From the NCBI GenBank assembly GCA_021300195.1, contig JAJTIE010000018.1, positions 148,393 to 212,392 of the forward strand: a stretch of DNA of 64,000 nucleotides, written 5' to 3'. A program made the position numbers and the translations under genes. The stretch comes from Bacteroidota bacterium. Lineage in GTDB: Bacteria; Bacteroidota; Bacteroidia; J057; JAJTIE01. A model generated the notes under the pieces. The model had not been told where the DNA came from and did not search any database. It worked only from the letters and a program-made list of their open reading frames with translations. Shown here piece after piece: positions 1-64,000 of the stretch (positions within the stretch are counted from its first letter, which is position 1; every line of letters starts with the position of its first letter).

Positions 1-14
1 CCGGTCGGATTCCT

Positions 15-22
15 TATCTTTG
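15..22 (+). promoter_or_regulatory. Putative -7 promoter element for bioB
   Basis: TATCTTTG matches the Bacteroidota -7 consensus TAnnTTTG exactly. It would start transcription near position 27 and leave a leader of about 60 nt before the bioB ATG at 88. The -33 element would lie off the window edge. Confidence 0.6.
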
Positions 23-87
23 TGGCTGGCTGCACAGCAGCTGTTTGTGTGTTTCGTACGCTTTTATTCCCCCTAGCAGGATACAAT

Positions 88-1074
88 ATGACCACCCCCA
101 CCCAAGCCCGCTTTGACTGGACACCCGACGAGATCTCGGCCATCTACCATCGCCCCTTGATGGAACTTATCTACGATGCCGCTACCGTGCACCGCGCCCA
201 CAACGACCCCAAGGAGGTGCAGGTGTGCACCCTGCTCAGCATCAAAACGGGGGGCTGCCCCGAGGACTGCGCCTACTGCCCCCAGGCTGCCCGCTACCAT
301 ACGGATGTAGAGGTGCACAAGCTGCTGGAGCTGGAGACGGTGGTGGAAGCAGCCAAAGAGGCCAAGGCCAGCGGCAGTACCCGCTTCTGCATGGGCGCGG
401 CCTGGCGCGAGGTGCGCACCAACCGAGACTTTGACAAGGTGCTGGAAATGGTGCGGGAGGTGAAGGCGCTAGACCTGGAGGTGTGTGCCACCCTGGGTAT
501 GGTAGACGAGGCGCAGGCCCGCGCACTGGCCGAGGCAGGCCTGTATGCCTACAACCACAACCTGGACACCAGTGAGGAGTACTACGGCGAAATCATCAGT
601 ACCCGCACCTACCAAGATAGGCTACAGACGCTGCAGAATGTGCGGAAAAGCGGCGTAACCGTGTGCAGCGGCGGCATAATAGGCCTGGGCGAAAGCATAG
701 AAGACCGGATAGGCATGCTGCACACCCTGGCCACCATGAACCCCCACCCCGAGAGTGTGCCCGTGAATGCCCTGGTACCCGTAGAGGGCACCCCCCTGGA
801 GGATCAGCCCCGTGTGCCCGTGTGGGACATGGTGCGCATGATAGCCACCGCCCGCATCCTGATGCCACGGGCACAGGTGCGCCTGAGTGCTGGCCGGGTG
901 CGCATGAATACCGAGGAGCAGGCCCTTTGCTTCCTGGCCGGGGCCAGCAGCATCTTTGCCGGAGATAAACTGCTGACCACCCCCAACCCCGATGCCACCA
1001 GCGACGCAGAGCTGTTTGCCACCCTGGGCCTACACCCCCGCCCCAGCTATAAGGCGGCGGCACAGCCCGCCTAG
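88..1074 (+). CDS. bioB: Biotin synthase (radical SAM)
   Basis: BioB inserts sulfur into dethiobiotin to make biotin, the last pathway step, in the cytoplasm. The radical-SAM cluster motif CxxxCxxC is complete at C57, C61 and C64. The family motifs YNHNLDTS and GGIIGLGE are present, followed by the C-terminal SAGR and FAGDKLLTT segments. At 328 residues it is normal length. I chose the ATG at 88. An upstream in-frame GTG at 22 sits on the last base of the -7 box, so it cannot be used by that promoter. The mrr-like gene follows after 20 nt and may be cotranscribed. Other biotin genes are not in the window. Confidence 0.95.
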
Positions 1075-1094
1075 CCATCCCGCCCAAAACGAAC

Positions 1095-2039
1095 ATGACA
1101 CTCCCAGACTACCAGGCATTTATGCGGCCCCTGCTGGCGCATGCCGATACCCAGGCAGCCCCCTTCCGGCTACAGGCGGCTGTACCCGCTGTGCAGGCAG
1201 CACTGGGCGTGCAGCACGGGGAGATGAACCTGATGATTCCCAGTGGCTTGCGCTCCACCTTTTACGACCGGCTGAGCTGGGCAAAGACCTACCTGGTAAA
1301 GGCGGGCCTGCTGCTAAACCCCACCCGGGGCCTGGTGGCCATTAGCCCCGAGGGACGGCAGTTTTTGCGTACCCATACGGGTGAGATAAAGCGCAAAGAC
1401 CTCATGCGGTATGAGAGCTTCCGGGCTTTCCAGACCAGGACGAAAATGGATGCAGCGGACAGCGCACACGAGGACGCAAACGGCGACGACGAACAGGGCC
1501 TGCTGCCCAACCAAACCCCAGACGAGATGCTGGAGACGGTGCTGCGTGCACAGCGCCAAAACCTGGAAAGGGAGCTGCTGGATGCCATCCTGGCCCAGGA
1601 CAGCAGTTTTTTTGAGCAACTGGTAGTAAAGCTGCTGGTAAAAATGGGCTATGGTGGCAGCTTTCGCGAGGCCGCCAGTGTTATTGGCCGCAGTGGAGAT
1701 GGCGGCATAGATGGCTTGATAAAAGCCGATATTCTGGGCTTTGACAGCGTGTACGTACAGGCCAAGCGCTATGCTGAGGATAGCCGGGTGGGCAGGCCTG
1801 CCATACAGGCCTTTGCCGGTGCCCTGCTAGGCCATGGCGCGCAGAAGGGGGTGTTCATCACCACCTCCGATTTCTCGAAAGAGGCGCGCGACTATGCCGA
1901 TACGCTGCGAAACCAGAAGGTAGTCCTCATCAACGGCAGCCTGCTTACCCACTATATGATCGAGTTTAACCTGGGGGTAAGCATACGCGACACCTACCAT
2001 GTGAAGGCACTCGACAGCGACTTTTTTGAGTTGCTGTAG
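1095..2039 (+). CDS. mrr: Mrr-family restriction endonuclease
   Basis: This is a 314-residue protein with the two-part layout of Mrr, a type IV enzyme that cuts modified foreign DNA. A winged-helix Mrr N-domain covers about residues 5-95. A charged linker follows, then the Mrr catalytic PD-(D/E)xK domain from about 170. Catalytic residues are visible as GDGGIDG (D206) and QAK (Q222, K224), followed by the typical ITTSDFSKEA segment. No methyltransferase or specificity subunit is nearby, which fits a stand-alone modification-dependent nuclease. It starts 20 nt after bioB, an unusual partner. Substrate specificity cannot be read from the sequence. Confidence 0.88.
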   Translation: MTLPDYQAFMRPLLAHADTQAAPFRLQAAVPAVQAALGVQHGEMNLMIPSGLRSTFYDRLSWAKTYLVKAGLLLNPTRGLVAISPEGRQFLRTHTGEIKRKDLMRYESFRAFQTRTKMDAADSAHEDANGDDEQGLLPNQTPDEMLETVLRAQRQNLERELLDAILAQDSSFFEQLVVKLLVKMGYGGSFREAASVIGRSGDGGIDGLIKADILGFDSVYVQAKRYAEDSRVGRPAIQAFAGALLGHGAQKGVFITTSDFSKEARDYADTLRNQKVVLINGSLLTHYMIEFNLGVSIRDTYHVKALDSDFFELL

Positions 2040-2147
2040 GGCCTATTCATCTTTCTCTGCTTTTTTTGAACTCCCCCCTCACTTCTCCACCTGGATATGG
2101 CTTACTGTGGCGCAAAGGCCGCGTTTTTTCGGGCTGGAGGGCTGGCC

Positions 2148-2867
2148 TTATTGGGCCGCAGGGGCATCCTGGGCCTGGGTAGCAGCGCCCTCGGTGCCTG
2201 GCGAGTAGGGTGCCTGCGGATGGGCGGCTGGCTGCGCGTCGGGCTTTACGAACAGGCGCTTCTGCCAGATGAGGATGGCAAGGATACCAGTGGAGATGGC
2301 CGCATCGGCTATATTGAAGATGGGCCAGAAGGCATAGAACTGGCCGCCGAAAAAGGGCACCCAGCTGGGGAGCACGCCCTGCCAGATGTCGACGTAGAAC
2401 ATATCCACCACCTGGCCGTACAGCAGGCCGCCCTCGTAGGCGTTCTGCTCGGCAAACCAGGCCCCGTAGAACACCCGATCGATGATATTGCCCAGCGCAC
2501 CCGCCAGGATGATGGCTACCCAGTAGGGTAGGGCGGTGCGGTAGTGGCGGATCTTGTACAGATACCAGATGATGACCCCTACAGCCAGGATGGAAAAGAG
2601 GGTAAGCACCAGCTTGGCCACATCCGGGTTGCTGATGCCGAATTTGCCCAGCGTCATGCCGAAGGCGGCACCCGGATTTTCGACAAAGTGAATCTTGAAC
2701 ACATCGCCCAGCACGCGGAACTCCTCGCCCAGGTGCATCTGGGTTTTTACCACCAGTTTTACGATCTGGTCTACCAGAATAATGGCCAGGGCCAGCAGCA
2801 GGTAGGTGCGAAAGCCGGGCCGGAAAAGGCCGTACCCGCTTGCCGGAGTGTCTTGTTTTTCGGTCAT
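2148..2867 (-). CDS. lspA: Lipoprotein signal peptidase II
   Basis: LspA cleaves the signal peptide of prolipoproteins in the inner membrane after lipid attachment. It is 239 residues with four membrane segments. The two catalytic aspartates are in NIIDR (about residue 129) and FNIADAAIS (about 188), and the VENPGAAFG box is present. The C-terminal 30 residues are a Pro/Ala/Gln-rich tail not needed by the family. It is last in a reverse-strand group after ileS and the dksA-like gene, an order common in Bacteroidota, and lies about 100 nt behind the dksA-like gene. Several putative lipoproteins in this window would be its substrates. Confidence 0.95.
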   Translation of the reverse strand: MTEKQDTPASGYGLFRPGFRTYLLLALAIILVDQIVKLVVKTQMHLGEEFRVLGDVFKIHFVENPGAAFGMTLGKFGISNPDVAKLVLTLFSILAVGVIIWYLYKIRHYRTALPYWVAIILAGALGNIIDRVFYGAWFAEQNAYEGGLLYGQVVDMFYVDIWQGVLPSWVPFFGGQFYAFWPIFNIADAAISTGILAILIWQKRLFVKPDAQPAAHPQAPYSPGTEGAATQAQDAPAAQ

Positions 2868-2969
2868 GGAGGGGGGGGCGGATGGGCTAGTGGCAGGCTA
2901 CGGGTACAGTGCGGGAGTGGGCGGATAGCCGTTCCTGGGCCTGTGTACCTGGGTAGCGCTGGGCCGGGC

Positions 2970-3344
2970 CTAGGTGTTTTGCTTCAGCTTGGCCTCTAGC
3001 GAGGTTTCGGTGTGGGGCACCACGCGCAGGCGCTCCTTGGGTATCAGCTTGCCCGTTACCTTGCAGCGGCCATAGGTGCCATTCTCTATGCGGATAAGGG
3101 CGCGCTCCAGGCCGTCTATAAACTTGCCGGTGCGGGCCAGCAGCATTTCGGTCTGCTCCTTGTCGGCAAACTCGGTGCCCATCTCGGTTACATTCAGGGC
3201 ATCCACGCCGCCCTCACTCCCCTGTTGCTTCAGGCTCTCTTGCAGGGTTTTGTACTCCTGGCGGGCCTCTGCCAGCTTGTCCTGGATGATGTCTTTGAAC
3301 TCTTGCAGTTCGCCCTTGGCGTAATGTGTTTTCTCTTCACTCAT
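2970..3344 (-). CDS. DksA/TraR-family protein with degenerate zinc finger
   Basis: This 124-residue protein has an N-terminal coiled coil (residues about 10-90) and a C-terminal DksA/TraR-type finger (about 90-124). DksA proteins enter the RNA polymerase secondary channel and modulate initiation. Here only the first finger cysteine remains (GRCKVTGK). The second position is Thr, and the distal CxxC is replaced by VVPH, so a zinc site is unlikely. Its start overlaps the ileS stop by 4 nt (ATGA), so it should be translationally coupled to ileS. Whether it binds polymerase is inferred from the family only. Confidence 0.85.
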   Translation of the reverse strand: MSEEKTHYAKGELQEFKDIIQDKLAEARQEYKTLQESLKQQGSEGGVDALNVTEMGTEFADKEQTEMLLARTGKFIDGLERALIRIENGTYGRCKVTGKLIPKERLRVVPHTETSLEAKLKQNT

Positions 3345-6300
3345 ATCCGTTCTATCATAATTTGTCCTGCATGCCCGTCTATCTCGATGGGTTCGCCCAC
3401 TATTGGCGCGGCCAAAGTTACACTTTTTGCCAGCGTTTCGCCAGTTATGTAGTGCTCATAGGCCTGCACGGCAGAAATCCAGGCTGGTTCGGGCGATAGG
3501 GTAATCTGTATTCGGTCTGTTACGGCGTAGTCTAGCTGCTTGCGCAGGTTCTGGATGCGGTTTACCAGGTCTCGGGCTATGCCCTCCTGCTTCAGGGCCT
3601 CCGTTAGCGTCAGGTCCAGGGCCACGGTTACGCCCCCCTCGCTGGCCACGCTCCAGCCCGGTATGTCTTCGGTGTGGATTTCTACCTCGCTCAGCAGCAG
3701 GGTGTAGGCTTCGGCCTGGCCCAGGGGGACGCGTAGCTCGCCCTGGGCCTCCAGCTGCAGTATTTCGGCCTGGCCTAGCTGTGCCACGGCTGCGGCCAGC
3801 TGCTTCATGTGGGCTCCCAGCTTGGGCCCCAGCAGCTTGAAGTCCGGCTTTACCTTCTTCGTTAGCCGCCCACTGCGGGCATCTATGGCCTCCACCTCCT
3901 TCACGTTTATTTCGGCCTGCACCAGCTCGGCCACGGCCTCCACATAGTGCTGCTGGTCTGCATTCAGCACCGGCACCAGTATTTTTTGCAGGGGCTGGCG
4001 GGCCTTTATCTTCGCTTTTTTGCGGATGCTGTGGCCCAGGCTGCATATCTGCATGGCCCAGCGCATGCGGGCTTCCAGGTCGGTATCCCGGTCGGCGCTG
4101 TCTACGGTGGGCCACCAGCTCAGGTGTACCGAGGTGGTGGCATCTCCCGGGCCTGCCAGGTTCAGGCTGCGGTACAGCCATTCGCTGTAAAAGGGCGCTA
4201 TGGGGCTCATCAGCTGCGCCACCGAGCACAGGCATACGTGCAGGGTGCGGTAGGCGGCTTCCTTGTCGGCATTCATCTCCCCTTTCCAGAAACGCCGCCT
4301 GCACAGGCGCACATACCAGTTGCTCAGCTGCTCTACCACAAAGTGCTGGATGGCCCGCGCCGCCCGCGTGGGGTCGTAGTCGTTGTAGTGCTGTTCCACC
4401 TCCAGGGTCAGGCTGTTCAGTGTGCTCAGCAGCCAGCGGTCCAGCTCGGCAGGTACGGCGTTCTGCTCCAGGCTGCCAGGCCGCCACTGGTCTATGTTGG
4501 CATACAGGGCAAAGAAGTTGTACGTATTCAGCAGGGTGCCGAAAAACTTGCGCTGGGTTTCCTGCAGGTGCGCCTCGTTGAAGCGCAGGTTCTCCCAGGG
4601 CGGGTTATTCTCCAGCATATACCAGCGCACGGCATCGGCCCCGTATTGGTCTATCAGGCCAAAGGGATCTACGGCATTGCCCAGGCGCTTGCTCATCTTG
4701 TTGCCGTCTTTATCCAGCACCAGTCCGTTGGCAATCACGTTGCGGTAGGCCACGCTGTCCTCCAGCAGTACGCTGATGGCGTGCAGGGTGAAGAACCAGC
4801 CCCGGGTTTGGTCTACCCCCTCGGCGATAAAGTCGGCGGGGTAGTTGGCGCGGAAGGTATCCTGGTTCTCAAAAGGGTAGTGCCACTGGGCAAAGGGCAT
4901 GCTGCCGCTGTCGAACCACACGTCTATCAGGTCGGGCTCGCGCGTCATGCGGCGGCCGTAGTCGTCCACCAGCACTATCTCGTCTATATAGGGGCGGTGC
5001 AGGTCTAGCGCCTCGGTGTCGCCCGCTTCGTAGGCTTTTATCTTGGCCAGGTAGGCTTGGTTGGCTTCGGTCTCCACCCCCGCCGCCAGGGCTTTTTCCA
5101 GTTCCGCTTTTAGTTCCGCTACGCTGCCGATGCAGATGGGTTCAGATTCTATAATAGACAATAGATCTCTAAGCATTTCATCTGTACGATCTAGCAAATT
5201 TGCTCTTTCTTTATATCCCTCCCTTAATTGCTTTAGGGATTCATCAGATAATGGTTTTAGAATCCCGGCATTTAGAAGGTCTTTGCTCAATTCTCGATAG
5301 TCTTCGAATTCCCCTTGTTTCCCTTTGCCTGTAAAGATGTTTTTGAAATTATATATTTCTAGAATGAAAAAATAATACTCCCGAAATGCATCTCGAGTTT
5401 CTCTTGATTTTTCATCGAGAACAATAAAATCTTCCGAATTTAATTTCTTATTTAAGAAATCTTCTATGCTAACTCGGATATTGTCGACGTTACGTACATT
5501 TTCAAAAAAATCAATTGAAATTAATTGTTCCAGCAGGGCGCGTGCTTTATTCTGAACTGCTGCAAGATAGTTTGTCCATTGCTCGCCTGATTTGAACCAT
5601 TCAAGATACTTCCGCTTGGCTTTCCAAATAGGCAGCGGAATCCCCCAGTAGCGGCTTCTGCTTAGGTTCCAGTCTACCAGGTTTTCCAGCCAGTTGCCAA
5701 AGCGGCCACTGCCGGTGCTGGCAGGCTTCCAGTTTATCTCCTGGTTTTTGGCTATCAGCTGCTCCTTGGCCTGGCTGGTGGCGATAAACCAGCTATCCAG
5801 CGGGTAGTACAGCACCGGCTTATCGGTGCGCCAGCAGTGGGGGTAGTTGTGCTCGTACTTCTCGGCCCGGAAGCATCTGCCCTGTTCTTTTAGCCAGACG
5901 ACCAGGTCTACGTCCAGCGACTGATAGTTCGGGTCGTCGGTATAGTTCTTTACATAGCGGCCTGCCCACTGGCCCATCAGGGGATTTCCCTCTTTATCGG
6001 TTGCCGTGCTATATTTTCCCTCTCGGTCTACAATAGGTTCAGGAAGTTCCGCCCCATTTTCAGGTATAAATATTCCAGAAATGTCATATTTATCAGCTAC
6101 TAGTTTGTCGTCAGAACCAAAGGTAGGACTAATATGCACAATCCCCGTACCATCTTCGGTCGTAACAAAATCAGCAGGAATAACCTGAAACATTCCTGGT
6201 TTTCGCTTGTAGCTATTTAAAATTGATAGACCATCAAAGACCGTAATGTAACGTGAATTTGAAAAATCAAGTTTTATTAAAACTCTAAGTGTTTTTCCTG

Positions 6301-7393
6301 TTATTTGCGTCGATTCTTGGTTCTTTTCTTTATCATAAAAGCCTATGATCTTCCACGGCAGTTTACTTGGGTCTTTGGGCCAGGCGGCGGGCACCGAAAT
6401 AGGCCCCTCCCTTACCTCAGCCTCAGCAGCAAAGTAGGCACCTAGTCGTTCCTTGGCCAGGATGACCCGAATGCGGTCAGGATTTGCCTTGTCCGGGGCA
6501 TAGGGGTAGTAGGTCTCTACACATACATACTCAATGTCCTTACCCACCGCCAGGGCGGCGTTGGCGGGCAGCGTCCAGGGGGTGGTGGTCCAGGCCAGCA
6601 GGTAGGTCTTGGGGGTCTCGCCAGTGTCTCCGGCTTCCGCTGCAAAGGGCAGCTCGGCTGTCAGTTCAAACATCACCACGGCGCTGGTGTCCTTTACCAT
6701 CCGGTAGGCACCGGGCTGGTTTAGCTCGTGGCTGCTCAGGCCCGTGCCGGCAGCGGGGCTGTAGGGCTGTATGGTGTAGCCCTTGTACAGGTAGCGCTGC
6801 TCCTTGCCCTGCTCATCCCGGTACGTTTTGTCGTACAGGCGCTTCAGCAGCTGCCACACGCTCTCCATGTAGGAGGTTTCGTAGGTGATGTAGGGGTTCT
6901 GCAGGTCTACCCAGTAGCCCATTTTTCGGGTCAGCTCGTCCCACTCCTGCTTGTACTTCATCACCTCGCGGCGGCAGGCGGCGTTGTATTCGTCTACCGA
7001 TATTTTGGTGCCGATGTCCTTTTTGGTAATGCCCAGCTGCTTCTCTACGGCTATCTCGATGGGCAGGCCGTGGGTGTCCCATCCGCCCTTGCGGTGCACC
7101 TGGCGGCCCTGCAGGGTCTGGTAGCGGCAAAAGGTGTCCTTTATGGCGCGTGCCATTACGTGGTGGATACCCGGCGAACCGTTGGCCGAGGGTGGCCCCT
7201 CGTAAAAGGTGAAGGTAGGCTGCCCCTGCCGGCTCTCCACACTCTGCTCAAACACGCGGTGCTGCGCCCAGTATTCCAGTATCTCGCGCTCCCAGGCCGG
7301 GAAGTCGGGCTGGCGGTACTGCGGATACAGGGCCGCCGGTGTGGCAGCGGTGGGGGTAGAGCTGGGTGTGCGGGGGGTGGGGGTAGGGCTCAT
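3341..7393 (-). CDS. ileS: Isoleucyl-tRNA synthetase with large insertion
   Basis: IleRS charges tRNA-Ile in the cytoplasm. The HIGH motif is GIHH (75-78) and the KMSKS motif is KMSKR (899-903). The CP1 editing domain carries GTGIVHISP. The C-terminal half resembles the long eukaryote-like IleS2 class. At 1350 residues it is about 200 longer than usual for the phylum. Roughly 160 extra residues lie between W590 of PLPIW and P752 before ICIGSV, encoded by AT-rich DNA at about 5140-5620. A second AT-rich patch covers about 6010-6350 in CP1. The reading frame stays open and all catalytic motifs are kept, so it is probably functional. I chose the ATG at 7393 because the TTG at 7465 lies upstream of the likely transcription start. 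Confidence 0.93.
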   Translation of the reverse strand: MSPTPTPRTPSSTPTAATPAALYPQYRQPDFPAWEREILEYWAQHRVFEQSVESRQGQPTFTFYEGPPSANGSPGIHHVMARAIKDTFCRYQTLQGRQVHRKGGWDTHGLPIEIAVEKQLGITKKDIGTKISVDEYNAACRREVMKYKQEWDELTRKMGYWVDLQNPYITYETSYMESVWQLLKRLYDKTYRDEQGKEQRYLYKGYTIQPYSPAAGTGLSSHELNQPGAYRMVKDTSAVVMFELTAELPFAAEAGDTGETPKTYLLAWTTTPWTLPANAALAVGKDIEYVCVETYYPYAPDKANPDRIRVILAKERLGAYFAAEAEVREGPISVPAAWPKDPSKLPWKIIGFYDKEKNQESTQITGKTLRVLIKLDFSNSRYITVFDGLSILNSYKRKPGMFQVIPADFVTTEDGTGIVHISPTFGSDDKLVADKYDISGIFIPENGAELPEPIVDREGKYSTATDKEGNPLMGQWAGRYVKNYTDDPNYQSLDVDLVVWLKEQGRCFRAEKYEHNYPHCWRTDKPVLYYPLDSWFIATSQAKEQLIAKNQEINWKPASTGSGRFGNWLENLVDWNLSRSRYWGIPLPIWKAKRKYLEWFKSGEQWTNYLAAVQNKARALLEQLISIDFFENVRNVDNIRVSIEDFLNKKLNSEDFIVLDEKSRETRDAFREYYFFILEIYNFKNIFTGKGKQGEFEDYRELSKDLLNAGILKPLSDESLKQLREGYKERANLLDRTDEMLRDLLSIIESEPICIGSVAELKAELEKALAAGVETEANQAYLAKIKAYEAGDTEALDLHRPYIDEIVLVDDYGRRMTREPDLIDVWFDSGSMPFAQWHYPFENQDTFRANYPADFIAEGVDQTRGWFFTLHAISVLLEDSVAYRNVIANGLVLDKDGNKMSKRLGNAVDPFGLIDQYGADAVRWYMLENNPPWENLRFNEAHLQETQRKFFGTLLNTYNFFALYANIDQWRPGSLEQNAVPAELDRWLLSTLNSLTLEVEQHYNDYDPTRAARAIQHFVVEQLSNWYVRLCRRRFWKGEMNADKEAAYRTLHVCLCSVAQLMSPIAPFYSEWLYRSLNLAGPGDATTSVHLSWWPTVDSADRDTDLEARMRWAMQICSLGHSIRKKAKIKARQPLQKILVPVLNADQQHYVEAVAELVQAEINVKEVEAIDARSGRLTKKVKPDFKLLGPKLGAHMKQLAAAVAQLGQAEILQLEAQGELRVPLGQAEAYTLLLSEVEIHTEDIPGWSVASEGGVTVALDLTLTEALKQEGIARDLVNRIQNLRKQLDYAVTDRIQITLSPEPAWISAVQAYEHYITGETLAKSVTLAAPIVGEPIEIDGHAGQIMIERI

Positions 7394-7452
7394 GGGGCTA
7401 GGCGCTTTGGGAGAGAGAATGGAGAGAAAAAATATGCCGAGGCATAAAAACG

Positions 7453-7460
7453 CAAAATTA
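7453..7460 (-). promoter_or_regulatory. Putative -7 promoter element for ileS operon
   Basis: On the reverse strand this reads TAATTTTG, an exact TAnnTTTG match. The start site would fall near 7446, giving a leader of about 50 nt before the ileS ATG at 7393. No convincing TTG was seen at -33. Confidence 0.5.
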
Positions 7461-7627
7461 CGCAATAAAGCTCGGCTTTTTGTGTACCGATTTGTGCAGC
7501 GGCCCGCGCGGAGGCCCGCCCGGCTGCGGCTATTTTGTATCTTGCGCCCGGCCCTATCGGGGGATTTATTTCGGCCGAGGTCTTGTTATCCTGTTCACAA
7601 CAGGTAATCTTTTCAATTTCACACCCT

Positions 7628-8041
7628 ATGAGCACACACGAGATACACTGCACCTGGACCGGCGAGGGTCTGGGCTTTGACAGCGACATAAATGGCACGG
7701 TGGTTCACCTGGATGGCGACCACAGCAAGCAGCAGGTAACCCCCAAGAAGCTGACGCTGCTAAGCCTGGCCGGCTGCACGGCCATGGACGTGATCAGCCT
7801 ACTGAAGAAGATGCAGCAGGAGGTTACCTTTTTTGATGTAAGCGTAGAGGCACCCGTAACCGAGGAGCACCCGCAGACCTATACCGAAATGAAAGTGCGC
7901 TACACCGTGCGGGGCCACAACCTGGATGCCCAGAAGGTGCAAAAGGCGGTAGACCTGAGCCGCGAGAAGTACTGCGGCGTGAGCGCCCTGCTCCGCAAGG
8001 CCGTGCCCATCGTCTTTGAAGTACAGGTAGAAGCGGCCTAG
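7628..8041 (+). CDS. OsmC-family protein
   Basis: This 137-residue protein has the OsmC/YhfA fold signature: an N-terminal strand set (THEIHCTWTG), the motif LLSLAGCTAMDVISLLKKM with the conserved cysteine, and a C-terminal EKYCGVSALLRKAVPI with the second cysteine. OsmC proteins are thiol peroxidases for organic hydroperoxides, but the YhfA branch, which this resembles more, has no proven substrate. I used the ATG at 7628 because upstream in-frame residues are not family-like. A near-consensus -7 element (TATCTTGC, 7538-7545) precedes it. Cytoplasmic. Confidence 0.85.
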   Translation: MSTHEIHCTWTGEGLGFDSDINGTVVHLDGDHSKQQVTPKKLTLLSLAGCTAMDVISLLKKMQQEVTFFDVSVEAPVTEEHPQTYTEMKVRYTVRGHNLDAQKVQKAVDLSREKYCGVSALLRKAVPIVFEVQVEAA

Positions 8042-8060
8042 CCACCCTTAGTCTGTTTTT

Positions 8061-8471
8061 GTGATCGAACTGCTGAAGACCTACCTGGAGCACCGCATAC
8101 GCCTGCTGGGCCTGCGGCTACAGTACCAGGGCACGGTAGTGCTGGCTGTGCTGGGCTATCTGGCACTGGTGCTGGTACCGCTGCTGCTGGCCTTCCTGCT
8201 GCTGTGCCTGGCCCTGGGCTATGGCCTGGGCAGCTGGCTGGGCCATGTTTGGCTAGGCTTTGCGATAGCGGGCATTTTTTGTGGTATTATTTCGCTCTTG
8301 CTGTATCTTTGTCGTAGCCGTATTGTAGCCCTTCTACAGCAGCTGATTGACCGTAAACTGACCCAGTATCTGGCACAAGATGACACCCCGGACCGGCCCG
8401 AAACAACCAGCGCAAGCCCGAACGATGCGGGAACGACTGGCGGAGATGGAACTACAGAACGAGCTGTTTGA
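8061..8471 (+). CDS. Phage-holin-superfamily (YqjE-like) membrane protein
   Basis: A 136-residue protein with a short basic N-terminus, two long hydrophobic segments (about 25-60 and 68-92) and a polar, disordered C-tail. This is the pattern of the YqjE/holin III family, widespread in bacterial genomes outside prophages and of unknown role in the envelope. It begins with GTG at 8061, 19 nt after the OsmC stop; no ATG precedes the first membrane segment. Its 3' end overlaps the next gene by about 47 nt, so the two are probably translated together. No lysis genes are nearby, so I do not read it as phage. Confidence 0.65.
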   Translation: MIELLKTYLEHRIRLLGLRLQYQGTVVLAVLGYLALVLVPLLLAFLLLCLALGYGLGSWLGHVWLGFAIAGIFCGIISLLLYLCRSRIVALLQQLIDRKLTQYLAQDDTPDRPETTSASPNDAGTTGGDGTTERAV

Positions 8472-8859
8472 AGATCAGATTCAGCAGCAGGCGCACAGCC
8501 TGGCGGCCTCCTTCCGACCTGCCGCGCTGTGGGCGGGCCTGCGCCGCCGCTTTATGCAGGCCGACCTGCAGACCCGCGTGCTATACGGCCTTGGAGCCGG
8601 TGTGGTGGTGTATATACTGGTGCGCAGCCTGCTGGGTGGGCGTAGCAGGCGCATCCTGCCCATGCAGTCGCCCGACGGCCATGTGCAGGCCGTAGTTGTA
8701 GAGGCCGAGGCACCCGGCTTCTGGACCCAGCTGCTGCAGCGTGCCGTGCAGACCTTTCTGCTAACCTATGCCCGCAAGCGCCTGACGGCCTTTCTCGAGT
8801 CCAAGTCTGCCCCCACCACCCCAGCACACGATGCTAGCCAGCCTGCAGGCCGCCCATAG
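8425..8859 (+). CDS. Hypothetical membrane-associated protein
   Basis: I do not recognise this 144-residue protein. It has an N-terminal helical, charged segment (about 1-45), one membrane-spanning stretch (VLYGLGAGVVVYILVRSLLG, about 56-75) and a second amphipathic region near QTFLLTYARKRLTAFLES. The arrangement resembles YqjD/YtxH-like partners of YqjE proteins, but similarity is only at the level of layout. The ATG at 8380 would give 15 more residues; I prefer 8425 because the extra residues are low-complexity and overlap more of the upstream gene. Its end overlaps the start of the lipid synthase gene by 29 nt. Confidence 0.6.
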   Translation: MRERLAEMELQNELFEDQIQQQAHSLAASFRPAALWAGLRRRFMQADLQTRVLYGLGAGVVVYILVRSLLGGRSRRILPMQSPDGHVQAVVVEAEAPGFWTQLLQRAVQTFLLTYARKRLTAFLESKSAPTTPAHDASQPAGRP

Positions 8860-9571
8860 GGCCGGCCACAGGCGCTTTGCCCTGCTGCTGGACCCCGACC
8901 ATGCCGAACCGGCTGCACTAGCCCGCCTGCTACCCCTAGCCGAGGCCGCAGGCACAGACTACCTGCTGCTGGGTGGCAGCCTGGTGAGCCGCCTGGCCCT
9001 GGATGCCCTGATAGGCCAGATACGATCGCACACGCAGCTTCCAGTCGTACTCTTCCCTGGGCACCCGCTCCAGCTATCGGGCCAGGCCGATGCCCTGCTG
9101 TACCTCAGCCTCATCAGTGGCCGAAACCCCGAGTATCTGATTGGCCACCATGTGGCCAGCGCGCCCCTGCTGGCACAGCTGCAGCTAGAGGTTATCCCCA
9201 CCGGCTATATGCTGGTAGACTGTGGGCGCAGCACCAGTGCCAGCTATATGAGTGGCACCCAGCCCCTGCCGTATGACAAGCCGGAGCTGGCGCAGTACAC
9301 CGCCCTGGCGGGCCAGTACCTGGGCCTGCAGTGCCTATACCTGGATGGCGGCAGCGGGGCCGAGCGGCCCATTTCGCCCGATATGATCCGCGCCGTGCGT
9401 GGGCAGGTACAGCTGCCGCTGCTGGTGGGGGGCGGGCTGCGCACGGTGGCCCACATCCAGCAGGCGCTGGCCGCCGGGGCCGACTGTGTGGTGGTGGGCA
9501 CCGCCCTGGAGCGCACCCAGGATGCCGACCTGCTGCTGGACCTGGTGCAGGCAGTAAAAAGCTTTGTATAG
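8831..9571 (+). CDS. Geranylgeranylglyceryl/heptaprenylglyceryl phosphate synthase (PcrB/GGGPS family)
   Basis: This 246-residue TIM-barrel enzyme joins a long-chain prenyl diphosphate to sn-glycerol-1-phosphate, the first ether-lipid step in archaea. Visible motifs are the N-terminal LLLDPDHAE, the GTDYLLLGGS strand, YLDGGSG, the phosphate-binding VGGGLRT and the C-terminal VVGTALE. It belongs to the bacterial group II form common in Bacteroidota, for which GGGPS activity is known in some members. The product in this organism is not established. It overlaps the preceding membrane-protein gene and ends before a bidirectional terminator. A UbiA prenyltransferase that could act next is at 22605-23480. 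Confidence 0.88.
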   Translation: MLASLQAAHRAGHRRFALLLDPDHAEPAALARLLPLAEAAGTDYLLLGGSLVSRLALDALIGQIRSHTQLPVVLFPGHPLQLSGQADALLYLSLISGRNPEYLIGHHVASAPLLAQLQLEVIPTGYMLVDCGRSTSASYMSGTQPLPYDKPELAQYTALAGQYLGLQCLYLDGGSGAERPISPDMIRAVRGQVQLPLLVGGGLRTVAHIQQALAAGADCVVVGTALERTQDADLLLDLVQAVKSFV

Positions 9572-9651
9572 CACTAGCGCCGGGCCTTGGCCAGAGTAGC
9601 CTTTCCTGGCCAGGCTCTCAGTGCGTTTCGTGCCGATTGTCGGTCGGGCAG

Positions 9652-9688
9652 AAAAAAAGTCCCCGGAGATACCTCCAGGGACTTTTTC
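9652..9688. terminator. Bidirectional Rho-independent terminator
   Basis: The arms AAAAAGTCCC and GGGACTTTTT with inner CGGAG/CTCC pairing form a hairpin flanked by A-run and T-run. It lies between the convergent GGGPS gene and the YceI lipoprotein gene and can serve both. Confidence 0.85.
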
Positions 9689-9734
9689 ACAATCCGGCTA
9701 GCTACGGCTATGCCTGCATCGTGTTCCGGGTGGC

Positions 9735-10346
9735 TTACTTGCCAGCCAGTTGGAATTTCAGCTCTACTTCGTTGTTGATAACAGCTTGCTTCGGCTGAAA
9801 CTTCATGCCGAAGTCTTCGCGCATTACCTTGGCAGTGCCTTCTACTTTAGCTTGGGCACCAGCCAGGTTCAGGCTGCTCAGGTTCAGCTCCACCTCTTTG
9901 GTTTTGCCGGCCACAGTCAGGTTACCCTTGGCTATGTTTTCCTTCACTTCGGTAATTTCAAAAGTAGCCTCGGGGTGTTTCTCCAGGTTGAAGAAGTCGG
10001 GGCTCTTCAGGTGGTCCACCAGTTTCTTCTCATCGGCGGCGGGCAGCGGTTGCTCGTCGGTAATCTTCAGGCTGGCAATGTCAAACACCAGTTTGCCACC
10101 GGTTATCTTACCGTCCTTACCTTCCAGCTTGCCTTCTTTCAGGAGGAATTTGCCGGTGTGTTCGCCTTGGCCGGCTTGCTTGGTAGCGCGGAACTCCACC
10201 CAGGTATTTGCCGTGTCCAGGTTTTCGGGTAGGGCCACCACTACGCTGTCAGCCTTCTGATCGTCCGCGGCATCTTTCTTTTTCTCTCCGCAGGCCACCA
10301 GGATGCCCATAAGGGCTAGGGCTAGTACAAAAAATTTGGTTTTCAT
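9735..10346 (-). CDS. YceI-family lipoprotein
   Basis: YceI proteins are lipocalin-like barrels that bind polyisoprenoid or amphiphilic molecules in the periplasm. The 203-residue product has a signal peptide with lipobox LVAC (C19), an acidic spacer, then the YceI domain from about residue 50 (TWVEFRATKQAG, FDIASLKITDEQ, LKSPDFFNLEKHPEATFEIT). The YceI core HLKSPDFF is intact. I set the start at the ATG at 10346; the open frame runs further upstream but has no signal peptide there. It is divergent from the SNF2 helicase gene and ends at the shared terminator at 9652-9688. A second YceI gene is at 50472. Confidence 0.88.
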   Translation of the reverse strand: MKTKFFVLALALMGILVACGEKKKDAADDQKADSVVVALPENLDTANTWVEFRATKQAGQGEHTGKFLLKEGKLEGKDGKITGGKLVFDIASLKITDEQPLPAADEKKLVDHLKSPDFFNLEKHPEATFEITEVKENIAKGNLTVAGKTKEVELNLSSLNLAGAQAKVEGTAKVMREDFGMKFQPKQAVINNEVELKFQLAGK

Positions 10347-10452
10347 GTTGTGATATGGATTAGGGTTAAAAAACAAACTGATTAACAAAAACAATGTACG
10401 TACATTAAAGTTCCATAGTTTCCACACTTCTTCTAAAAGGTTTTTTCGCTCG

Positions 10453-10460
10453 TACCTTTG
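10453..10460 (+). promoter_or_regulatory. Putative -7 promoter element for the SNF2 helicase gene
   Basis: TACCTTTG is an exact TAnnTTTG match. Transcription would begin near 10466, which rules out the upstream TTG at 10466 as start codon and supports the ATG at 10535. Confidence 0.6.
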
Positions 10461-10534
10461 GCAGTTTGTGCGCCTGGCGGAACCAGCGCAAAGATAAAAT
10501 TTTAAAAGCAAACACAGCGCAAGTCGAAATACGC

Positions 10535-13402
10535 ATGGTAAAGGCCCTGATAGACGAAAACCAGGCCTTCGAGGCCGTATACAGCATCTATCTGCATCCG
10601 CAGCTGGGCTACATTGTGGGTGCCTACGTGGTGCAGAACACGGCCACCGGCGGCCTAAGCCTGAGCAACCAGCGCCTGCTGCCCGAAAACTACCCCCAGT
10701 TTGCCCACCGCCTGGACGAAACCGACCGAAAGCTGACAGAACTGCTGAACGACCTGACGGTGCAGGCCCTGTACAAGCAGTTTGGCCAGAAGCACAGCAG
10801 CATCGATGCCTTCCTGAAAAAGTATGAGCAGCTCCCCACACGCGAGTACATACAGGCCTACATACAGCGCCGGGTGGCGCAGGCCCTGCCCCTGCTGCGG
10901 GGCCGAAACTTCTACCTGATGGGCAAGGACGGCTACCCCGCCTATCAGCGCCTGGAGATAAGCGACCTGTATGCCCGCGCCAACTTCAACATAGACCGAG
11001 AACCGGACGAAACGCGCTACAAGGCCTTTGTAAAGCTGGGCGACCAGCGGCTAGACCTGTACCGCCAGCCCGTGGCCCTACTCACCCACGAGCCCTGCTG
11101 GATGATGGTGGGCGAAACGGCCTTTACCTTCGACCAGAAGCTGGACGGAAAAAAACTGCTCCCCTTCATACAGAAGCGCTACATCGGCATACCCCGAAAA
11201 ATGGAGCCAGACTACTACCGGAAGTTCCTGCTGAAGCTGGTAGAAGACTATCCGGTATGGGCCAAGGGCTTCAGTATAGAGAAAATTAAGCAACCACCCC
11301 ACTTCATACTACAGGTAACAGCCGATGCACAAAGCCATTACACCTTCCAGATGAAAGTGCAGTATGGCAGCTACCTCTTTCCGCTGGTGCCTTTCCGCGC
11401 GGTTTCGGTAAGCCTGCTGCACGACAAGGCCACCGACGACTACACCTTCTACAAGGTGCACCGCCAGCAGGAGCCCGAGGAAGAGATGCGTGCTTTTTTC
11501 CAGGGCCTCCGCCCCGAGCAGGGCCTGCTGAGCGACCTGGTGCTGAGCGAAGACGAAGCCTACCGCTGGCTGTATGCCCATGTGCAAGACATCCAGCGCC
11601 GGGGCATCGAGATCCGCCAGACCGGGCCCGGCAAGCCACTCGTCTTTCAGAAACCCGAACTAAGGGCCGAGATACAGGAGCGCGACCACCGATTCTGGAT
11701 ACGAGCCGAAGTGCAGATAGGCCCCCACCGGCTGCCGCTCAGCGACCTGCGCAGCCACATCCTGAAGGGAAACCAGAACCTGGATCTGCCCGATGGCACC
11801 ACCGCCCTGCTACCCACCGAGTGGCTGGAGGAGTGGAAGCACTTCTTCGAAGTAGCCCGCCTGGAAGACGGCCACTATACCCTGTACAACTACCAGGCTA
11901 GCCTGCTAGATAGCCTGCAGACCGGCAAACCCCGTGAGCAGCAGTATAAGTCGGAAGCGCTCACAGACTTTGACCGCATAGAGCCACAGCCCCTGCCTAG
12001 CGGCCTACAGGCTATCCCCCGAGACTACCAGCAGGCGGGCTACGACTGGATGTGCTTCTTGCAGAAGTACGGCTTTGGCGGAATACTGGCCGACGACATG
12101 GGCCTGGGCAAAACCCTGCAAACCCTAAGCCTGCTGCTGCGCCAGCACGGCGGCACGGTGCCCAAGCCGGCAGCCCCCAGCCTGGTGGTGGTGCCCAATA
12201 GCCTGGTGTACAACTGGCTGAACGAAGCCAAAAAATTTGCCCCCACCCTGCGCTGCCTGCAGTACACCGGCAGCCGCCGCCGTGCCGAGCTGGAGCAGCT
12301 GCACACCCACGACCTGGTGATAACCACCTATGGCACCGTGCGCCAAGACCTGGAGCAGCTGCTGCAGCACCGCTTTCACTACATTGTGCTAGACGAAAGC
12401 CAGACCATAAAAAACCGCGATGCCAAGATAACCCGCGCCGTGCTGCGCCTGCAGAGCGAATACCGCCTGAGCCTGACCGGCACACCCGTGGAAAACACCG
12501 CCATGGACCTGTGGACGCAAATGCAGTTCCTGAACCCGGGCTTGCTGGGCAGCGAGTCCTTCTTCGAGCGCTACTATGCCTTCCCCATAGAGAGGGAAGG
12601 AAATGAGCAGCGTGCCGCCAAGCTGCGAAAGCTCACCGCTCCCTTCCTGCTACGCCGTACCAAGGAAATGGTAGCCACCGAGCTACCCCCCCGCACCGAG
12701 CAGGTTCAGCTGTGTGAAATGCTGCCCGAGCAGCAGCGCCTGTACAACGACACCAAAGGCGCTATACGCCGCACCCTCTTCAGCGAGACCGCCCTGGATA
12801 GCCTGTACAACAACAAAATACAGGTGCTGAGCGGCCTGCAGCAGCTACGCCAGATAGCCATCCACCCCCGCATGGTAGAGCCGGAGGTGAACGAAAGCGG
12901 TAAGTACGCCGAGATGTGGAGCATGCTGGACAGCATCCTGGCCGAAGGCAGCAAGGTGCTCATTTTCAGCCAGTTTGTAAAATTCCTCCAGATACTGAAG
13001 TATGACCTCATGCAGCGCGGCCTCCCCTATAGCTACATAGACGGCAGCGTGCGAGACCGCGGCGCCGAGGTGGAGAAGTTTCAGACCGACCCCGCTACCA
13101 AGCTCTTCCTCATTAGCCTGAAGGCGGGCGGCACCGGCCTCAACCTTACCGCTGCCGAATACGTCTTCCTGCTAGACCCCTGGTGGAACCCCGCCATAGA
13201 GCAGCAGGCCATGAACCGCGCCCACCGCATTGGCCAGGATAAGCCGGTATTTGTGTACAAGTTTATTACCGAGGGCAGCATAGAGGAGAAGATACAACTG
13301 CTGCAGGAGCGCAAGCAAAAAATAGCCGGAGACATCATCCACACCGAAGAGAACTTCTTCAAGAGCCTGGACAAGACCGAACTGCTGGACCTGTTCCGGT
13401 AA
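10535..13402 (+). CDS. SNF2/RapA-type DEAD-like helicase (SWI2/SNF2 ATPase)
   Basis: A 955-residue DNA-dependent ATPase. The N-terminal half (about 1-480) is a poorly conserved region found in Bacteroidota members. The SNF2 ATPase follows, with Walker A DMGLGKT (about 521-527) and a DESQ box near 619. Then come LSLTGTPVEN and the C-terminal helicase lobe with ISLKAGGTGLNL and NRAHRIGQ. SNF2 enzymes translocate on duplex DNA and remodel bound proteins; the bacterial role is usually in transcription recycling or repair and is not defined here. It is a single-gene unit with its own promoter and a strong downstream terminator. Confidence 0.9.
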   Translation: MVKALIDENQAFEAVYSIYLHPQLGYIVGAYVVQNTATGGLSLSNQRLLPENYPQFAHRLDETDRKLTELLNDLTVQALYKQFGQKHSSIDAFLKKYEQLPTREYIQAYIQRRVAQALPLLRGRNFYLMGKDGYPAYQRLEISDLYARANFNIDREPDETRYKAFVKLGDQRLDLYRQPVALLTHEPCWMMVGETAFTFDQKLDGKKLLPFIQKRYIGIPRKMEPDYYRKFLLKLVEDYPVWAKGFSIEKIKQPPHFILQVTADAQSHYTFQMKVQYGSYLFPLVPFRAVSVSLLHDKATDDYTFYKVHRQQEPEEEMRAFFQGLRPEQGLLSDLVLSEDEAYRWLYAHVQDIQRRGIEIRQTGPGKPLVFQKPELRAEIQERDHRFWIRAEVQIGPHRLPLSDLRSHILKGNQNLDLPDGTTALLPTEWLEEWKHFFEVARLEDGHYTLYNYQASLLDSLQTGKPREQQYKSEALTDFDRIEPQPLPSGLQAIPRDYQQAGYDWMCFLQKYGFGGILADDMGLGKTLQTLSLLLRQHGGTVPKPAAPSLVVVPNSLVYNWLNEAKKFAPTLRCLQYTGSRRRAELEQLHTHDLVITTYGTVRQDLEQLLQHRFHYIVLDESQTIKNRDAKITRAVLRLQSEYRLSLTGTPVENTAMDLWTQMQFLNPGLLGSESFFERYYAFPIEREGNEQRAAKLRKLTAPFLLRRTKEMVATELPPRTEQVQLCEMLPEQQRLYNDTKGAIRRTLFSETALDSLYNNKIQVLSGLQQLRQIAIHPRMVEPEVNESGKYAEMWSMLDSILAEGSKVLIFSQFVKFLQILKYDLMQRGLPYSYIDGSVRDRGAEVEKFQTDPATKLFLISLKAGGTGLNLTAAEYVFLLDPWWNPAIEQQAMNRAHRIGQDKPVFVYKFITEGSIEEKIQLLQERKQKIAGDIIHTEENFFKSLDKTELLDLFR

Positions 13403-13530
13403 CTACCCCCGGCGGGGCAAGACCTTGCCAGCGTGGGTATGCGCTACAGAACAAATTCGTACACTACGAAACTAGTGGCACCTACAGCGGCAAACTGAGC
13501 ATGCAGTCGCCCCCAGTAGAGGCCTGTGGA

Positions 13531-13558
13531 GGCCCGTACGCAAGTGCGGGCCTTTTTT
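13531..13558 (+). terminator. Rho-independent terminator after the SNF2 gene
   Basis: Arms GGCCCGTAC and GTGCGGGCC (one G-T pair) enclose a short loop and are followed by six T. It lies about 130 nt after the helicase stop; the stretch between holds no recognisable gene. Confidence 0.8.
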
Positions 13559-13615
13559 GTGCAGTAGCCTGAAGGCTTAGTCTGCTCTCGGGCTACCCCT
13601 GTATGCCTGCCGGGC

Positions 13616-14518
13616 CTAGAAGAATACCTCCAGGGCGGCGCGGTAGGTGTTGCAGTGAGCCTGCACAATGTCTCGCAGGCGTGGGCTGTACCCCCCACCC
13701 ATCACGGTTACCACCGGTATGGCGTTTTGCTTCAGCTGCTGGTACACATAGCGGTCTCGCTGGTGGCAGCCGGCCAGGCTGAGGGCCAGGGTGCCCAGCT
13801 TGTCTGTAGCCAGCACATCTACCCCCGCCTGGTAGAAGGCAAAGTCCGGCTCCAGCTCGTCTATCAGGCGGGGCAGCGTATCGGCCAGCAGCCGCATATA
13901 GGGGCCGTCCTCGGTACACCGTGGCAGGGCAAGGTCCAGGTCGCCATGCTCCTTCGGGTGCGGATAATTGGCCGCCCCGTGCATGCTGAAGGTGAAGACC
14001 CGCGACTCGCCGGCAAATAGCGCCGCTGTGCCATTGCCCTGGTGCACATCCAGGTCTATGATCAGGATCTGCCGGGCGCGGCCGCTGTCTAGCAGCAGGC
14101 GGGCGGCCATGGCTAGGTCATTCAGCAGGCAGAAGCCCTCTCCCCGGTCGTAGTAGGCGTGGTGGGTGCCTCCGCTCACATTCATGGCCACCCCATACTG
14201 CTGGGCTGCCTGGCACAGCTGCCAGGTGCCCCCGCATATATCCAGCTCGCGCTGGTACAGGGCCTGGCTGAGGGGGAAGCCCAGTCGCCGTTCGGCGCGG
14301 CGCTCCAGGCTGGCGGTGCGCAGCTGCTGCACATAGGCGGCGCTGTGCGTGCGCAGCACCTCCGCCTCGCTCAGGGGCGTGGGCGCAAACAGGTTGGCCT
14401 CTGTTATGCTGTGCTCATACAGCAGTTGCTCGGGTATCAGCTCGTACTTCAGCATCGGGAACCGGTGCGATTCCGGCAGCGGATGGCAGTAGTTGGGCTT
14501 GTAGGCTATTTTCAGCAT
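13616..14518 (-). CDS. Histone deacetylase/AcuC superfamily protein
   Basis: A 300-residue member of the arginase/deacetylase fold. The zinc and catalytic residues are present: GGTHHAYYDRGEGFCLLND (His-His pair), LDVHQGNGT (Asp-x-His zinc ligands), and YQAGVDVLATDKLG (third ligand Asp). Bacterial members deacetylate small acyl compounds, polyamines or acetylated proteins; the substrate here is unknown. The chosen ATG at 14518 starts with LKIAYKPNYCHPLP, the usual family N-terminus. It lies downstream of the M1 aminopeptidase gene on the same strand, 79 nt away. Confidence 0.88.
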   Translation of the reverse strand: MLKIAYKPNYCHPLPESHRFPMLKYELIPEQLLYEHSITEANLFAPTPLSEAEVLRTHSAAYVQQLRTASLERRAERRLGFPLSQALYQRELDICGGTWQLCQAAQQYGVAMNVSGGTHHAYYDRGEGFCLLNDLAMAARLLLDSGRARQILIIDLDVHQGNGTAALFAGESRVFTFSMHGAANYPHPKEHGDLDLALPRCTEDGPYMRLLADTLPRLIDELEPDFAFYQAGVDVLATDKLGTLALSLAGCHQRDRYVYQQLKQNAIPVVTVMGGGYSPRLRDIVQAHCNTYRAALEVFF

Positions 14519-14597
14519 AGGGCGTGCATCCGGCTCTGTGTGGGCCTTTGGCCTGCCCGTGGGAGTGCTATGCAAGACTCTAGCTGTGCTTTTCCAG

Positions 14598-17237
14598 CTA
14601 CTCGCGCAGGCGTTTGGGGTACGAACGCTCCAGCCAGGGTTTCAGTTCGGGCAGGTGGGGCTCCATCTCGGCCAGCAGGCTGCCCGCGACGTCTTGCACA
14701 AACGCCTGGCTGTCCATCTCGGCGGTGTACATCAGCACCGGCAGCAGGGCACGCATTTCCTCCGGGCTACGGTCTTGCAGAAAGGCACTGTAGGAGTTCA
14801 TGATCAGTATGCGCATGTAGCTTTCCAGCCTCCACAGTTTCTCTACCACCAGGGCATTTGCCGCCGGGTGCTTGTTTTCCAGCAGGATGTCTATCACGGC
14901 CTGGCTCAGTAGCGCATCGGGGGCATGCTGCAGGGGTAGGGCAGCCTGCACCGCCCGTGCTGGCTCCAGCATGCCTAGCCGCACCAGGGCATGTGCCCGC
15001 ACGCTGTAGCTGCTGTCATGCAGGGCCGCCTCCAGCGCGGTCAGCACCTTCTGGTAGGCCTGGCTGGCCCTACCGCCTCCTTCACTGCCGGCATAGTTGG
15101 CCAGCAGCTCAATGGCGGCACTGCGTACGGCAGGCTGTGGCTCGCCCAGGTAGTAGCCTAGCAGGCTATCCAGGCGATCGGGCCGTTTAGTTGATGTGGC
15201 TAGCTGCGCCAGGTACTGAAGTGCCTCTACACGGATCTGCCAGATGGGGTCTTGCGTAGCGCGCCACAGCTCTTCCTCTATCTCGGCTGCTGGCAGTGCC
15301 AGGCCAGGCAGCTGCTCCAGGGCTGCCATGCGCTGCCCAAAGCCCCGGCCCTGGCCCAGCTGATAGACCCAGAAGCGGGGGGGCTTGGTTTCGCTTATAG
15401 TTCCGGGTAGCACATGGTCCGCATCCAGCTCCACATTCTGGATGAATGCGGGCCAGCCCTGCTCGATGGCTGTGGGGGGCGCACTGGGATATGGAATCGT
15501 AAGCACCGTATCGGCACTATGGATGGTAACCGCCACGCGCTGTGTGCCCCGGTGTCCGGCTATCTCCAGCTGCAGGGGCAGGGTATACACGGGCTGGTAA
15601 CGCAGGTCCTGCTGCTGCAGCACATGTACGCGTAGCGCCTCGGCCTGCAGGTCATATTCGTAGGTAACAGCCAGTGCCGGGTGGCCGGCAGCATAAAACC
15701 ACTGCTGGAAGAAAGGCGTGAGGTCTCGGCCACTCACGGCCTCCAGGGCCAGGCGCAGGTCGTGCACCTCCACAGGCTGGTACGCATGCTGCTGCAGGTA
15801 GCGCTGTATGCCGGCAAAAAAGGCCTCATCCCCCAGCTGCTGCCGCAGGTAGTGCAGCACCAGCCCGCCCTTCTGGTAGCTATGGGCATCGAATAGGTCG
15901 CCGGCATCTGCATACGCTTCGCGGATCAGGGGGCGCCGCTTGGTGGTGGCCTCGCTCAGGTAGGTTTGTTTCTCCGCTGCCAGGTGGGCGTCGGCATTGT
16001 CTTTTCCATACTTATGCTCGCGCCACAGGTACTCGCCATAGGTGGCAAAGGATTCATTCAGCGGCAGCTGCCCCCAGCTTTCGCAGGTTACCAGGTCTCC
16101 AAACCATTGGTGTGCCAGTTCGTGGCTGATGAAGTCCTCACGACTCTCGTCCAGATGTGCCAGGCTGTCGTGCTGTAGTTCGCTGTAGTGTATGGTGGCG
16201 GTGGTGTTTTCCATGGCCCCACTTACAAAGTCGCGCACCACCACTTGGCTGTATTTGGGCCAGGGGTAGGGTACGCCTAGTTTTTGGCTGAAGAACTCCA
16301 GCATTTCGGGCGTATGGCCAAACACCAGCTGGGCATAGGGGGCATAGGCGGGCTCTACATAGTAGCTTACCTCGCGCCCCCGCCAGGTGTCGGTATGCTT
16401 GTAGAACTTTCCTACCGCCATCATAAACAGGTAGGGGGCGTGGGGCTGCGTTAGTACCCAGCGGTCTGTCCGCTGTCCGCTTGGCGCGGGGGTACTGCTC
16501 ATTAGCAGGCCGTTGCTCAGCGTTTGGTAGCTGCTGTCTACGGTTATGCGCAGGTCTTGTGTGCAGCGCTCATTGGGCTGGTCTATTGTGGGGAACCAGC
16601 AGCTGCTGGCCTCGGTCTCTCCCTGTGTCCATATCTGCCGGGGCTTGTAGGGGTGCCGTCCATCGGCATTGATGAAGTAGAGGCCCTGTGCCCCGCTGAT
16701 GTATTCGCTACCCGCCCGCTGCAGGCGGTAGGGCCGTGCTGTGTAGTCTATTTCCAGCCACAGGGTGTCCCTACGCGTGTAGGTGTGGGGCAGGGCTATG
16801 TGCAGCTGCAGGCTGTCGGCATAGCGGTAGGTCAGGGGCGTGCCCCCTGCCAGTTGCAGGCTGTGTATGTCCAGCCCCTTTGCGTCCAGCACCAGGCTGT
16901 CTGTCGGATAAAAATAGGGGGTAAGCTGCAGGAGGGCCCGGCCCCGCAGGCTGCGCTCGGCCCAGTCGAAGCGCACAGATAGCTCCGTATGCAGCAGGTC
17001 CATCCGTCGCACGCGGGTGTATTGCCTGGGCTCTCTGGCAGCTGCTGCCCATATGGGTGCCTGCTGGCCGGGGTCTGTGCTCTTCAGCACCTTGTCTACG
17101 GCCACACCCAGGGGTTCAAGCTGGTTGGCCCGGCGGGCCTTGCAGCCAGCCAGCAGGCCGACCAGTATACATAGGCCCAATACCCGTGCTGCCGGTGCAA
17201 GGCACCCCTGCGGAAGAAAAAAGGAGAATACACGCAT
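14598..17237 (-). CDS. M1-family metallo-aminopeptidase, lipoprotein, with HEAT-like C-terminus
   Basis: An 879-residue exported enzyme. The signal peptide ends in lipobox LLAGC (C32), so it should be a lipoprotein. The M1 domain shows substrate motif GAMEN and the zinc site HELAHQW with the third ligand in NESFATYGEYL. It trims amino-terminal residues from peptides, probably in the periplasm or at the surface for nutrition. The last 250 residues are a set of alpha-helical repeats like those that follow M1 domains in ERAP/TAF2-type proteins. The start at 17237 is the ATG that gives a proper signal peptide; the open frame runs further upstream without one. Confidence 0.9.
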   Translation of the reverse strand: MRVFSFFLPQGCLAPAARVLGLCILVGLLAGCKARRANQLEPLGVAVDKVLKSTDPGQQAPIWAAAAREPRQYTRVRRMDLLHTELSVRFDWAERSLRGRALLQLTPYFYPTDSLVLDAKGLDIHSLQLAGGTPLTYRYADSLQLHIALPHTYTRRDTLWLEIDYTARPYRLQRAGSEYISGAQGLYFINADGRHPYKPRQIWTQGETEASSCWFPTIDQPNERCTQDLRITVDSSYQTLSNGLLMSSTPAPSGQRTDRWVLTQPHAPYLFMMAVGKFYKHTDTWRGREVSYYVEPAYAPYAQLVFGHTPEMLEFFSQKLGVPYPWPKYSQVVVRDFVSGAMENTTATIHYSELQHDSLAHLDESREDFISHELAHQWFGDLVTCESWGQLPLNESFATYGEYLWREHKYGKDNADAHLAAEKQTYLSEATTKRRPLIREAYADAGDLFDAHSYQKGGLVLHYLRQQLGDEAFFAGIQRYLQQHAYQPVEVHDLRLALEAVSGRDLTPFFQQWFYAAGHPALAVTYEYDLQAEALRVHVLQQQDLRYQPVYTLPLQLEIAGHRGTQRVAVTIHSADTVLTIPYPSAPPTAIEQGWPAFIQNVELDADHVLPGTISETKPPRFWVYQLGQGRGFGQRMAALEQLPGLALPAAEIEEELWRATQDPIWQIRVEALQYLAQLATSTKRPDRLDSLLGYYLGEPQPAVRSAAIELLANYAGSEGGGRASQAYQKVLTALEAALHDSSYSVRAHALVRLGMLEPARAVQAALPLQHAPDALLSQAVIDILLENKHPAANALVVEKLWRLESYMRILIMNSYSAFLQDRSPEEMRALLPVLMYTAEMDSQAFVQDVAGSLLAEMEPHLPELKPWLERSYPKRLRE

Positions 17238-17318
17238 GAATACCAACTTGGTTAGGCACCCAAAATAGGCAAAACTTTTCTCAGCTACTTTGTGCATCTT
17301 TGAGCTTTTCAGCGGGAT

Positions 17319-17816
17319 ATGACACTTGTACAGATAGCAGATCTGGACCCCATAGCCATTTTTCATCAGGCGGGGCTGAGCACCCTACCCGATGGCAGCC
17401 GGGTACAATGGCAGCCAGCAGGCCCCTACCGATGGCAGGCGGAGCACGGCGGCAAAACCTACCGCATCCTTCTCTTGGGCCAAGATGTAGAGACTGCCAC
17501 GCTGGATATACGCCTGAATGGCAAGCGCATGCAGCTGCAATACGAGACGCTGGAGATGCGCCTGCAGAAGAAAATAGGCATAGAGCCAGGTGCCGTGCAA
17601 AAGGTTACCGACCTGCGTGCCCCTATGCCCGGCCTTATCCGGGCCCTACCCATCAGCCCGGGCCAGCAGATTGCCAAGGGCGAACCCCTGATTGTGCTGG
17701 AGGCCATGAAGATGGAGAACGTAATAAAAAGCCCGGCAGATGTGGTGATAGCCAGCATAGCGGTTCAGGTAGGCCAGGCAGTGGAGAAGAACCAGGTGCT
17801 GGTATCTTTTGCCTGA
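17319..17816 (+). CDS. Biotin carboxyl carrier (biotinyl-domain) protein
   Basis: A 165-residue protein with a C-terminal biotinyl domain (about 98-165). The canonical EAMKMEN motif gives K131 as the biotinylation site, and PMPG lies at 102-105 as in carboxylases. The N-terminal 95 residues resemble the region preceding the carrier domain in acyl-CoA carboxylase biotin subunits of Bacteroidota. No biotin carboxylase or carboxyltransferase gene is in the window, so the partner enzyme is unknown; propionyl- or acetyl-CoA carboxylase are the likely options. A near -7 element (CATCTTTG) lies about 20 nt upstream. Confidence 0.88.
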   Translation: MTLVQIADLDPIAIFHQAGLSTLPDGSRVQWQPAGPYRWQAEHGGKTYRILLLGQDVETATLDIRLNGKRMQLQYETLEMRLQKKIGIEPGAVQKVTDLRAPMPGLIRALPISPGQQIAKGEPLIVLEAMKMENVIKSPADVVIASIAVQVGQAVEKNQVLVSFA

Positions 17817-17853
17817 TCATCCCGCGCCTGTTGGTGTATTGGGCTTGCGCAGA

Positions 17854-18639
17854 TTAGCCCGGGGGTACTAGCACCAGTGGCCGCTCTGGTCGCCCGGGGT
17901 AGGCCTGCACCTGGAAGGGTAGGCCATAGACCTGATTCAGGTTCGGCGCGGTGAGCACCTCGGCGGGTGCCCCCTGGTAGGGGAAGTGCCCGTCGTGCAG
18001 CAGCAGGATCTGATCGGCAAACAGGCTCGCCATATTCAGGTCGTGCAGGCTCACCACCACCAGTGCCTGCGCCGCCGCCAGCTGCCGTGCCTCCTGCAGG
18101 ATCTGGAGCTGAAAGGCGGGATCCAGGTTGGCAATCGGCTCATCCAGCAGCAGCAGGCGGGGCCTGCCTGCTACGGGCTGCCACACCTGTGCCAATACGC
18201 GGGCAAACTGCACCCGCTGCTGCTCGCCACCGCTTAGGGCGGTGTAGCGCTTGTCGGCATAGGCAGCCATGCCCGCCGCGGCCAGGGCTGCCCGGGCAAT
18301 CTCCCAGTCCTCGGCCCGCTCGGTGCGTGCCCGCAGGTGGGGTAGGCGGCCCATCAGCACTACCTCGACAACGCGGAAGGGAAAGCTGAGGGTGCTCTGC
18401 TGCGGTAGCATGGCCCGGTAGCAGGCATGCCGGCGGTTATCGCTGGCGGGATAGCCGTGCAGCTGCACCTGGCCCGCGCCCGGCTCCAGCTCCCCGGCCA
18501 TTAGCCTCAGCAGGGTGCTTTTTCCGGCTCCGTTGGGGCCCAATAGGCCCACCAGCTGGCCGGGCGCTAACTGTAGGTCTATATTGCGCAGTACGGGCTG
18601 GCTTTGATAGTAAAAGGATACCTGCCTGAGGGAGAGCAT
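17854..18639 (-). CDS. hmuV: Hemin-type ABC transporter ATP-binding protein
   Basis: A 261-residue ABC ATPase of the HmuV/FecE type. Walker A GPNGAGKST, signature LSGGEQQR, Walker B LLLLDEP and the H-loop SLHDLN are all intact. It should power the adjacent FecCD permease in importing hemin, cobalamin or ferric siderophore; the long HmuV-like insertion (LPHLRARTERAEDW) favours hemin. The start ATG at 18639 overlaps the permease stop by 1 nt. It is third in the operon 20271-17854. No periplasmic binding protein gene is present in the operon. Confidence 0.9.
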   Translation of the reverse strand: MLSLRQVSFYYQSQPVLRNIDLQLAPGQLVGLLGPNGAGKSTLLRLMAGELEPGAGQVQLHGYPASDNRRHACYRAMLPQQSTLSFPFRVVEVVLMGRLPHLRARTERAEDWEIARAALAAAGMAAYADKRYTALSGGEQQRVQFARVLAQVWQPVAGRPRLLLLDEPIANLDPAFQLQILQEARQLAAAQALVVVSLHDLNMASLFADQILLLHDGHFPYQGAPAEVLTAPNLNQVYGLPFQVQAYPGRPERPLVLVPPG

Positions 18640-19715
18640 TAGCCTTGTCTTTTTTTGCTTTGGAGCAGGAGTGCGATAAAAAAAGGTGCCCCCACCAGGG
18701 CGGTGATGATGCCGATGGGCATTTCGGCCGGGGCCAGCAGGGTGCGGGCCAGCAGGTCGGCTGCCAGTAGCAGTGCAGCCCCCAGCAGGATCGAGCCGGG
18801 CAGCAGCCCGCGGTGGTCTGGCCCCAGCCACAGGCGCAGCAGCTGGGGCACCACCAGCCCCACAAAAGAGATGATGCCCGTAAAGGCAACAGTAGCCCCC
18901 ACACTTAGGGCGATCAGTACAAAAAGTCGCTGCTTTAGTCGCTGTAGGCGGATACCCAGGTGTACAGCCTCCGATTCTCCCAGTAGCAGGGCATTTAGCA
19001 CGCGGGCAAAGCTGAGCAGGCCCAGCAGGCCCAGCAAGACAAAGGGGCTTACCACCCCTACTGTGCGCCAGCTGGCAGCGCTCAGGCTGCCCAGTGTCCA
19101 GAAGTTGATGGTGCGTACCTGGGCATCGTCGGCCAGGAAGATGAGGAACCCCAGGGTGGCCCCTATCAGCGCATTCATGGCGATGCCCCCCAGTAGCAGG
19201 TGGATAACTGAGGTGCGGCCCCGGAAGGTGGCCAGGTGATACACGATCCAGCTAAAGGCCATACCGGTGCCAAAAGCACCCAGGGGCACCAGCCAGCCCA
19301 GCACCGATAAGGTGCTGGCACCCAGGGCCAGGCCCTCTACCACCAGAATGACCAGCACGGCACCCAGTGTAGCCCCCCCCGAGATGCCGATGAGCGCAGG
19401 CTCGGCCAGCGGATTGCGGAACAGGCCCTGAAGGGCCGTGCCCGCCGTGGCCAGGGTGGCCCCCACCAGCACGGCCATCAGGGCACGGGGCAGCCGTATC
19501 TCCAGCAGGGTGTAGGCTTCATTAAAGCTGTAGGCAGTGCCTGCATCCAGCCCCAGCACACTGGCCAGGATAGCAAGGCTGTGCTGCACCGGTATAGGCT
19601 CTGCCCCCAGTGCCAGCGATAAGAGTATGAGAACAAAAAGACCTACGCTCAGGATCAAAAAGATCAGCAGGTATCGGCCCTTAGGCTTCATCGGCCCCTG
19701 CTTTTCCATCGGCAT
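18639..19715 (-). CDS. hmuU: FecCD-family ABC transporter permease (hemin-type)
   Basis: A 358-residue inner-membrane protein with about ten membrane segments and the FecCD signatures RLPRALMAVLVGATLATAG and GLFRNPLAEPALIGISGGA. It forms the channel for iron-chelate or vitamin B12 import with the HmuV-like ATPase immediately downstream. The first ATG at 19715 overlaps the upstream gene by 35 nt; the ATG at 19691 (MKPKGRY) would overlap by 11 nt and also leaves a normal protein. The substrate cannot be fixed because the binding protein and receptor are elsewhere. Confidence 0.9.
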   Translation of the reverse strand: MPMEKQGPMKPKGRYLLIFLILSVGLFVLILLSLALGAEPIPVQHSLAILASVLGLDAGTAYSFNEAYTLLEIRLPRALMAVLVGATLATAGTALQGLFRNPLAEPALIGISGGATLGAVLVILVVEGLALGASTLSVLGWLVPLGAFGTGMAFSWIVYHLATFRGRTSVIHLLLGGIAMNALIGATLGFLIFLADDAQVRTINFWTLGSLSAASWRTVGVVSPFVLLGLLGLLSFARVLNALLLGESEAVHLGIRLQRLKQRLFVLIALSVGATVAFTGIISFVGLVVPQLLRLWLGPDHRGLLPGSILLGAALLLAADLLARTLLAPAEMPIGIITALVGAPFFIALLLQSKKRQG

Positions 19716-20271
19716 CCTTGCTTTTTTGCACCTGCCAGGCCTGTTCTTCGAAGCGGATGTTCATCATCTGCATAAAGTGGCGCATTTGGTCCTCATCTTC
19801 CAGGTCTACACCTGCTTTCAGGGCCATCATGCCCACCACCTTGCTCATGCTCCAGTTGGCCTCGTCCTCGGCAGCGGCTAGCATATCGGTGGCCATCTGC
19901 TGCACCCGCTTGCGCAGGGCTGGTGCCTGGGCCAGCAGCCCTGCCTCTTGGGTATAGTCCAGAAAAGCCGTTAGCACATCGGGCGCTGCGCTGAAGAACT
20001 CGGGCCCGGCAGCAATCTTGCTGGGCATCACCCGCATGCATACTTCCTCCACCCCGCCTGGTGTCCACTCCTGTGGTGCCTGCCCTACATGGGTGTACAG
20101 GTACTCGGCAAAGTATAGGATAACAGAAGCTCCTACCAGGTGGGCGTAGCCGCTCAGCCGCTGATACTGGCCCGTATCGGCAAAGCGTGCATACCACTGC
20201 TCCACCTCATCCAGTATCCGGTTCAGCTCCTCATCGGAAAAGTCTAGCTGCGCATCGGGTGCATTCTCCAT
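19681..20271 (-). CDS. Hypothetical protein, first gene of hemin-type transporter operon
   Basis: I do not recognise this 196-residue protein. It is soluble and acidic, mostly helical, with a repeated pattern of aromatic residues (EQWYARFADTGQYQRLSGYAHLV) and a core WTPGGVEEVCMRVMPSKI followed by a helical FFSAAPDVLTAFLDY segment. The latter resembles a small domain seen in other uncharacterised bacterial proteins, but I cannot name it. The gene overlaps the permease start, so it is surely part of the same operon, which suggests a cytoplasmic role linked to hemin or iron. Its start codon lies only 6 nt after a strong -7 box. Confidence 0.75.
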   Translation of the reverse strand: MENAPDAQLDFSDEELNRILDEVEQWYARFADTGQYQRLSGYAHLVGASVILYFAEYLYTHVGQAPQEWTPGGVEEVCMRVMPSKIAAGPEFFSAAPDVLTAFLDYTQEAGLLAQAPALRKRVQQMATDMLAAAEDEANWSMSKVVGMMALKAGVDLEDEDQMRHFMQMMNIRFEEQAWQVQKSKDADGKAGADEA

Positions 20272-20272
20272 A

Positions 20273-20288
20273 CCTTACAAATGTAAGG
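20273..20288. promoter_or_regulatory. Palindromic operator over the promoter of the hemin-type operon
   Basis: CCTTACA-AA-TGTAAGG is a perfect 7-2-7 inverted repeat. On the reverse strand it contains TACATTTG (20278-20285), an exact TAnnTTTG box for the operon starting at 20271. A regulator bound here would block the promoter. The ATG follows within 6 nt, so the mRNA may be nearly leaderless. Confidence 0.6.
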
Positions 20289-20314
20289 ATTTATGCAAGA
20301 CAGCAGATTTTAGG

Positions 20315-20322
20315 TAGTTTTG
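20315..20322 (+). promoter_or_regulatory. Putative -7 promoter element for gpsA
   Basis: TAGTTTTG matches TAnnTTTG. The gpsA ATG is 7 nt further on, leaving almost no leader. It is divergent from the hemin-type operon promoter 30 nt away. Confidence 0.5.
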
Positions 20323-20329
20323 TTCGCTC

Positions 20330-21313
20330 ATGAAGCATGCCATCACCGTTATTGGCTACGGCAGCTGGGGCACCGCCCTGGTGCAGGCCCTGCTACAGCA
20401 GCAGCACCGCGTACACTGGCACTTGCGCTCACCTGCGCTGGCCGAGCACATCCGGTGCCAGGGCCGAAACCCCCGCTACCTGACCGAGGCCCACCTGGAT
20501 ACACAGTACCTGCAGCTGTATACCCGCCCGGAGGAGGCCATGCAGGCGGGAGAGGCTATCCTGCTGGTAACGCCCTCGGCTTTTCTGCACACCACCCTGA
20601 GCGGCCTGCCTGCTGGCTGCTGGGGTAGCAAGCCCATAGCCAGCGGCATCAAGGGCCTGGTGCCCGAAACGCATCAGCTGGTGTCGGATTATCTGGTGGG
20701 CACGCATGGGTGCTCGCCCGACCAGCTGGCCGTCATCAGCGGCCCAGCCCATAGCGAGGAGGTAAGCACCGGCCGCCACACCTGGCTCACCGTGGCATCC
20801 CCCAGTGCGGCCAGCCAGCAGTACTGGCTACAGGCCCTGCAGCTGCCACACCTGCACCCGCGGCCCAGCAGCGACCTGGATGGCATACAGTGGGGCGGAA
20901 TTCTGAAAAACGTATTTGCCATTGCTGCCGGCATAGCCAAGGGGCTGGGCCATGGCGATAACATGATAGCCAGCCTGGTGGGCGAGGCCCTGTATGAGCT
21001 GGAGGACGTGCTGTATGCCCAGGCCCCCCTGCCGGGCAGGCGCATGGGCGCACCCCACTACCTGGGCGACCTGCTGGCCACCTGCTACAGCCCCTATAGC
21101 CGAAACCGCCAGCTGGGCATACTGATCGGCCAGGGGCACAGCCCCCAGGAGGCCTTGGGCCAGATGGGGATGGTGGCAGAGGGCTACTATGCCTGCCGCG
21201 TGCTGGCCGAACACTATGCCCTGCCCAACCCTATCATCCACATGGTGGCACAGGTGCTATACCGGCAGGTGCCTGTACAGCAGGCCTTTGCCAGCCTGCT
21301 GGCCGACCTGTAG
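20330..21313 (+). CDS. gpsA: Glycerol-3-phosphate dehydrogenase [NAD(P)+]
   Basis: GpsA reduces dihydroxyacetone phosphate to sn-glycerol-3-phosphate for phospholipid synthesis in the cytoplasm. At 327 residues it has the N-terminal Rossmann motif GYGSWGTA, the GIKGL loop with the catalytic-region lysine, the SGPAHSEEV motif and the C-terminal helical domain with NVFAIAAGIAKGLGHGDN. All are normal for the family. The product is the enantiomer of the glycerol phosphate used by GGGPS, so this gene does not feed that enzyme. GtrA follows after 75 nt. Confidence 0.93.
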   Translation: MKHAITVIGYGSWGTALVQALLQQQHRVHWHLRSPALAEHIRCQGRNPRYLTEAHLDTQYLQLYTRPEEAMQAGEAILLVTPSAFLHTTLSGLPAGCWGSKPIASGIKGLVPETHQLVSDYLVGTHGCSPDQLAVISGPAHSEEVSTGRHTWLTVASPSAASQQYWLQALQLPHLHPRPSSDLDGIQWGGILKNVFAIAAGIAKGLGHGDNMIASLVGEALYELEDVLYAQAPLPGRRMGAPHYLGDLLATCYSPYSRNRQLGILIGQGHSPQEALGQMGMVAEGYYACRVLAEHYALPNPIIHMVAQVLYRQVPVQQAFASLLADL

Positions 21314-21388
21314 ACAGAAAAAAACGAACACTTGTGGGCCGAATGCCCTATCTTGTCGCACATTTTTACCCCAACGCATTAACCCGCC

Positions 21389-21925
21389 ATGCGAGAACGC
21401 GTACAGCGCAAGGTATACGAACTACTCGAGAAGCGATTTATCCGCTACGTTATAGCCGCTGGCATAGCCACCGTGGTCGATATTCTGGTCTACTTCCTGG
21501 CCTACGGCTACCTCTTTACCGTCGACCAGCCCTACCTGACCATTACCCCCGATGTGGTCATTACCCGCCAGATGCTGGCCATTCTGCTCAGCTATCACTG
21601 CGGCCTGGTGGTGAATTTTGTTATTAGCAAGTTTTATGTATTCGGCGAGAGCGACCTGCGTACCCGCACGCAATTTGTACGCTTTTGGCTGGTGGCCGAG
21701 ATTGTATTTGTGGCAAACTACCTGATGGCGCGGCTGCTGTGGAGCATTGTGCCCTATGTGGTGCAGGGCCTGCCAGAGTCGGTAGATGCGCTAATCGTTC
21801 GCACCCTGAGTGCCGGCCTGATAGCCGTCTTCAGCTTCCTACTACACCGCGCCTTCAGCTTCGAGGTGAAGCGCGTGGTAGCCGAGATAGAAGAAACCGA
21901 GGCCGAAGGGCCGGCCCGAAACTAG
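21389..21925 (+). CDS. GtrA-family membrane protein
   Basis: A 178-residue protein with four membrane segments and the GtrA pattern: FIRYVIAAGIATVVDILVY at the start, then VVNFVISKFYVFGES, then RTLSAGLIAVFSFLLHRAFSF. GtrA proteins are thought to help polyprenyl-linked sugars cross the inner membrane for cell-surface glycosylation. Partner glycosyltransferases could be the GT2 enzyme at 46314-47114 or the GT39-like protein at 42010-43659, but they are far away. A near-consensus TATCTTGT lies about 30 nt upstream of the ATG. The last 20 residues are a charged tail. Confidence 0.85.
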   Translation: MRERVQRKVYELLEKRFIRYVIAAGIATVVDILVYFLAYGYLFTVDQPYLTITPDVVITRQMLAILLSYHCGLVVNFVISKFYVFGESDLRTRTQFVRFWLVAEIVFVANYLMARLLWSIVPYVVQGLPESVDALIVRTLSAGLIAVFSFLLHRAFSFEVKRVVAEIEETEAEGPARN

Positions 21926-21987
21926 CGGCCCGGACAGCGGCCTGAAACATGGGAACGCCAAAGGCAAGAAAATCGGTTATATACCCG

Positions 21988-21995
21988 TATATTTG
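21988..21995 (+). promoter_or_regulatory. Putative -7 promoter element for ssrA
   Basis: TATATTTG matches TAnnTTTG. It is about 93 nt upstream of the mature tmRNA 5' end, leaving a precursor leader for RNase P to remove. Confidence 0.5.
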
Positions 21996-22088
21996 CAATC
22001 ACGGAATACTACGTATACCGATCGCGTACATCTGGCAGCAGTAGGCTGGAATAAAAACCCCCTCTACGGCTAATGGATAAAGACCTCT

Positions 22089-22454
22089 GGGGATGACATG
22101 GACTAGACGGGCTGCGCGGGTATAGGGTATAAGCATGCAGAGCCGGGACGGTGTACCTCTTAAAACTGGATCGTCAGCCTGTAAATGGCAACCATTCTTA
22201 TGCGCTAGCCGCCTAATTAGTATTAGGACTCGCTAGCTACCGCTCGGCGGGCCTGTCTATCGGCCTTCCTCTGCGGTATCAACCTCAGATAGACTCGGGG
22301 GCGGACGTGCCTAAATCCCCCTAAACTTCAGGCACTGGGCTTTGTGCATTTGGTGCACCCTTTAGCACGAAGCCGAGACCCCAGGGCGCACTAAGCATGT
22401 AGAAGGCTCTATGGCCAGCTTCGCCGGACGGGGGTTCAATTCCCCCCATCTCCA
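22089..22454 (+). ncRNA. ssrA: Transfer-messenger RNA (tmRNA), tag GNHSYALAA
   Basis: tmRNA rescues stalled ribosomes and tags the broken protein for proteolysis. The acceptor stem pairs GGGGATG (22089-22095) with CATCTCC (22447-22453), including the usual G-T pair. A T-arm of GGGGG/TTCAATT/CCCCC type precedes the 3' arm. The tag frame starts at the resume codon GGC (22187) and reads G-N-H-S-Y-A-L-A-A then TAA at 22214-22216, ending in the conserved ALAA. The 3' CCA is not encoded: the discriminator A is followed by CAC. A strong terminator follows at 22461. About 366 nt, normal size, one-piece form. Confidence 0.95.
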
Positions 22455-22460
22455 CACCGC

Positions 22461-22501
22461 GCGGGTGTTTTTTCAGGCTAGAAAGAACACCCGCTTTTTT
22501 T
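22461..22501 (+). terminator. Rho-independent terminator of ssrA
   Basis: Arms GCGGGTGTT (22461-22469) and AACACCCGC (22486-22494) are perfectly complementary and are followed by seven T. It begins 7 nt after the tmRNA. Confidence 0.9.
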
Positions 22502-22604
22502 GTCTGAACCTTTATTGTTTTTTGAATTAAAGGCTTGTTAATGAGGTGTTTCGATTCATGTAGGCCGGTGTAGATACTGCAAGCGCCACCAGCCTATCGT
22601 AGCA

Positions 22605-23480
22605 CTACGGCATCAGTAGCAGGCTGCCCAGGCCCAGCAGCATCAGCAGCTTGAGCAGCAGGCTCTGTAGCCCAAAGTGTGCCGGCTTGCGCGCCCGCCA
22701 CAGCAGCCAGCCGCACAGGCCCAGCAGGGGGTAGAGCACCACCCACAGGTACAGCTGGTAGCCCCACAGCCACACGCCATACCAGCCCAGCCCATATACC
22801 CAAAAAGGTAGCTGCAGGGCCAGTGCCAGCAGGAGGTAAAAGGCCCCCAGCAGCTGCTTGCTGCGGCCTATGCCCATCAGGATGGGAAAGGTGCGCAGGC
22901 CAAACTGCATGTCGCCCCGCATGTCTTCCACATCCTTGGTTATCTCTCGCAGTAGGGTGGAGAGGAAGGCAAAGACCATGCCCCACACGATAGATAGGCG
23001 TAGATAAAACACAAAGCCCCCCGCCAGCACCACCAGGGCTGCCAGCAGGGCTATTGCCAGATTGCCCAGTATGGCAGCGCGTTTCCAGTAGCGGGCGTAG
23101 AGATGCAGCGCCCCCAGTGCGGCTGTGTTTAGCAGCAGGTACTTGAGCGGTAGCCAGGCAGTGGCCAGCAGGCATACAAGTACGGATACAAGGTAGGCGC
23201 TTACCACCTTCTTGGCCGATATGTGCACCGATACCAGGCTGCGCCTGGGTTTATTGACCTGGTCGATCCGCCGGTCGTACACGTCATTGATCCAGTATCC
23301 CCCGGCCATTATGCCCATCAGCACCGCCAGCTGGTGCCAGTACAGTCGGCTCCACACAAAGTAGGTGTGGTGCAGGCCGCTGAGGTAGGCGGCCAGGGTG
23401 AAGGTGAGGGCCGCGATCAGCAGGTTGACCGGGCGGCTGAGGCGCAGCAGGATCCATCCATCTCGGGCGGTCAGGCTCAT
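22605..23480 (-). CDS. UbiA-family prenyltransferase (geranylgeranylglycerol-phosphate geranylgeranyltransferase-like)
   Basis: A 291-residue integral membrane enzyme with about eight membrane segments. Both Asp-rich prenyl-diphosphate motifs are present: NDVYDRRIDQVNKPRR and KDVEDMRGDMQFGLRT. The second motif is of the form seen in digeranylgeranylglyceryl phosphate synthases, and Bacteroidota members are commonly assigned to that subgroup. It would add a second prenyl chain to prenylglyceryl phosphate, linking it to the GGGPS at 8831-9571; a quinone or other prenyl acceptor is the alternative. It overlaps the preceding type IX-secreted protein gene by 4 nt. Confidence 0.85.
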   Translation of the reverse strand: MSLTARDGWILLRLSRPVNLLIAALTFTLAAYLSGLHHTYFVWSRLYWHQLAVLMGIMAGGYWINDVYDRRIDQVNKPRRSLVSVHISAKKVVSAYLVSVLVCLLATAWLPLKYLLLNTAALGALHLYARYWKRAAILGNLAIALLAALVVLAGGFVFYLRLSIVWGMVFAFLSTLLREITKDVEDMRGDMQFGLRTFPILMGIGRSKQLLGAFYLLLALALQLPFWVYGLGWYGVWLWGYQLYLWVVLYPLLGLCGWLLWRARKPAHFGLQSLLLKLLMLLGLGSLLLMP

Positions 23481-25045
23481 CGCTTCAGGTCGGCCTTTCT
23501 CAGGTAGGCCCGGCCCTTTAGGGTTAGCTGAAAGAGATAGGCCCCGTCGGGCTGCCGGCTGCTGTCCCAGCGGATGTGGTAGATGCCAGCCTCCCGCTCC
23601 TCGTCTATCAGCACCGCCAGCTGTTTGCCCTTTGCGTTCAGCACCTTCAGCACCACCGGGCATCGCTCTGGCACTTCAAAGGAGATCATGGCATAGTCCT
23701 GAAAGGGATTTGGGGTAACCGGAAACGCTGTCAAGGTAGCCTCCTGCCCGCTGCTGCTACTCCGGTCGGTCAGGTTGGCTGTGGCTAGCTGCCGGGCGTA
23801 GCGTGCCAGTACGGGGATGTCTTGTATGGCCTCAGTCTGCTGCGTCAGCTGCCCGATCAGGGTAGAAACATCGTCCTGCAGTTCCGCTGGCAGGCCTTCT
23901 ACGCTGTGTACTGCCAGGGCCCAGTCCAGGCCCGCTGTGTTACCACAGGCCCGGTACTGCTGCAGCAGGTAGCGCACAGCCGCTGCAAACCGGGCTACTG
24001 TGTGTGGCCGGTCTGCATGCTCCTTAGGCAGCTGCCGCAGCAGGGCTGCCATACCCTCCAGGATGCGGGCGTGGGCCTGTGGCTGCGCATCCAGGCTGTC
24101 CATCCACACCCCATGGGCCAGCTGGGCGGGCAGTAGCCCCTGCCTGCATACGGCCAGTGCGCGCTGCAGGTAGCGCTCGTCCTGCTGCAGGGAGTAGGCA
24201 TAGGCCAGGCCATAGATCAGGTCGGCATTGTAGCGGGCAGCTACCACCGGCGGATGCGCCAGCAGCCAGGTGGCCAGCTGGGTAGCGGTCTGCTTATAGG
24301 CATCATAGTTGGTTTCGGCATAGGCCTGCACATACACGCCACACAGCCGCCCATTTGCGTACAGGTCTTGCCCCAGCGGGTCGGGCTCCCACTGCCAGGG
24401 CCGTGCTGCTGGCAGGCGCAGGCTGTCGCCGGGGAGGTAGGCATAGTAGCGCTGTAGCACCGGCGGGATCTGTAGCTGGCGCTGCCCCTCCAGCTGCGGG
24501 TAGGGAAAGGTGCCCCTGCTTTCGGCCAGCTGCTCCAGCTGATCCAGGGTTTTCAGCCCCAGATCCAGGTAGCGTACTTTTTGTTTTTCATCGGTCAGTA
24601 GGTTGGCAGTTTGCAGCAGGGCCAGGGCGTATTCTCCTGCTGCCACCGGGCTTAGGTTGGGCTGGCCCGCTGTACCCTGGCTACCGGGCAGGTAGCCCCT
24701 TGCCATCAGGTCCAGGTGGTCAAAGATGTCGGCCTGGTCCTCCAGGGTATGGTTTAGCAGAGCCAGCACCTGCTCCTGGCTTAGCCACGGTGCGGGTGGG
24801 CCTAGCGGTGCGCCCTGCACTGCCAGGGCCGGGAAGCCCGCCTCGGTACCCAGCACCAGCCGCCGCGCCTGGTACAGCTGCCGGATGCTGCCACTATCCT
24901 GGGTGGCCAGGGCTATGCGCAGCTGCTGATCCTGGGCGGCCAGGGCGTTCTGTTGCCAGGGCTTTAGCGCTTGTTTTAGGCCACAGGGTTGGGCTGCTGC
25001 TAGCCCCGCCAGCCCCACCAGGCAGATCCATCGGACAAGGCGCAT
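23477..25045 (-). CDS. Secreted helical-repeat protein with type IX secretion sorting domain
   Basis: A 522-residue exported protein with a signal peptide (MRLVRWICLVGLAGLAAA). The long helical middle resembles an alpha/alpha toroid or glycosyl-hydrolase-like repeat, with no catalytic motif I can name. The last 80 residues (FPVTPNPFQDYAMISFEVP to RKADLKR) form the type A C-terminal domain with the DGAYLFQLTL segment, the signal for outer-membrane passage by the type IX system. The gene is between a small exported protein (6 nt upstream) and the UbiA gene (4 nt overlap), so the three form one operon, an odd mix of secretion and lipid synthesis. Confidence 0.82.
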   Translation of the reverse strand: MRLVRWICLVGLAGLAAAQPCGLKQALKPWQQNALAAQDQQLRIALATQDSGSIRQLYQARRLVLGTEAGFPALAVQGAPLGPPAPWLSQEQVLALLNHTLEDQADIFDHLDLMARGYLPGSQGTAGQPNLSPVAAGEYALALLQTANLLTDEKQKVRYLDLGLKTLDQLEQLAESRGTFPYPQLEGQRQLQIPPVLQRYYAYLPGDSLRLPAARPWQWEPDPLGQDLYANGRLCGVYVQAYAETNYDAYKQTATQLATWLLAHPPVVAARYNADLIYGLAYAYSLQQDERYLQRALAVCRQGLLPAQLAHGVWMDSLDAQPQAHARILEGMAALLRQLPKEHADRPHTVARFAAAVRYLLQQYRACGNTAGLDWALAVHSVEGLPAELQDDVSTLIGQLTQQTEAIQDIPVLARYARQLATANLTDRSSSSGQEATLTAFPVTPNPFQDYAMISFEVPERCPVVLKVLNAKGKQLAVLIDEEREAGIYHIRWDSSRQPDGAYLFQLTLKGRAYLRKADLKR

Positions 25046-25051
25046 AGGCGG

Positions 25052-25558
25052 TTAGGGCTTGGGTAGGGCGATAAAGTAGGTGCGGTAGCGGTCCATGAGG
25101 TCGAATACCAGCCGCTGGGTATCCACACGCAGCAGATGGTTTTTGTTTCGGTCTCCGCCCTGGTCGTCTACCATCACCAGCCAGTCTTTTTCTACTACCT
25201 CCCAGCGGCCTGTTTCGCCCGGGCCGGTGGGCACGGTGCCCCTAGGCTCGCAGGGGTAGCGGATGTAGCTGCCGTCGGGCCGAAAGTCGATCAGCAGGCT
25301 GGAGTACTCGGGGTTTTCGCTCAGCAGGTCGTAGTCAAAGTCGCCCCCCTGGCCCCGCTTGTCCCAGTTGGCCACCTCCTTCCACCTGCGGGCACAGAGT
25401 GCCGTGCCCACATCTGCCGGCAAGGCCCGTGTGCCAGCCTGCACCTCTGCCTTGCTCGGCAGGGCTAGGTTTTGCCCTAGCAGGCCTGCAGGGGCACCTA
25501 CAATCAGCATAAAAAGCACAAGCAGAAAAGCGGAAGTAGAAAAACGGAAGAATCGCAT
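25052..25558 (-). CDS. Hypothetical exported protein
   Basis: A 168-residue protein starting at the ATG at 25558, with an N-terminal hydrophobic signal (STSAFLLVLFMLIVGAPAGLLG) and a compact domain from about 45 on (LCARRWKEVANWDKR, YSSLLIDFRPDGSYIRY, GRWEVVEKDWLVMVDD). The W-L-x-F-x-x-D-G-S-Y and GRWE pattern is that of small lipocalin-like or DUF4488-like beta-barrels in Bacteroidota that report on stress or bind small molecules. I cannot assign a ligand. It heads the operon with the type IX protein and UbiA, and is divergent from the M20 peptidase. Confidence 0.7.
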   Translation of the reverse strand: MRFFRFSTSAFLLVLFMLIVGAPAGLLGQNLALPSKAEVQAGTRALPADVGTALCARRWKEVANWDKRGQGGDFDYDLLSENPEYSSLLIDFRPDGSYIRYPCEPRGTVPTGPGETGRWEVVEKDWLVMVDDQGGDRNKNHLLRVDTQRLVFDLMDRYRTYFIALPKP

Positions 25559-25627
25559 ATACAGCAAAGATAGACAATCGGCCCCTATCTACCCCAGTAG
25601 TGCCGCCTTAGTATCCGGTTCGTGCTG

Positions 25628-25635
25628 TATCTTTG
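25628..25635 (+). promoter_or_regulatory. Putative -7 promoter element for the M20 peptidase gene
   Basis: TATCTTTG is an exact TAnnTTTG match. Only 3 nt separate it from the ATG at 25639, so the transcript is probably leaderless. Confidence 0.55.
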
Positions 25636-25638
25636 GGT

Positions 25639-26829
25639 ATGTCTCTTGTAGAAACCCTGAAGCAACAAGCCGAGGCCATCTGGCCCGAGGTAGTGGCCTG
25701 CCGCCGCTGGCTGCACCAGCACCCGGAGCTGGCCTTTGAAGAACACCAGACCGCCGCCCGTGTGCAGCAGGAGCTAGCCGCCCTGGGCATCCCCTATGTG
25801 GCGGGTGTGGCCCAAACCGGCGTAGTGGCCACCATAGTAGGCGGCAGGCCCGGCAAAACCCTGGCCCTGCGAGCGGATATGGACGCACTGCCCATACAGG
25901 AGCTGAATGAGCTGGACTACAAGAGCCTGCACCCAGGGCGGATGCATGCCTGTGGGCACGATGCGCACACCAGCAGCCTGCTGGGCACTGCCCGCCTGCT
26001 GTGGGTCATGCGAGACCAGCTGCCCGGCACTATCCGGCTGATTTTTCAGCCCAGCGAGGAGCGAAACCCCGGTGGTGCCAGCGTGATGGTGCAGGAGGGC
26101 GTGCTGCAGCCCGACGTGCAGCACATAGTGGGCCAGCACGTTATGCCCATTATCCCCACAGGCAAGGTGGGGATCCGCCCGGGCCGGTACATGGCTAGCA
26201 GCGACGAGCTGCACCTGACTGTGTGGGGCAAGGGGGGCCACGGGGCGCAGCCCCACACCACCATCGACCCCGTGGTGATTGCTGCCCAGCTGATAACGGC
26301 CCTGCAGCAGGTGGTGGCCCGCCGGGCCGACCCACGCATGCCCTCGGTGCTCACTATTGGCCGCGTAATAGCCGATGGAGCTACCAACATCATACCAGAA
26401 AAAATAGAGCTGCAGGGCACCTTTCGCACCTTCGACGAAGGCTGGCGCACGCGTGCGCACCAGCTGATAGCCGACATTGCCCGGGGCGTAGTGGAGGGGA
26501 GCGGCGGCCGCCTGGAGCTGAACATAGAGCGGGGCTACCCCGTGCTGTACAATGACCCGGCACTAACCGAGCGCGTACGGCAAGACCTGATAGACTATGT
26601 GGGTGCAGAGAATGTGCTGGACCTGGACCTGTGGATGGCCAGCGAGGACTTTGCCTTCTACACCCAGCAGGTGCCCGGCTGCTTCTACCGCCTGGGTACG
26701 ATGAACGAGGCGCAGGGCATAACCCACCCCCTGCACACAGCCCGCTTCAATGTAGATGAGGAGGCCCTGAAGCTCAGCACCGGCCTGATGGCCTACACAG
26801 CCATCAGGCAGCTGGAGGCCATGGCGTGA
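25639..26829 (+). CDS. M20D-family amidohydrolase (N-acyl-amino-acid / hippurate hydrolase type)
   Basis: A 396-residue cytoplasmic metallo-amidohydrolase that removes acyl groups from amino acids. Metal ligands are visible in [10 protein letters not shown] (Cys and His), PSEERNPGG (Glu pair), GQHVMP and the late [10 protein letters not shown] lid or dimerisation domain lies at about 185-300 ([19 protein letters not shown]). Length and order are those of M20D enzymes such as HipO and YxeP. The start is the ATG at 25639; an in-frame TTG at 25633 lies inside the -7 box. It forms a single-gene unit. The natural substrate is not defined. Confidence 0.92.
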
Positions 26830-27059
26830 TGGATAGGCCGATGTGCGGAAGCTTGCGATCCTTTTTGAGAGGCTCTGAAAATCGTATAAAACGGATACTG
26901 GAGGCGTTTGTCGTTTTAATATGCGCAAACCGGCAGGTGTCTGCATTGCGTTCTATGAGCAGGCGGCAAGTCGCCTAACCCTGCAGGGCTTGCCAGGGGG
27001 AGAAAGGCATGCTAGTGCGGTATACTCTGTGTGTACCAGACAGGCAGTGCGGGCCAGAC

Positions 27060-27443
27060 CTAGGGAGTCTTCAACTTTTCAGCTAGTAGCATCAGTAGCT
27101 GTCTATAGTCTTCCATCACCCCCCTGAGTGAGGCAATTTCTTGGTCCTTGCTTCTGATTAGCGCTTGTGTTAGCTCCTGTGTGTTATACGGAGATTGTGC
27201 GTGTTGGCTCTGGCCTTGCGAATGCTGGATAATCGTTACGAAGTATCCATCCTCGCCCTGTAGTAGGTTTGCTGGATCAAGTTCCAGCACCTCCGAAATT
27301 TTTACAATGCGCTTGGGGTTGGCTCGCAGTCGTCCATTTTCCAGCTTGTTCACTGCGGACTGCGAAAGGCCAATATGAAACCCAAGTTGCTCTTGGCTCA
27401 TCCCTTTGCTTTCTCTCGCTTTACGAATCTTATCTCCAATCAT
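27060..27443 (-). CDS. XRE-family transcriptional regulator
   Basis: A 127-residue protein with an N-terminal helix-turn-helix (about 5-60: IRKARESKGMSQEQLGFHIGLSQSAVNKLENG) and a C-terminal coiled coil (about 88-127) for dimerisation. It is divergent from the TM2-domain gene and separated from it by a 125-nt AT-rich region with promoters in both directions, so it probably controls itself and that gene. Codon usage is AT-richer than in the surrounding genes. It resembles small XRE proteins found beside accessory genes in Bacteroidota. Confidence 0.88.
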   Translation of the reverse strand: MIGDKIRKARESKGMSQEQLGFHIGLSQSAVNKLENGRLRANPKRIVKISEVLELDPANLLQGEDGYFVTIIQHSQGQSQHAQSPYNTQELTQALIRSKDQEIASLRGVMEDYRQLLMLLAEKLKTP

Positions 27444-27461
27444 GTTATTCCATTTTTATTC

Positions 27462-27496
27462 CAAATATATGACAACTAGTTATATTTATAATTTTG
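27462..27496. promoter_or_regulatory. Divergent promoter region with AACTAGTT palindrome
   Basis: The reverse strand carries TATATTTG (27462-27469) for the XRE gene, and the forward strand TAATTTTG (27489-27496) for the TM2 gene, both exact TAnnTTTG boxes. Between them lies the palindrome AACTAGTT (27474-27481), a reasonable operator for the XRE protein. Confidence 0.5.
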
Positions 27497-27568
27497 TCGG
27501 CGGATTAATTTGCGCAAGGCAAAAAACCATATCCCTATCCATTAAAACTCACCCTAATTTCTCAAACC

Positions 27569-28129
27569 ATGAAAATTTCAAGCTACCGTTCTAAATCGCT
27601 GCTGGTACCAGCAATGTTTCTTTTCGTTTCAGTCCTTTTTTCTGCTTATACCTTTCCTGAGGACGGAGTAGTTGGCAAGAAGGAAGCCTATAAGGTTGAA
27701 TCGACCGACCAGCCCGAGGTATCCAAGATAGATCCGGTGCAAGAGCAAGTTACGGAAGAAAAAAGCATTAAGAAGCAGCTCAAGGAAACCGAAGCCTACA
27801 AAAATGCCAGCCTAAAAGAGAAACTGGTTATGAAAAAAGCGGCCAAGCAGGTAGAGAAACTGCAGGCCGATCCCGGGAAGGTTAGTCAGCTAAAAGAGCT
27901 GGCGGACAAGGCAGCCACAACGGCAGGAGACAATCAGATTGTGGCACTGATTCTCGTGATTGTAGCTGGAGTATTGGGTATCCACCGCTTCTATCTGGGT
28001 TACACCTGGCAGGGCATTGTTCAGCTGCTTACACTGGGTGGTTGCGGTATTTGGGCTCTTATTGACCTCATCCGCATTGCTACAGGTAGTCTGAAGCCCA
28101 AGGGCGGATCCTACAAAAAAACACTGTAG
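27569..28129 (+). CDS. TM2-domain membrane protein
   Basis: A 186-residue protein: an N-terminal hydrophobic segment (about 10-27, signal or anchor), a charged Lys/Glu-rich helical stretch (about 30-115), then a TM2 domain (about 125-175). The TM2 signature GIHRFYLGYTWQGIVQLLTLG and the second segment ALIDLIRI are clear. TM2 proteins have no agreed function. In Bacteroidota they are often followed by a DUF2752 gene, as here. Expression is probably set by the divergent XRE regulator. A strong terminator hairpin follows the stop by about 30 nt. Confidence 0.8.
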   Translation: MKISSYRSKSLLVPAMFLFVSVLFSAYTFPEDGVVGKKEAYKVESTDQPEVSKIDPVQEQVTEEKSIKKQLKETEAYKNASLKEKLVMKKAAKQVEKLQADPGKVSQLKELADKAATTAGDNQIVALILVIVAGVLGIHRFYLGYTWQGIVQLLTLGGCGIWALIDLIRIATGSLKPKGGSYKKTL

Positions 28130-28133
28130 CATT

Positions 28134-28460
28134 TTGCTTACCACAAATCGATTATCGTGGCCAAGCTCGAAAAGAGCTTGGCTTTTATTTTTAGGCCTTA
28201 TTGCGGGGCCGGTTATCTTACTGATATTGCCAGCTGATTATTTTGATAGCGGACAATCTATATGCGTTTCTCGCGCATTATTTAATGTAGAGTGCTACGC
28301 TTGCGGTCTTACACGTGCTACCATGCATTTGCTGCACCTAGACTTCTCGGCTGCCTGGGCCTACAATTGGCTCACGTTTATCGTTACGCCATTTTTGGGC
28401 ATCGTTTGGCTAAAATACCTGCTCGAGAGCTTGGGTGTTCGCATCTTAAGCTGGCTCTAA
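28134..28460 (+). CDS. DUF2752-family small membrane protein
   Basis: A protein of up to 108 residues with two membrane segments and the DUF2752 core CVSRALFNVECYACGLTRA, in which CxxCGxTRA is the family mark. No ATG precedes the first membrane segment. TTG at 28134 is the first plausible start, 4 nt after the TM2 stop, but a terminator hairpin (28160-28192) lies inside that N-terminus, so the real start may be a non-ATG codon further in (about 28190-28230). The TM2/DUF2752 pairing is common in the phylum; function is unknown. The codons are AT-rich like the two genes before it. Confidence 0.65.
   Translation: MLTTNRLSWPSSKRAWLLFLGLIAGPVILLILPADYFDSGQSICVSRALFNVECYACGLTRATMHLLHLDFSAAWAYNWLTFIVTPFLGIVWLKYLLESLGVRILSWL
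28160..28192 (+). terminator. Terminator or attenuator hairpin inside the DUF2752 5' region
   Basis: Arms GCCAAGCTC (28160-28168) and GAGCTTGGC (28174-28182) pair perfectly around a GAAAA loop and are followed by TTTTATTTTT. It is a strong intrinsic terminator for the TM2 gene, yet lies within the open frame of the DUF2752 gene. Confidence 0.75.
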
Positions 28461-28799
28461 ATCTGGCCGCTGGTAGCTCCTCTTGGTCCAGAGTTATACC
28501 CACCAAATTGGCAGCCTGCTGCCTTATCTCTGGGTAGCCCGGCAGGTTCCTGTCCAGTAGGTAGACCCACAGGAGCTGCTGTCTGCTGTATGGCGAGCAA
28601 AATCATGTGGTAAGCAACCACCACAGCCAGCATAGGCAGGATGGCAGCGTAGAGCCTAGCACCTGGCGCACAATCAATAAACCATATTGGTAAGTAGTGA
28701 GCCAATAGCAGGCCTACCTTCGCCACCTGGGTGGTATCGACCTTGCACAACTACTGCTCACAACCATGGGCACAGCAGTGGCCGTGCGCATGCGTGGCC
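28461..28799. other. Gap with one doubtful reverse-strand small open frame
   Basis: This 339-nt stretch holds no gene I can support. A reverse-strand frame (28750-28457) starting with TTG could encode 97 residues with one or two hydrophobic segments (about 13-55), but it has no ATG, no recognised family and no promoter. It may be a decayed gene or chance. No terminator was seen after the S24 repressor. Confidence 0.3.
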
Positions 28800-29552
28800 C
28801 TATGCAGGCCAGCTACTTTGTCGCGCATCCTGCATGGTGCCCGCTGGCGAGGGGAAGTGCAGCGTAAGGCGGGCGTATACTTGCCAGGCCTCTACCACCT
28901 CCTCTGGCCCCAGCGGGATGGGTGGGTAGAAGGTGTTGTCGCTTAGCAGCTCCAGTCGGTTCTCAGCACGCAGCCGGTTGCGCACCCGCTTTACCAGCAC
29001 ATCGCCCGGGGTAACAAATACATACAGGTGCATGTCTCGCAGCCACTTCAGCTCTTCTACGTAGCTGCAGATCAGCAAGTCGCCCTGGAACAGGCCGGGT
29101 TCCATGCTGTCGCCTGCCACCTCAAAGCCCCGATAGGTACCCTGCCGGAATCGATCCATGGGTAGGCTAAAGGCGGGTAGCTCCTGCAGATAGGTAGGCT
29201 CCAGCCGGTTGGCCACGTAGCCCGCCTGTGCTTTTACGGGCACCAGCACAATGTTGGGCTCGCTTTGCGCATCTACAGTTACGGCCAGTATGGGGCCCGT
29301 GCTGCTCCCCGTGGCCTGCTGCACGGCCTGCCTGGCAAAGGCTTCGCCCTGGCCGCTTACCAGCCAGTTCAGGTTTACGCGGTACTGCTCGCCTATCTTT
29401 TGCAGCGTGTCGAAACTGAGGGCGGTTCGCCCGCTGATCAGCTGGCTGATGGCACCCTGGCTGATGCCCAGGCGATCAGCAAATTCCTTTTGCGTGAGGG
29501 CTAGCTGCTGCAGCAGGTACTTCAGTCTTTCGTTTGCAGATTGATTTGTCAT
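28800..29552 (-). CDS. XRE-S24 repressor (CI/LexA-like)
   Basis: A 250-residue phage-repressor-like protein. The N-terminal XRE helix-turn-helix (about 8-65) includes LTQKEFADRLGISQGAISQLISGRTALS. A linker with AQAGYVAN holds the Ala-Gly cleavage site expected in self-cleaving repressors. The S24 peptidase domain has the nucleophile in VAGDSMEPGLFQGD and the lysine in VLVKRV. Such proteins repress operons until RecA-driven self-cleavage after DNA damage. It is divergent from the RecT-like gene, and sites ATTAGCA/TGCTAAT occur in the shared intergenic region, one half-site overlapping its own start codon. No other phage genes besides RecT are near. Confidence 0.88.
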   Translation of the reverse strand: MTNQSANERLKYLLQQLALTQKEFADRLGISQGAISQLISGRTALSFDTLQKIGEQYRVNLNWLVSGQGEAFARQAVQQATGSSTGPILAVTVDAQSEPNIVLVPVKAQAGYVANRLEPTYLQELPAFSLPMDRFRQGTYRGFEVAGDSMEPGLFQGDLLICSYVEELKWLRDMHLYVFVTPGDVLVKRVRNRLRAENRLELLSDNTFYPPIPLGPEEVVEAWQVYARLTLHFPSPAGTMQDARQSSWPA

Positions 29553-29558
29553 GCTAAT
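29552..29558. promoter_or_regulatory. Operator half-site at the repressor start codon
   Basis: TGCTAAT here (ATTAGCA on the reverse strand) overlaps the repressor start codon by one base. It equals one arm of the full site at 29585-29599 and suggests autoregulation. Confidence 0.4.
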
Positions 29559-29575
29559 ATTTTTCTGAGCTTTAC

Positions 29576-29606
29576 TTGACTTTAATTAGCATTGCTAATA
29601 TATTTG
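29576..29606 (+). promoter_or_regulatory. Promoter of the RecT-like gene (TTG / TAnnTTTG)
   Basis: TTG at 29576-29578 and TATATTTG at 29599-29606 are separated by 20 nt, the full Bacteroidota promoter pattern. Transcription would start near 29612, 17 nt before the ATG. The full operator lies in the spacer and abuts the -7 box. Confidence 0.75.
29585..29599. promoter_or_regulatory. Full operator between -33 and -7 of the RecT-like gene promoter
   Basis: ATTAGCA-T-TGCTAAT is a perfect 7-1-7 palindrome inside the promoter spacer. It is the best candidate binding site for the divergent XRE-S24 repressor. Confidence 0.65.
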
Positions 29607-29628
29607 TACAAATAAAGACATAAAAGCA

Positions 29629-30684
29629 ATGGAAGTCAAGCAAAATAGCGTTGAAAACGAGCTTGTTATGCACAATGGTATTAGCATGCTAAATAGCGGG
29701 GTTTCGGCAAAGCTGAGCGAGGCCGAGCGGGCACTCATCCGCGAGACGGTGGCCCAGGGTGCCACAGTAGCCGAGCTACAGCAGCTCTTCTACCTGGCCG
29801 ACACCTACGGGCTGAACCCCCTGAAGAATGAGATCTACTTCATTAAGAAACCTGCCATGGAGCAGGTGAATGGCCAGTGGCAGTACGTGCGGCAGGCAGA
29901 CGGCAGCCTGAGCTATGCGGGCAGCCAGGCCCTGCTGATGACGGGCCGAGACGGCTACCTGAAGATTGCCCAGGCGCATGCCGACTTTCGCGGCCTCCTG
30001 GCCTTTGAGGTGCGCGAGGGCGACCACTTCTGCATCGATGCCGATAACTACCGCATAGAGCACCGCTACGGCACCCACAGGGGCCGCATCCTGGGGGCAT
30101 GGGCCCGCTGCGAAAGGGCGGGCTATCCGCCGGTCATTACCTACGCGCCCTATGAGGAATACCACCGTCCGGGCAATTATGCCTGGACGCAGTACCCCTC
30201 TGCCATGATTCGCAAGGTGGCTGAGGCCATGGCCCTGAAACGCGCCTTCCGGATCAGCGGCCTGGTCACCAAGGAGGAGCTGGGCTACCAGGGCCCCCTT
30301 AGCCAGCAGCGGCCGCACCCACAGCCCGAGCCACAGGCCCAGGTGCGCGAAACCCTGGCTGCCCTGCGCCAGCAGCGTACGCTATACCAGCTAAACCGGT
30401 ATGTGCAGCAGCTGCCCGGCCCGCTAAGGCAAGACCGCGCCGTGCAGCAGCAGCTGCAGGCCCGCAGGGCCGAGCTGCTGAAGGCCGAGCAAAATAGGCC
30501 CGCCAGTGCGCGCCAGCTGGAGACCCTACAGAGCATGGCACTCAATCCCCGCATTACCGACCACGAGCGCAGCAGCATCCTGCAGTACCTGCGTGCCTAC
30601 ACCTACTATACCGCTTCCATACAGATCAAGTCTTTGTCCGACTGCATCCGCAGCCGTGGCCCGCGTACGTATGCCGCAGCCTAG
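29629..30684 (+). CDS. RecT/Bet-family single-strand annealing recombinase
   Basis: A 351-residue protein. The RecT/Bet core (about 25-225) shows LADTYGLNPLKNEIYFIKK, the long beta-rich middle (GYLKIAQAHADFRG, GRILGAWARCERAGYPPVI) and the late helix AMALKRAFRISGLVTKEE, as in phage lambda Bet and RecT. These proteins anneal complementary single strands in phage recombination. After a Gln/Pro-rich linker the last 55 residues (SARQLETLQSMALNPRI) form a helical tail like those of other phage annealing proteins. No exonuclease partner (RecE/Exo) or SSB is beside it. The divergent S24 repressor probably controls it. Confidence 0.85.
   Translation: MEVKQNSVENELVMHNGISMLNSGVSAKLSEAERALIRETVAQGATVAELQQLFYLADTYGLNPLKNEIYFIKKPAMEQVNGQWQYVRQADGSLSYAGSQALLMTGRDGYLKIAQAHADFRGLLAFEVREGDHFCIDADNYRIEHRYGTHRGRILGAWARCERAGYPPVITYAPYEEYHRPGNYAWTQYPSAMIRKVAEAMALKRAFRISGLVTKEELGYQGPLSQQRPHPQPEPQAQVRETLAALRQQRTLYQLNRYVQQLPGPLRQDRAVQQQLQARRAELLKAEQNRPASARQLETLQSMALNPRITDHERSSILQYLRAYTYYTASIQIKSLSDCIRSRGPRTYAAA
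29681..29692. promoter_or_regulatory. Second palindrome in the RecT-like coding start
   Basis: TTAGCATGCTAA is a perfect 12-nt palindrome with the same half-sites as the operator at 29585, located about 50 nt into the gene. It may be a downstream operator allowing cooperative binding or a roadblock. Confidence 0.45.
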
Positions 30685-30722
30685 CCGCTATCTATCTCCA
30701 CAAAAAAAAATCCCCCGAAACC

Positions 30723-31127
30723 ATGAACACCCCCTATACCCCCACCCGGCCCGGCACAGAGGTGCTGCCCATAGGCACCTGTGTGCAGGTGAACGGCTAC
30801 TACGGCCGCATTACCGCCGTGCGCACCCAGGTCGAAACCATCGACCCGGTTACCAGGCTCTCCGTCTGTGTGCCGATGCGAAACCCGGTTTACCACGTGC
30901 AGATCAACCCACGCAAGGTGTATGACCGGCAGCCCCAGGCCCGCACTATATGGATACGCAAGGGCCACACCCAGCTGCGCCTCTTTGCCGATGAGTTTTC
31001 TGTGATTGCTCGTCCGGCCTTTATGGACACACGCGAAGTAATCCGACGCTTTAGCAGCCTGCACAGCACGCAGCCCGCCGCACCCGCCTACCGGCGGATA
31101 GCCAGCCAAGGGGTGCCTACCCCATAA
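30723..31127 (+). CDS. Hypothetical protein downstream of recT-like gene
   Basis: I do not recognise this 134-residue protein. The first half contains a small beta-rich segment (GTCVQVNGYYGRITAVRTQVETID and PVYHVQINPRKVYD) that looks like an SH3- or KOW-like fold; the second half is basic and mixed. It starts 38 nt after the RecT-like stop with no terminator between, so it is likely cotranscribed and under the same repressor. Its place suggests a role with RecT or nucleic acids, but nothing in the sequence proves it. No homologue can be named. Confidence 0.6.
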   Translation: MNTPYTPTRPGTEVLPIGTCVQVNGYYGRITAVRTQVETIDPVTRLSVCVPMRNPVYHVQINPRKVYDRQPQARTIWIRKGHTQLRLFADEFSVIARPAFMDTREVIRRFSSLHSTQPAAPAYRRIASQGVPTP

Positions 31128-31138
31128 CACTCTCTGGG

Positions 31139-33481
31139 CTAGATACTGAGCGATACGCCCAGGGTGGGGATAAAAGGGAGCTGGTCTACCCGCACGTAGC
31201 GCACCCGGTCGAAATAGAAGATATTGTCCCGGTCCAGCACATTTAACGCATTGGCGTTTAGCTCCAGCAGGCTAGCCGCCCCCACCCGGAAACGCCGCTT
31301 GACCGAGAGGTCGAAGCGCAGGTAGTCGGGTAGGCGTGCACCATTCAGGTCGTCGGCTAGTACTACGCCCAGCCTGCCGTTCTGGTTGGCCACGTTGCTT
31401 TGGCTGCCATTATTCAGGAAGTTTAGCTCCTCATAGGCCCCCTGTGTCTGGGTAAAGGGGAAGCCCGAACCGCCCGTGCAGCGTGCCGAAAACTCCCAGC
31501 GCTTACCCAGTATCTTGCTGCCTACGCGGTTGGCCACGTTGCCCCGGGTGTAGCTGGCCACCAGGTTGAAGGTGTGCCGCCGGTCCCACACGGGGTTATA
31601 GGTTTGGCTAAAGTCGTCTCGCTCATTGTAGGCCCAGCCGTATGTAGCGTACAGGTACAGGCCTCCCTTGGGCTGGTAGCGCACGCTCAGGTCGGCCCCG
31701 TAGGCTTCGCCCACCTCGGTAATCCAGGCGGGATCTTCGGGAAAAAAGCGCCGCCGGTTCAGGTTGGTCACCTGGCGAAAGTCCTTGTACCAGCCCTCCA
31801 GCTTCAGGCTGGTATTTCGGATAAAGTCCAGCTCCAGGCCCAGCAGGTAGTGTGTGGCGGCCTGCAGGGGCGTATTCAGCACCCCGTTGGCCCGCGCCGG
31901 GGGGGCCGATGCATAGCCCTGGAAAAGCGCCACCACATCCAGGTCGGAGGTGGTGGAGACAATGTTTTGCGTAAACAGCCCCCAGCTGCCCTGCAGGCTG
32001 AAGCCCTCAAAGTTTAGCTTGCTGCTCAGGCGTGGCTCTATGGAGAGGTAGCTGTGGTCGTTATAGTAGTGCAGGCGCAGGCCAGGCTCTAGCACAAAGC
32101 GAGAAAAGTACTCCGTTTCGCCATTGGCGCCTGTGCGTTTTGTGCGAAATACCTGCCGGTAGGTGGCGTAATAGGCAAACTCGGTATTGTTGTCCTGGCT
32201 TTCTACCGACAGGTCCAGCTCATTGGTGTAGGCAAACTCGGTTCGGAAGCCCTGCAGCTGCAGGCCCATGTCAAACTGGTTGACAGTATTGAGGATGTAG
32301 GAAAAATTCAGCCGGCTATTGAAGCCCCCTATGCTGCTGGTACGTGCCAGGCGCGCCTCGGCCTCTTTCTGCTCACTGTTGTAGTTGCTTACGCCTACGC
32401 TGCCACTCAGGATCAGGTTGGTCTGGTTGGGCAGCACCTGAAACTCCGCCCCCCCGCCCTGGCTATACCAGCGGTAGGAGGTAGGGAAGTTGTAGTCCAC
32501 CTGATCTTGCTGCCGGAAGCCGGATAGGCTGAGCCGGTTGGCCCCATTGCCCAGGGTTAGCTTGCCGTACAGATCGAGAAAGCTGAAGGGTAGCCCGATG
32601 GTATCGTTGGTATAGCGATAGGGCTGGCCTGCCTGCGACACACGGTCCAGGTAGAGTGTTCGGGCAGAGAGCAGGTAGCTCACGGTGCCCAAGCCACCTT
32701 GCCCGGCCCTGCGGCCCCCAATAGGCCCCTCCACCAGTAGGCCACTGCTGATGCTGTTCAGGTTGAGCTTGGCCTTGTGCTGCCGGAAGCTGCCCGACCG
32801 GGTGCTGATATCCATTACGCTACTGATACGGCCGCCATAGCGCGCCGGAAAGCCGGCCGAGTATACTTGTACGTCTTGCAGCACCTCGGTGTCGAATACG
32901 CTGAAAAGCCCAAGGCTGTGAAAGGGGTTGTAGATCTGGTTTCCGTCTAGCAGGGCCAGGTTCTGCACTGGTGTGCCCCCCCGAATGTACAGCTGCCCGC
33001 CCTGGTCGCCGGTAAAGACCACCCCGGGCACCACCTGCAGGTACTGGCTTAGGTCTGGCAGACCCAGCGAGGGCAGGCGCTGTATGTCCTTGGCCTCAAT
33101 CCTTACCAGCCCGATATCTGGCCTGTTGCGGTCTATTTTCTGCCCGGCCTGTACCTCTATGCTCTCCAGCGAGTAGGGGGTTAGGTAGAGTGAGCTTGTG
33201 CGGATTTCGCCATTGGCGAGCGTAAGAGACTGCTGTAGGGTATCGTAGCCGAAAAACAGCACCTGTAGGGTGAAGCTGCCATTGGGCAGCTTATCGATGG
33301 AAAAAATACCCTCGGTGTTCGTATAGGTGCCGCGCTGCTGCTCCACGATCAGTACGGCGGCACCTGCTACAGGTTGTCCTTCCTCGTCGAACACCGTGCC
33401 CCGGATGGTGTTCTGGCCCCAGGCACTTGTGTACAGGCAGCCCAGCAGCAGCAGCAGAAACAGGCGGATGGCAGGGTACAT
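31139..33481 (-). CDS. TonB-dependent receptor with carboxypeptidase-like N-domain
   Basis: A 780-residue outer-membrane receptor. After a signal peptide (MYPAIRLFLLLLLGCLYTSAWG) comes a carboxypeptidase regulatory-like domain (about 25-105: IRGTVFDEEGQPVAGAAVLI) and then a plug with YLQVVPGVVFTGDQGGQLYIRGG. The beta-barrel follows, ending in an aromatic-poor VSLSI strand rather than a terminal F. The ligand is unknown and no SusD partner is adjacent. It is downstream of the DUF5686 gene on the same strand, 100 nt away. It converges with the recT-like operon, 11 nt apart. Confidence 0.88.
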   Translation of the reverse strand: MYPAIRLFLLLLLGCLYTSAWGQNTIRGTVFDEEGQPVAGAAVLIVEQQRGTYTNTEGIFSIDKLPNGSFTLQVLFFGYDTLQQSLTLANGEIRTSSLYLTPYSLESIEVQAGQKIDRNRPDIGLVRIEAKDIQRLPSLGLPDLSQYLQVVPGVVFTGDQGGQLYIRGGTPVQNLALLDGNQIYNPFHSLGLFSVFDTEVLQDVQVYSAGFPARYGGRISSVMDISTRSGSFRQHKAKLNLNSISSGLLVEGPIGGRRAGQGGLGTVSYLLSARTLYLDRVSQAGQPYRYTNDTIGLPFSFLDLYGKLTLGNGANRLSLSGFRQQDQVDYNFPTSYRWYSQGGGAEFQVLPNQTNLILSGSVGVSNYNSEQKEAEARLARTSSIGGFNSRLNFSYILNTVNQFDMGLQLQGFRTEFAYTNELDLSVESQDNNTEFAYYATYRQVFRTKRTGANGETEYFSRFVLEPGLRLHYYNDHSYLSIEPRLSSKLNFEGFSLQGSWGLFTQNIVSTTSDLDVVALFQGYASAPPARANGVLNTPLQAATHYLLGLELDFIRNTSLKLEGWYKDFRQVTNLNRRRFFPEDPAWITEVGEAYGADLSVRYQPKGGLYLYATYGWAYNERDDFSQTYNPVWDRRHTFNLVASYTRGNVANRVGSKILGKRWEFSARCTGGSGFPFTQTQGAYEELNFLNNGSQSNVANQNGRLGVVLADDLNGARLPDYLRFDLSVKRRFRVGAASLLELNANALNVLDRDNIFYFDRVRYVRVDQLPFIPTLGVSLSI

Positions 33482-33581
33482 GGCCGAAGATAGAGAATAC
33501 CCTACCTCCGGCTGCGCTCGGCTCCTGTTTTCATCAATACTTCACAGAGCCGAGGGCGTTTTTTTTTTCGATTGGTATGGG

Positions 33582-36050
33582 CTAAAACTTGATGCGGTAC
33601 TCTATTTTGGGTGCCAGGTTTTCGCCCAGGCTGGGCCGTGCATAGGGCCCCAGGCGCAGGTATAGGCCAAAGCCCAGAAACTGCAGGGTGGGTGCCAGCT
33701 TTAGCAGGGGGCGTGGCAGCAGGTTGATCAGCGCAATACCGGCTTCGTGAAAGCCCAGCTCGGGCACCACAGCTGCCAGGCCCGTGGGCTGCCCGGGGCA
33801 GGAGCGCAGCAGGCCCCAGCCCGTGTTGTACACCAGCCGCGCATCGGGGTTGTAGCGCCGGCCCGGAAATACGCGGTTCAGCAGGTGCAGGTGCAGGTGG
33901 CCTGTGGCGTAGTGGTCGGCCACAAAGTCGTTGAAAAACATGGTGTTGAAGGCATAGCCCTCGGCAATAAAGTTGGGCTCGCCGTTGGCGTGGTAGTGGT
34001 ACAGCTTGGGGTAGGGCAGCTCGCCCTGCAGGCTGCCTGCATTCAGCTGGTAGTCCATCCGTAGCCATCCGCTCAGGGGTAGCTGCTGGCTTAGGGTAGC
34101 CTCCAGCTTCAGGTACCCCAGGCTGCTGCCCAGCACGCCAGCCAGCCCCTGTATGTAGCGCCCCTGTAGCACCGGCCAGTGTGTGCCCAGGCTGATGCGC
34201 TTGCGCCCCTCCTTTCGGAATCGCTCGCCGGGTGCCCAGCGGATCTCCAGCTGGACCTCGCTAAACCGGAATCGGTTCTGTTCCTTGTACCGATAGGTGT
34301 AGGCGGGCTGTAGCTCCTCCTGCATTAGCCCAATGCGATGACTCACGTTGCGCAGGCTGAGAAAGTGCAGGGCTAGCTGGTGCCGCTTGACGTAGTCCAT
34401 CACGGACATAAACAGCATACGGCTGCTGCGGTATACATGGGGCCGCTCATGCAGCACCCGCCGCTCGGGCAGCATCAGGTAGTTGCCACCTGTTACAATC
34501 AGGTCGTTGTCATAGTGGTAGGCAAGGCGGAAGCGCGGGTCTGTAAACGGGTGCAGCTGTAGGCCGCCGCCATACTTCCAGCGGGTATCGCCCGTGCCAT
34601 AGCCGGCCCAGGCCTCCAGGGTATAGGCGGGGCTCCAGGCTTCGTTGGTCAGCAGGCCCAGGCCGAAGCGGCTGTCTTCTACCCGGTTTAGTGTATACAC
34701 CCGCCGCAGGTCTAGGTACAGCGGCCCGAAGGCCATGTAGCCCAGGCGCAGGGCGTCTATCTGGCGCACCACCCAGGTCACGGGGGTTCGGCTCAGCAGG
34801 CTGTCTATGGTCTGGTAGGTGGTGCTGTCTTTGGTAGCCAGGGGCTCGCGGCGGCGCTGCTGCCAGTATTGTGGGTTGCGCCGGCCTGCTTCAGACTCCA
34901 GCTCCAGTGATATGGCCTCATAGTCCAGGCTTGTATCGGGCTCGAACCGGATGTGCGAGAGGTAGGTACGGGCCTGTAGCTGAAAGTACTTGCTGGGGTC
35001 GTTCTCCCGCTTGTTTAGCACAAACAGCAGCTCGGTGTGCAGCTGCTGGGGGAACCAGCGCCCCTGTATACGCTCGTGCTGCTGCCTAAGCTCGAAGGCT
35101 ACCAGGGTGGGCACGTCCTGCTCCACCTCGCCCCGGGCGGTTATAGACTGTAGGGCGTATCCGTCCGTATGAATACGCATCTCTCCCTCCAGCCCGGCTG
35201 TGGCGGCCTGTGTGGGCTGGTAGTGGATGACATACAGGGTGTCTGGCCCGTCGTACAGGGTGTCTGCCAGCCGGTATTGATAGCGCCGCAGGCCCGAAAA
35301 GGCCAGGGGGCTGATGTAGGGCCGGTCCAGAATGCGCACCCAGTCGGTGTAGAAACTGATGTCTTGTATCTCCGTAGGAGAGAGGGGGATGGCTATGCCC
35401 TTCAGGCCGCTCACCTGGCTGCCTGTTATCTTCTCGTAGTCGCGGTTTGGGTAGATGAAGTGCCGCTCGGTGGCGGTCTCCCACACCAGCAGGTCGCTGA
35501 GCTGCATCAGGCTATCCCCCTGGCGGCTTAGCCGCATCTGGGGGCCGGGCCGGATGTTGATCTTGGTATAGCTGTCGTAGTTAAAGGCGGGCATCAGCCG
35601 TGGGTGGTGCTTGTTTCGGTGCCCTATGGCCTGCTCCACAATGCGTAGGGCGGGGTTTGGCCCGGCTTGTACCTGTATGGCCTCCAGCTCCAGGCTCTCG
35701 GGCTGCAGGCGGAGGAACACCGTATCAGTGGGAAATGGCGCGTATAGCGTATCCGACCGGTAGCCCAGGTAGCTGAACACTACCGCATCTGGCAGGCTGG
35801 GCAGGCGGAGTGTGAAGTAGCCGTCTACATCCGTGCTGTTTCCGGCCTCGTTGGGTAGTGTCTTGATGATGGCAAAGGCGAGCGGCTCCAGGGTTTCGGC
35901 ATCTTGCACACGCCCGGCCAGGGTATAGGGCTGCGCCCGGCTGCCGGATAAAAGCTGTAGCACCGCCAGCACCCACAGCCCGTGCAGGGCCAGGCTGCGC
36001 CGTATGGCGCGGGTGTGCCTTGCACGGGGATATACAGGTGGCAGCAGCAT
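33582..36050 (-). CDS. DUF5686 / carboxypeptidase-like regulatory domain outer-membrane protein
   Basis: An 822-residue exported protein. A hydrophobic signal segment (about 22-40) is followed by a carboxypeptidase regulatory-like domain (about 43-120: LAGRVQDAETLEPLAFAIIKT, then YFTLRLPSLPDAVVFSYLGY). The DUF5686 region (about 130-822) follows, with NYDSYTKINIR and many beta-barrel-like stretches toward the C-terminus. The family is specific to Bacteroidota, located in the outer membrane and of unknown function. The first ATG at 36050 leaves a long basic n-region; a later start is possible. The next gene downstream is the TonB-dependent receptor at 31139-33481. Confidence 0.82.
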   Translation of the reverse strand: MLLPPVYPRARHTRAIRRSLALHGLWVLAVLQLLSGSRAQPYTLAGRVQDAETLEPLAFAIIKTLPNEAGNSTDVDGYFTLRLPSLPDAVVFSYLGYRSDTLYAPFPTDTVFLRLQPESLELEAIQVQAGPNPALRIVEQAIGHRNKHHPRLMPAFNYDSYTKINIRPGPQMRLSRQGDSLMQLSDLLVWETATERHFIYPNRDYEKITGSQVSGLKGIAIPLSPTEIQDISFYTDWVRILDRPYISPLAFSGLRRYQYRLADTLYDGPDTLYVIHYQPTQAATAGLEGEMRIHTDGYALQSITARGEVEQDVPTLVAFELRQQHERIQGRWFPQQLHTELLFVLNKRENDPSKYFQLQARTYLSHIRFEPDTSLDYEAISLELESEAGRRNPQYWQQRRREPLATKDSTTYQTIDSLLSRTPVTWVVRQIDALRLGYMAFGPLYLDLRRVYTLNRVEDSRFGLGLLTNEAWSPAYTLEAWAGYGTGDTRWKYGGGLQLHPFTDPRFRLAYHYDNDLIVTGGNYLMLPERRVLHERPHVYRSSRMLFMSVMDYVKRHQLALHFLSLRNVSHRIGLMQEELQPAYTYRYKEQNRFRFSEVQLEIRWAPGERFRKEGRKRISLGTHWPVLQGRYIQGLAGVLGSSLGYLKLEATLSQQLPLSGWLRMDYQLNAGSLQGELPYPKLYHYHANGEPNFIAEGYAFNTMFFNDFVADHYATGHLHLHLLNRVFPGRRYNPDARLVYNTGWGLLRSCPGQPTGLAAVVPELGFHEAGIALINLLPRPLLKLAPTLQFLGFGLYLRLGPYARPSLGENLAPKIEYRIKF

Positions 36051-36157
36051 AGGGGGGCAAAGGTCGGTATTTCTGCCCGCAACCTCTGTGCCATACTGTG
36101 CCCGGATGGTGTATGCATCCGGATTTTCTTTTTGCGGGCTGGCCTGCCAAGCGCTTT

Positions 36158-36457
36158 TCAGATGGCGTTTAGCCTGAGCAGTACCTCCTGGCGCAGCTGC
36201 TCAAAGGCAGCCCGGGTAGAGCCCTTATAGCGCTCGTCCTGCTGTATACGCTGTACCAGCACCGAGTCTACAATAAACTCTGCCCGGTAGTGGGTGGCGT
36301 GTGGCCCATCGTGCAGCTGCACACACACGCACTCATAGGCATTCAGCAGGCAATACTGGCGCGAGGTGTAGGGGCTATTGTACTGGTAGTATTGGATCAT
36401 GGTGTTCGTATCTTCGTAAGTATTTGTTCTGGAGCAGAATAGGTCTGTTGTACTCAT
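36158..36457 (-). CDS. Hypothetical small protein
   Basis: I do not recognise this 99-residue protein. It is soluble, rich in Tyr and Gln near the N-terminus (MIQYYQYNSPYTSRQYCLLN) with a Cys cluster YECVCVQLHDG, and helical at the C-terminus. It has its own promoter box (36486-36493) and is divergent from the XRE gene at 36532, so it may be regulated by it. A Cys-x-Cys could bind metal, but no family supports that. Confidence 0.6.
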   Translation of the reverse strand: MSTTDLFCSRTNTYEDTNTMIQYYQYNSPYTSRQYCLLNAYECVCVQLHDGPHATHYRAEFIVDSVLVQRIQQDERYKGSTRAAFEQLRQEVLLRLNAI

Positions 36458-36485
36458 GAATGAGGCTAAAGACAGATTTTGTTTT

Positions 36486-36493
36486 CAAAAGTA
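36486..36493 (-). promoter_or_regulatory. Putative -7 promoter element for the small hypothetical gene
   Basis: The reverse strand reads TACTTTTG, an exact TAnnTTTG match, about 30 nt before the ATG at 36457. It is 40 nt from the divergent XRE gene start. Confidence 0.5.
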
Positions 36494-36531
36494 AAGAAAA
36501 AAGGAGAAATCGAAAACAATAACGCGAAATT

Positions 36532-36969
36532 TTGAGTACAAAAATCGAGGATTCGTGGTTGGCGATTGGCCAGCGCCTGGGGCAGTGCCGCAGGCAGCTG
36601 GGGCTAAGCCAGGCGCAGCTGGCAGAGCTTACGGGTTTTTCGCGCACCTACCTGGCGTACATTGAGCAGGGGCGCAGGGCGCTCACAATCGAGGTGCTAC
36701 AGGCCCTGGGTGCCCGCTGCGGCTGTTCGGCAGACTTCTTGCTGCATGGCCGGGGTCTGCCTTTCTGGCCCGTAGCCCCCGGGGGTGGGGTGTGGCAGGT
36801 GGAAGAGTCGCCGGTACCCTATGGCTCATCCGCTCCCGTGCCATCCTCCCTTCCATCCACGCCTCCACCCGTGCAGGATGTGCAGGCCCAAACCCAAGCC
36901 CAGCGTATTGAACAACTGGAGAAGCAAGTGGCCGAGATACTTAGAATCCTGAACGAAGCGCGGCCCTAG
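36532..36969 (+). CDS. XRE-family regulator with coiled-coil tail
   Basis: A 145-residue protein with an N-terminal XRE helix-turn-helix (about 10-70: IGQRLGQCRRQLGLSQAQLA and RTYLAYIEQGRRALTIEV), a Pro/Ser-rich linker (about 95-120) and a short C-terminal coiled coil. It begins with TTG at 36532: a stop codon (TAA, 36520-36522) lies just upstream, and no ATG precedes the HTH. A near -7 box AAATTTTG overlaps the start region, so it may be weakly transcribed or leaderless. Divergent from a small hypothetical gene, possibly its target. Confidence 0.8.
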   Translation: MSTKIEDSWLAIGQRLGQCRRQLGLSQAQLAELTGFSRTYLAYIEQGRRALTIEVLQALGARCGCSADFLLHGRGLPFWPVAPGGGVWQVEESPVPYGSSAPVPSSLPSTPPPVQDVQAQTQAQRIEQLEKQVAEILRILNEARP

Positions 36970-36974
36970 CCCAT

Positions 36975-37214
36975 TTACACCGCCACATCCGGATCTTTCT
37001 CGCCGTACTCTGCCGGGGGCACATAGGGGGGCAGGGGCTGGCCCGGCACCAGGCTGTCTGGCACAGCTCCGTCTGCCGGGGCTGTTGTCCCATCCTTTTT
37101 CGGCAGGGGGCTTCTTTCTTGTCTAGCTCCCCCCTCGCAGGCTGCCAGGCCCAGCACACAGCCAGCCAGCAGGAGGGCGGCACACAGGATAGCGCGTAAC
37201 CGGATCATTGCCAT
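36975..37214 (-). CDS. Small hypothetical lipoprotein
   Basis: A 79-residue protein with a signal peptide and two possible lipoboxes, LLAGC (C19) and GLAAC (C26). The mature part is short, Pro-rich and acidic with no domain. The start may be the ATG at 37214 or 37208. It converges with the XRE gene (6-nt gap) and is divergent from L-2-hydroxyglutarate oxidase. Function unknown. Confidence 0.6.
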   Translation of the reverse strand: MAMIRLRAILCAALLLAGCVLGLAACEGGARQERSPLPKKDGTTAPADGAVPDSLVPGQPLPPYVPPAEYGEKDPDVAV

Positions 37215-37293
37215 GCGCGAAGATACAGCGGCTTTGGCTCAGTATCGCCGCACTTTATGATCGGCTGGCTTGGTGGCCCTGCCATCTTTACGG

Positions 37294-37301
37294 TATCTTT
37301 G
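37294..37301 (+). promoter_or_regulatory. Putative -7 promoter element for lhgO
   Basis: TATCTTTG is an exact TAnnTTTG match, with only 4 nt before the ATG at 37306. The lhgO transcript would be leaderless or nearly so. Confidence 0.55.
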
Positions 37302-37305
37302 CCGC

Positions 37306-38514
37306 ATGATCTACGACCTGGCCGTTGTGGGCGCCGGAGCGGTGGGCCTGGCTACCGCCTATCAGTTCCAGCGGGCCTGGCCCGAGCTGAAGATAGCTGT
37401 GCTAGACAAGGAGCCGCGTGTATCGGCCCATCAAACTGGGCACAACAGCGGGGTTATCCATGCCGGAACCTACTACAAGCCCGGCAGCTACAAGGCCCAG
37501 CTGAGCGTGCGGGGCCGCACTCAGCTCATCGACTTCTGCGCGCAGCACGGGGTGGCCTACGACATCTGTGGAAAGATCATCGTGGCGACGGAGGAGGAAG
37601 AACTGCCCCGCCTGCACAAGATATATGCTACCGGCCAGGAGAATGGACTGACAGACATACGCCTGCTGGATGCACAGGAGATACGCGCCCGCGAGCCCTA
37701 CTGCCAGGGCCTGCAGGCGGTAGAGGTGCCCTACGAGGGCATTGTAGACTTTCCGGGTATGTGCGAGGCCTTGGCCGCCGAGCTGTGCCGCCTGAACCCC
37801 CGGAGCACGGTGCTGAAAGACCAGGAAGTGGTGGGCCTGCAGCGCAGCGGCGACCTCTCCCTCATCCAGACGCCCCAGGGCACGCTGCGGGCACGCTGGC
37901 TGATTGGCTGCGCCGGCCTGCAGGCCGACCGCCTGGCACGCCTGGATGGCCTGCAGCCCCGAACGCGCATTGTAGGCTTTCGCGGCGACTACTATGACCT
38001 AACCCCCCAGGGCCTGCACAAGGTAAAGCACCTGATCTACCCCGTGCCCAACCCGGCCTTCCCCTTCCTGGGTGTGCACTTTACACGCATGGCGCTGGGG
38101 GGTGTAGAGTGCGGGCCCAATGCCGTTTTCGTGTTCAAGCGCGAAGGATATGGCAAGACGGACTTTGATGCCCGCGATACCCTGGATGCCCTGAGCTACC
38201 GCGGCACCTGGGCTCTATTTGCCCGGCACTGGCGCTTTGGCCTGGCCGAGTATCGCCGTGCCTTCAGCAAGCGCCGCTTTCTGCGCCAGCTGCAGCGGCT
38301 CATCCCCAGCCTGACGATGGAGGACCTAACCCCAGGCCGATCGGGCGTGCGGGCCATGGCCCTGGGGCCGGATGGCCAGATGGTAGAAGACTTTGCCTGG
38401 GAAACCCACCTAAACGCGGTGCATGTGCTCAGCGCACCCAGCCCGGCGGCCAGCGCCTGCCTGGCTATTGGCGAGGAAATACGCGACAAAATGGAGCGCG
38501 AACTATGGAACTAG
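37306..38514 (+). CDS. lhgO: L-2-hydroxyglutarate oxidase/dehydrogenase
   Basis: A 402-residue FAD enzyme that oxidises L-2-hydroxyglutarate to 2-oxoglutarate, passing electrons to the membrane quinone pool or to oxygen. The FAD-binding motif GAGAVGLATAYQ is at the N-terminus. The family segments SAHQTGHNSGVIHAGTYYKPGS and VPYEGIVDFPGMCEAL are present, and the C-terminus has GRSGVRAMAL. I used the ATG at 37306 (MIYDLAVVGAG) because the longer frame adds residues not seen in the family and starts upstream of the promoter. Its stop overlaps the next gene by 10 nt. Confidence 0.92.
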   Translation: MIYDLAVVGAGAVGLATAYQFQRAWPELKIAVLDKEPRVSAHQTGHNSGVIHAGTYYKPGSYKAQLSVRGRTQLIDFCAQHGVAYDICGKIIVATEEEELPRLHKIYATGQENGLTDIRLLDAQEIRAREPYCQGLQAVEVPYEGIVDFPGMCEALAAELCRLNPRSTVLKDQEVVGLQRSGDLSLIQTPQGTLRARWLIGCAGLQADRLARLDGLQPRTRIVGFRGDYYDLTPQGLHKVKHLIYPVPNPAFPFLGVHFTRMALGGVECGPNAVFVFKREGYGKTDFDARDTLDALSYRGTWALFARHWRFGLAEYRRAFSKRRFLRQLQRLIPSLTMEDLTPGRSGVRAMALGPDGQMVEDFAWETHLNAVHVLSAPSPAASACLAIGEEIRDKMERELWN

Positions 38515-39011
38515 GCCACCGAGACATACAGCTGCTGTACGGCCCCCGTCTGTGGCGGCTACACGCATTGCCCGGGCAGGTGGCAGCCACGGCAGCGCCA
38601 GAGGCCACTACACCCACCCCGCCAGCTGCCGAGTATGCACCAGAGCCTTCTGCCCTGCCCCCGGCTGAGAGCCCCCCAGCCCCGGCTGCCTGGGCGCAGC
38701 CCGCAGATACCCGCATTAGCCTGGTACTGCCCACCCAGCCCCTGGCCCCCGCCGAGCGCCAGCTGCTGATAGACCTGCTAGCCGCCCTGGGCCTAGCCCC
38801 CAGGCAGGCTGTACTAAAGCAAGATCTCCCTACGGAAATGAGCCTGGCCGCCGCGCCTACAGAAATAGTCCTTATTTTCGGCCACCCAACTGCACCCCCT
38901 GTGCCCCACAAGCAATGCATTGCCCTGCCCGGCCTACAGCAGATGCTGGCCCAGATAGACCAAAAGAAACTGGCCTGGCAGCTGCTGAAACCCCTGAAGG
39001 ACCGCCTATGA
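38505..39011 (+). CDS. Hypothetical protein, possible HolD-like (DNA polymerase III psi)
   Basis: A 168-residue protein with an N-terminal short motif (LLYGPRLWRLHALPG), a Pro/Ala/Glu-rich linker (about 28-66) and a globular C-domain (about 68-168: ISLVLPTQPLAPAERQLLID, EIVLIFGHPT, LPGLQQMLAQIDQKK). The plan, an N-terminal W-x-L peptide, linker and alpha/beta domain ending in a Trp-containing helix, resembles E. coli HolD, which joins the clamp loader to chi. Identity by eye is low, so I leave the symbol empty. It overlaps the lhgO stop by 10 nt. Alternative: an unrelated Bacteroidota-specific protein. Confidence 0.65.
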   Translation: MELGHRDIQLLYGPRLWRLHALPGQVAATAAPEATTPTPPAAEYAPEPSALPPAESPPAPAAWAQPADTRISLVLPTQPLAPAERQLLIDLLAALGLAPRQAVLKQDLPTEMSLAAAPTEIVLIFGHPTAPPVPHKQCIALPGLQQMLAQIDQKKLAWQLLKPLKDRL

Positions 39012-39057
39012 GCGACCCCTATAGTTGTACGCCCCCGAACCCTGATACAGGCAGGCC

Positions 39058-40350
39058 ATGATGATGTTGGTAGCCCTGCTGCTGCTGCTGCTCAACGCCT
39101 TCTTTGTAGCCGCAGAGTTTGCCCTGGTGAAGGTGCGCGCCACCCAGCTGGCGGGCCTCATCAAGGAGGGGAACCGAAATGCCGGTGTGGCCGGGCACAT
39201 TATCCGCCACATAGACCCCTACCTGAGTGCTACCCAGCTGGGCATCACCCTGGCTAGCCTGGGCCTGGGCTGGGTGGGCGAGCCCGCCATTGCCCAGCTG
39301 CTAATACCCTTCTTCCAGTGGATGAACGTGCACGACCCCGTGGTGTTGCATAATTCGGCCCTCATTGTGGGCTTTATCCTCATCAGTTTCTTGCACATTG
39401 TCATCGGCGAGATTGCGCCCAAGAGCCTGGCCCTGGCCCGCCCGGTGGCCACCAGCCTCTTTGTGGCCATCCCCATGCGGCTGTGCTACTTTGTGTTTTA
39501 CCCCTTCCTGGTCCTGCTGAATGGGGCCAGCAACCTGCTGCTGCGTACCATGGGCGTTAAAAACGTGGGTGGCGGGCATACCCTCACCATCTCTGCCGAG
39601 GAGCTGGAGGAAATAACCGCCGAGTCTACCCGCCAGGGCGTGCTTACCGAGAGCCAGGGCGAGATGCTGAGCAACGTATTCATCTTCCCCGAGCTGACGG
39701 TGCGCGAGGTGATGGTGCCACACAACCGCGTGTTCTATATCGACCCCGAGAAGACCCCGGACCTCCGCGAGGTTTTCGACCTCTTTATGGAGGCAGGCCG
39801 CAGCCGTGCCCCCCTGATAGCAGGTAGCCTGGACAAGATACTGGGCGTGGTGCATGTAAAGGATGTTGCCCTGGCGATTGTAAAGACACAGGCCCCACAG
39901 CAGCTGACAGAGATGATGCGTAGCCCCGTGTTTGTGCCAGAAAATATGCTGGCCCAGCGCGTGCTCTTCGAGCTGCGCGAAAACCGAAACCACATGGCCA
40001 TTGTGGTGGATGAGTATGGTGGCACCAGCGGCATTGTTACCATGGAAGACATCCTGGAAGAACTGGTGGGCGAAATACAGGATGAATTTGACAGCGAAAC
40101 GGCAGCCATCCAGCAGACAGAGCATGGCTATGTAATAGACGGCCTGGTAAGCCTGGTAGACCTGGAGCGGGCCCTGGACATTGAGTTTGAAGACACCTAC
40201 GCCGACACCATAAACGGCTATGCCCTGGAGCAACTGAGAGACATACCCAACCCGGGCGACACCTTTCAGCTAGCCGACTGGCGCTTCCGCGTACTGACCA
40301 TGGAAGGCCTGCGCATAGGCAAGCTGGAAGCACGACAGCAAGGCCGCTAG
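39058..40350 (+). CDS. CNNM/CorC-HlyC-type membrane protein with CBS pair
   Basis: A 430-residue integral membrane protein. The DUF21/CNNM membrane domain (about 1-190, four segments) is followed by two CBS domains (about 215-340: MVPHNRVFYIDPEKTP, VFVPENMLAQRVLFEL) and a C-terminal CorC/HlyC transporter-associated domain (about 350-430: YVIDGLVSLVDLERAL). Related proteins export or control Mg2+ or Co2+. The family is often annotated as hemolysin, for which there is no evidence here. A short spacer of 46 nt follows the HolD-like gene. Confidence 0.9.
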   Translation: MMMLVALLLLLLNAFFVAAEFALVKVRATQLAGLIKEGNRNAGVAGHIIRHIDPYLSATQLGITLASLGLGWVGEPAIAQLLIPFFQWMNVHDPVVLHNSALIVGFILISFLHIVIGEIAPKSLALARPVATSLFVAIPMRLCYFVFYPFLVLLNGASNLLLRTMGVKNVGGGHTLTISAEELEEITAESTRQGVLTESQGEMLSNVFIFPELTVREVMVPHNRVFYIDPEKTPDLREVFDLFMEAGRSRAPLIAGSLDKILGVVHVKDVALAIVKTQAPQQLTEMMRSPVFVPENMLAQRVLFELRENRNHMAIVVDEYGGTSGIVTMEDILEELVGEIQDEFDSETAAIQQTEHGYVIDGLVSLVDLERALDIEFEDTYADTINGYALEQLRDIPNPGDTFQLADWRFRVLTMEGLRIGKLEARQQGR

Positions 40351-40415
40351 GAACGGGCCGTAGCCCCCCCTACACCGGCCAGATGGCGGGAATTGTGTAA
40401 CTTCCAGCCCTGATT

Positions 40416-41999
40416 ATGCTGGTAACCAACAACGCACAGATCCGGGAAATAGACCGGATCATGATGGAGGAGTACGCCTATCCGGGCCTGCTGCTGATGG
40501 AAACAGCGGGCCGAAAGGCCGCCGAGCACCTGCTGGCAGACTACCCGGCAGCACAGCGCTTCCTGCTGCTATGCGGGCCAGGCAATAATGGGGGCGATGG
40601 CTTTGTAACGGCACGCCACCTGCATCATGCGCAGCGGGAAGTGTGGGTGGTGTACACACGCACAGGCACCCAGTACGAGGGCGATGCCGCCACGCAGTTC
40701 CGCATCCTGGAGCGGGCAGGCATCGGCCACACCTACTACACAGACGACCTGAAGCCTGAGCTGGAAGCCTGGCTGAAGGACGAAGTCCCCGCTGTGGTGG
40801 TGGATGCCCTGCTGGGCACGGGCATACGCCAGGCACTAACGGAGCCTATATCCGGGCTAATCGACTTCCTTCGCACCGAAAATGAACACCACCCGGTGGT
40901 GGCCCTGGACGTACCCTCGGGCCTGCTGGGCGATACGGGCGCGCTGCTAAATGAACCCCTGCGCTGCGCCCACACCTATGCCCTGGCCCTGCCCAAGATA
41001 TGCCACTACGTAATGCCTGCGGCCAACTACTGCGGGCAGATACACGTGCTAGACCTGGAGATCTACCCCTCTGTGCTGGATCGGCTGGGTATCAAGTGCC
41101 GCCTGATGAACGACGGGCTTATCCAGGAGTGGTATAGGCCCCGCAGCGAAAACACCCACAAGGGCACTTATGGGCATGTGCTGCTGGCAGGGGGTAGCAA
41201 GGGGAAGGCAGGGGCTATAGGCCTGAGTGCACAGGCGGCCCTGGAGATAGGGGCCGGACTGGTAACCGCCTTCTTGCCCGGCAGCATCACCACCGCCTTT
41301 CACCGTGCGGGTATGGAGCACATGTCCATCCCCTACGGTACCGACCAGGTGCATCACCTGAATGGAACCGCCGGAGAGGTGTTTGCCAGCTACCTGGAGG
41401 ATAAATCGGCCCTGCTGCTGGGCCCTGGCCTGGGGCACAATACGGACACGGTAGACTTTATGCGCGAGGCGCTTCCGCACCTCCGGCTGCCTACCGTGCT
41501 GGATGCCGATGCGCTGAACATCCTGGGCGGGGAGCCCGACCTGTGGAAGATAATTGCCGACCTGCAGGGCGATAAGGCGTTCTTCGTCCTTACCCCCCAC
41601 CCGGGCGAGATGGCACGCCTGCTGGGTGTTTCTACCGAGGAAGTACAGGCCCGCCGCTTTGAGCACGCCATCAAGCTGGCCCAGCTGCGAAAGGTAATTG
41701 TGGTGCTAAAGGGCAGCCATACCCTGGTGGCCGCCCCCAATGGGACCACCTACCTATGCACGGCCGGTAATGCCGGTATGGCCACAGCCGGCGCGGGCGA
41801 CGTGCTGGCCGGTGCCATAGCCGGGCTGATGAGCCAGGGCTACAATGCCCTGAAGGCCGCCACCATGGCCGTATACCTGCACGCCCGGGCGGGCGATGCC
41901 CTGGCCCAAAGCCTGGGCGAAGAGGGCATAACGGCCGGTAAGATCAGCAGTGCCCTGAGTCCAATCCTGAAGCAGGCGGTAGCGGGTGCCACGGGCTAG
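40416..41999 (+). CDS. nnr: Bifunctional NAD(P)H-hydrate epimerase/dehydratase
   Basis: A 527-residue fusion that repairs damaged NAD(P)HX. The N-terminal YjeF_N epimerase (about 1-215) has GNNGGDGFVTARHL. The C-terminal ADP-dependent dehydratase of the ribokinase fold (about 230-520) has LTPHPGEMARL and the AGAGDVLAGAIAGL anion hole. Both are intact. The fusion is the usual bacterial arrangement. Start at the ATG at 40416 gives the standard MLVTNNAQIREIDR beginning. The GT39-like gene starts 10 nt after the stop and may be cotranscribed. Confidence 0.93.
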   Translation: MLVTNNAQIREIDRIMMEEYAYPGLLLMETAGRKAAEHLLADYPAAQRFLLLCGPGNNGGDGFVTARHLHHAQREVWVVYTRTGTQYEGDAATQFRILERAGIGHTYYTDDLKPELEAWLKDEVPAVVVDALLGTGIRQALTEPISGLIDFLRTENEHHPVVALDVPSGLLGDTGALLNEPLRCAHTYALALPKICHYVMPAANYCGQIHVLDLEIYPSVLDRLGIKCRLMNDGLIQEWYRPRSENTHKGTYGHVLLAGGSKGKAGAIGLSAQAALEIGAGLVTAFLPGSITTAFHRAGMEHMSIPYGTDQVHHLNGTAGEVFASYLEDKSALLLGPGLGHNTDTVDFMREALPHLRLPTVLDADALNILGGEPDLWKIIADLQGDKAFFVLTPHPGEMARLLGVSTEEVQARRFEHAIKLAQLRKVIVVLKGSHTLVAAPNGTTYLCTAGNAGMATAGAGDVLAGAIAGLMSQGYNALKAATMAVYLHARAGDALAQSLGEEGITAGKISSALSPILKQAVAGATG

Positions 42000-42009
42000 C
42001 TACTTCTCT

Positions 42010-43659
42010 ATGGGGCGCGCCTGCGGCTGGGGGCTCTGGGGGGGCTCGCTGTTTTGGCTGGCCTTGGCCCTGCTGCCAGCCTGGGTGGTGCCCGCCCTGG
42101 CCTATGCCCTGCACCCTGGCCCCACTGTGCAGCAGCTGCTGGCACACTACTGGGCTCCGGCTCGTATGGTCGAGATCCGGCTCCTTCTGCTGGGTGCGGC
42201 TCTGGCTTGGGCCGCCCTGGCCTGGCTCTACGGCCGCTACCGCCCTGGCTGGGCAAGCCTCCGCCTGGTCTGGCCCCCGCTGGATGTAGTTACCCTGGGC
42301 TTTGTGGGGGTTTCGGCCCTGCGGATCTACTGGGCCTACACCCTGCCTATCACCTACGACGAAGCATACAGCTATTTGAACTTCAGTGCCCATGGCCCCC
42401 ATGTGGCTCTTTTCTACTACGCAGGCACCAATAATCACCCCCTCTTCAATGCCCTGAATAGCCTGACCGCAGGCCTGGGCCTACGGCTGCTGCCCACGCT
42501 GCTGGGCCTGGCCCTGCTGTGGGTGGGTGTGCGGCAGCTACGCCGCTGGTGGGGCACACCCGCTGCCCTGCTGGCCCTACTGGTGCTGGCTGCTGCCCCA
42601 CTGCTCACCTTTTACGGCATCCTGGCCCGGGGCTACGGCCTACAGCTGCTGGCCCTGGTGCTGGCCACAGGCCACTGGCAGCAGCTTGTAGCCCGTGGCC
42701 TACCAGCAGGGCATGTGGTGCGGCAGCACGGGGCTTTTTTGGGCTGGTGCACGGTGGCCCTGGTGACCCTGCCCACGGCGGTCTTTCCGCTGGCGGGCTT
42801 CTATGTAGCCTGGGGCGTGCTGGTGGCCCGGGCTGTGGCCGCGCCTGCGCCGTGGCTGCGCAGCATGGGGGCCCTGGCCCTGCTGGGCTGCGCGTACTAT
42901 CTTCCGCTCTTTGCGTTCAATGGCCTGGGCGGCCTGCTGGGCACCGGCACGCTGGTAGATCAGCAGGCGGCTTTCTCGCTGCTCGCGCTGGCAGGCCAGG
43001 TGCCGGCGGTGTGGCAGCAGTTTGTGGAGCTGGGCCCCTACAGCTATCTGCTGGGCCTACTGCTGGCAGGCCTGGGGCTACGCTACGCCGGGCACCCCAT
43101 TATGCTGCTGGCCGCGCTGCAGCTGCAGCTTTGGTTTCCGCTCTTTGCCCTCCTGGGCCTGCTGCCCTTTGAGCGCATCTTGCTTTATCAGCTGTGGTTC
43201 TCGGCCCTCATTGGGGCCTTTGTGCTACACCGGCTCGGGCGGCTTGGCCCGCCGGTTTTTGCCCACCTAGTCTTGCTCCTGGCGCTGCTTTGGGCCTCCT
43301 GGCAGCTTTATCGCTTTCCGCAGCTGTTTCGGCGCAGTTACCCGGAGCCCTACGAGGCACAGCTATTCCTCCAGCGCCATGCGCAGTATCCGGCCCCCTA
43401 TTTCAGCTCAGACGCGTACTACCACCTGCTGAAACTGGAGGAGCTGCCAGGCCTGCTGCCCCAGCGCAGCTGGCCCCAGGTGGCCTACACCCAGGCCCGC
43501 ACGCTTATCGTCTCTCGGGATGAGCCGCTGGCGCTAATTCCCCCTGTCTTCCGGCTGGTGTATCAAACGGGTGATCTGCAGGTATACGTGCGTTGGCCGG
43601 GTGCCGCTGGCACACACACCTCTGCCCCTTCGCGTCCTACTCAAACACCTGGCCACTGA
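42010..43659 (+). CDS. Polytopic membrane protein, GT39-like glycosyltransferase
   Basis: A 549-residue protein with about eleven hydrophobic segments. The first periplasmic loop carries ITYDEAYSYLNF, a D-E motif at the place used by dolichyl-phosphate-mannose-protein transferases and ArnT-like enzymes, followed by NNHPLFNAL. A C-terminal soluble part (about 440-549) contains FSSDAYYHLLKLEEL. It probably moves a sugar from a polyprenyl-phosphate donor to an envelope acceptor, but both are unknown. I used ATG 42010 rather than GTG 41986, which would run back into the nnr gene. Its 3' end overlaps the convergent cytochrome gene by 23 nt. Confidence 0.75.
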   Translation: MGRACGWGLWGGSLFWLALALLPAWVVPALAYALHPGPTVQQLLAHYWAPARMVEIRLLLLGAALAWAALAWLYGRYRPGWASLRLVWPPLDVVTLGFVGVSALRIYWAYTLPITYDEAYSYLNFSAHGPHVALFYYAGTNNHPLFNALNSLTAGLGLRLLPTLLGLALLWVGVRQLRRWWGTPAALLALLVLAAAPLLTFYGILARGYGLQLLALVLATGHWQQLVARGLPAGHVVRQHGAFLGWCTVALVTLPTAVFPLAGFYVAWGVLVARAVAAPAPWLRSMGALALLGCAYYLPLFAFNGLGGLLGTGTLVDQQAAFSLLALAGQVPAVWQQFVELGPYSYLLGLLLAGLGLRYAGHPIMLLAALQLQLWFPLFALLGLLPFERILLYQLWFSALIGAFVLHRLGRLGPPVFAHLVLLLALLWASWQLYRFPQLFRRSYPEPYEAQLFLQRHAQYPAPYFSSDAYYHLLKLEELPGLLPQRSWPQVAYTQARTLIVSRDEPLALIPPVFRLVYQTGDLQVYVRWPGAAGTHTSAPSRPTQTPGH

Positions 43660-44134
43660 AGGCCTCGCGCGTGGGCACCTGCACCTGGATAAAATCGTGT
43701 TTGGCTGCGCGGTGGCAGCTGTTGCAGCCGGTGAGCAGGGCCTGGTAGTGGCGGGCAAAGTCGGGCAGGTCCTTCTGCGCTACCACAAGCCGCATTTGCT
43801 TTAGGGTGGGGCTCAGGTGCTGGCGCATCAGCTGGCTGATGTTTTGCCCGTCTTCCATCAGCTCGGCTTCCAGCACCTTCTCCTCGGTTTCCTCCAGCTC
43901 GTGCAGGTAGAAGGATGCCAGCTGCTGATTGCCCGCCGTTCCGCTCCAGTGCAGTTTCTGTGCATAGTGGTGCAGCTGCTGCATGTATACAGCCAGCTCC
44001 ACCTCCGGCTCCAGCAGGGCTTCGGTCTGCTGGTCCAGGTGGTGCCGCAGCTGCCATAGCTGGATAGCTGCCCACAGGGCCAGCAGCAGGGCTACTGTAG
44101 CTATCAGGGGTACAAAGTGCCTGGAGAAATTCAT
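43637..44134 (-). CDS. Membrane-anchored cytochrome c'-like protein
   Basis: A 165-residue protein with an N-terminal membrane anchor (about 9-27) and a helical bundle (about 33-140). One heme-binding motif lies near the C-terminus in TGCNSCHRAAKHDF. A four-helix domain with a late CxxCH is the class II cytochrome c' layout; such proteins bind NO or shuttle electrons in the periplasm. The bundle also resembles the ligand domain of chemoreceptors, but there is no signalling domain. The frame is open further upstream; the ATG at 44134 is the one just before the anchor. Confidence 0.75.
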   Translation of the reverse strand: MNFSRHFVPLIATVALLLALWAAIQLWQLRHHLDQQTEALLEPEVELAVYMQQLHHYAQKLHWSGTAGNQQLASFYLHELEETEEKVLEAELMEDGQNISQLMRQHLSPTLKQMRLVVAQKDLPDFARHYQALLTGCNSCHRAAKHDFIQVQVPTREAFSGQVFE

Positions 44135-44207
44135 GCGGAACCTAAGTTTTGTGCTAAAATCCGAAAAAAGTCGGGCAATCACCACCCACCCCTGTTCCTG
44201 GAACGCA

Positions 44208-44234
44208 AAGGGCCTCCCGTATGAGGAGGCCCTT
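44208..44234. terminator. Rho-independent terminator downstream of metK
   Basis: Arms AAGGGCCTCC (44208-44217) and GGAGGCCCTT (44225-44234) are perfectly complementary around a 7-nt loop. It lies 28 nt beyond the metK stop and before the cytochrome gene on the same strand. Confidence 0.75.
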
Positions 44235-44262
44235 GTTATATCAAGACTGGATTGCCCGCGTG

Positions 44263-45552
44263 CTACAGGGCTTTCTCCAGCAGCCCAAAGGCTACGCGGA
44301 TTTTCTCCACATAGTCCAGCTCTTCCCAGGGGAAGAGCTTCACTTTCTTGCGTGCTTTGGTGAAGGTTTCGCTGCGCTTTCCGCCCTGCTCCTGTATCTC
44401 TACCGTATTCATCTCCACTTCCACCTCTTGGCACATGCGGCCCATGTGGCCGTAGGCCGCAGAGTTGCGGTAGATGGGGTTCAGCAGCTGCAGGCGCTCT
44501 ACGATGGCTTTTGGGCGCATGTCGAAGAGTTCGCGCACTTTTTCGGCTATTTGTCCGTCGGTCAGGCTCACCTTACCGGTGCCGTAGGTGTTTACGTTGA
44601 TGGACACCGGCTGGGCTACGCCAATGGCGTAGGCCACCTGCACCAGGATCTCGTCGGCCACACCTGCTGCCACCAGGTTTTTAGCAATATGGCGGGTGGC
44701 ATAGGCGGCGCTGCGGTCTACCTTGCTGGGGTCTTTTCCGCTGAAGGCACCGCCGCCGTGGGCACCCTTGCCGCCGTAGGTGTCTACAATGATCTTGCGC
44801 CCGGTCAGCCCGGCATCGCCGTGTGGGCCGCCGATTACAAATTTGCCGGTCGGGTTGATGTGAAACTTGGTGTTGCTATCTATCAGCTCGGCGGGTATTA
44901 CGCGTGGGATGAGGATGTTGCGTACGTCTTCAGTTATCTTCTTGTGCATTTCTGCATCGGCGGCAAACTCATCGTGCTGGGTACTGATCACAATGGCCTC
45001 TACGCGCTCGGGCTTCCCTTCATCCGAGTACTGGATGCTCACCTGGCTTTTGGCATCGGGGCGCAGGTAGGGCATCAGCTTGCCTTCCTTGCGGATCTTG
45101 GCCAGCTCGTGCACCAGGCGGTGGCTGAAGGCCAGAGCCATGGGCATATACTCGGGGGTTTCGTTGGTGGCGTAGCCAAACATCATGCCCTGGTCGCCCG
45201 CTCCCTGGTCCTTGTTCAGGTTTTCGGCCTCATTTACGCCTCGGGCTATGTCGGGGCTCTGCTCGTGTATGGCATTCAGTACGCCGCAGCTATGCGAGTC
45301 GAACATGTACTCGCCCTTGGTATAGCCTATCTCTTCGATCGTTTTTCGCACGATCTTCTGTATGTCCACATTCGCGCGGGTGGAGATTTCTCCGCCTACT
45401 ACCACCAGGCCTGTGGTTACAAAAGTTTCGCAGGCCACACGGCTGTGGGCATCCTGGGTAAGCATGGCATCCAGGATGGCATCGGAGATTTGGTCGGCCA
45501 CTTTATCCGGGTGTCCCTCGGATACAGATTCGGAGGTGAAAAGATAAGACAT
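44263..45552 (-). CDS. metK: S-adenosylmethionine synthetase
   Basis: MetK makes SAM from methionine and ATP in the cytoplasm. At 429 residues it has the ATP motif [17 protein letters not shown] at the N-terminus, the hexapeptide-like [12 protein letters not shown] and the glycine-rich [19 protein letters not shown]. The start at 45552 ([17 protein letters not shown]) is the family start; the frame stays open upstream by chance. It is divergent from trmB across 104 nt. I looked for a SAM riboswitch in the leader and saw none. The product supplies trmB and bioB in this window. Confidence 0.96.
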
Positions 45553-45656
45553 GTGTTTTTTTCTTTTTAGGGGTATAGGGGCATAGGTAAGGTTGCGCAA
45601 ATCTCTGTATTTTACAGCAGATAGGCAAAAAATGGTTTGTTTTGCGCCCCGATCCC

Positions 45657-46295
45657 ATGCGCAAGAAGCGAGTCCGATTTGAAGATTTTGCCCGGTTGCC
45701 CAACTGCATTGCCGAGCCACTGAACCAGGACTGGGGATCGTACTTTGCTCAGGCGGAGCAGCCCCTGTGGCTGGAGCTAGCTGCGGGCAAGGCGTATTTT
45801 TCGGTAGAGCTGGCCCGGCTACGCCCGGAGCGCAATGTGCTGGCGCTGGACACCAAGCGGGAACGCCTGTACATGGGGGCGCAGCGGGCCCTGGATTCGG
45901 GCCTGCGCAACCTGGCTTTTGTGTGGACAGACATCTACATCCTGGACCGCATCCTGCCGCCGCAGTCCGTGGCTGGTATCTGGATCACTTTCCCCGACCC
46001 CTTCCCCAAGGAGCGGCATGCACCGCGCCGGCTTACCTCGCCCTACTTTCTCGCCCTATACCGGCAGGTGGCGCGGCCGGGTGCCCACTTGCACTTCAAG
46101 ACCGACGACGCGCCGCTTTTCGACTACTCGCTACAGACCCTGGCAGACGCGGGCTACAGGCTACAGGCCAGCACGCGCGACCTCTACCGCTCTGATCTAC
46201 TGGACGAGCTGACGGGTATCCCCACGCCTTTTGAGGAGCGCTGGCGGGCCGAGGGCAAGCCAATTAACTACCTGTGTGCCCAGATACCCCGCTAA
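45657..46295 (+). CDS. trmB: tRNA (guanine-N7-)-methyltransferase
   Basis: A 212-residue SAM-dependent enzyme that methylates G46 in the tRNA variable loop. It keeps the TrmB signature: the SAM site [15 protein letters not shown], then ALDTKRER, then [18 protein letters not shown], in which FPDPxPKxRHxxRR is diagnostic. The C-terminus ([20 protein letters not shown]) matches the family. The SAM loop reads ELAAGKA where ELGCGxG is usual, a known variation in Bacteroidota. Start is the ATG at 45657. It converges with the GT2 gene (18 nt). Confidence 0.9.
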
Positions 46296-46313
46296 CCACA
46301 GCTGGGCCGATGC

Positions 46314-47114
46314 CTACGCCACCGGCGGTACCGCTTCTGGCCGAAGCCGAGCCTGAAAGGCGGGCACGTGGCGCACATGGCGGGCAAAGAGGTTGTACCG
46401 GATGATGCAGTATAGCGCCCGGAAGGCATCTTTCATCCCTATTTTCTTCCCCTCCTCATAGGTGCGGCCATAGTAGCTAATGCCTACCTCGTAGATACGG
46501 ATGCCCTGCACCCGTGCCACCCGGGCAGTTACCTCGGGCTCAAAGCCGAAGCGCTTCTCCCTGAGCGGCAGTGCCTGTATCACCTCGGCACGGAATAGCT
46601 TGTAGCAGGTTTCCATGTCGGTCAGGTTCAGGTTGGTAAACATGTTCGAGGCAAAAGTGAGCATCCGGTTGCCGATGCTGTGCCAAAAGAACAGGATCCG
46701 GTGTGGGTTTCCGCCCATAAAGCGGCTGCCGTATACCACATCCGCGCTCCCCTCCATGATGGGTTTTAACAGCTTGTTATACTCCCTGGGGTCATACTCC
46801 AGGTCGGCATCCTGTATCAGCACCAGCTGGCCCTGCGCCTGGCGGATGCCCGTGTGTAGCGCTGCCCCTTTCCCCTGGTTTACCGCATGCTTGTAGTAGC
46901 TAATGGGTAGATCGGGGTTTTGTGCCTGGTAGGCACGCACCGCCTCTTCTGTGTTGTCGCGGCTACAGTCGTTCACCAGGATCACCTCTTTCTGCAGGCC
47001 CCAGCCTAGTTCCACGGCCTTGATGCGGTCCAGAATCAGGTGGATGGTGGGCCCCTCATTGTAGGCAGGGATCACGATGGAAAGGGTGCGTATGTAGCGG
47101 CTGTCGATAATCAT
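46314..47114 (-). CDS. Family 2 glycosyltransferase (dolichol-phosphate mannosyltransferase-like)
   Basis: A 266-residue GT-A enzyme. It shows [16 protein letters not shown] at the start, the nucleotide site [15 protein letters not shown], the metal motif [13 protein letters not shown] and the acceptor-region [14 protein letters not shown] typical of DPM1/Alg5-like enzymes. It would attach a sugar from a nucleotide donor to polyprenyl phosphate at the inner face of the membrane. No membrane segment is evident, so it is peripheral. The GT39-like protein and GtrA could use its product. The start ATG 47114 was chosen because earlier residues are not conserved. Confidence 0.88.
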
Positions 47115-47342
47115 GGTAGAAATAGGCAAACAGAATATCAAGCCAAAGATAGGAAGCAGGCCTTACTCGCAATAACGTATTCGTGCAGGGTGTGCAGGGT
47201 CGCGGGTGGGCGCAGTAGTAAATCACGGATTTTTTGTTGCCCGCACGCTAGAACCATTACATTTTAATAAATTGCGTGCTTATTGGCCTGCATTCCTGGC
47301 CAGTGGTGTTTTTAGAGTGAAACCATTACGCGTATTTGAAAT

Positions 47343-48674
47343 ATGAGTGCGAAAAAGAAGGAGGAGGGTACTAAAACCCTGGAGAAATCAGCGCCCAAGG
47401 TAGGGAAGATTGACTTTAGCAATCCCTATGAGTCCATGCTGGCTCGCTTCAATGCAGCGGCAGACATCCTTAAGTTGAGCGATCGGGAGCGTGCCATTCT
47501 GGCTTCGCCCGAGAAAATTGTACAGGTGAGCCTGCCTGTTGTGATGGACGATGGCACTACCAAGGTGTTTGAGGGCTATCGGGTTATCCATTCCACAGCC
47601 ATGGGCCCCAGCAAGGGTGGCATTCGCTATGCCATGGAGGTGCACCAGGATGAGGTGAAAGCCCTGGCTGCCTGGATGAGCTGGAAGTGTGCCGTGGTAA
47701 ACATCCCCTACGGTGGCGGTAAGGGTGGCATAAAGTGTGATAGCCGTAGCATGAGTGTGGACGAGAAGGAGCGCCTGACGCGTGCCTACACAGCTGCCAT
47801 GAGCGAGGTATTTGGCCCCGACCTGGACATCCCGGCACCGGACATGGGTACAGACCCCAATGTGATGGCCTGGATTGTGGACGAGTATGCCCGCATGAAC
47901 AACAACAACTACATCCCCGCTGTAGTAACCGGCAAGCCCCTGAGCCTGGGCGGTAGCAAGGGGCGCACAGCTGCCACGGGCCGTAGTGTGATGACCACCT
48001 GCATGCAGGCCCTGGAGAAACTGAAGATGGACCCCAAAAAATCCACTGTAGCCGTACAGGGATTTGGCAACGTGGGGAGCTATGCAGCCCTGCTGCTGCA
48101 TGAGAAGGGACTGAAAGTAGTGGCTATATCCGACCATAAGGGTGCCTACTACAACAAGAAAGGATTCGACCTGAACCAGATCTTTGCCAAGCACGACCTG
48201 ACCGCCACCACCATAGACAGCTGGATAGGTGAGTATGGCAAGGACGTAGAGCGCATCAGCAACGAGGAGCTGCTGGAGCTGGACGTAGACGTGCTGGCAC
48301 CCTGCGCCATCGAGAACGTAATTACCACCACCAATGCCGCCAGCATTAAGGCCAAGCTGATCGTGGAAGGTGCTAACGGCCCGGTGAGCGCCGATGCGGA
48401 TGCTGTTCTGCAGGAAAAGAACATCATGATCGTGCCAGACATTGTGGCCAATGCAGGTGGGGTAACGGTTTCCTACTTCGAGTGGGTACAGAACCGCCGC
48501 GGACACTACTATACCGAGGATGAGGTGAACGACCGTGCCGACAAGATCATCAAGGATGCCTTCGACAGCGTGTTCGAGATGAGCCGTAGCAAGAAGGTGG
48601 GTATGCGCCTGGCCGCCTATCTGGTAGCCGTAAATCGGGTGGCAGAGGCCGTACGCCTGAAAGGTAAGTACTAA
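47343..48674 (+). CDS. gdhA: Glutamate dehydrogenase (Glu/Leu/Phe/Val dehydrogenase)
   Basis: A 443-residue enzyme interconverting glutamate and 2-oxoglutarate plus ammonia. The catalytic-lysine segment is GGGKGGIKCD, and the dinucleotide-binding fold has VAVQGFGNVGSYAA. The C-terminal VVPDIVANAGGVTVSYFEWVQN is the family signature. The first 20 residues are a Lys-rich extension. Cofactor preference (NAD or NADP) is not clear by eye. It is a single-gene unit with a strong terminator 50 nt after the stop. Confidence 0.92.
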   Translation: MSAKKKEEGTKTLEKSAPKVGKIDFSNPYESMLARFNAAADILKLSDRERAILASPEKIVQVSLPVVMDDGTTKVFEGYRVIHSTAMGPSKGGIRYAMEVHQDEVKALAAWMSWKCAVVNIPYGGGKGGIKCDSRSMSVDEKERLTRAYTAAMSEVFGPDLDIPAPDMGTDPNVMAWIVDEYARMNNNNYIPAVVTGKPLSLGGSKGRTAATGRSVMTTCMQALEKLKMDPKKSTVAVQGFGNVGSYAALLLHEKGLKVVAISDHKGAYYNKKGFDLNQIFAKHDLTATTIDSWIGEYGKDVERISNEELLELDVDVLAPCAIENVITTTNAASIKAKLIVEGANGPVSADADAVLQEKNIMIVPDIVANAGGVTVSYFEWVQNRRGHYYTEDEVNDRADKIIKDAFDSVFEMSRSKKVGMRLAAYLVAVNRVAEAVRLKGKY

Positions 48675-48723
48675 GCCGCTGATCCGAACCCGGGATCTCT
48701 ACCCGGCCTAAAGGAGAAAGTAG

Positions 48724-48752
48724 GCCCTGTAGCACCGCTACAGGGCTTTTTT
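48724..48752 (+). terminator. Rho-independent terminator of glutamate dehydrogenase gene
   Basis: Arms GCCCTGTAGC and GCTACAGGGC (perfect, 10 bp) with loop ACC are followed by six T. Confidence 0.9.
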
Positions 48753-48848
48753 GTGGCGATACCTCTTGTGGTACGCGTGCCTTAATCTGGCGATATGCCT
48801 ACAGTTTTCGTGCCCGCGCATACCCCGCTTTTACTGGCAGGCGCACAA

Positions 48849-48879
48849 AAAAGGGGGCCCTGCACAAGGGCCCCCTTTT
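48849..48879. terminator. Bidirectional terminator at the end of the E2 gene
   Basis: Arms AAAAGGGGGCCC and GGGCCCCCTTTT (12 bp) lie 25 nt past the E2 stop. The A-run and T-run allow use from both strands, mainly for the reverse-strand E2 gene. Confidence 0.85.
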
Positions 48880-48903
48880 GGTATCTTGTTTTCTGCTGCT
48901 CCG

Positions 48904-50253
48904 TTACACTTCCCGCTTGGGGTCAAATGCCTCCAGATAGTCGGCCACCCGGCGTACAAAGGCACCGCCCAGCGAGCCATCTATCACCCGGTGGTCATAG
49001 CTGTGGCTCAGGAACATCATATGCCTTATGGCGATTACATCTCCGGCCTCTGTTTCCAGTACTGCCGGCTTCTTGCGTATGGCCCCCACAGCCAAGATGG
49101 CACACTGGGGCTGGGGGATAATGGGGGTGCCCATTACATTTCCGAAAGTGCCCACGTTGGACACGGAATACGTGCCATCAGCCAGTTCATCCGGCTTCAG
49201 CTTGTTGCTCCGGGCCCGGGTGGTCAGGTCATTCACCGCTGCCGACAGGCCCTGCAGGTTCAGCCGGTCTGCGTTCCGGATTACGGGCACGATCAGGTTG
49301 CCACTGGGCAGGGCTGCTGCCATACCCAGGTTGATGTCCTTGCGCACCAGGATCTTATCACCATCTACGGCAATGTTTACCATCGGGTAGTCGCGCAGCG
49401 CCTTCGCTACGGCTTCCAGAAAGATGGGTGTGTAGGTAATTTTGGTACCATACTTCTTCTCGAAAGCCCCCTTGTTCCGCTCGCGCCAGTTTACCAGGTT
49501 CGTTACATCTGCCTCCACAAAGCTGGTAACGTGGGGGCTGATGTGCTTGGAGTACACCATGTTTTCCGCAATCATCTTGCGCATGCGGTCCATCTCTATG
49601 ATCTCGTACTCCCCGTTTATGCTCACGGGCTTCTGCTGTATGCTGTAGCCGCCGCCGGTGGCTGCGGGTGCCTGTCCGTTGGTGCGTGTAGGCGGTGTAG
49701 CCACAGCCTGGGCCGCAGGCTGGCTACCGCGCTGGGCCACCCAGGCTAGTATGTCTTTCTTGGTAACACGGTTTTCGCGGCCGGTGCCGGGTACGCGGCT
49801 CAGCTCTGCCTGGTCTATGCCTTCCTCTCGGGCTATGCTCATCACCAGCGGGCTGTAGAACCGTCCCTCCTGGGTGCTGGCCAGGGCTACCTGTGCTACA
49901 GGGCTGGCGGTGGTGTGTGCCACCAGTTGCGTTACCGCAGCTCGGCTACTTGCGTTTTCCTGGCTGGCCACTCCGGCGGTGGGTGTAGCCGGGGCGGGCT
50001 TACTCGCTGCAGCCTCTGTCTCTATACGGGCTATTACGGTGCCCACGGCCACCACATCTCCGTCCTTATACAGCGTTTCTACCAGCCGGCCCTCTACGGG
50101 GCTCGGCACCTCGCTGTCCACCTTGTCCGTGGCTATCTCCAGCACCGTTTCCTCTTCCTCCACCTTGTCACCTATGCCCTTGCTCCAGCTGATGATGGTG
50201 GCCTCCATAATGCTCTCGCCCATTTTGGGCATTACCAGGTCTACTACCGCCAT
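48904..50253 (-). CDS. Dihydrolipoamide acyltransferase (2-oxo acid dehydrogenase E2)
   Basis: A 449-residue E2 component that transfers acyl groups from lipoate to CoA. An N-terminal lipoyl domain carries the lipoylated lysine in IATDKVDSEV (K44). After an Ala/Pro/Thr-rich linker comes a peripheral-subunit-binding domain (about 145-185: YSPLVMSIAREEGID, VTKKDILAWV). The C-terminal catalytic acyltransferase domain has HRVIDG. It could belong to the branched-chain or the 2-oxoglutarate complex; E1 and E3 genes are not adjacent. Start 50253 follows a -7 box at 50326-50333. The family in Bacteroidota is often a branched-chain E2. Confidence 0.9.
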   Translation of the reverse strand: MAVVDLVMPKMGESIMEATIISWSKGIGDKVEEEETVLEIATDKVDSEVPSPVEGRLVETLYKDGDVVAVGTVIARIETEAAASKPAPATPTAGVASQENASSRAAVTQLVAHTTASPVAQVALASTQEGRFYSPLVMSIAREEGIDQAELSRVPGTGRENRVTKKDILAWVAQRGSQPAAQAVATPPTRTNGQAPAATGGGYSIQQKPVSINGEYEIIEMDRMRKMIAENMVYSKHISPHVTSFVEADVTNLVNWRERNKGAFEKKYGTKITYTPIFLEAVAKALRDYPMVNIAVDGDKILVRKDINLGMAAALPSGNLIVPVIRNADRLNLQGLSAAVNDLTTRARSNKLKPDELADGTYSVSNVGTFGNVMGTPIIPQPQCAILAVGAIRKKPAVLETEAGDVIAIRHMMFLSHSYDHRVIDGSLGGAFVRRVADYLEAFDPKREV

Positions 50254-50325
50254 TGTATGAAAATTGTAAAAAAACGTACGTCTTCGCTTGATCGAGCGCT
50301 TCTCGGCCTTTTTGCCAAAAGCGTG

Positions 50326-50333
50326 CAAATATA
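50326..50333 (-). promoter_or_regulatory. Putative -7 promoter element for the E2 gene
   Basis: The reverse strand reads TATATTTG, an exact TAnnTTTG match, giving a leader of about 65 nt before the ATG at 50253. Confidence 0.5.
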
Positions 50334-50471
50334 GGAATAATTCGGGCAGGCATGCCCGGCTTGCCGGTTGGGAGCCAGTGCAGATCTCCCCATGGTCGTA
50401 GCTCCAGCATTCTGTGGGAACTCTTTTGCGCTTTGCGTGCTTGAACTTGCTCCACCGTAATTACGCGTAAA

Positions 50472-51065
50472 ATGAAGCATCTCTTGCGCCCCCTCGCTCG
50501 TACACTCACCGCCTGCCTCCTGCTGGGGGGGCTGCTTGTTTTTGCCGGTTTTCACTATCTGGCTAGCCAGACCTATGAGATACAGACAGCAGCTGTGCGC
50601 ATTAGCTTTCGCGGGGCCGATGCGCAGAGCAAGTTTCCCAAGGAGGGGGAACTGCGGGGCCTACAGGGCCGCATCCGCTTTGCGCCAGGCATTCTGGCCG
50701 ATGCGCAGTTTGAGGTGGAACTGCGGGCGGACTCCGTAGACTTGTACAACGGGCTGATGAACAAGCATGCGACAGGCCAAAACTGGCTGAACGCCGAGGC
50801 CTACCCCACCATTACCTACCGGGGCAGCCAGGTGGAAAAACACAAGGAGGGCTATGTGCTGAACGGCACGCTAGACCTGCATGGGGTTAAAAGAGAGATT
50901 CCTATTGTCTTTGATTTTCAGGCTGATAGCCAGGGTTCTCCTGCTTTCAAGGGTTACATGGTTGTCAATCGGAACGACTTTGGCATAGGTACACCCGGGG
51001 GCAAAGTGGACGACCTGATACGGGTGGATATTCACGTGCCTGTGGTGCCGGGTGCAGCCCGATAG
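50472..51065 (+). CDS. YceI-family protein
   Basis: A 197-residue protein with a membrane anchor or signal segment (about 8-30) and a YceI lipocalin-like domain: AVRISFRGADAQSKFPKEGE, GRIRFAPGILADAQFEVELRADSV, YPTITYRGSQVE and LNGTLDLHGVKREIPIVFDF. It lacks a lipobox, unlike the YceI lipoprotein at 9735. The family binds hydrophobic molecules in the periplasm; a ligand cannot be assigned. It ends 27 nt from the convergent MATE gene, with no clear terminator between. Confidence 0.85.
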   Translation: MKHLLRPLARTLTACLLLGGLLVFAGFHYLASQTYEIQTAAVRISFRGADAQSKFPKEGELRGLQGRIRFAPGILADAQFEVELRADSVDLYNGLMNKHATGQNWLNAEAYPTITYRGSQVEKHKEGYVLNGTLDLHGVKREIPIVFDFQADSQGSPAFKGYMVVNRNDFGIGTPGGKVDDLIRVDIHVPVVPGAAR

Positions 51066-51092
51066 ACGTGAACGGTGGTGGTATATGGATAG

Positions 51093-52436
51093 CTAAACGG
51101 CCGCCCGAAGCCGCATCCAGCGCTTGCTGCGCAGGTACAGCCAGGTAGTCAGCACCATACCACCCATATACGCCAGTTCTGCACTCCAGTAGGCCATTAG
51201 CCCTGGGCTGTACACCCTAAGCAGGTAAATAGTAAGGCAGTAGGCCGTAATGGTACCCAGCTCGGCAGCCAGGGCAAAGCGTGTAGCCCCGGTGCCGATC
51301 ACGGCATTCAGGTAAATACCCCCTATTGAAAACAAGAGTAGCCCTATTCCCACCATGTAACCGGGCCCAATGGCCTGCTGGATGAGGGCCGGGTCGCTGG
51401 TATAGAGCTGGAAGGTAAGCCGGGGGAAGGCAAAGAGAAAGAGGCTTAGCCCTAGGGCCGCCCACAGGCTCTGCAGGGCTATGCGCCACGCCAGCCTGCC
51501 CACGGCAGCCGGGTGGCCTGCCCCTATTACATAGCTTACCAGCGTGCTGGCCGCCGCCTGGAAACCCCAGCTGGGGATCATGAGGGTTAGGTAGGCGGTC
51601 TTTACTAGCTCACTGGCTGCCAGGGCGGTTTCGCCCAGCTTTTCAATCTCGTAGGCCAGGTACAGAAAGCCGCCCATGCTAAGCAGGTACTGTAGCATAG
51701 TGGGGCCACTCAGGGCCATTAGGCGGCGCAGCAGCCCCGAGTCCAACGCCTCGCGCCGAAAGAGGCCATAGCGCTGCACGTAACCCGCCCTGTACACATG
51801 CACCAGCACCAGCAGCCCCCCCAGCGCCTGGGCAATCACCGTACTTAGTGCCGAACCCGCCACCCCCATGGCCGGGAAGCCTGCCAGGCCCAGTACCAGG
51901 AACCAGTTCAACACAAAGTTGGACACAGCGGTAAGTAGTGTACTCCACACGATAATCTGATTGTGGCCCACACCCGTATAGAACCCGCGCATCAGGATAG
52001 TGAAGAACACAATAGGCAGATCCCACACCCGGATATCCAGGTAGGCTACCGTGTTTAGATAGATGGCCCGGCTCTGCAGGTAGTCTTGCAGGAAGATGGG
52101 CATGAGCCAGTAGAGGATGACAAAAGTGAGCAGCGAAAAAAACAGGCTAAGCAGCAGGCCATGGTTTACCACGCTGCCTACGGCCTGCAGGTTGCCCTCG
52201 CCCAGGCGCCGGCCCACCATTACCTGTAGGCCGCTACCCAGGCCCAGGCTGACAATAACCAGCAGAAAATACCACAGGTTGGCCATACCCCCGGCTGCTA
52301 GCTCCACCTGGCCCAGCCTGCCCAGAAAGGCCGTATCCGTCAGCATCAGCAGGCTCTGGCTCAGGCCTGCCACCATTACCGGGTAGCTAAGCTTCCAGAT
52401 ACTGCGGCGGCTGAGGCTGAGCGAGGGCGTGGTCAT
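51093..52436 (-). CDS. MATE-family efflux transporter
   Basis: A 447-residue inner-membrane antiporter with twelve predicted segments in two similar halves. The NorM-like N-terminus (IWKLSYPVMVAGLSQSLLMLTDTAFLGRLG) and the VMVGRRLGEG loop are clear. These proteins expel cationic drugs or metabolites in exchange for Na+ or H+. I set the start at ATG 52436; the frame is open upstream into a region with no family similarity. It is divergent from the ceramidase-like gene. The substrate cannot be read from the sequence. Confidence 0.9.
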   Translation of the reverse strand: MTTPSLSLSRRSIWKLSYPVMVAGLSQSLLMLTDTAFLGRLGQVELAAGGMANLWYFLLVIVSLGLGSGLQVMVGRRLGEGNLQAVGSVVNHGLLLSLFFSLLTFVILYWLMPIFLQDYLQSRAIYLNTVAYLDIRVWDLPIVFFTILMRGFYTGVGHNQIIVWSTLLTAVSNFVLNWFLVLGLAGFPAMGVAGSALSTVIAQALGGLLVLVHVYRAGYVQRYGLFRREALDSGLLRRLMALSGPTMLQYLLSMGGFLYLAYEIEKLGETALAASELVKTAYLTLMIPSWGFQAAASTLVSYVIGAGHPAAVGRLAWRIALQSLWAALGLSLFLFAFPRLTFQLYTSDPALIQQAIGPGYMVGIGLLLFSIGGIYLNAVIGTGATRFALAAELGTITAYCLTIYLLRVYSPGLMAYWSAELAYMGGMVLTTWLYLRSKRWMRLRAAV

Positions 52437-52567
52437 CCGGTTTCTTATTGAGCGGGGGGCTGTAAAGATGCGCCAAATTTTGGCTCGATCCAGGGTTTTG
52501 CTGTGCGTGGCACCCCTGCGGTGCTTACCTTCGCAGCACACGCACCTTTTATCAGGATTCTGGAACC

Positions 52568-53341
52568 ATGCTGCCCGCACTCCTATCCACGCTGCGCTAT
52601 ACCGAGGCTGAGATACGCGCACGCATAAACGACTCCGGCCCTATCTATGCCGAAACCAATCCGGACCGTTTCATTCTTGAGCCCTTCAATATGGCCAGTG
52701 CAGCCGTGTTTTTGCTCGTTGTGCTCTATTGGTACCGTCGGCTTAGACCAGTACGCCAGCAGCAGGCCCTGCTGTGGCGCAGCCTGCCCATCCTGGCCAT
52801 AGGGGGCGTAGGGGGCACCGTGTACCATGGCTTTCGTAGCCACGACCTCTGGCTGCTAATGGACTGGGTGCCCATTGCCATCCTTACCCTGGGTGCGGCG
52901 GTTTACTTCTGGCTGCAGCTTACCCACCGGCCCTGGCTGGTGGGCCTCATCACCCTTGTAGCGTTTGTCACCATTCGGGGGCTTATCTACCTGGTTACCA
53001 GAGATATGACCGGGCTGCCCCAGGCCTACGGCATCACCCTGGGCTATACCTTTATGGGTCTGTACATGCTTGTTCCCATCCTGCTGGTGCTCTACCGCAC
53101 CGGCTGGCGGCATGCGCGCTGGGTGGGCCTGGCCCTGGGTGCTTTTCTGCTTGCCCTGCTTAGCCGGGCACTGGACAACGACCTGGCCCAGCTGCTACCC
53201 ATGGGCACCCACTTCCTGTGGCACGGCTTTGGGGCCCTGGCTTGCACCCTGCTTATGGCTTTTGTCTTCCGCTATCAGCAGACGCTTAATGCCGTAAAGG
53301 GCCGCCGTGTGCACACAGCCCAGTCGGCCTTGCCTGCCTAA
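52568..53341 (+). CDS. Ceramidase-like (CREST superfamily) membrane hydrolase
   Basis: A 257-residue protein with seven predicted membrane segments. It keeps the alkaline-ceramidase pattern: a Glu-Pro-x-Asn N-terminus (ILEPFNMASAAVFL), then VYHGFRSHDLWLLMDWVP with the His and Asp metal ligands, and THFLWHGFGA with the paired late histidines. Alkaline ceramidases hydrolyse ceramide; bacterial members are little studied. Many Bacteroidota make sphingolipids, so a lipid role is plausible. A near-consensus TACCTTCG lies about 35 nt upstream. tsaB follows after 60 nt. Confidence 0.75.
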   Translation: MLPALLSTLRYTEAEIRARINDSGPIYAETNPDRFILEPFNMASAAVFLLVVLYWYRRLRPVRQQQALLWRSLPILAIGGVGGTVYHGFRSHDLWLLMDWVPIAILTLGAAVYFWLQLTHRPWLVGLITLVAFVTIRGLIYLVTRDMTGLPQAYGITLGYTFMGLYMLVPILLVLYRTGWRHARWVGLALGAFLLALLSRALDNDLAQLLPMGTHFLWHGFGALACTLLMAFVFRYQQTLNAVKGRRVHTAQSALPA

Positions 53342-53401
53342 CGTGCCCCCTCTTCCCATGCGCCCTGTTTCGCACCTGCACCGCTTCTCAATCCTACCCG
53401 T

Positions 53402-54118
53402 ATGGCCCTGATCCTGAGCCTGGAGACCGCCACAGAGGTGTGCGCCGTAGCCCTGAGTGATGGCCCACAACTGCTGGGCGAGCTGCGCATACACCAGCCC
53501 CAGCGCCATGCCAGCCTGCTCACCCAGCTGGTGGGCCAGCTGACGGCAGACCTGCAACTGCCCCTGCAGCAGCTACAGGCCGTGGCCTGCTGTGCTGGCC
53601 CCGGCAGCTATACGGGCCTGCGCATAGGCGTGAGCGCCGCCAAGGGCTATTGCCTGGCACTAGGTATCCCCCTGATCGCGGTGGATAGCCTGCTAAGTGT
53701 AGCTGCCCCCCTGCAGCCCCTGGCCCTGCAGCTGGGTGCCTGCCTGCTGCCCATGCTGGATGCCCGCCGTATGGAGGTGTATATGGCCGCCTATGCTGCA
53801 GACCTGAGCGTGCTATACCCCCCGGCGGCCGTGGTGGTAGACGAGGCCGTACCCCACACGCTACCCCCAGGCCCGCGCCTATACTGTGGCGACGGCCTGG
53901 CCAAGTGCCAGCACCTGCTACAGCGACCCGGCGATCTGTACTTTCCGCAGCAGCTCAGCAGTGCAGCCGGCATGGCCCAGCTGGCCTGGCAGCACTGGCA
54001 GGCCCGGCAGTTTGTGCCCCTGCACAGCTATAGCCCCAACTACCTGAAGCCCGTGCGCCTGACCCAACCCGCCGGGGGCCAGCAGCCCACTAGCCCTGCC
54101 GAGGAAAACAAGGATTAA
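53402..54118 (+). CDS. tsaB: tRNA threonylcarbamoyladenosine biosynthesis protein TsaB
   Basis: A 238-residue ASKHA-fold protein that pairs with TsaD to make t6A37 on ANN-decoding tRNAs. The beginning ILSLETATEVCAVAL, the segment GPGSYTGLRIGVSAAKGYCLAL and the LLPMLDARRMEVYMA strand are diagnostic. The length is normal for Bacteroidota. Partners TsaC, TsaD and TsaE are elsewhere. The iron-uptake operon starts about 100 nt downstream behind its own regulated promoter. Confidence 0.92.
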   Translation: MALILSLETATEVCAVALSDGPQLLGELRIHQPQRHASLLTQLVGQLTADLQLPLQQLQAVACCAGPGSYTGLRIGVSAAKGYCLALGIPLIAVDSLLSVAAPLQPLALQLGACLLPMLDARRMEVYMAAYAADLSVLYPPAAVVVDEAVPHTLPPGPRLYCGDGLAKCQHLLQRPGDLYFPQQLSSAAGMAQLAWQHWQARQFVPLHSYSPNYLKPVRLTQPAGGQQPTSPAEENKD

Positions 54119-54161
54119 TCTCCTGTTTTTTGTAAAAACTATTCCGCAACTTTGCCGCTTG

Positions 54162-54178
54162 TTTAGGATCAGTCTAAA
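54162..54178. promoter_or_regulatory. DtxR-type iron box upstream of FTR1
   Basis: TTTAGGATCAGTCTAAA is an imperfect 8-1-8 palindrome. It lies 7 nt after a -7-like element CAACTTTG (54147-54154), so it covers the likely transcription start. A matching box is at 55202-55218. Confidence 0.65.
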
Positions 54179-54222
54179 TAAGAACAATGGCAGACTGATT
54201 CGTCACGCTAAAAAATCATTCG

Positions 54223-55092
54223 ATGAAGGAGTTTCTGATTGTATTCCGCGAGGCCTTTGAGGTGGTGCTCATCCTGGGCATTGTGTACACCGTGCTGTAC
54301 CGAGAGCAGGCCCTACACAGATACCGCTACGTGCTGCTGGGCGCGCTGGCCGCTGCAGTGGCCAGCCTGCTGGGGGGCTATGCCCTGGCACAGGCCCAGG
54401 ATAGCCTCGAGGAAACGGGCTTTGCCCCCCTGCTGGAGGCAGTCATCCTTTTCGCATCAGCGGGCATCCTGCTCTATGTGGTGGTGTGGCTGGGCCGCCT
54501 GGCCAACCCCGCCCAGCAGATACGCCAGCAGCTGGCGGCTAGCCTGGGTTGGCGGGTACTGTTTGGTATCGCCTTTGTAGCGGTGCTACGCGAGGGCCTG
54601 GAGGCCGTGCTCTTCCTGTCGGCAGGCTCCGAGGGGCAGGGCCTTTCCTGGTTGGGCATCCTGCTGGGTTTTGGGCTAGCTTTTGGCCTGGGCTGGCTGC
54701 TGTTTGGCGTAGCCAAGCGGCTGCCCCTGCAGCGCATTTTTACCATCTCCAACTTCAGCCTTATTATACTGGCAGCCGGCATGATGGCCTATGGCACGCA
54801 CGAGCTGGAGGAATTTATGGAGGAAGGCATGGGCATAGAGGAACCCGCGCGTGCTTTTGTGCTAGCCAGCAAGCAGCCCGAGACACCCGAGCTGGCTGCC
54901 AGCTCCTGGTACACCTGCAAGGGGGGAACCTGTGTGCATGCCCTGCACGATAAGGGCAGCATCGGCTCGTTTCTCAAAACTTTTCTGGGCTATAACTCCG
55001 ACCCCAGCTGGATCGAGCTGGGCGTGTGGCTGGCTACGCTCGCCCTGGGCTTCTGGCTGTGGCGGCGCCCCGCAGCACGTGCCGGTGCCTAG
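54223..55092 (+). CDS. FTR1/EfeU-family iron permease
   Basis: A 289-residue inner-membrane protein with seven predicted segments. Both iron-binding motifs of the family are present, REAFE (9-13) in the first and REGLE in the fourth segment, as in EfeU and yeast Ftr1p. A short periplasmic or cytoplasmic insert with YTCKGGTCVHAL (two Cys) lies near the C-terminus. It imports ferric or ferrous iron. It heads the locus with DUF4856, imelysin, HTTM and a FecA-like receptor and has a metal-regulator box upstream. An EfeB peroxidase is absent. Confidence 0.92.
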   Translation: MKEFLIVFREAFEVVLILGIVYTVLYREQALHRYRYVLLGALAAAVASLLGGYALAQAQDSLEETGFAPLLEAVILFASAGILLYVVVWLGRLANPAQQIRQQLAASLGWRVLFGIAFVAVLREGLEAVLFLSAGSEGQGLSWLGILLGFGLAFGLGWLLFGVAKRLPLQRIFTISNFSLIILAAGMMAYGTHELEEFMEEGMGIEEPARAFVLASKQPETPELAASSWYTCKGGTCVHALHDKGSIGSFLKTFLGYNSDPSWIELGVWLATLALGFWLWRRPAARAGA

Positions 55093-55201
55093 CGGCACCG
55101 CCTGCTGCCAGGGCCGCCCGGGTGCTGCACGAAAGAATTCACTCAAAAATCTGAGCAATGTCATTTTGTGCCTGTCAGATTTCTTTCAATTTTGCATACT
55201 G

Positions 55202-55218
55202 TTTAGATTTAATCTAAA
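55202..55218. promoter_or_regulatory. DtxR-type iron box upstream of DUF4856 gene
   Basis: TTTAGATT-T-AATCTAAA is a perfect 8-1-8 palindrome. It lies 7 nt after a -7-like CAATTTTG (55187-55194) with TTG at 55166-55168, repeating the layout seen before FTR1. Confidence 0.75.
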
Positions 55219-55257
55219 TAAAATTACCTGTTTGTTTTCCACCAATCTCATAAATCG

Positions 55258-56331
55258 ATGAAGTACAAAACGCTCTTCCTGGCCTTGTCGGCCCTGCTGG
55301 CTCTATCGGCCTGCAACAGGGACGATGACGACGACAAGCCGGCAGCCCCTGCCCCGGTGTCCACCTACACCTTTTCCGACTTTGAGACGAATACCCAGAC
55401 CGAACGCCAGCAGGCGGCCAACCTCAAGCAGCTGGTTACCGAGATGCAGAAGGGCCGGACGAGCGGCACCGAGGTGGACTCGGCCCTGCTGGTACAGCTC
55501 TACTCCGGCTCCGGAGCCAGCAGCCTGGAGAGCCTGAGCGAGCCGGCCTTTGCCGACAGTGTGAGCAGCTGGATAGCCCGTATGGCCCTTTCGGCAGGCA
55601 ATACCTACAACCCCGCCACTGCCCCCAGCGGGACTGGCGGCGCACTAGGCGGCTATCTGTTTGATAGATACGGGGTAGAGCCGGAGCAGCTGATAGAGAA
55701 AGGTGCTTTTGGCGCTGCCCTCTACTACCGGGTGCTTACCCAGCTGTTTGTAGGTGAGGTAAGCGCAGCGGACATAGACAAGGCCTTTGTATACTATGGG
55801 GCCGATCCCAGCTTCCCCAACAACGGAAGCGATAACTTTACCGCCCGCTATGCAGCCCGCAGGGACAATGTCGGCTTTTATACCCGCCTGAAGGCCAGCT
55901 TCCTGAACGCCCGGGCTGCAGCCGCGAGCGGAAATGCCACTGCCCTGCAAGCGGCCATCACCGCCATCAAGACCGACTGGGAAGCTACCCTGGCCGCTAC
56001 GGTCATCAACTATTTGTATGGTACTGCCAGCGGCCTGGCCGCCGCCACTACAGACCCGCAGCGGGCCGCCGCCTGGCACAGCTGGTCCGAGGGGGTGGGC
56101 TTCCTGTATGGCCTGCGGGCCCTGCCGGCTGCACAGCGCAGGCTGACCAATGCCCAGCTGGACGACATTATGACCAAAATGAACGCCAGCTACCCCTACA
56201 CCCCTACCAGCCTGAATAGCCCCAGCGAGCTGGCTGACCTGGAGGCTGCTATCCAGATTATTGCCACTGCCTACGGCTTTGCCGATCCCACTCTCTTCAA
56301 AATCAACGACGTAACTGCCAATGGCCGCTAG
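55258..56331 (+). CDS. DUF4856 lipoprotein
   Basis: A 357-residue lipoprotein: lipobox LSAC (C19), an acidic DDDDD patch, then a helical domain of the DUF4856 family (YTFSDFETNTQTERQQAANL, GYLFDRYGVEPEQLIEKGAFGA, DIDKAFVYYGADPSFPNN). The family is found in Bacteroidota next to imelysin genes and is presumed to bind iron or a siderophore in the periplasm or at the outer membrane; no biochemistry is known to me. The last codons overlap the start of the imelysin gene by 11 nt. A perfect metal-regulator box lies 40 nt upstream of the ATG. Confidence 0.85.
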   Translation: MKYKTLFLALSALLALSACNRDDDDDKPAAPAPVSTYTFSDFETNTQTERQQAANLKQLVTEMQKGRTSGTEVDSALLVQLYSGSGASSLESLSEPAFADSVSSWIARMALSAGNTYNPATAPSGTGGALGGYLFDRYGVEPEQLIEKGAFGAALYYRVLTQLFVGEVSAADIDKAFVYYGADPSFPNNGSDNFTARYAARRDNVGFYTRLKASFLNARAAAASGNATALQAAITAIKTDWEATLAATVINYLYGTASGLAAATTDPQRAAAWHSWSEGVGFLYGLRALPAAQRRLTNAQLDDIMTKMNASYPYTPTSLNSPSELADLEAAIQIIATAYGFADPTLFKINDVTANGR

Positions 56332-57439
56332 GATGCCCTTTTACCGCCGCCGCATGGCTCGCTGTGCGGCTACCCTATGCCTTACAGCGGGCCTGCTGCT
56401 GGCAGGCTGTAGTTCCGACAGCGATAAGAAGCCAGCTGATAGCCCCTTTGACCGGGGGGCCCTGCTGACCCACGTGGCCGACCAGTTTATCCTGCCGGGC
56501 TACCAGGCGCTGGAGAGCCAGGCCACTGCACTACAGGATAGCATAACGGCCTTTCTGGCAGCCCCTACCCAGGCCCGGCTGACCCGCATCCGCCTGCAGT
56601 GGGAGGTAACCGCCCTGGCCTGGCAGCCCCTGGGTGCCTTCGACTTTGGCCCCGCCAATACCACCACCGGTACCCTGAGCGAGCGCATAGCCACTTTTCC
56701 CGTAGACACCCTGCAGGTAGAGGCCTACATCAGTGCGCAAGATTTTAGCCTGAACAACTTTGACCGCGACACCCGTGGCCTGTATGCCATTGAGTACCTG
56801 CTCTATCGCTACGATGCGGCAGCCTATAGCCCTGGCAGTGCGCGTGGCCAGTACCTGAGTGCCGTGGCGGGCCAGCTGAAGAGCCTGGCTACCGAGGTGC
56901 GGCAGCAGTGGAGCACAAGCTACCGCAATACCTTTGTGACCAATACCGGCACCGATGCCGGTAGTTCTATCTCCCTGTTGTTCAATCAGATGGTCTTCCA
57001 CTTTGAGCAGCTCAAGAACTTCAAACTGGGCCTACCCCTGGGCCTACGCGCGAGCCAGACCAGCGAAGAGCCTACCCGTGTGGAGGCCTTTTTCAGCGGC
57101 AAGGGGCTAGAGCTGGCCAAAGCCCACTTTGCGGCGATAGACCGGCTGTGGCGCGGCCGCAGTGCCACCGGTGCAGAAGGGCCCGGCTTTGAGGAATATG
57201 TGCTGGCCACAGACGGCGGCGGCCAGCTGGCCGCCGCCACCCTGGCGCAGCTGGCTGCTGTGCAGCAGGAGCTGGACCCCATACCGGCCGACCTCCCACT
57301 TGCACAGCAAATCATTGACCAAAATCCCCAGCTAGACCAGGCCTATGAAGAGCTGCAAAGGCTGACGCGCTACCTGAAGAGTGATCTGTCTTCGCTATTG
57401 GGCATCAGTATCACCTTTGCCAGCGGCGACGGCGACTAG
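56321..57439 (+). CDS. Imelysin (M75/EfeO-like) lipoprotein
   Basis: A 372-residue lipoprotein with lipobox LLAGC (C30) and an imelysin domain (about 45-360) made of helical bundles: LQWEVTALAWQPLGAFDFGPAN, ERIATFPVDT and a C-terminal bundle. The hallmark GxHxxE motif reads G-L-Y-A-I-E (153-158), with Tyr in place of the metal-ligand His. Imelysins such as IrpA and EfeO bind iron outside the inner membrane and work with FTR1-type permeases. The start may be the ATG at 56321 or 56333, both just before or after the upstream stop. Confidence 0.87.
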   Translation: MAARMPFYRRRMARCAATLCLTAGLLLAGCSSDSDKKPADSPFDRGALLTHVADQFILPGYQALESQATALQDSITAFLAAPTQARLTRIRLQWEVTALAWQPLGAFDFGPANTTTGTLSERIATFPVDTLQVEAYISAQDFSLNNFDRDTRGLYAIEYLLYRYDAAAYSPGSARGQYLSAVAGQLKSLATEVRQQWSTSYRNTFVTNTGTDAGSSISLLFNQMVFHFEQLKNFKLGLPLGLRASQTSEEPTRVEAFFSGKGLELAKAHFAAIDRLWRGRSATGAEGPGFEEYVLATDGGGQLAAATLAQLAAVQQELDPIPADLPLAQQIIDQNPQLDQAYEELQRLTRYLKSDLSSLLGISITFASGDGD

Positions 57440-57466
57440 CTTCTTTGGCCCTTCCTTTTACCCCGC

Positions 57467-58891
57467 ATGGCTTCATTCCTTATGCCCACCCTGTCTACGG
57501 CACGCCCCCAGGCGGGGTCAGAGGCCGCGCGCAGGCTTAGCCCTGCCTATGTGTCGGCCTGGCTCTTTGGGCCTGTTTCGGCCGCGCCGCTGGTCAGCTT
57601 TCGGGTGCTTTTTGGCCTGCTTACCCTCTTCAGCAGCCTGCGCTTCCTGGCCCTGGGCTGGGTGGAAGCCCAGTATGGCAGCTCGGCGCTCAAGTTTAGC
57701 TACAGCGGCTTCGAGTGGGTGGAGTACACCGGCCAGACGGGCCTGTACCTGCTGTATGGCTTGATGATCCTGGCTTCGCTCGGCATCATCCTGGGGGCCT
57801 TATACCGGCTGAGCGCGGTCGTCTTCTTCCTGGCCTTCAGCTATGTGGAGCTGATAGACAAGACCTATTACCTGAATCACTATTACTTCGTCAGCCTGGT
57901 AGCCTTCTGGATGATCTGGGTGCCCGCCCATCGCAGCCATTCGCTGGATGCCGGGTGGTGGCCGCGCCTGCGTGGGGCTACAGTGCCTCGCTGGAGTGTT
58001 CTGCTCTTCCAGTTTCAGCTGGCGGTGGTGTATACCTATGCCGGCCTGGCCAAGATAACCCCCCACTGGCTGCTGGAGGCCATGCCCCTGCGGCTGTGGC
58101 TGCCCGCGCAAGATCATACGCCCCTCATCGGCCCCCTGCTGCACCAGGATTGGGTAGCCTATGTGTTTAGCTGGGCAGGCATGCTGTTCGACTGTACCAT
58201 CATCCTGTGGCTGTGCCTGCGGCGTACCCGCCCCTGGGCCTACCTGGCCGTACTGGGTTTTCATGCCCTCACCGGCTACTGGTTCCAGATCGGGGTTTTC
58301 CCGCTGGTCATGTCGGCCCTGGTGCTGGTGTTCTTCTCTCCGGCCTGGCACGCACGCGTGCAGGCAGGCCTGGCCCGGCTGCTGGGTAGTGCCCCGCACC
58401 CTGGGGCTGCGCCCGCGCCCCCTGCCCCGTCTCTGGGCTGGCTGCGCCCTGCCACCCTGCTGGTACTGGGCCTATATGTGGGCTTCCAGCTGCTGTACCC
58501 CTGGCGCTACCTGCTGTATGGTGGCAATCGCTTCTGGCACGAACGGGGCTACCGCTTTGGCTGGCGGGTGATGCTGATGGAAAAGGCCGGTACTGCCACC
58601 TTCTATGTACAGGATGGACCCCAGGGCAGGCGTGGGGCCGTTCGAAACGAAGATTTCCTGAATGACCACCAGGTCAAGCAGATGAGCTTTCAGCCCGATA
58701 TGATCCTGCAATACGCCCACTGGCTGGCCGCCCACTACCAGCAGCAGGGCATGCAGCGCCCGCAGGTACGGGCCGAGGTGTACGTTACCCTGAACGGCCA
58801 ACCCAGCCAACTGCTGGTAGACCCGGCGGTAGACCTGGCCCAGGTAAGTGATGAACAAACACACTGGATTTTGCCCCATGCGGAACGGTAA
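57467..58891 (+). CDS. HTTM-domain membrane protein
   Basis: A 474-residue protein with about eight membrane segments and the HTTM signature: PLVSFRVLFGLLTLFSSLRF, then LIDKTYYLNHYYFVSLVAFWMIWVPAHRSHSLD, then AVVYTYAGLAKITPHWLLEAMPL. HTTM proteins are related to vitamin K-dependent gamma-carboxylase; their bacterial role is unproven. In Bacteroidota they recur beside imelysin and TonB-receptor genes, hinting at a part in iron handling, perhaps modifying or anchoring a partner. It overlaps the TonB receptor gene by 14-44 nt, so they are coupled. Confidence 0.85.
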   Translation: MASFLMPTLSTARPQAGSEAARRLSPAYVSAWLFGPVSAAPLVSFRVLFGLLTLFSSLRFLALGWVEAQYGSSALKFSYSGFEWVEYTGQTGLYLLYGLMILASLGIILGALYRLSAVVFFLAFSYVELIDKTYYLNHYYFVSLVAFWMIWVPAHRSHSLDAGWWPRLRGATVPRWSVLLFQFQLAVVYTYAGLAKITPHWLLEAMPLRLWLPAQDHTPLIGPLLHQDWVAYVFSWAGMLFDCTIILWLCLRRTRPWAYLAVLGFHALTGYWFQIGVFPLVMSALVLVFFSPAWHARVQAGLARLLGSAPHPGAAPAPPAPSLGWLRPATLLVLGLYVGFQLLYPWRYLLYGGNRFWHERGYRFGWRVMLMEKAGTATFYVQDGPQGRRGAVRNEDFLNDHQVKQMSFQPDMILQYAHWLAAHYQQQGMQRPQVRAEVYVTLNGQPSQLLVDPAVDLAQVSDEQTHWILPHAER

Positions 58892-61358
58892 CGCCAGAAC
58901 CGCTGCACACAAGGGGGGCCTGGTGCTCCTGCTGGGCCTGTGTGCCTGGCTAGGCACTGCCCAGGCGCAAAATCCGACCCAGGGTGCGAATACAGTTCGG
59001 CTATGCTTCCAGGTTACCGATGAGCTGGGTGCCTCGCTGCAGCAGGTGCGTATATACCTGCCCCAGCTACAGCGCGTGCTGGCGGCTGATAGCTGCCACC
59101 TGCTGCCTGCTGGCCAGTATCAGCTGGAGCTAAGTGCCCAGGGCCGGCCGGCCCTGAGTATCCCCGACTTTGAGCTACAGGCCGACACCAGCATCCAGTT
59201 TATCCTGCCCAGCGAGGGGGTGTACATAGGGGCTGTGCAGGTGCGAGCACAGCAGCCGTCGCCCTTCAGCACCCAGCGGCTACCAGCCATAGAGGGGGTA
59301 GGCATCTACGCGGGCAAAAAGAGCGAGCTGATCCTGCCCGAAAACCTGACGGCTAACCTGGCTGCCAACAATGCGCGCCAGGTGTTTGCCCGCGTGCCAG
59401 GCCTGAATATATGGGAGAGCGATGGCGGCGGCGTGCAGCTGGCCATAGGTGCCCGCGGGCTGAACCCCAACCGCCTGGCTTCCTTCAATCTGCGGCAGAA
59501 TGGCTACGACATTAGCGCCGATGCACTGGGCTACCCCGAGAGCTACTATACCCCCCCCCTGCAGGCGGTGGAGCGGATAGAGGTGCTGCGGGGTGCCGCC
59601 TCGCTGCAGTATGGCCCCCAGTTTGGGGGGATGATCAACTTTGTGCTGAAGGAGGCACCCACTGAGCTGCCCTACCGGGTGCAGCTGAGCCACACAACCG
59701 GCAGCTGGAATCTGCAGAACACCTTTGCGAGCATGGGGGCCCGGCTAGCCCCCCGGCTGAGCCTGTACAGCTATGTGCACCGGAAGACCGGAGACGACTG
59801 GCGGCCCAACAGCCACTTTGCCCAGCACACGGCCTACCTGCAGCTGCACGCCCGCCTGGGGCAGCGCAGTAGCCTGAAGCTGGACTATACCCATATGCAG
59901 TACCTAGCCCAGCAGCCTGGGGGCCTTACCGACCGGCAGTTCGACACGGACCCGGGCCAGAGCTTGCGGAGCAGGAACTGGTTCGCTGTGTACTGGAACC
60001 TGCTGGCTGCTACCTATGACTACAAACTGTCGGATCGTACCCGCATAAACGTCCGGACTTTTGGACTAATAGCCGGACGGGATGCCCTGGGTAACCTGGA
60101 TCGGATAAACAGGCTGGACCTGGGCGGGCTCCGCAGCCTGATCTCCGACACCTATCGGAATGTGGGGGGCGAAGCCCGCGTGCTGCATCGGCTGCAGCTG
60201 ACAGACAGTGTAACGGCACACGTCCTGCTGGGTGCGCGGCTGTATCGTGGGCGCACACACCAGCTACAGGGCCTGGCCACCGCCAACTCGGACGCGGATT
60301 TCGCCCTGCTGGATGTGCCTGAAAACGAGCACAGCAATTACCGGAATCCCAGCGACAACCTTTCGCTCTTTGCCGAGACCGTTTTCTTTGTGGGCAGCCG
60401 CCTCAGCCTCACCCCCGGCCTGCGCCTGGAGTACCTGAATACGCGCTCGGATGGCTACTACATCCAGCGTGTGGAAGACTTTGCCGGAAACCTGATTAGC
60501 GCCCAGCGTATAGACGACCGGCGCCAAACCGAACGCACCATCCTGCTGGCAGGGCTGGGTGCTGCCTACCAGCTGTGGCCCCGGCATGAGCTGTATGCCA
60601 ACTTCACGCAGAATTATCGGCCTATTAATTTTTCGGACATCCGCCTTGTGAACCCAAACCAGCAGATAGATCCGAACCTGAAGGACGAGCGGGGCTATAA
60701 TGCAGACCTGGGGCTGCGCGGCCAGGCAGGGGAATGGCTGATCTATGATGTGAGCCTCTTCTACCTCTACTACGCCAACCGAATAGGCGAGGTGCTGCGG
60801 GCCGACCAACCCCCCTTGTTTCTGCCCCTGCAGTACCGCACCAATGTAGGCGCATCGGCTTCGCATGGGCTGGAGGGCTTTGCCGAGGCCGAGCTGCTAC
60901 ACTTCCTGCTGCCCAAGTCCAGGTTTCAGCTCAGCTGGTATGTGGGCCTCACCCTGCTGGATGGCACCTACCTGCGTTCGGATCTGCCGGGTGTGGAGGG
61001 TCGCCAGATCGAGTTTGCCCCCCGCACAACTGTGCGTACTGGTTTGTCGCTCACGTATGCGGGCTTTAGCCTGGCTGTTCAGTATAGCCAGGTGGGCAGG
61101 CAGTTTACGGATGCTACCAATACGGTCTCTACCGCTTCGGCAGTTGTAGGCGAAATTCCGTCTTACCAGGTTGCCGACGTGTCGGCCCGGTATACATTCC
61201 GGTTCCTGACCCTGGAGGCCGGGGTGCAAAACACACTGGATGCCCGCTATTTTACCCGTCGGGCCAGCTCGTACCCCGGGCCAGGCATCCTCCCCTCTGC
61301 CCCCCGAAACTACTATTTGGGCCTGTCGCTACGGCTTCAGCCCCCCAGCAGGCAATAG
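58878..61358 (+). CDS. TonB-dependent receptor, FecA-like
   Basis: An 826-residue outer-membrane receptor with a signal peptide after ATG 58878 (LVLLLGLCAWLGTAQA), a short N-domain (about 30-120), a plug (about 125-260: FARVPGLNIWESDGGGVQLAIG, VERIEVLRGAASLQYGPQFGG) and a beta-barrel ending in YYLGLSLRLQPPS. The plug LRGAASLQYGPQFGGMINFV resembles FecA, the ferric-citrate receptor. It is the last gene of the iron operon and would bring chelated iron to the imelysin and FTR1. ATG 58848 is an alternative start with ten more residues. Energised by TonB-ExbBD elsewhere. Confidence 0.9.
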   Translation: MRNGNARTAAHKGGLVLLLGLCAWLGTAQAQNPTQGANTVRLCFQVTDELGASLQQVRIYLPQLQRVLAADSCHLLPAGQYQLELSAQGRPALSIPDFELQADTSIQFILPSEGVYIGAVQVRAQQPSPFSTQRLPAIEGVGIYAGKKSELILPENLTANLAANNARQVFARVPGLNIWESDGGGVQLAIGARGLNPNRLASFNLRQNGYDISADALGYPESYYTPPLQAVERIEVLRGAASLQYGPQFGGMINFVLKEAPTELPYRVQLSHTTGSWNLQNTFASMGARLAPRLSLYSYVHRKTGDDWRPNSHFAQHTAYLQLHARLGQRSSLKLDYTHMQYLAQQPGGLTDRQFDTDPGQSLRSRNWFAVYWNLLAATYDYKLSDRTRINVRTFGLIAGRDALGNLDRINRLDLGGLRSLISDTYRNVGGEARVLHRLQLTDSVTAHVLLGARLYRGRTHQLQGLATANSDADFALLDVPENEHSNYRNPSDNLSLFAETVFFVGSRLSLTPGLRLEYLNTRSDGYYIQRVEDFAGNLISAQRIDDRRQTERTILLAGLGAAYQLWPRHELYANFTQNYRPINFSDIRLVNPNQQIDPNLKDERGYNADLGLRGQAGEWLIYDVSLFYLYYANRIGEVLRADQPPLFLPLQYRTNVGASASHGLEGFAEAELLHFLLPKSRFQLSWYVGLTLLDGTYLRSDLPGVEGRQIEFAPRTTVRTGLSLTYAGFSLAVQYSQVGRQFTDATNTVSTASAVVGEIPSYQVADVSARYTFRFLTLEAGVQNTLDARYFTRRASSYPGPGILPSAPRNYYLGLSLRLQPPSRQ

Positions 61359-61391
61359 AGGGGGCTAAGGGCGCTGAAAAATTTACGCCCG

Positions 61392-62264
61392 CTAGTTGGG
61401 CAGCCGCAGCACCTGCATCAGGTATTGGCCATAGCCACTCTTCATCAGGGGTTTGGCCAGTTCTTCCAGCTTATCGGCGCTTATAAAGCCCATCCGATAG
61501 GCTACCTCTTCTATGCAACCGATCTTCAGGTCTTGCCGCTCTTCGATGATCTGCACAAACTGGCCTGCCTGCATCAGGCTGGCATGGGTGCCGGTATCTA
61601 GCCAGGCGGTACCCCGGTGCATTTTGCGCACGGCTAGCTCGCCCTGCTCCAGGTAGATGCGGTTGATGTCGGTTATCTCCAGTTCGCCGCGCGCACTCGG
61701 CTTCAGGTTTGCGGCATAGTCCTTCACGCGGTTGTCGTAGAAATACAGCCCCGGCACAGCATAGTTGCTCTTGGGCTGCAGGGGCTTTTCCTCTATGCTG
61801 ATGGCGGTACCCGCCGCATCAAACTCCACTACGCCGTAGCGTTCGGGGTCGTGTACGTGGTAGGCAAACACAATTCCGCCCCTTGGCTGCCGGCAGCTTT
61901 CCAGCAGGCTGTGCATGCCCTGGCCGTAGAAGATGTTGTCGCCCAGAATCAAACACACATCTGAGTCACCAATAAAATTGGCCCCAATGGTAAAGGCCTG
62001 GGCCAGCCCCTTGGGTTCGGGCTGTGCTGCATAGCTGAGCCGCATTCCCAGGTGGCTGCCATCCCCCAGCAATTTTTCAAAACTGGGCAAATCCTGTGGG
62101 GTACTGATGATTAGCACCTCCCTGATCCCTGCCAGCATCAGGGTGCTCAGCGGGTAGTAGATCATGGGCTTGTCGTACACGGGCATCAGCTGCTTGCTCA
62201 TTACCAGCGTAAGGGGGTGCAGGCGCGTGCCACTGCCGCCTGCCAGAATGATTCCTTTTGTCAT
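61392..62264 (-). CDS. rfbA: Glucose-1-phosphate thymidylyltransferase
   Basis: A 290-residue enzyme that makes dTDP-glucose, the first step to dTDP-rhamnose for surface polysaccharide. The nucleotide loop [16 protein letters not shown] and [20 protein letters not shown] are at the N-terminus, [10 protein letters not shown] and [15 protein letters not shown] in the middle, and [16 protein letters not shown] near the end. All are normal. Other dTDP-sugar genes are not in the window. It has its own -7 box at 62306-62313, separate from the metal ABC operon upstream. Confidence 0.94.
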
Positions 62265-62305
62265 GGAGGGTGTTAGAGTTTTGTGTAGGATTATATTAAG
62301 GAGGG

Positions 62306-62313
62306 CAAAGTTA
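62306..62313 (-). promoter_or_regulatory. Putative -7 promoter element for rfbA
   Basis: The reverse strand reads TAACTTTG, an exact TAnnTTTG match, about 41 nt before the rfbA ATG at 62264. Confidence 0.5.
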
Positions 62314-62358
62314 GAAATTGTGAATCAAGACGCCGAGGGGGGGGTTGGGTCAGGTTCG

Positions 62359-63270
62359 TCATGGATGCGTGTCATGGATGGCCTTGTCGCTTTTGTCGCT
62401 TGTCCGTCTACGCCTGTGGCCCAGCCGGCTCCAGATGCGCCTCCTGCGCGGGGCCAATAGCAATACAGCCAGGTAGAGTAGGCCTGCACACACCGTCATG
62501 GTAGGGCCTGGCGGCCAGTTTAGCCGGATAGCCCCGATCAGGCCAATGCAAGCGCTTAGGGCACCGAATAGGGCACTCCAGGCCAGCATGTGGGGTAGGC
62601 GGCGGCTAAGCAGTAGGGCCGTGCTGGCAGGTATAACGAGCATGGCTACTACCAGGATAACCCCCACACTCTGCAGGGCCGCCACTACACTGAAGCTGAG
62701 CAGCAGCATCATATAGTAGTGCACCCAGCCTGTGCGGATGCCCTGGGTGCGCGCCACCACCCGGCTAAAGGTAACGGCAAAGAAGTAGCGGTAGAAGACC
62801 AGCAGGCTAAGAGCTACGTAGACCGCTATGAGGCCCGTGAGCCAGAGATCTTGCCTGCTTACCCCCAGCACATTGCCAAAGAGAAAGTCCTTCATATCGA
62901 TGTGAACCCCCTGCTGCTGGGTGAGCCAGGAGATGCCGATGATGCCGAGGGCAAACATGAAGCTGAAGACGATGCCAATGCTGGCATCATTGCGTGCTGC
63001 TGCGTGGCGCTGTAGCAGGGTGATGAGTATGGCGCTGACCATACCGGCCACCACCGAGCCGGCAAAGAGGGCAAATAGGCTGTGCCCCACCACCACATAG
63101 CCTGCCACCACCCCCGGCAGGATGCTATGGCTCAGCGCATCGCCTATCAGGCTCATGTTTTGCAGCACAATCAGGCAGCCCAGCAGTCCACAGCTGATGC
63201 CTACCAGCAGGCTGGCTAGTAGGGCCCGCTGCTCATAGCCCTCGGTTAGCAGGTTCCAGTCCGGGTTCAT
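62359..63270 (-). CDS. Metal (Mn/Zn/Fe) ABC transporter permease, ABC-3 family
   Basis: A 303-residue membrane protein with eight or nine segments and the ABC-3 signature LLGCLIVLQNMSLIGDALSHSILPGVVAGY. It imports Mn2+, Zn2+ or Fe2+ with the ATPase gene 3 nt upstream in the operon. The Arg-rich C-tail (PRRRRIWSRLGHRRRRTSDK) is cytoplasmic and unusual in length. The metal cannot be told from the permease. The substrate-binding lipoprotein is presumably beyond the window end. Confidence 0.9.
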   Translation of the reverse strand: MNPDWNLLTEGYEQRALLASLLVGISCGLLGCLIVLQNMSLIGDALSHSILPGVVAGYVVVGHSLFALFAGSVVAGMVSAILITLLQRHAAARNDASIGIVFSFMFALGIIGISWLTQQQGVHIDMKDFLFGNVLGVSRQDLWLTGLIAVYVALSLLVFYRYFFAVTFSRVVARTQGIRTGWVHYYMMLLLSFSVVAALQSVGVILVVAMLVIPASTALLLSRRLPHMLAWSALFGALSACIGLIGAIRLNWPPGPTMTVCAGLLYLAVLLLAPRRRRIWSRLGHRRRRTSDKSDKAIHDTHP

Positions 63271-63273
63271 GGT

Positions 63274-64000
63274 TTATTCTTCCTGGATTATTGGGGCGGA
63301 AATGCCGCTGCCCCCGAAGGTGTGCAGCAGGTTTTCAGTTGTCAGCATGTCGGCTGCGGTGCCCTGTGCCACCACACGCTGGTTGAAGAGCACCAGTTCG
63401 TCGAAGTACGTGGCCGCCTTGGCCAGGTCGTGGTGCACAATCAGGATGAGCTTGCCCTGCCGGGCTAGCTGCCGCAGGAGCTCCAGCATTTTCTGCTCGG
63501 TGGCGGCATCCACCCCCACAAAGGGCTCGTCTAGCAGATATACCGCTGCATCCTGGCACAGGGCACGGGCAATGAAGGTGCGCTGCTGCTGCCCGCCGCT
63601 TATTTCATTGATCTGCCGGTGGGCCAGTGCGCCCAGCTCCACCTGCGCCAGGGCCGCCTGCACCCGGCTATGGTCTGCCCCCCTCATGCGCTGTAGTGGG
63701 TTCAGGTGGGGGTAGCGGCCCATGCGCACCACGTCTTGCACGTTGGCGGGGTATTGCCAGTCTATGTCTTCTTTCTGCGGGATGTAGGCAATCTGGCGCT
63801 GGAAGGAAGATATGGGTTGCCCGGCTAGTCGTACCTGGCCCGCATCTGGCTTTATCAGGCCGAGCATGGCCTTTATCAGGGTGCTCTTGCCGCTACCATT
63901 GGCCCCCACCAGGCCATACACCTTGCCAGGTGCCAGCTGCAGGTGTACATTGCGGATGGCAGTTTTGCCCACGTAGCTTACTGTCAGCCCCTGTATGCTC
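63274..64000 (-). CDS. Metal ABC transporter ATP-binding protein (partial)
   Basis: The gene runs off the window end; the visible part has 241 codons and lacks its N-terminus (residues SIQGLTVSYVGKTAIRNVHL are in frame up to base 64000). Walker A GANGSGKST, signature ISGGQQQR, Walker B YLLDEPFVGVD and the H-loop VHHDL are complete, as in ZnuC/MntB/TroB-type ATPases. It energises the permease that follows after 3 nt. A GTG at 63972 could be mistaken for the start, but the conserved N-terminal strand continues upstream. Confidence 0.9.
   Translation of the reverse strand, partial: SIQGLTVSYVGKTAIRNVHLQLAPGKVYGLVGANGSGKSTLIKAMLGLIKPDAGQVRLAGQPISSFQRQIAYIPQKEDIDWQYPANVQDVVRMGRYPHLNPLQRMRGADHSRVQAALAQVELGALAHRQINEISGGQQQRTFIARALCQDAAVYLLDEPFVGVDAATEQKMLELLRQLARQGKLILIVHHDLAKAATYFDELVLFNQRVVAQGTAADMLTTENLLHTFGGSGISAPIIQEE

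Follow-up and report, generated by a model that had tools for sequence, protein, structure and literature searches.

An XRE-S24 repressor, a RecT-family annealing protein and an orphan protein form a probable chromosomal unit in Bacteroidota

A CI-type repressor transcribed divergently from recT is a common layout of phage early regions, and in the RecT and lambda Bet phage modules a gene of the RecT family (PF03837) lies behind such a repressor. The chromosomal XRE-S24 repressors of Bacteroidota have been published as non-canonical LexA proteins; they combine an XRE/CI-type HTH with an S24 domain and conserved cleavage residues, bind dyad-N5-dyad palindromes in which spacer changes abolish binding, act on targets that respond to mitomycin C, run large regulons and are sometimes encoded divergently from an error-prone polymerase gene (PMC8565304). 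FddR of Francisella, a co-opted phage-type S24 repressor, controls itself and a divergent gene through a shared palindromic operator, and its network is small and local, the main target being an uncharacterised protein (PMC13148647). SXT/R391 elements carry an SOS-sensitive CI-like repressor (SetR) together with an annealing protein, bet/exo (PMC3118119, PMC4344509). In this report, we describe a divergent unit of an XRE-S24 repressor, a RecT-family gene and an orphan gene, orf134, in a 64-kb stretch of Bacteroidota DNA (the window), which lies on contig 18 of a 2.67-Mb genome (G000), and we compare it with these systems. The comparison drew on 60 relatives and 395 genomes of the class, a sample of species, and two of these genomes recur below: G001 (MAG ACE_BAC9, JAHBTG01), which shares the family of the window genome but not its genus, and G002, from another family of the same order. 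The features of the unit are collected in Table 1.

Table 1. Genes and candidate control sites of the unit (positions in the window)
Feature	Position	Strand	Details
XRE-S24 repressor, 250 aa	28800..29552	-	HTH_3 residues 10-64; Peptidase_S24 residues 128-218
Probable imperfect operator TTTG-TCATG-CTAA	29545..29557	.	7/8 dyad bases; covers repressor start codon
recT promoter	29576..29606	+	TTG 29576-29578, N20, TATATTTG 29599-29606
Probable main operator, perfect 15-bp palindrome ATTAGCA-T-TGCTAAT	29585..29599	.	ATTAGCATTGCTAAT = TTAG-CATTG-CTAA plus 1-base extensions
RecT-family single-strand annealing protein, 351 aa	29629..30684	+	PF03837 3.7e-26; PHROG 2780 2.3e-31
TTAGCATGCTAA palindrome inside recT	29681..29692	.	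TTAG-N4-CTAA; no counterpart in G001
orf134, orphan 134-aa protein, third unit member	30723..31127	+	same direction as recT

The repressor has the full set of parts of a cleavable S24 regulator, as judged by Pfam (HTH_3, 2.9e-14; Peptidase_S24, 5.4e-12) and by alignment, which places an Ala-Gly cleavage site at Ala110-Gly111 (motif AQA-G-YV) and the catalytic dyad at Ser149 (in GDSMEP) and Lys188 (in LVKRV). The cleavage motif and the Ser-Lys dyad are conserved in all three repressors aligned, those of the window, G001 and G002, and the protein is probably self-cleaving. Two other S24-like genes found in G000 (on C25 and C28) have neither the cleavage site nor the Ser-Lys pair; by these residues the window repressor is the sole S24 regulator found in that genome with both intact, which leaves it the only candidate found there for cleavage upon damage. 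The earlier note on this DNA had read the locus as an XRE-S24 repressor divergent from RecT, and the Pfam domains, the cleavable-type residues and the conservation of the pair in a related genus bear this out. A second XRE-S24-like regulator occurs in both genera (G000:C28:3268-4125 and G001:C70:30600-31328) without an Ala-Gly cleavage site, and the G000 copy is also without the Ser or Lys, which suggests that some S24 regulators are no longer self-cleaving.

The divergent gene is assigned to RecT above the curated cut-off (92.3 bits against a PF03837 cut-off of 24, over residues 35-218), and the bet_lambda model scores 65.6 bits, short of its cut-off of 76.95. The AlphaFold model from two sequences was poor (pLDDT 44), a PDB search with the single sequence gave no match, and a profile search of the PDB returned only two entries, lambda Bet (E 0.054) and, through a low-complexity part, a Trp-repressor construct (E 0.029). 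The relatives of this RecT are mostly viral, with up to 52% identity in viral contigs. When viral and genome contigs were scanned by peptide pattern, patterns from the window protein alone recovered no close relatives, and those from an alignment recovered only G001 as a close one. ORF1 of Methanobacterium virus PhiF3 (MN737622.1, 409-1275), annotated as 'hypothetical protein', shares 42% identity with the core of the window RecT and represents an unannotated RecT in an archaeal virus.

The third gene, orf134, had been missed by the earlier note. It has no match in Pfam, PHROG, NCBIfam or PADLOC, no viral relatives were found, and the AlphaFold model of the protein alone was unusable (pLDDT 35). 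Good matches occur in only three of the 395 class genomes, namely the window genome, G001 and G002. A second, weaker match in G002 (G002:C62:24681-24929, E 2.4e-9) lies outside the S24 unit, and paralogs of orf134 may thus exist.

G001 has all three genes in the same arrangement (70% identity for the repressor, 59% for recT and 55% for orf134), with the adjacency of recT and orf134 resting on C96 and C100 being neighbours, since recT is cut there by two contig ends; downstream of the unit, both genomes carry a TonB-receptor-like gene. Between these two genomes dN/dS is about 0.2 for the repressor, recT (about 0.20) and orf134, which indicates that the three genes are kept by selection. Among the 60 relatives and 395 class genomes, recT of the window type was found only in G001, barring a weak match in G068, beside an ORF resembling a YqaJ-type exonuclease. 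In G002 a repressor ortholog (46%) and an orf134 homologue (31%) point away from each other, and that genome gave no recT match. Because this second family has the repressor and orf134 without recT, orf134 is taken as the older partner, and the repressor-orf134 pair appears to be older than the membership of recT. The simplest reading is that recT was probably inserted between the promoter and orf134 in an ancestor of the window family, a direction of change that we infer from the present distribution; loss of recT in G002 is conceivable as an alternative.

These data bear directly on the reading of the earlier note, a phage-like switch and a damage-inducible recombinase module, perhaps domesticated. 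A rival reading goes further: the locus would be the decayed remnant of a prophage or integrative element, in which a CI-like repressor and an early recombination gene retain their own switch and have no host role. The phage-like layout, the mostly viral relatives of RecT and the matches of the repressor to PHROG repressor families speak for it. However, the proteins scanned in the interval from 18.6 to 42 kb (part of the ORFs there) include no integrase, capsid or other structural, or lysis genes, in agreement with what the earlier note had stated. The GC content (60-62%) and GC3 are host-like, the genes are under purifying selection, the downstream neighbour is common to both genera, orf134 is without a phage relative, and the G002 version of the unit lacks recT. 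The tmRNA gene (about 22089-22457, tag GNHSYALAA) was considered as an integration site and rejected, no att-like repeat of its end being present elsewhere in the window. An XRE-S24 repressor is, moreover, present in 44 of the 60 relatives; in Bacteroidota such repressors are an ordinary part of chromosomal regulation, and 'phage-like switch' is therefore not the best description. We consider a prophage remnant unlikely, and the locus is probably a conserved chromosomal unit that gained its recT by insertion from a phage. The observation of the earlier note was thus right and its interpretation half right. Set beside the RecT and lambda Bet modules, the unit differs in being chromosomal and conserved, with no exonuclease or phage genes alongside. 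It differs likewise from SXT, which is conjugative and whose SetR represses setCD (PMC4344509); no conjugation or integration genes were found here.

The control region has a promoter common to the window, G001 and G002, of the form TTG-N20-TAnnTTTG: G001 has TTG-N20-TAAATTTG at the aligned position and G002 has TTG-N20-TATTTTTG ahead of its orf134 homologue. With spacers of N19 to N21 the pattern occurs only twice in the 64 kb, both strands included, and the recT promoter is one of the two. The probable main operator sits between the -33 and -7 elements of this promoter, with its dyad-N5 core at 29586-29598, and its TTAG-N5-CTAA form resembles the dyad-N5 form used by the non-canonical LexA proteins of Bacteroidota. 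The promoter with this palindrome exactly in its spacer, and a half-site TGCTAAT (29552-29558) touching the repressor start codon (CAT, 29550-29552), had been reported in the earlier note, all of whose coordinates proved accurate. A perfect 7-1-7 palindrome also arises in 2.3% of dinucleotide shuffles of 29540-29640 (101 bp), and taken by itself the palindrome is therefore modest evidence only. In addition, TTAGCANTGCTAA occurs nowhere else in the 2.67-Mb genome, which has only four TTAG-N5-CTAA sites as against 15 for the reversed control, and five TTAGCA half-sites fall within 141 bp (32 in the whole 64 kb), four of them as the arms of two palindromes. On these three grounds the cluster of operator-like sites is real, with no single palindrome being overwhelming.

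The sites of the cluster are not equal. The imperfect site at 29545-29557, which contains most of the half-site at the start codon, is among seven sites with at most one mismatch to TTAG-N5-CTAA in the 64 kb, and an ATGCT core is found at the aligned position in G001. The published requirement for an N5 spacer makes this site and 29586-29598 plausible candidate operators, and not the N4 site in recT. The 'matching palindromes' of the earlier note thus divide: the spacer site is a perfect N5 palindrome, the start-codon site an imperfect one, and the recT site, correctly located, is wrongly spaced and lacks conservation. As a third operator we rejected TTAGCATGCTAA, for it also lies within coding sequence and the 12-mer recurs in an unrelated gene elsewhere in G000; the intragenic site is probably a chance occurrence. 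That second occurrence lies in a glycosyltransferase-like gene in a contig-end overlap, both C39 (84-95) and C48 (39869-39880) carrying it, and since these contigs end in identical sequence they probably join.

Outside the window genome the exact palindrome is not kept. The control regions of the window and G001 are 67% identical (48 of 72 columns), third codon positions differing by 52-60%; the palindrome has lost its left arm in G001, where the (w)TGCT core remains at both aligned sites. What the earlier note named as refuting its reading, relatives that keep the genes but not the sites, is thus half seen: G001 keeps the genes, the promoter and the ATGCT cores but not the palindrome. The recognition helices differ between the two repressors, so some divergence of the operators is expected, which is not proof. 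G002 has a perfect palindrome of its own, CTTTGATAATCAAAG (TTTG-ATAAT-CAAA), just downstream of the promoter, and shuffles reach it in 7.9%. A repeated 16-mer, ATGCTTCTA, in the G001 control region was dropped as support for two operators, as 83 of 200 shuffles do as well.

A wider role would make the repressor the global SOS regulator of its lineage, that is, a functional LexA with recT-orf134 as one of many targets. That no other S24 protein found in the genome has its cleavage residues intact is in keeping with such a role, as are the large regulons of its described counterparts (PMC8565304). However, in a motif search none of the four TTAG-N5-CTAA sites precedes recA, dinB or any other core SOS gene, and matches to the operator 13-mer with at most two mismatches stand at the control level in the genome (22 against 21), so a wider operator regulon was discarded and the unit looks local. 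The tree points the same way. Among 23 S24 proteins, with the published reference LexA proteins of PMC8565304 left out, the repressors of the window, G001 and G002 form their own clade (100/99) outside a 13-row clade (100/99) that holds dinB-adjacent members and two with CTAA-N5-TTAG; published behaviour is therefore transferred to the window repressor by family resemblance only. Its own promoter holds the diverged dyad-N5 palindrome TTAG-CATTG-CTAA, which is not conserved in G001; CTAA-N5-TTAG is absent from that promoter, and GGA-N5-TCC is not among the dyad-N5 palindromes listed for it. A global SOS role is, on balance, improbable. By analogy the window repressor may work like the Bacteroidetes LexA proteins, yet with a separate clade, TTAG/CTAA dyads rather than CTAA/TTAG or GGA/TCC, RecT and orf134 as predicted targets and no sign of a large regulon, we do not file it as a member.

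Together, our data favour, with a probability of about 0.6, a self-contained chromosomal DNA-damage-response unit in which the repressor would hold off RecT and orf134 until damage occurs. In this model, a repressor dimer would sit on the dyad-N5 operator inside the recT-orf134 promoter, between its -33 and -7 elements, and would also bind the weaker copy over its own start codon, so that both directions would be repressed. After DNA damage, RecA filaments would prompt the Ser149/Lys188 dyad to cut the repressor itself at Ala110-Gly111, the cleaved repressor would fall off, and RecT and orf134 would be made; this order of events we infer from knowledge of the family. RecT would anneal single strands, probably aiding repair at gaps or broken forks. 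Against the model stand the lost left arm of the palindrome in G001, the shuffle frequencies of the palindromes, the separate clade of the repressor, the dependence of the recT-orf134 adjacency in G001 on two contigs being neighbours, and a nuclease partner having been found nowhere next to recT. The unit may thus work like FddR, a likeness of working and not of orthology: the divergent arrangement is found in three genomes and the operator is unique in its own genome, as expected of a unit of the FddR type, whereas FddR belongs to another phylum, uses a GTG-N11-CAC motif and has an unknown protein or DinB, not RecT, as its targets.

Some defence systems are under XRE regulators, and annealing proteins occur in phage-host conflict. 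With orf134 being an orphan, the unit might accordingly act against mobile elements, orf134 and RecT working against or during phage infection and the repressor sensing infection-linked damage. We regard this as very improbable, since neither RecT nor orf134 has a PADLOC match, PADLOC matches of the repressor are limited to the HTH parts of the models, and no defence genes were recognised adjacent to the unit.

More tentatively, and with the odds somewhat against it, orf134 may found a new damage-response family under its own S24 repressor, into whose unit, in one bacterial family, a captured phage RecT was wired, so that RecA-independent strand annealing became regulated within the damage response of a bacterial chromosome. 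If so, a chromosomal S24 damage unit would have taken a phage annealing recombinase under its control as a target, and the natural series from repressor-orf134 to repressor-recT-orf134 would show how local damage-response units gain targets; orf134 is an orphan protein worth testing.

Two minor observations concern neighbouring and related regulators. A small XRE-type HTH regulator of 127 aa lies at 27060-27443, 1.4 kb from the unit and beside a TM2-domain gene. In other Bacteroidota (L065, L070 and L073), an XRE-S24 gene adjoins a gene for a DinB/UmuC-like polymerase, in two cases divergently, which matches the published non-canonical LexA units.
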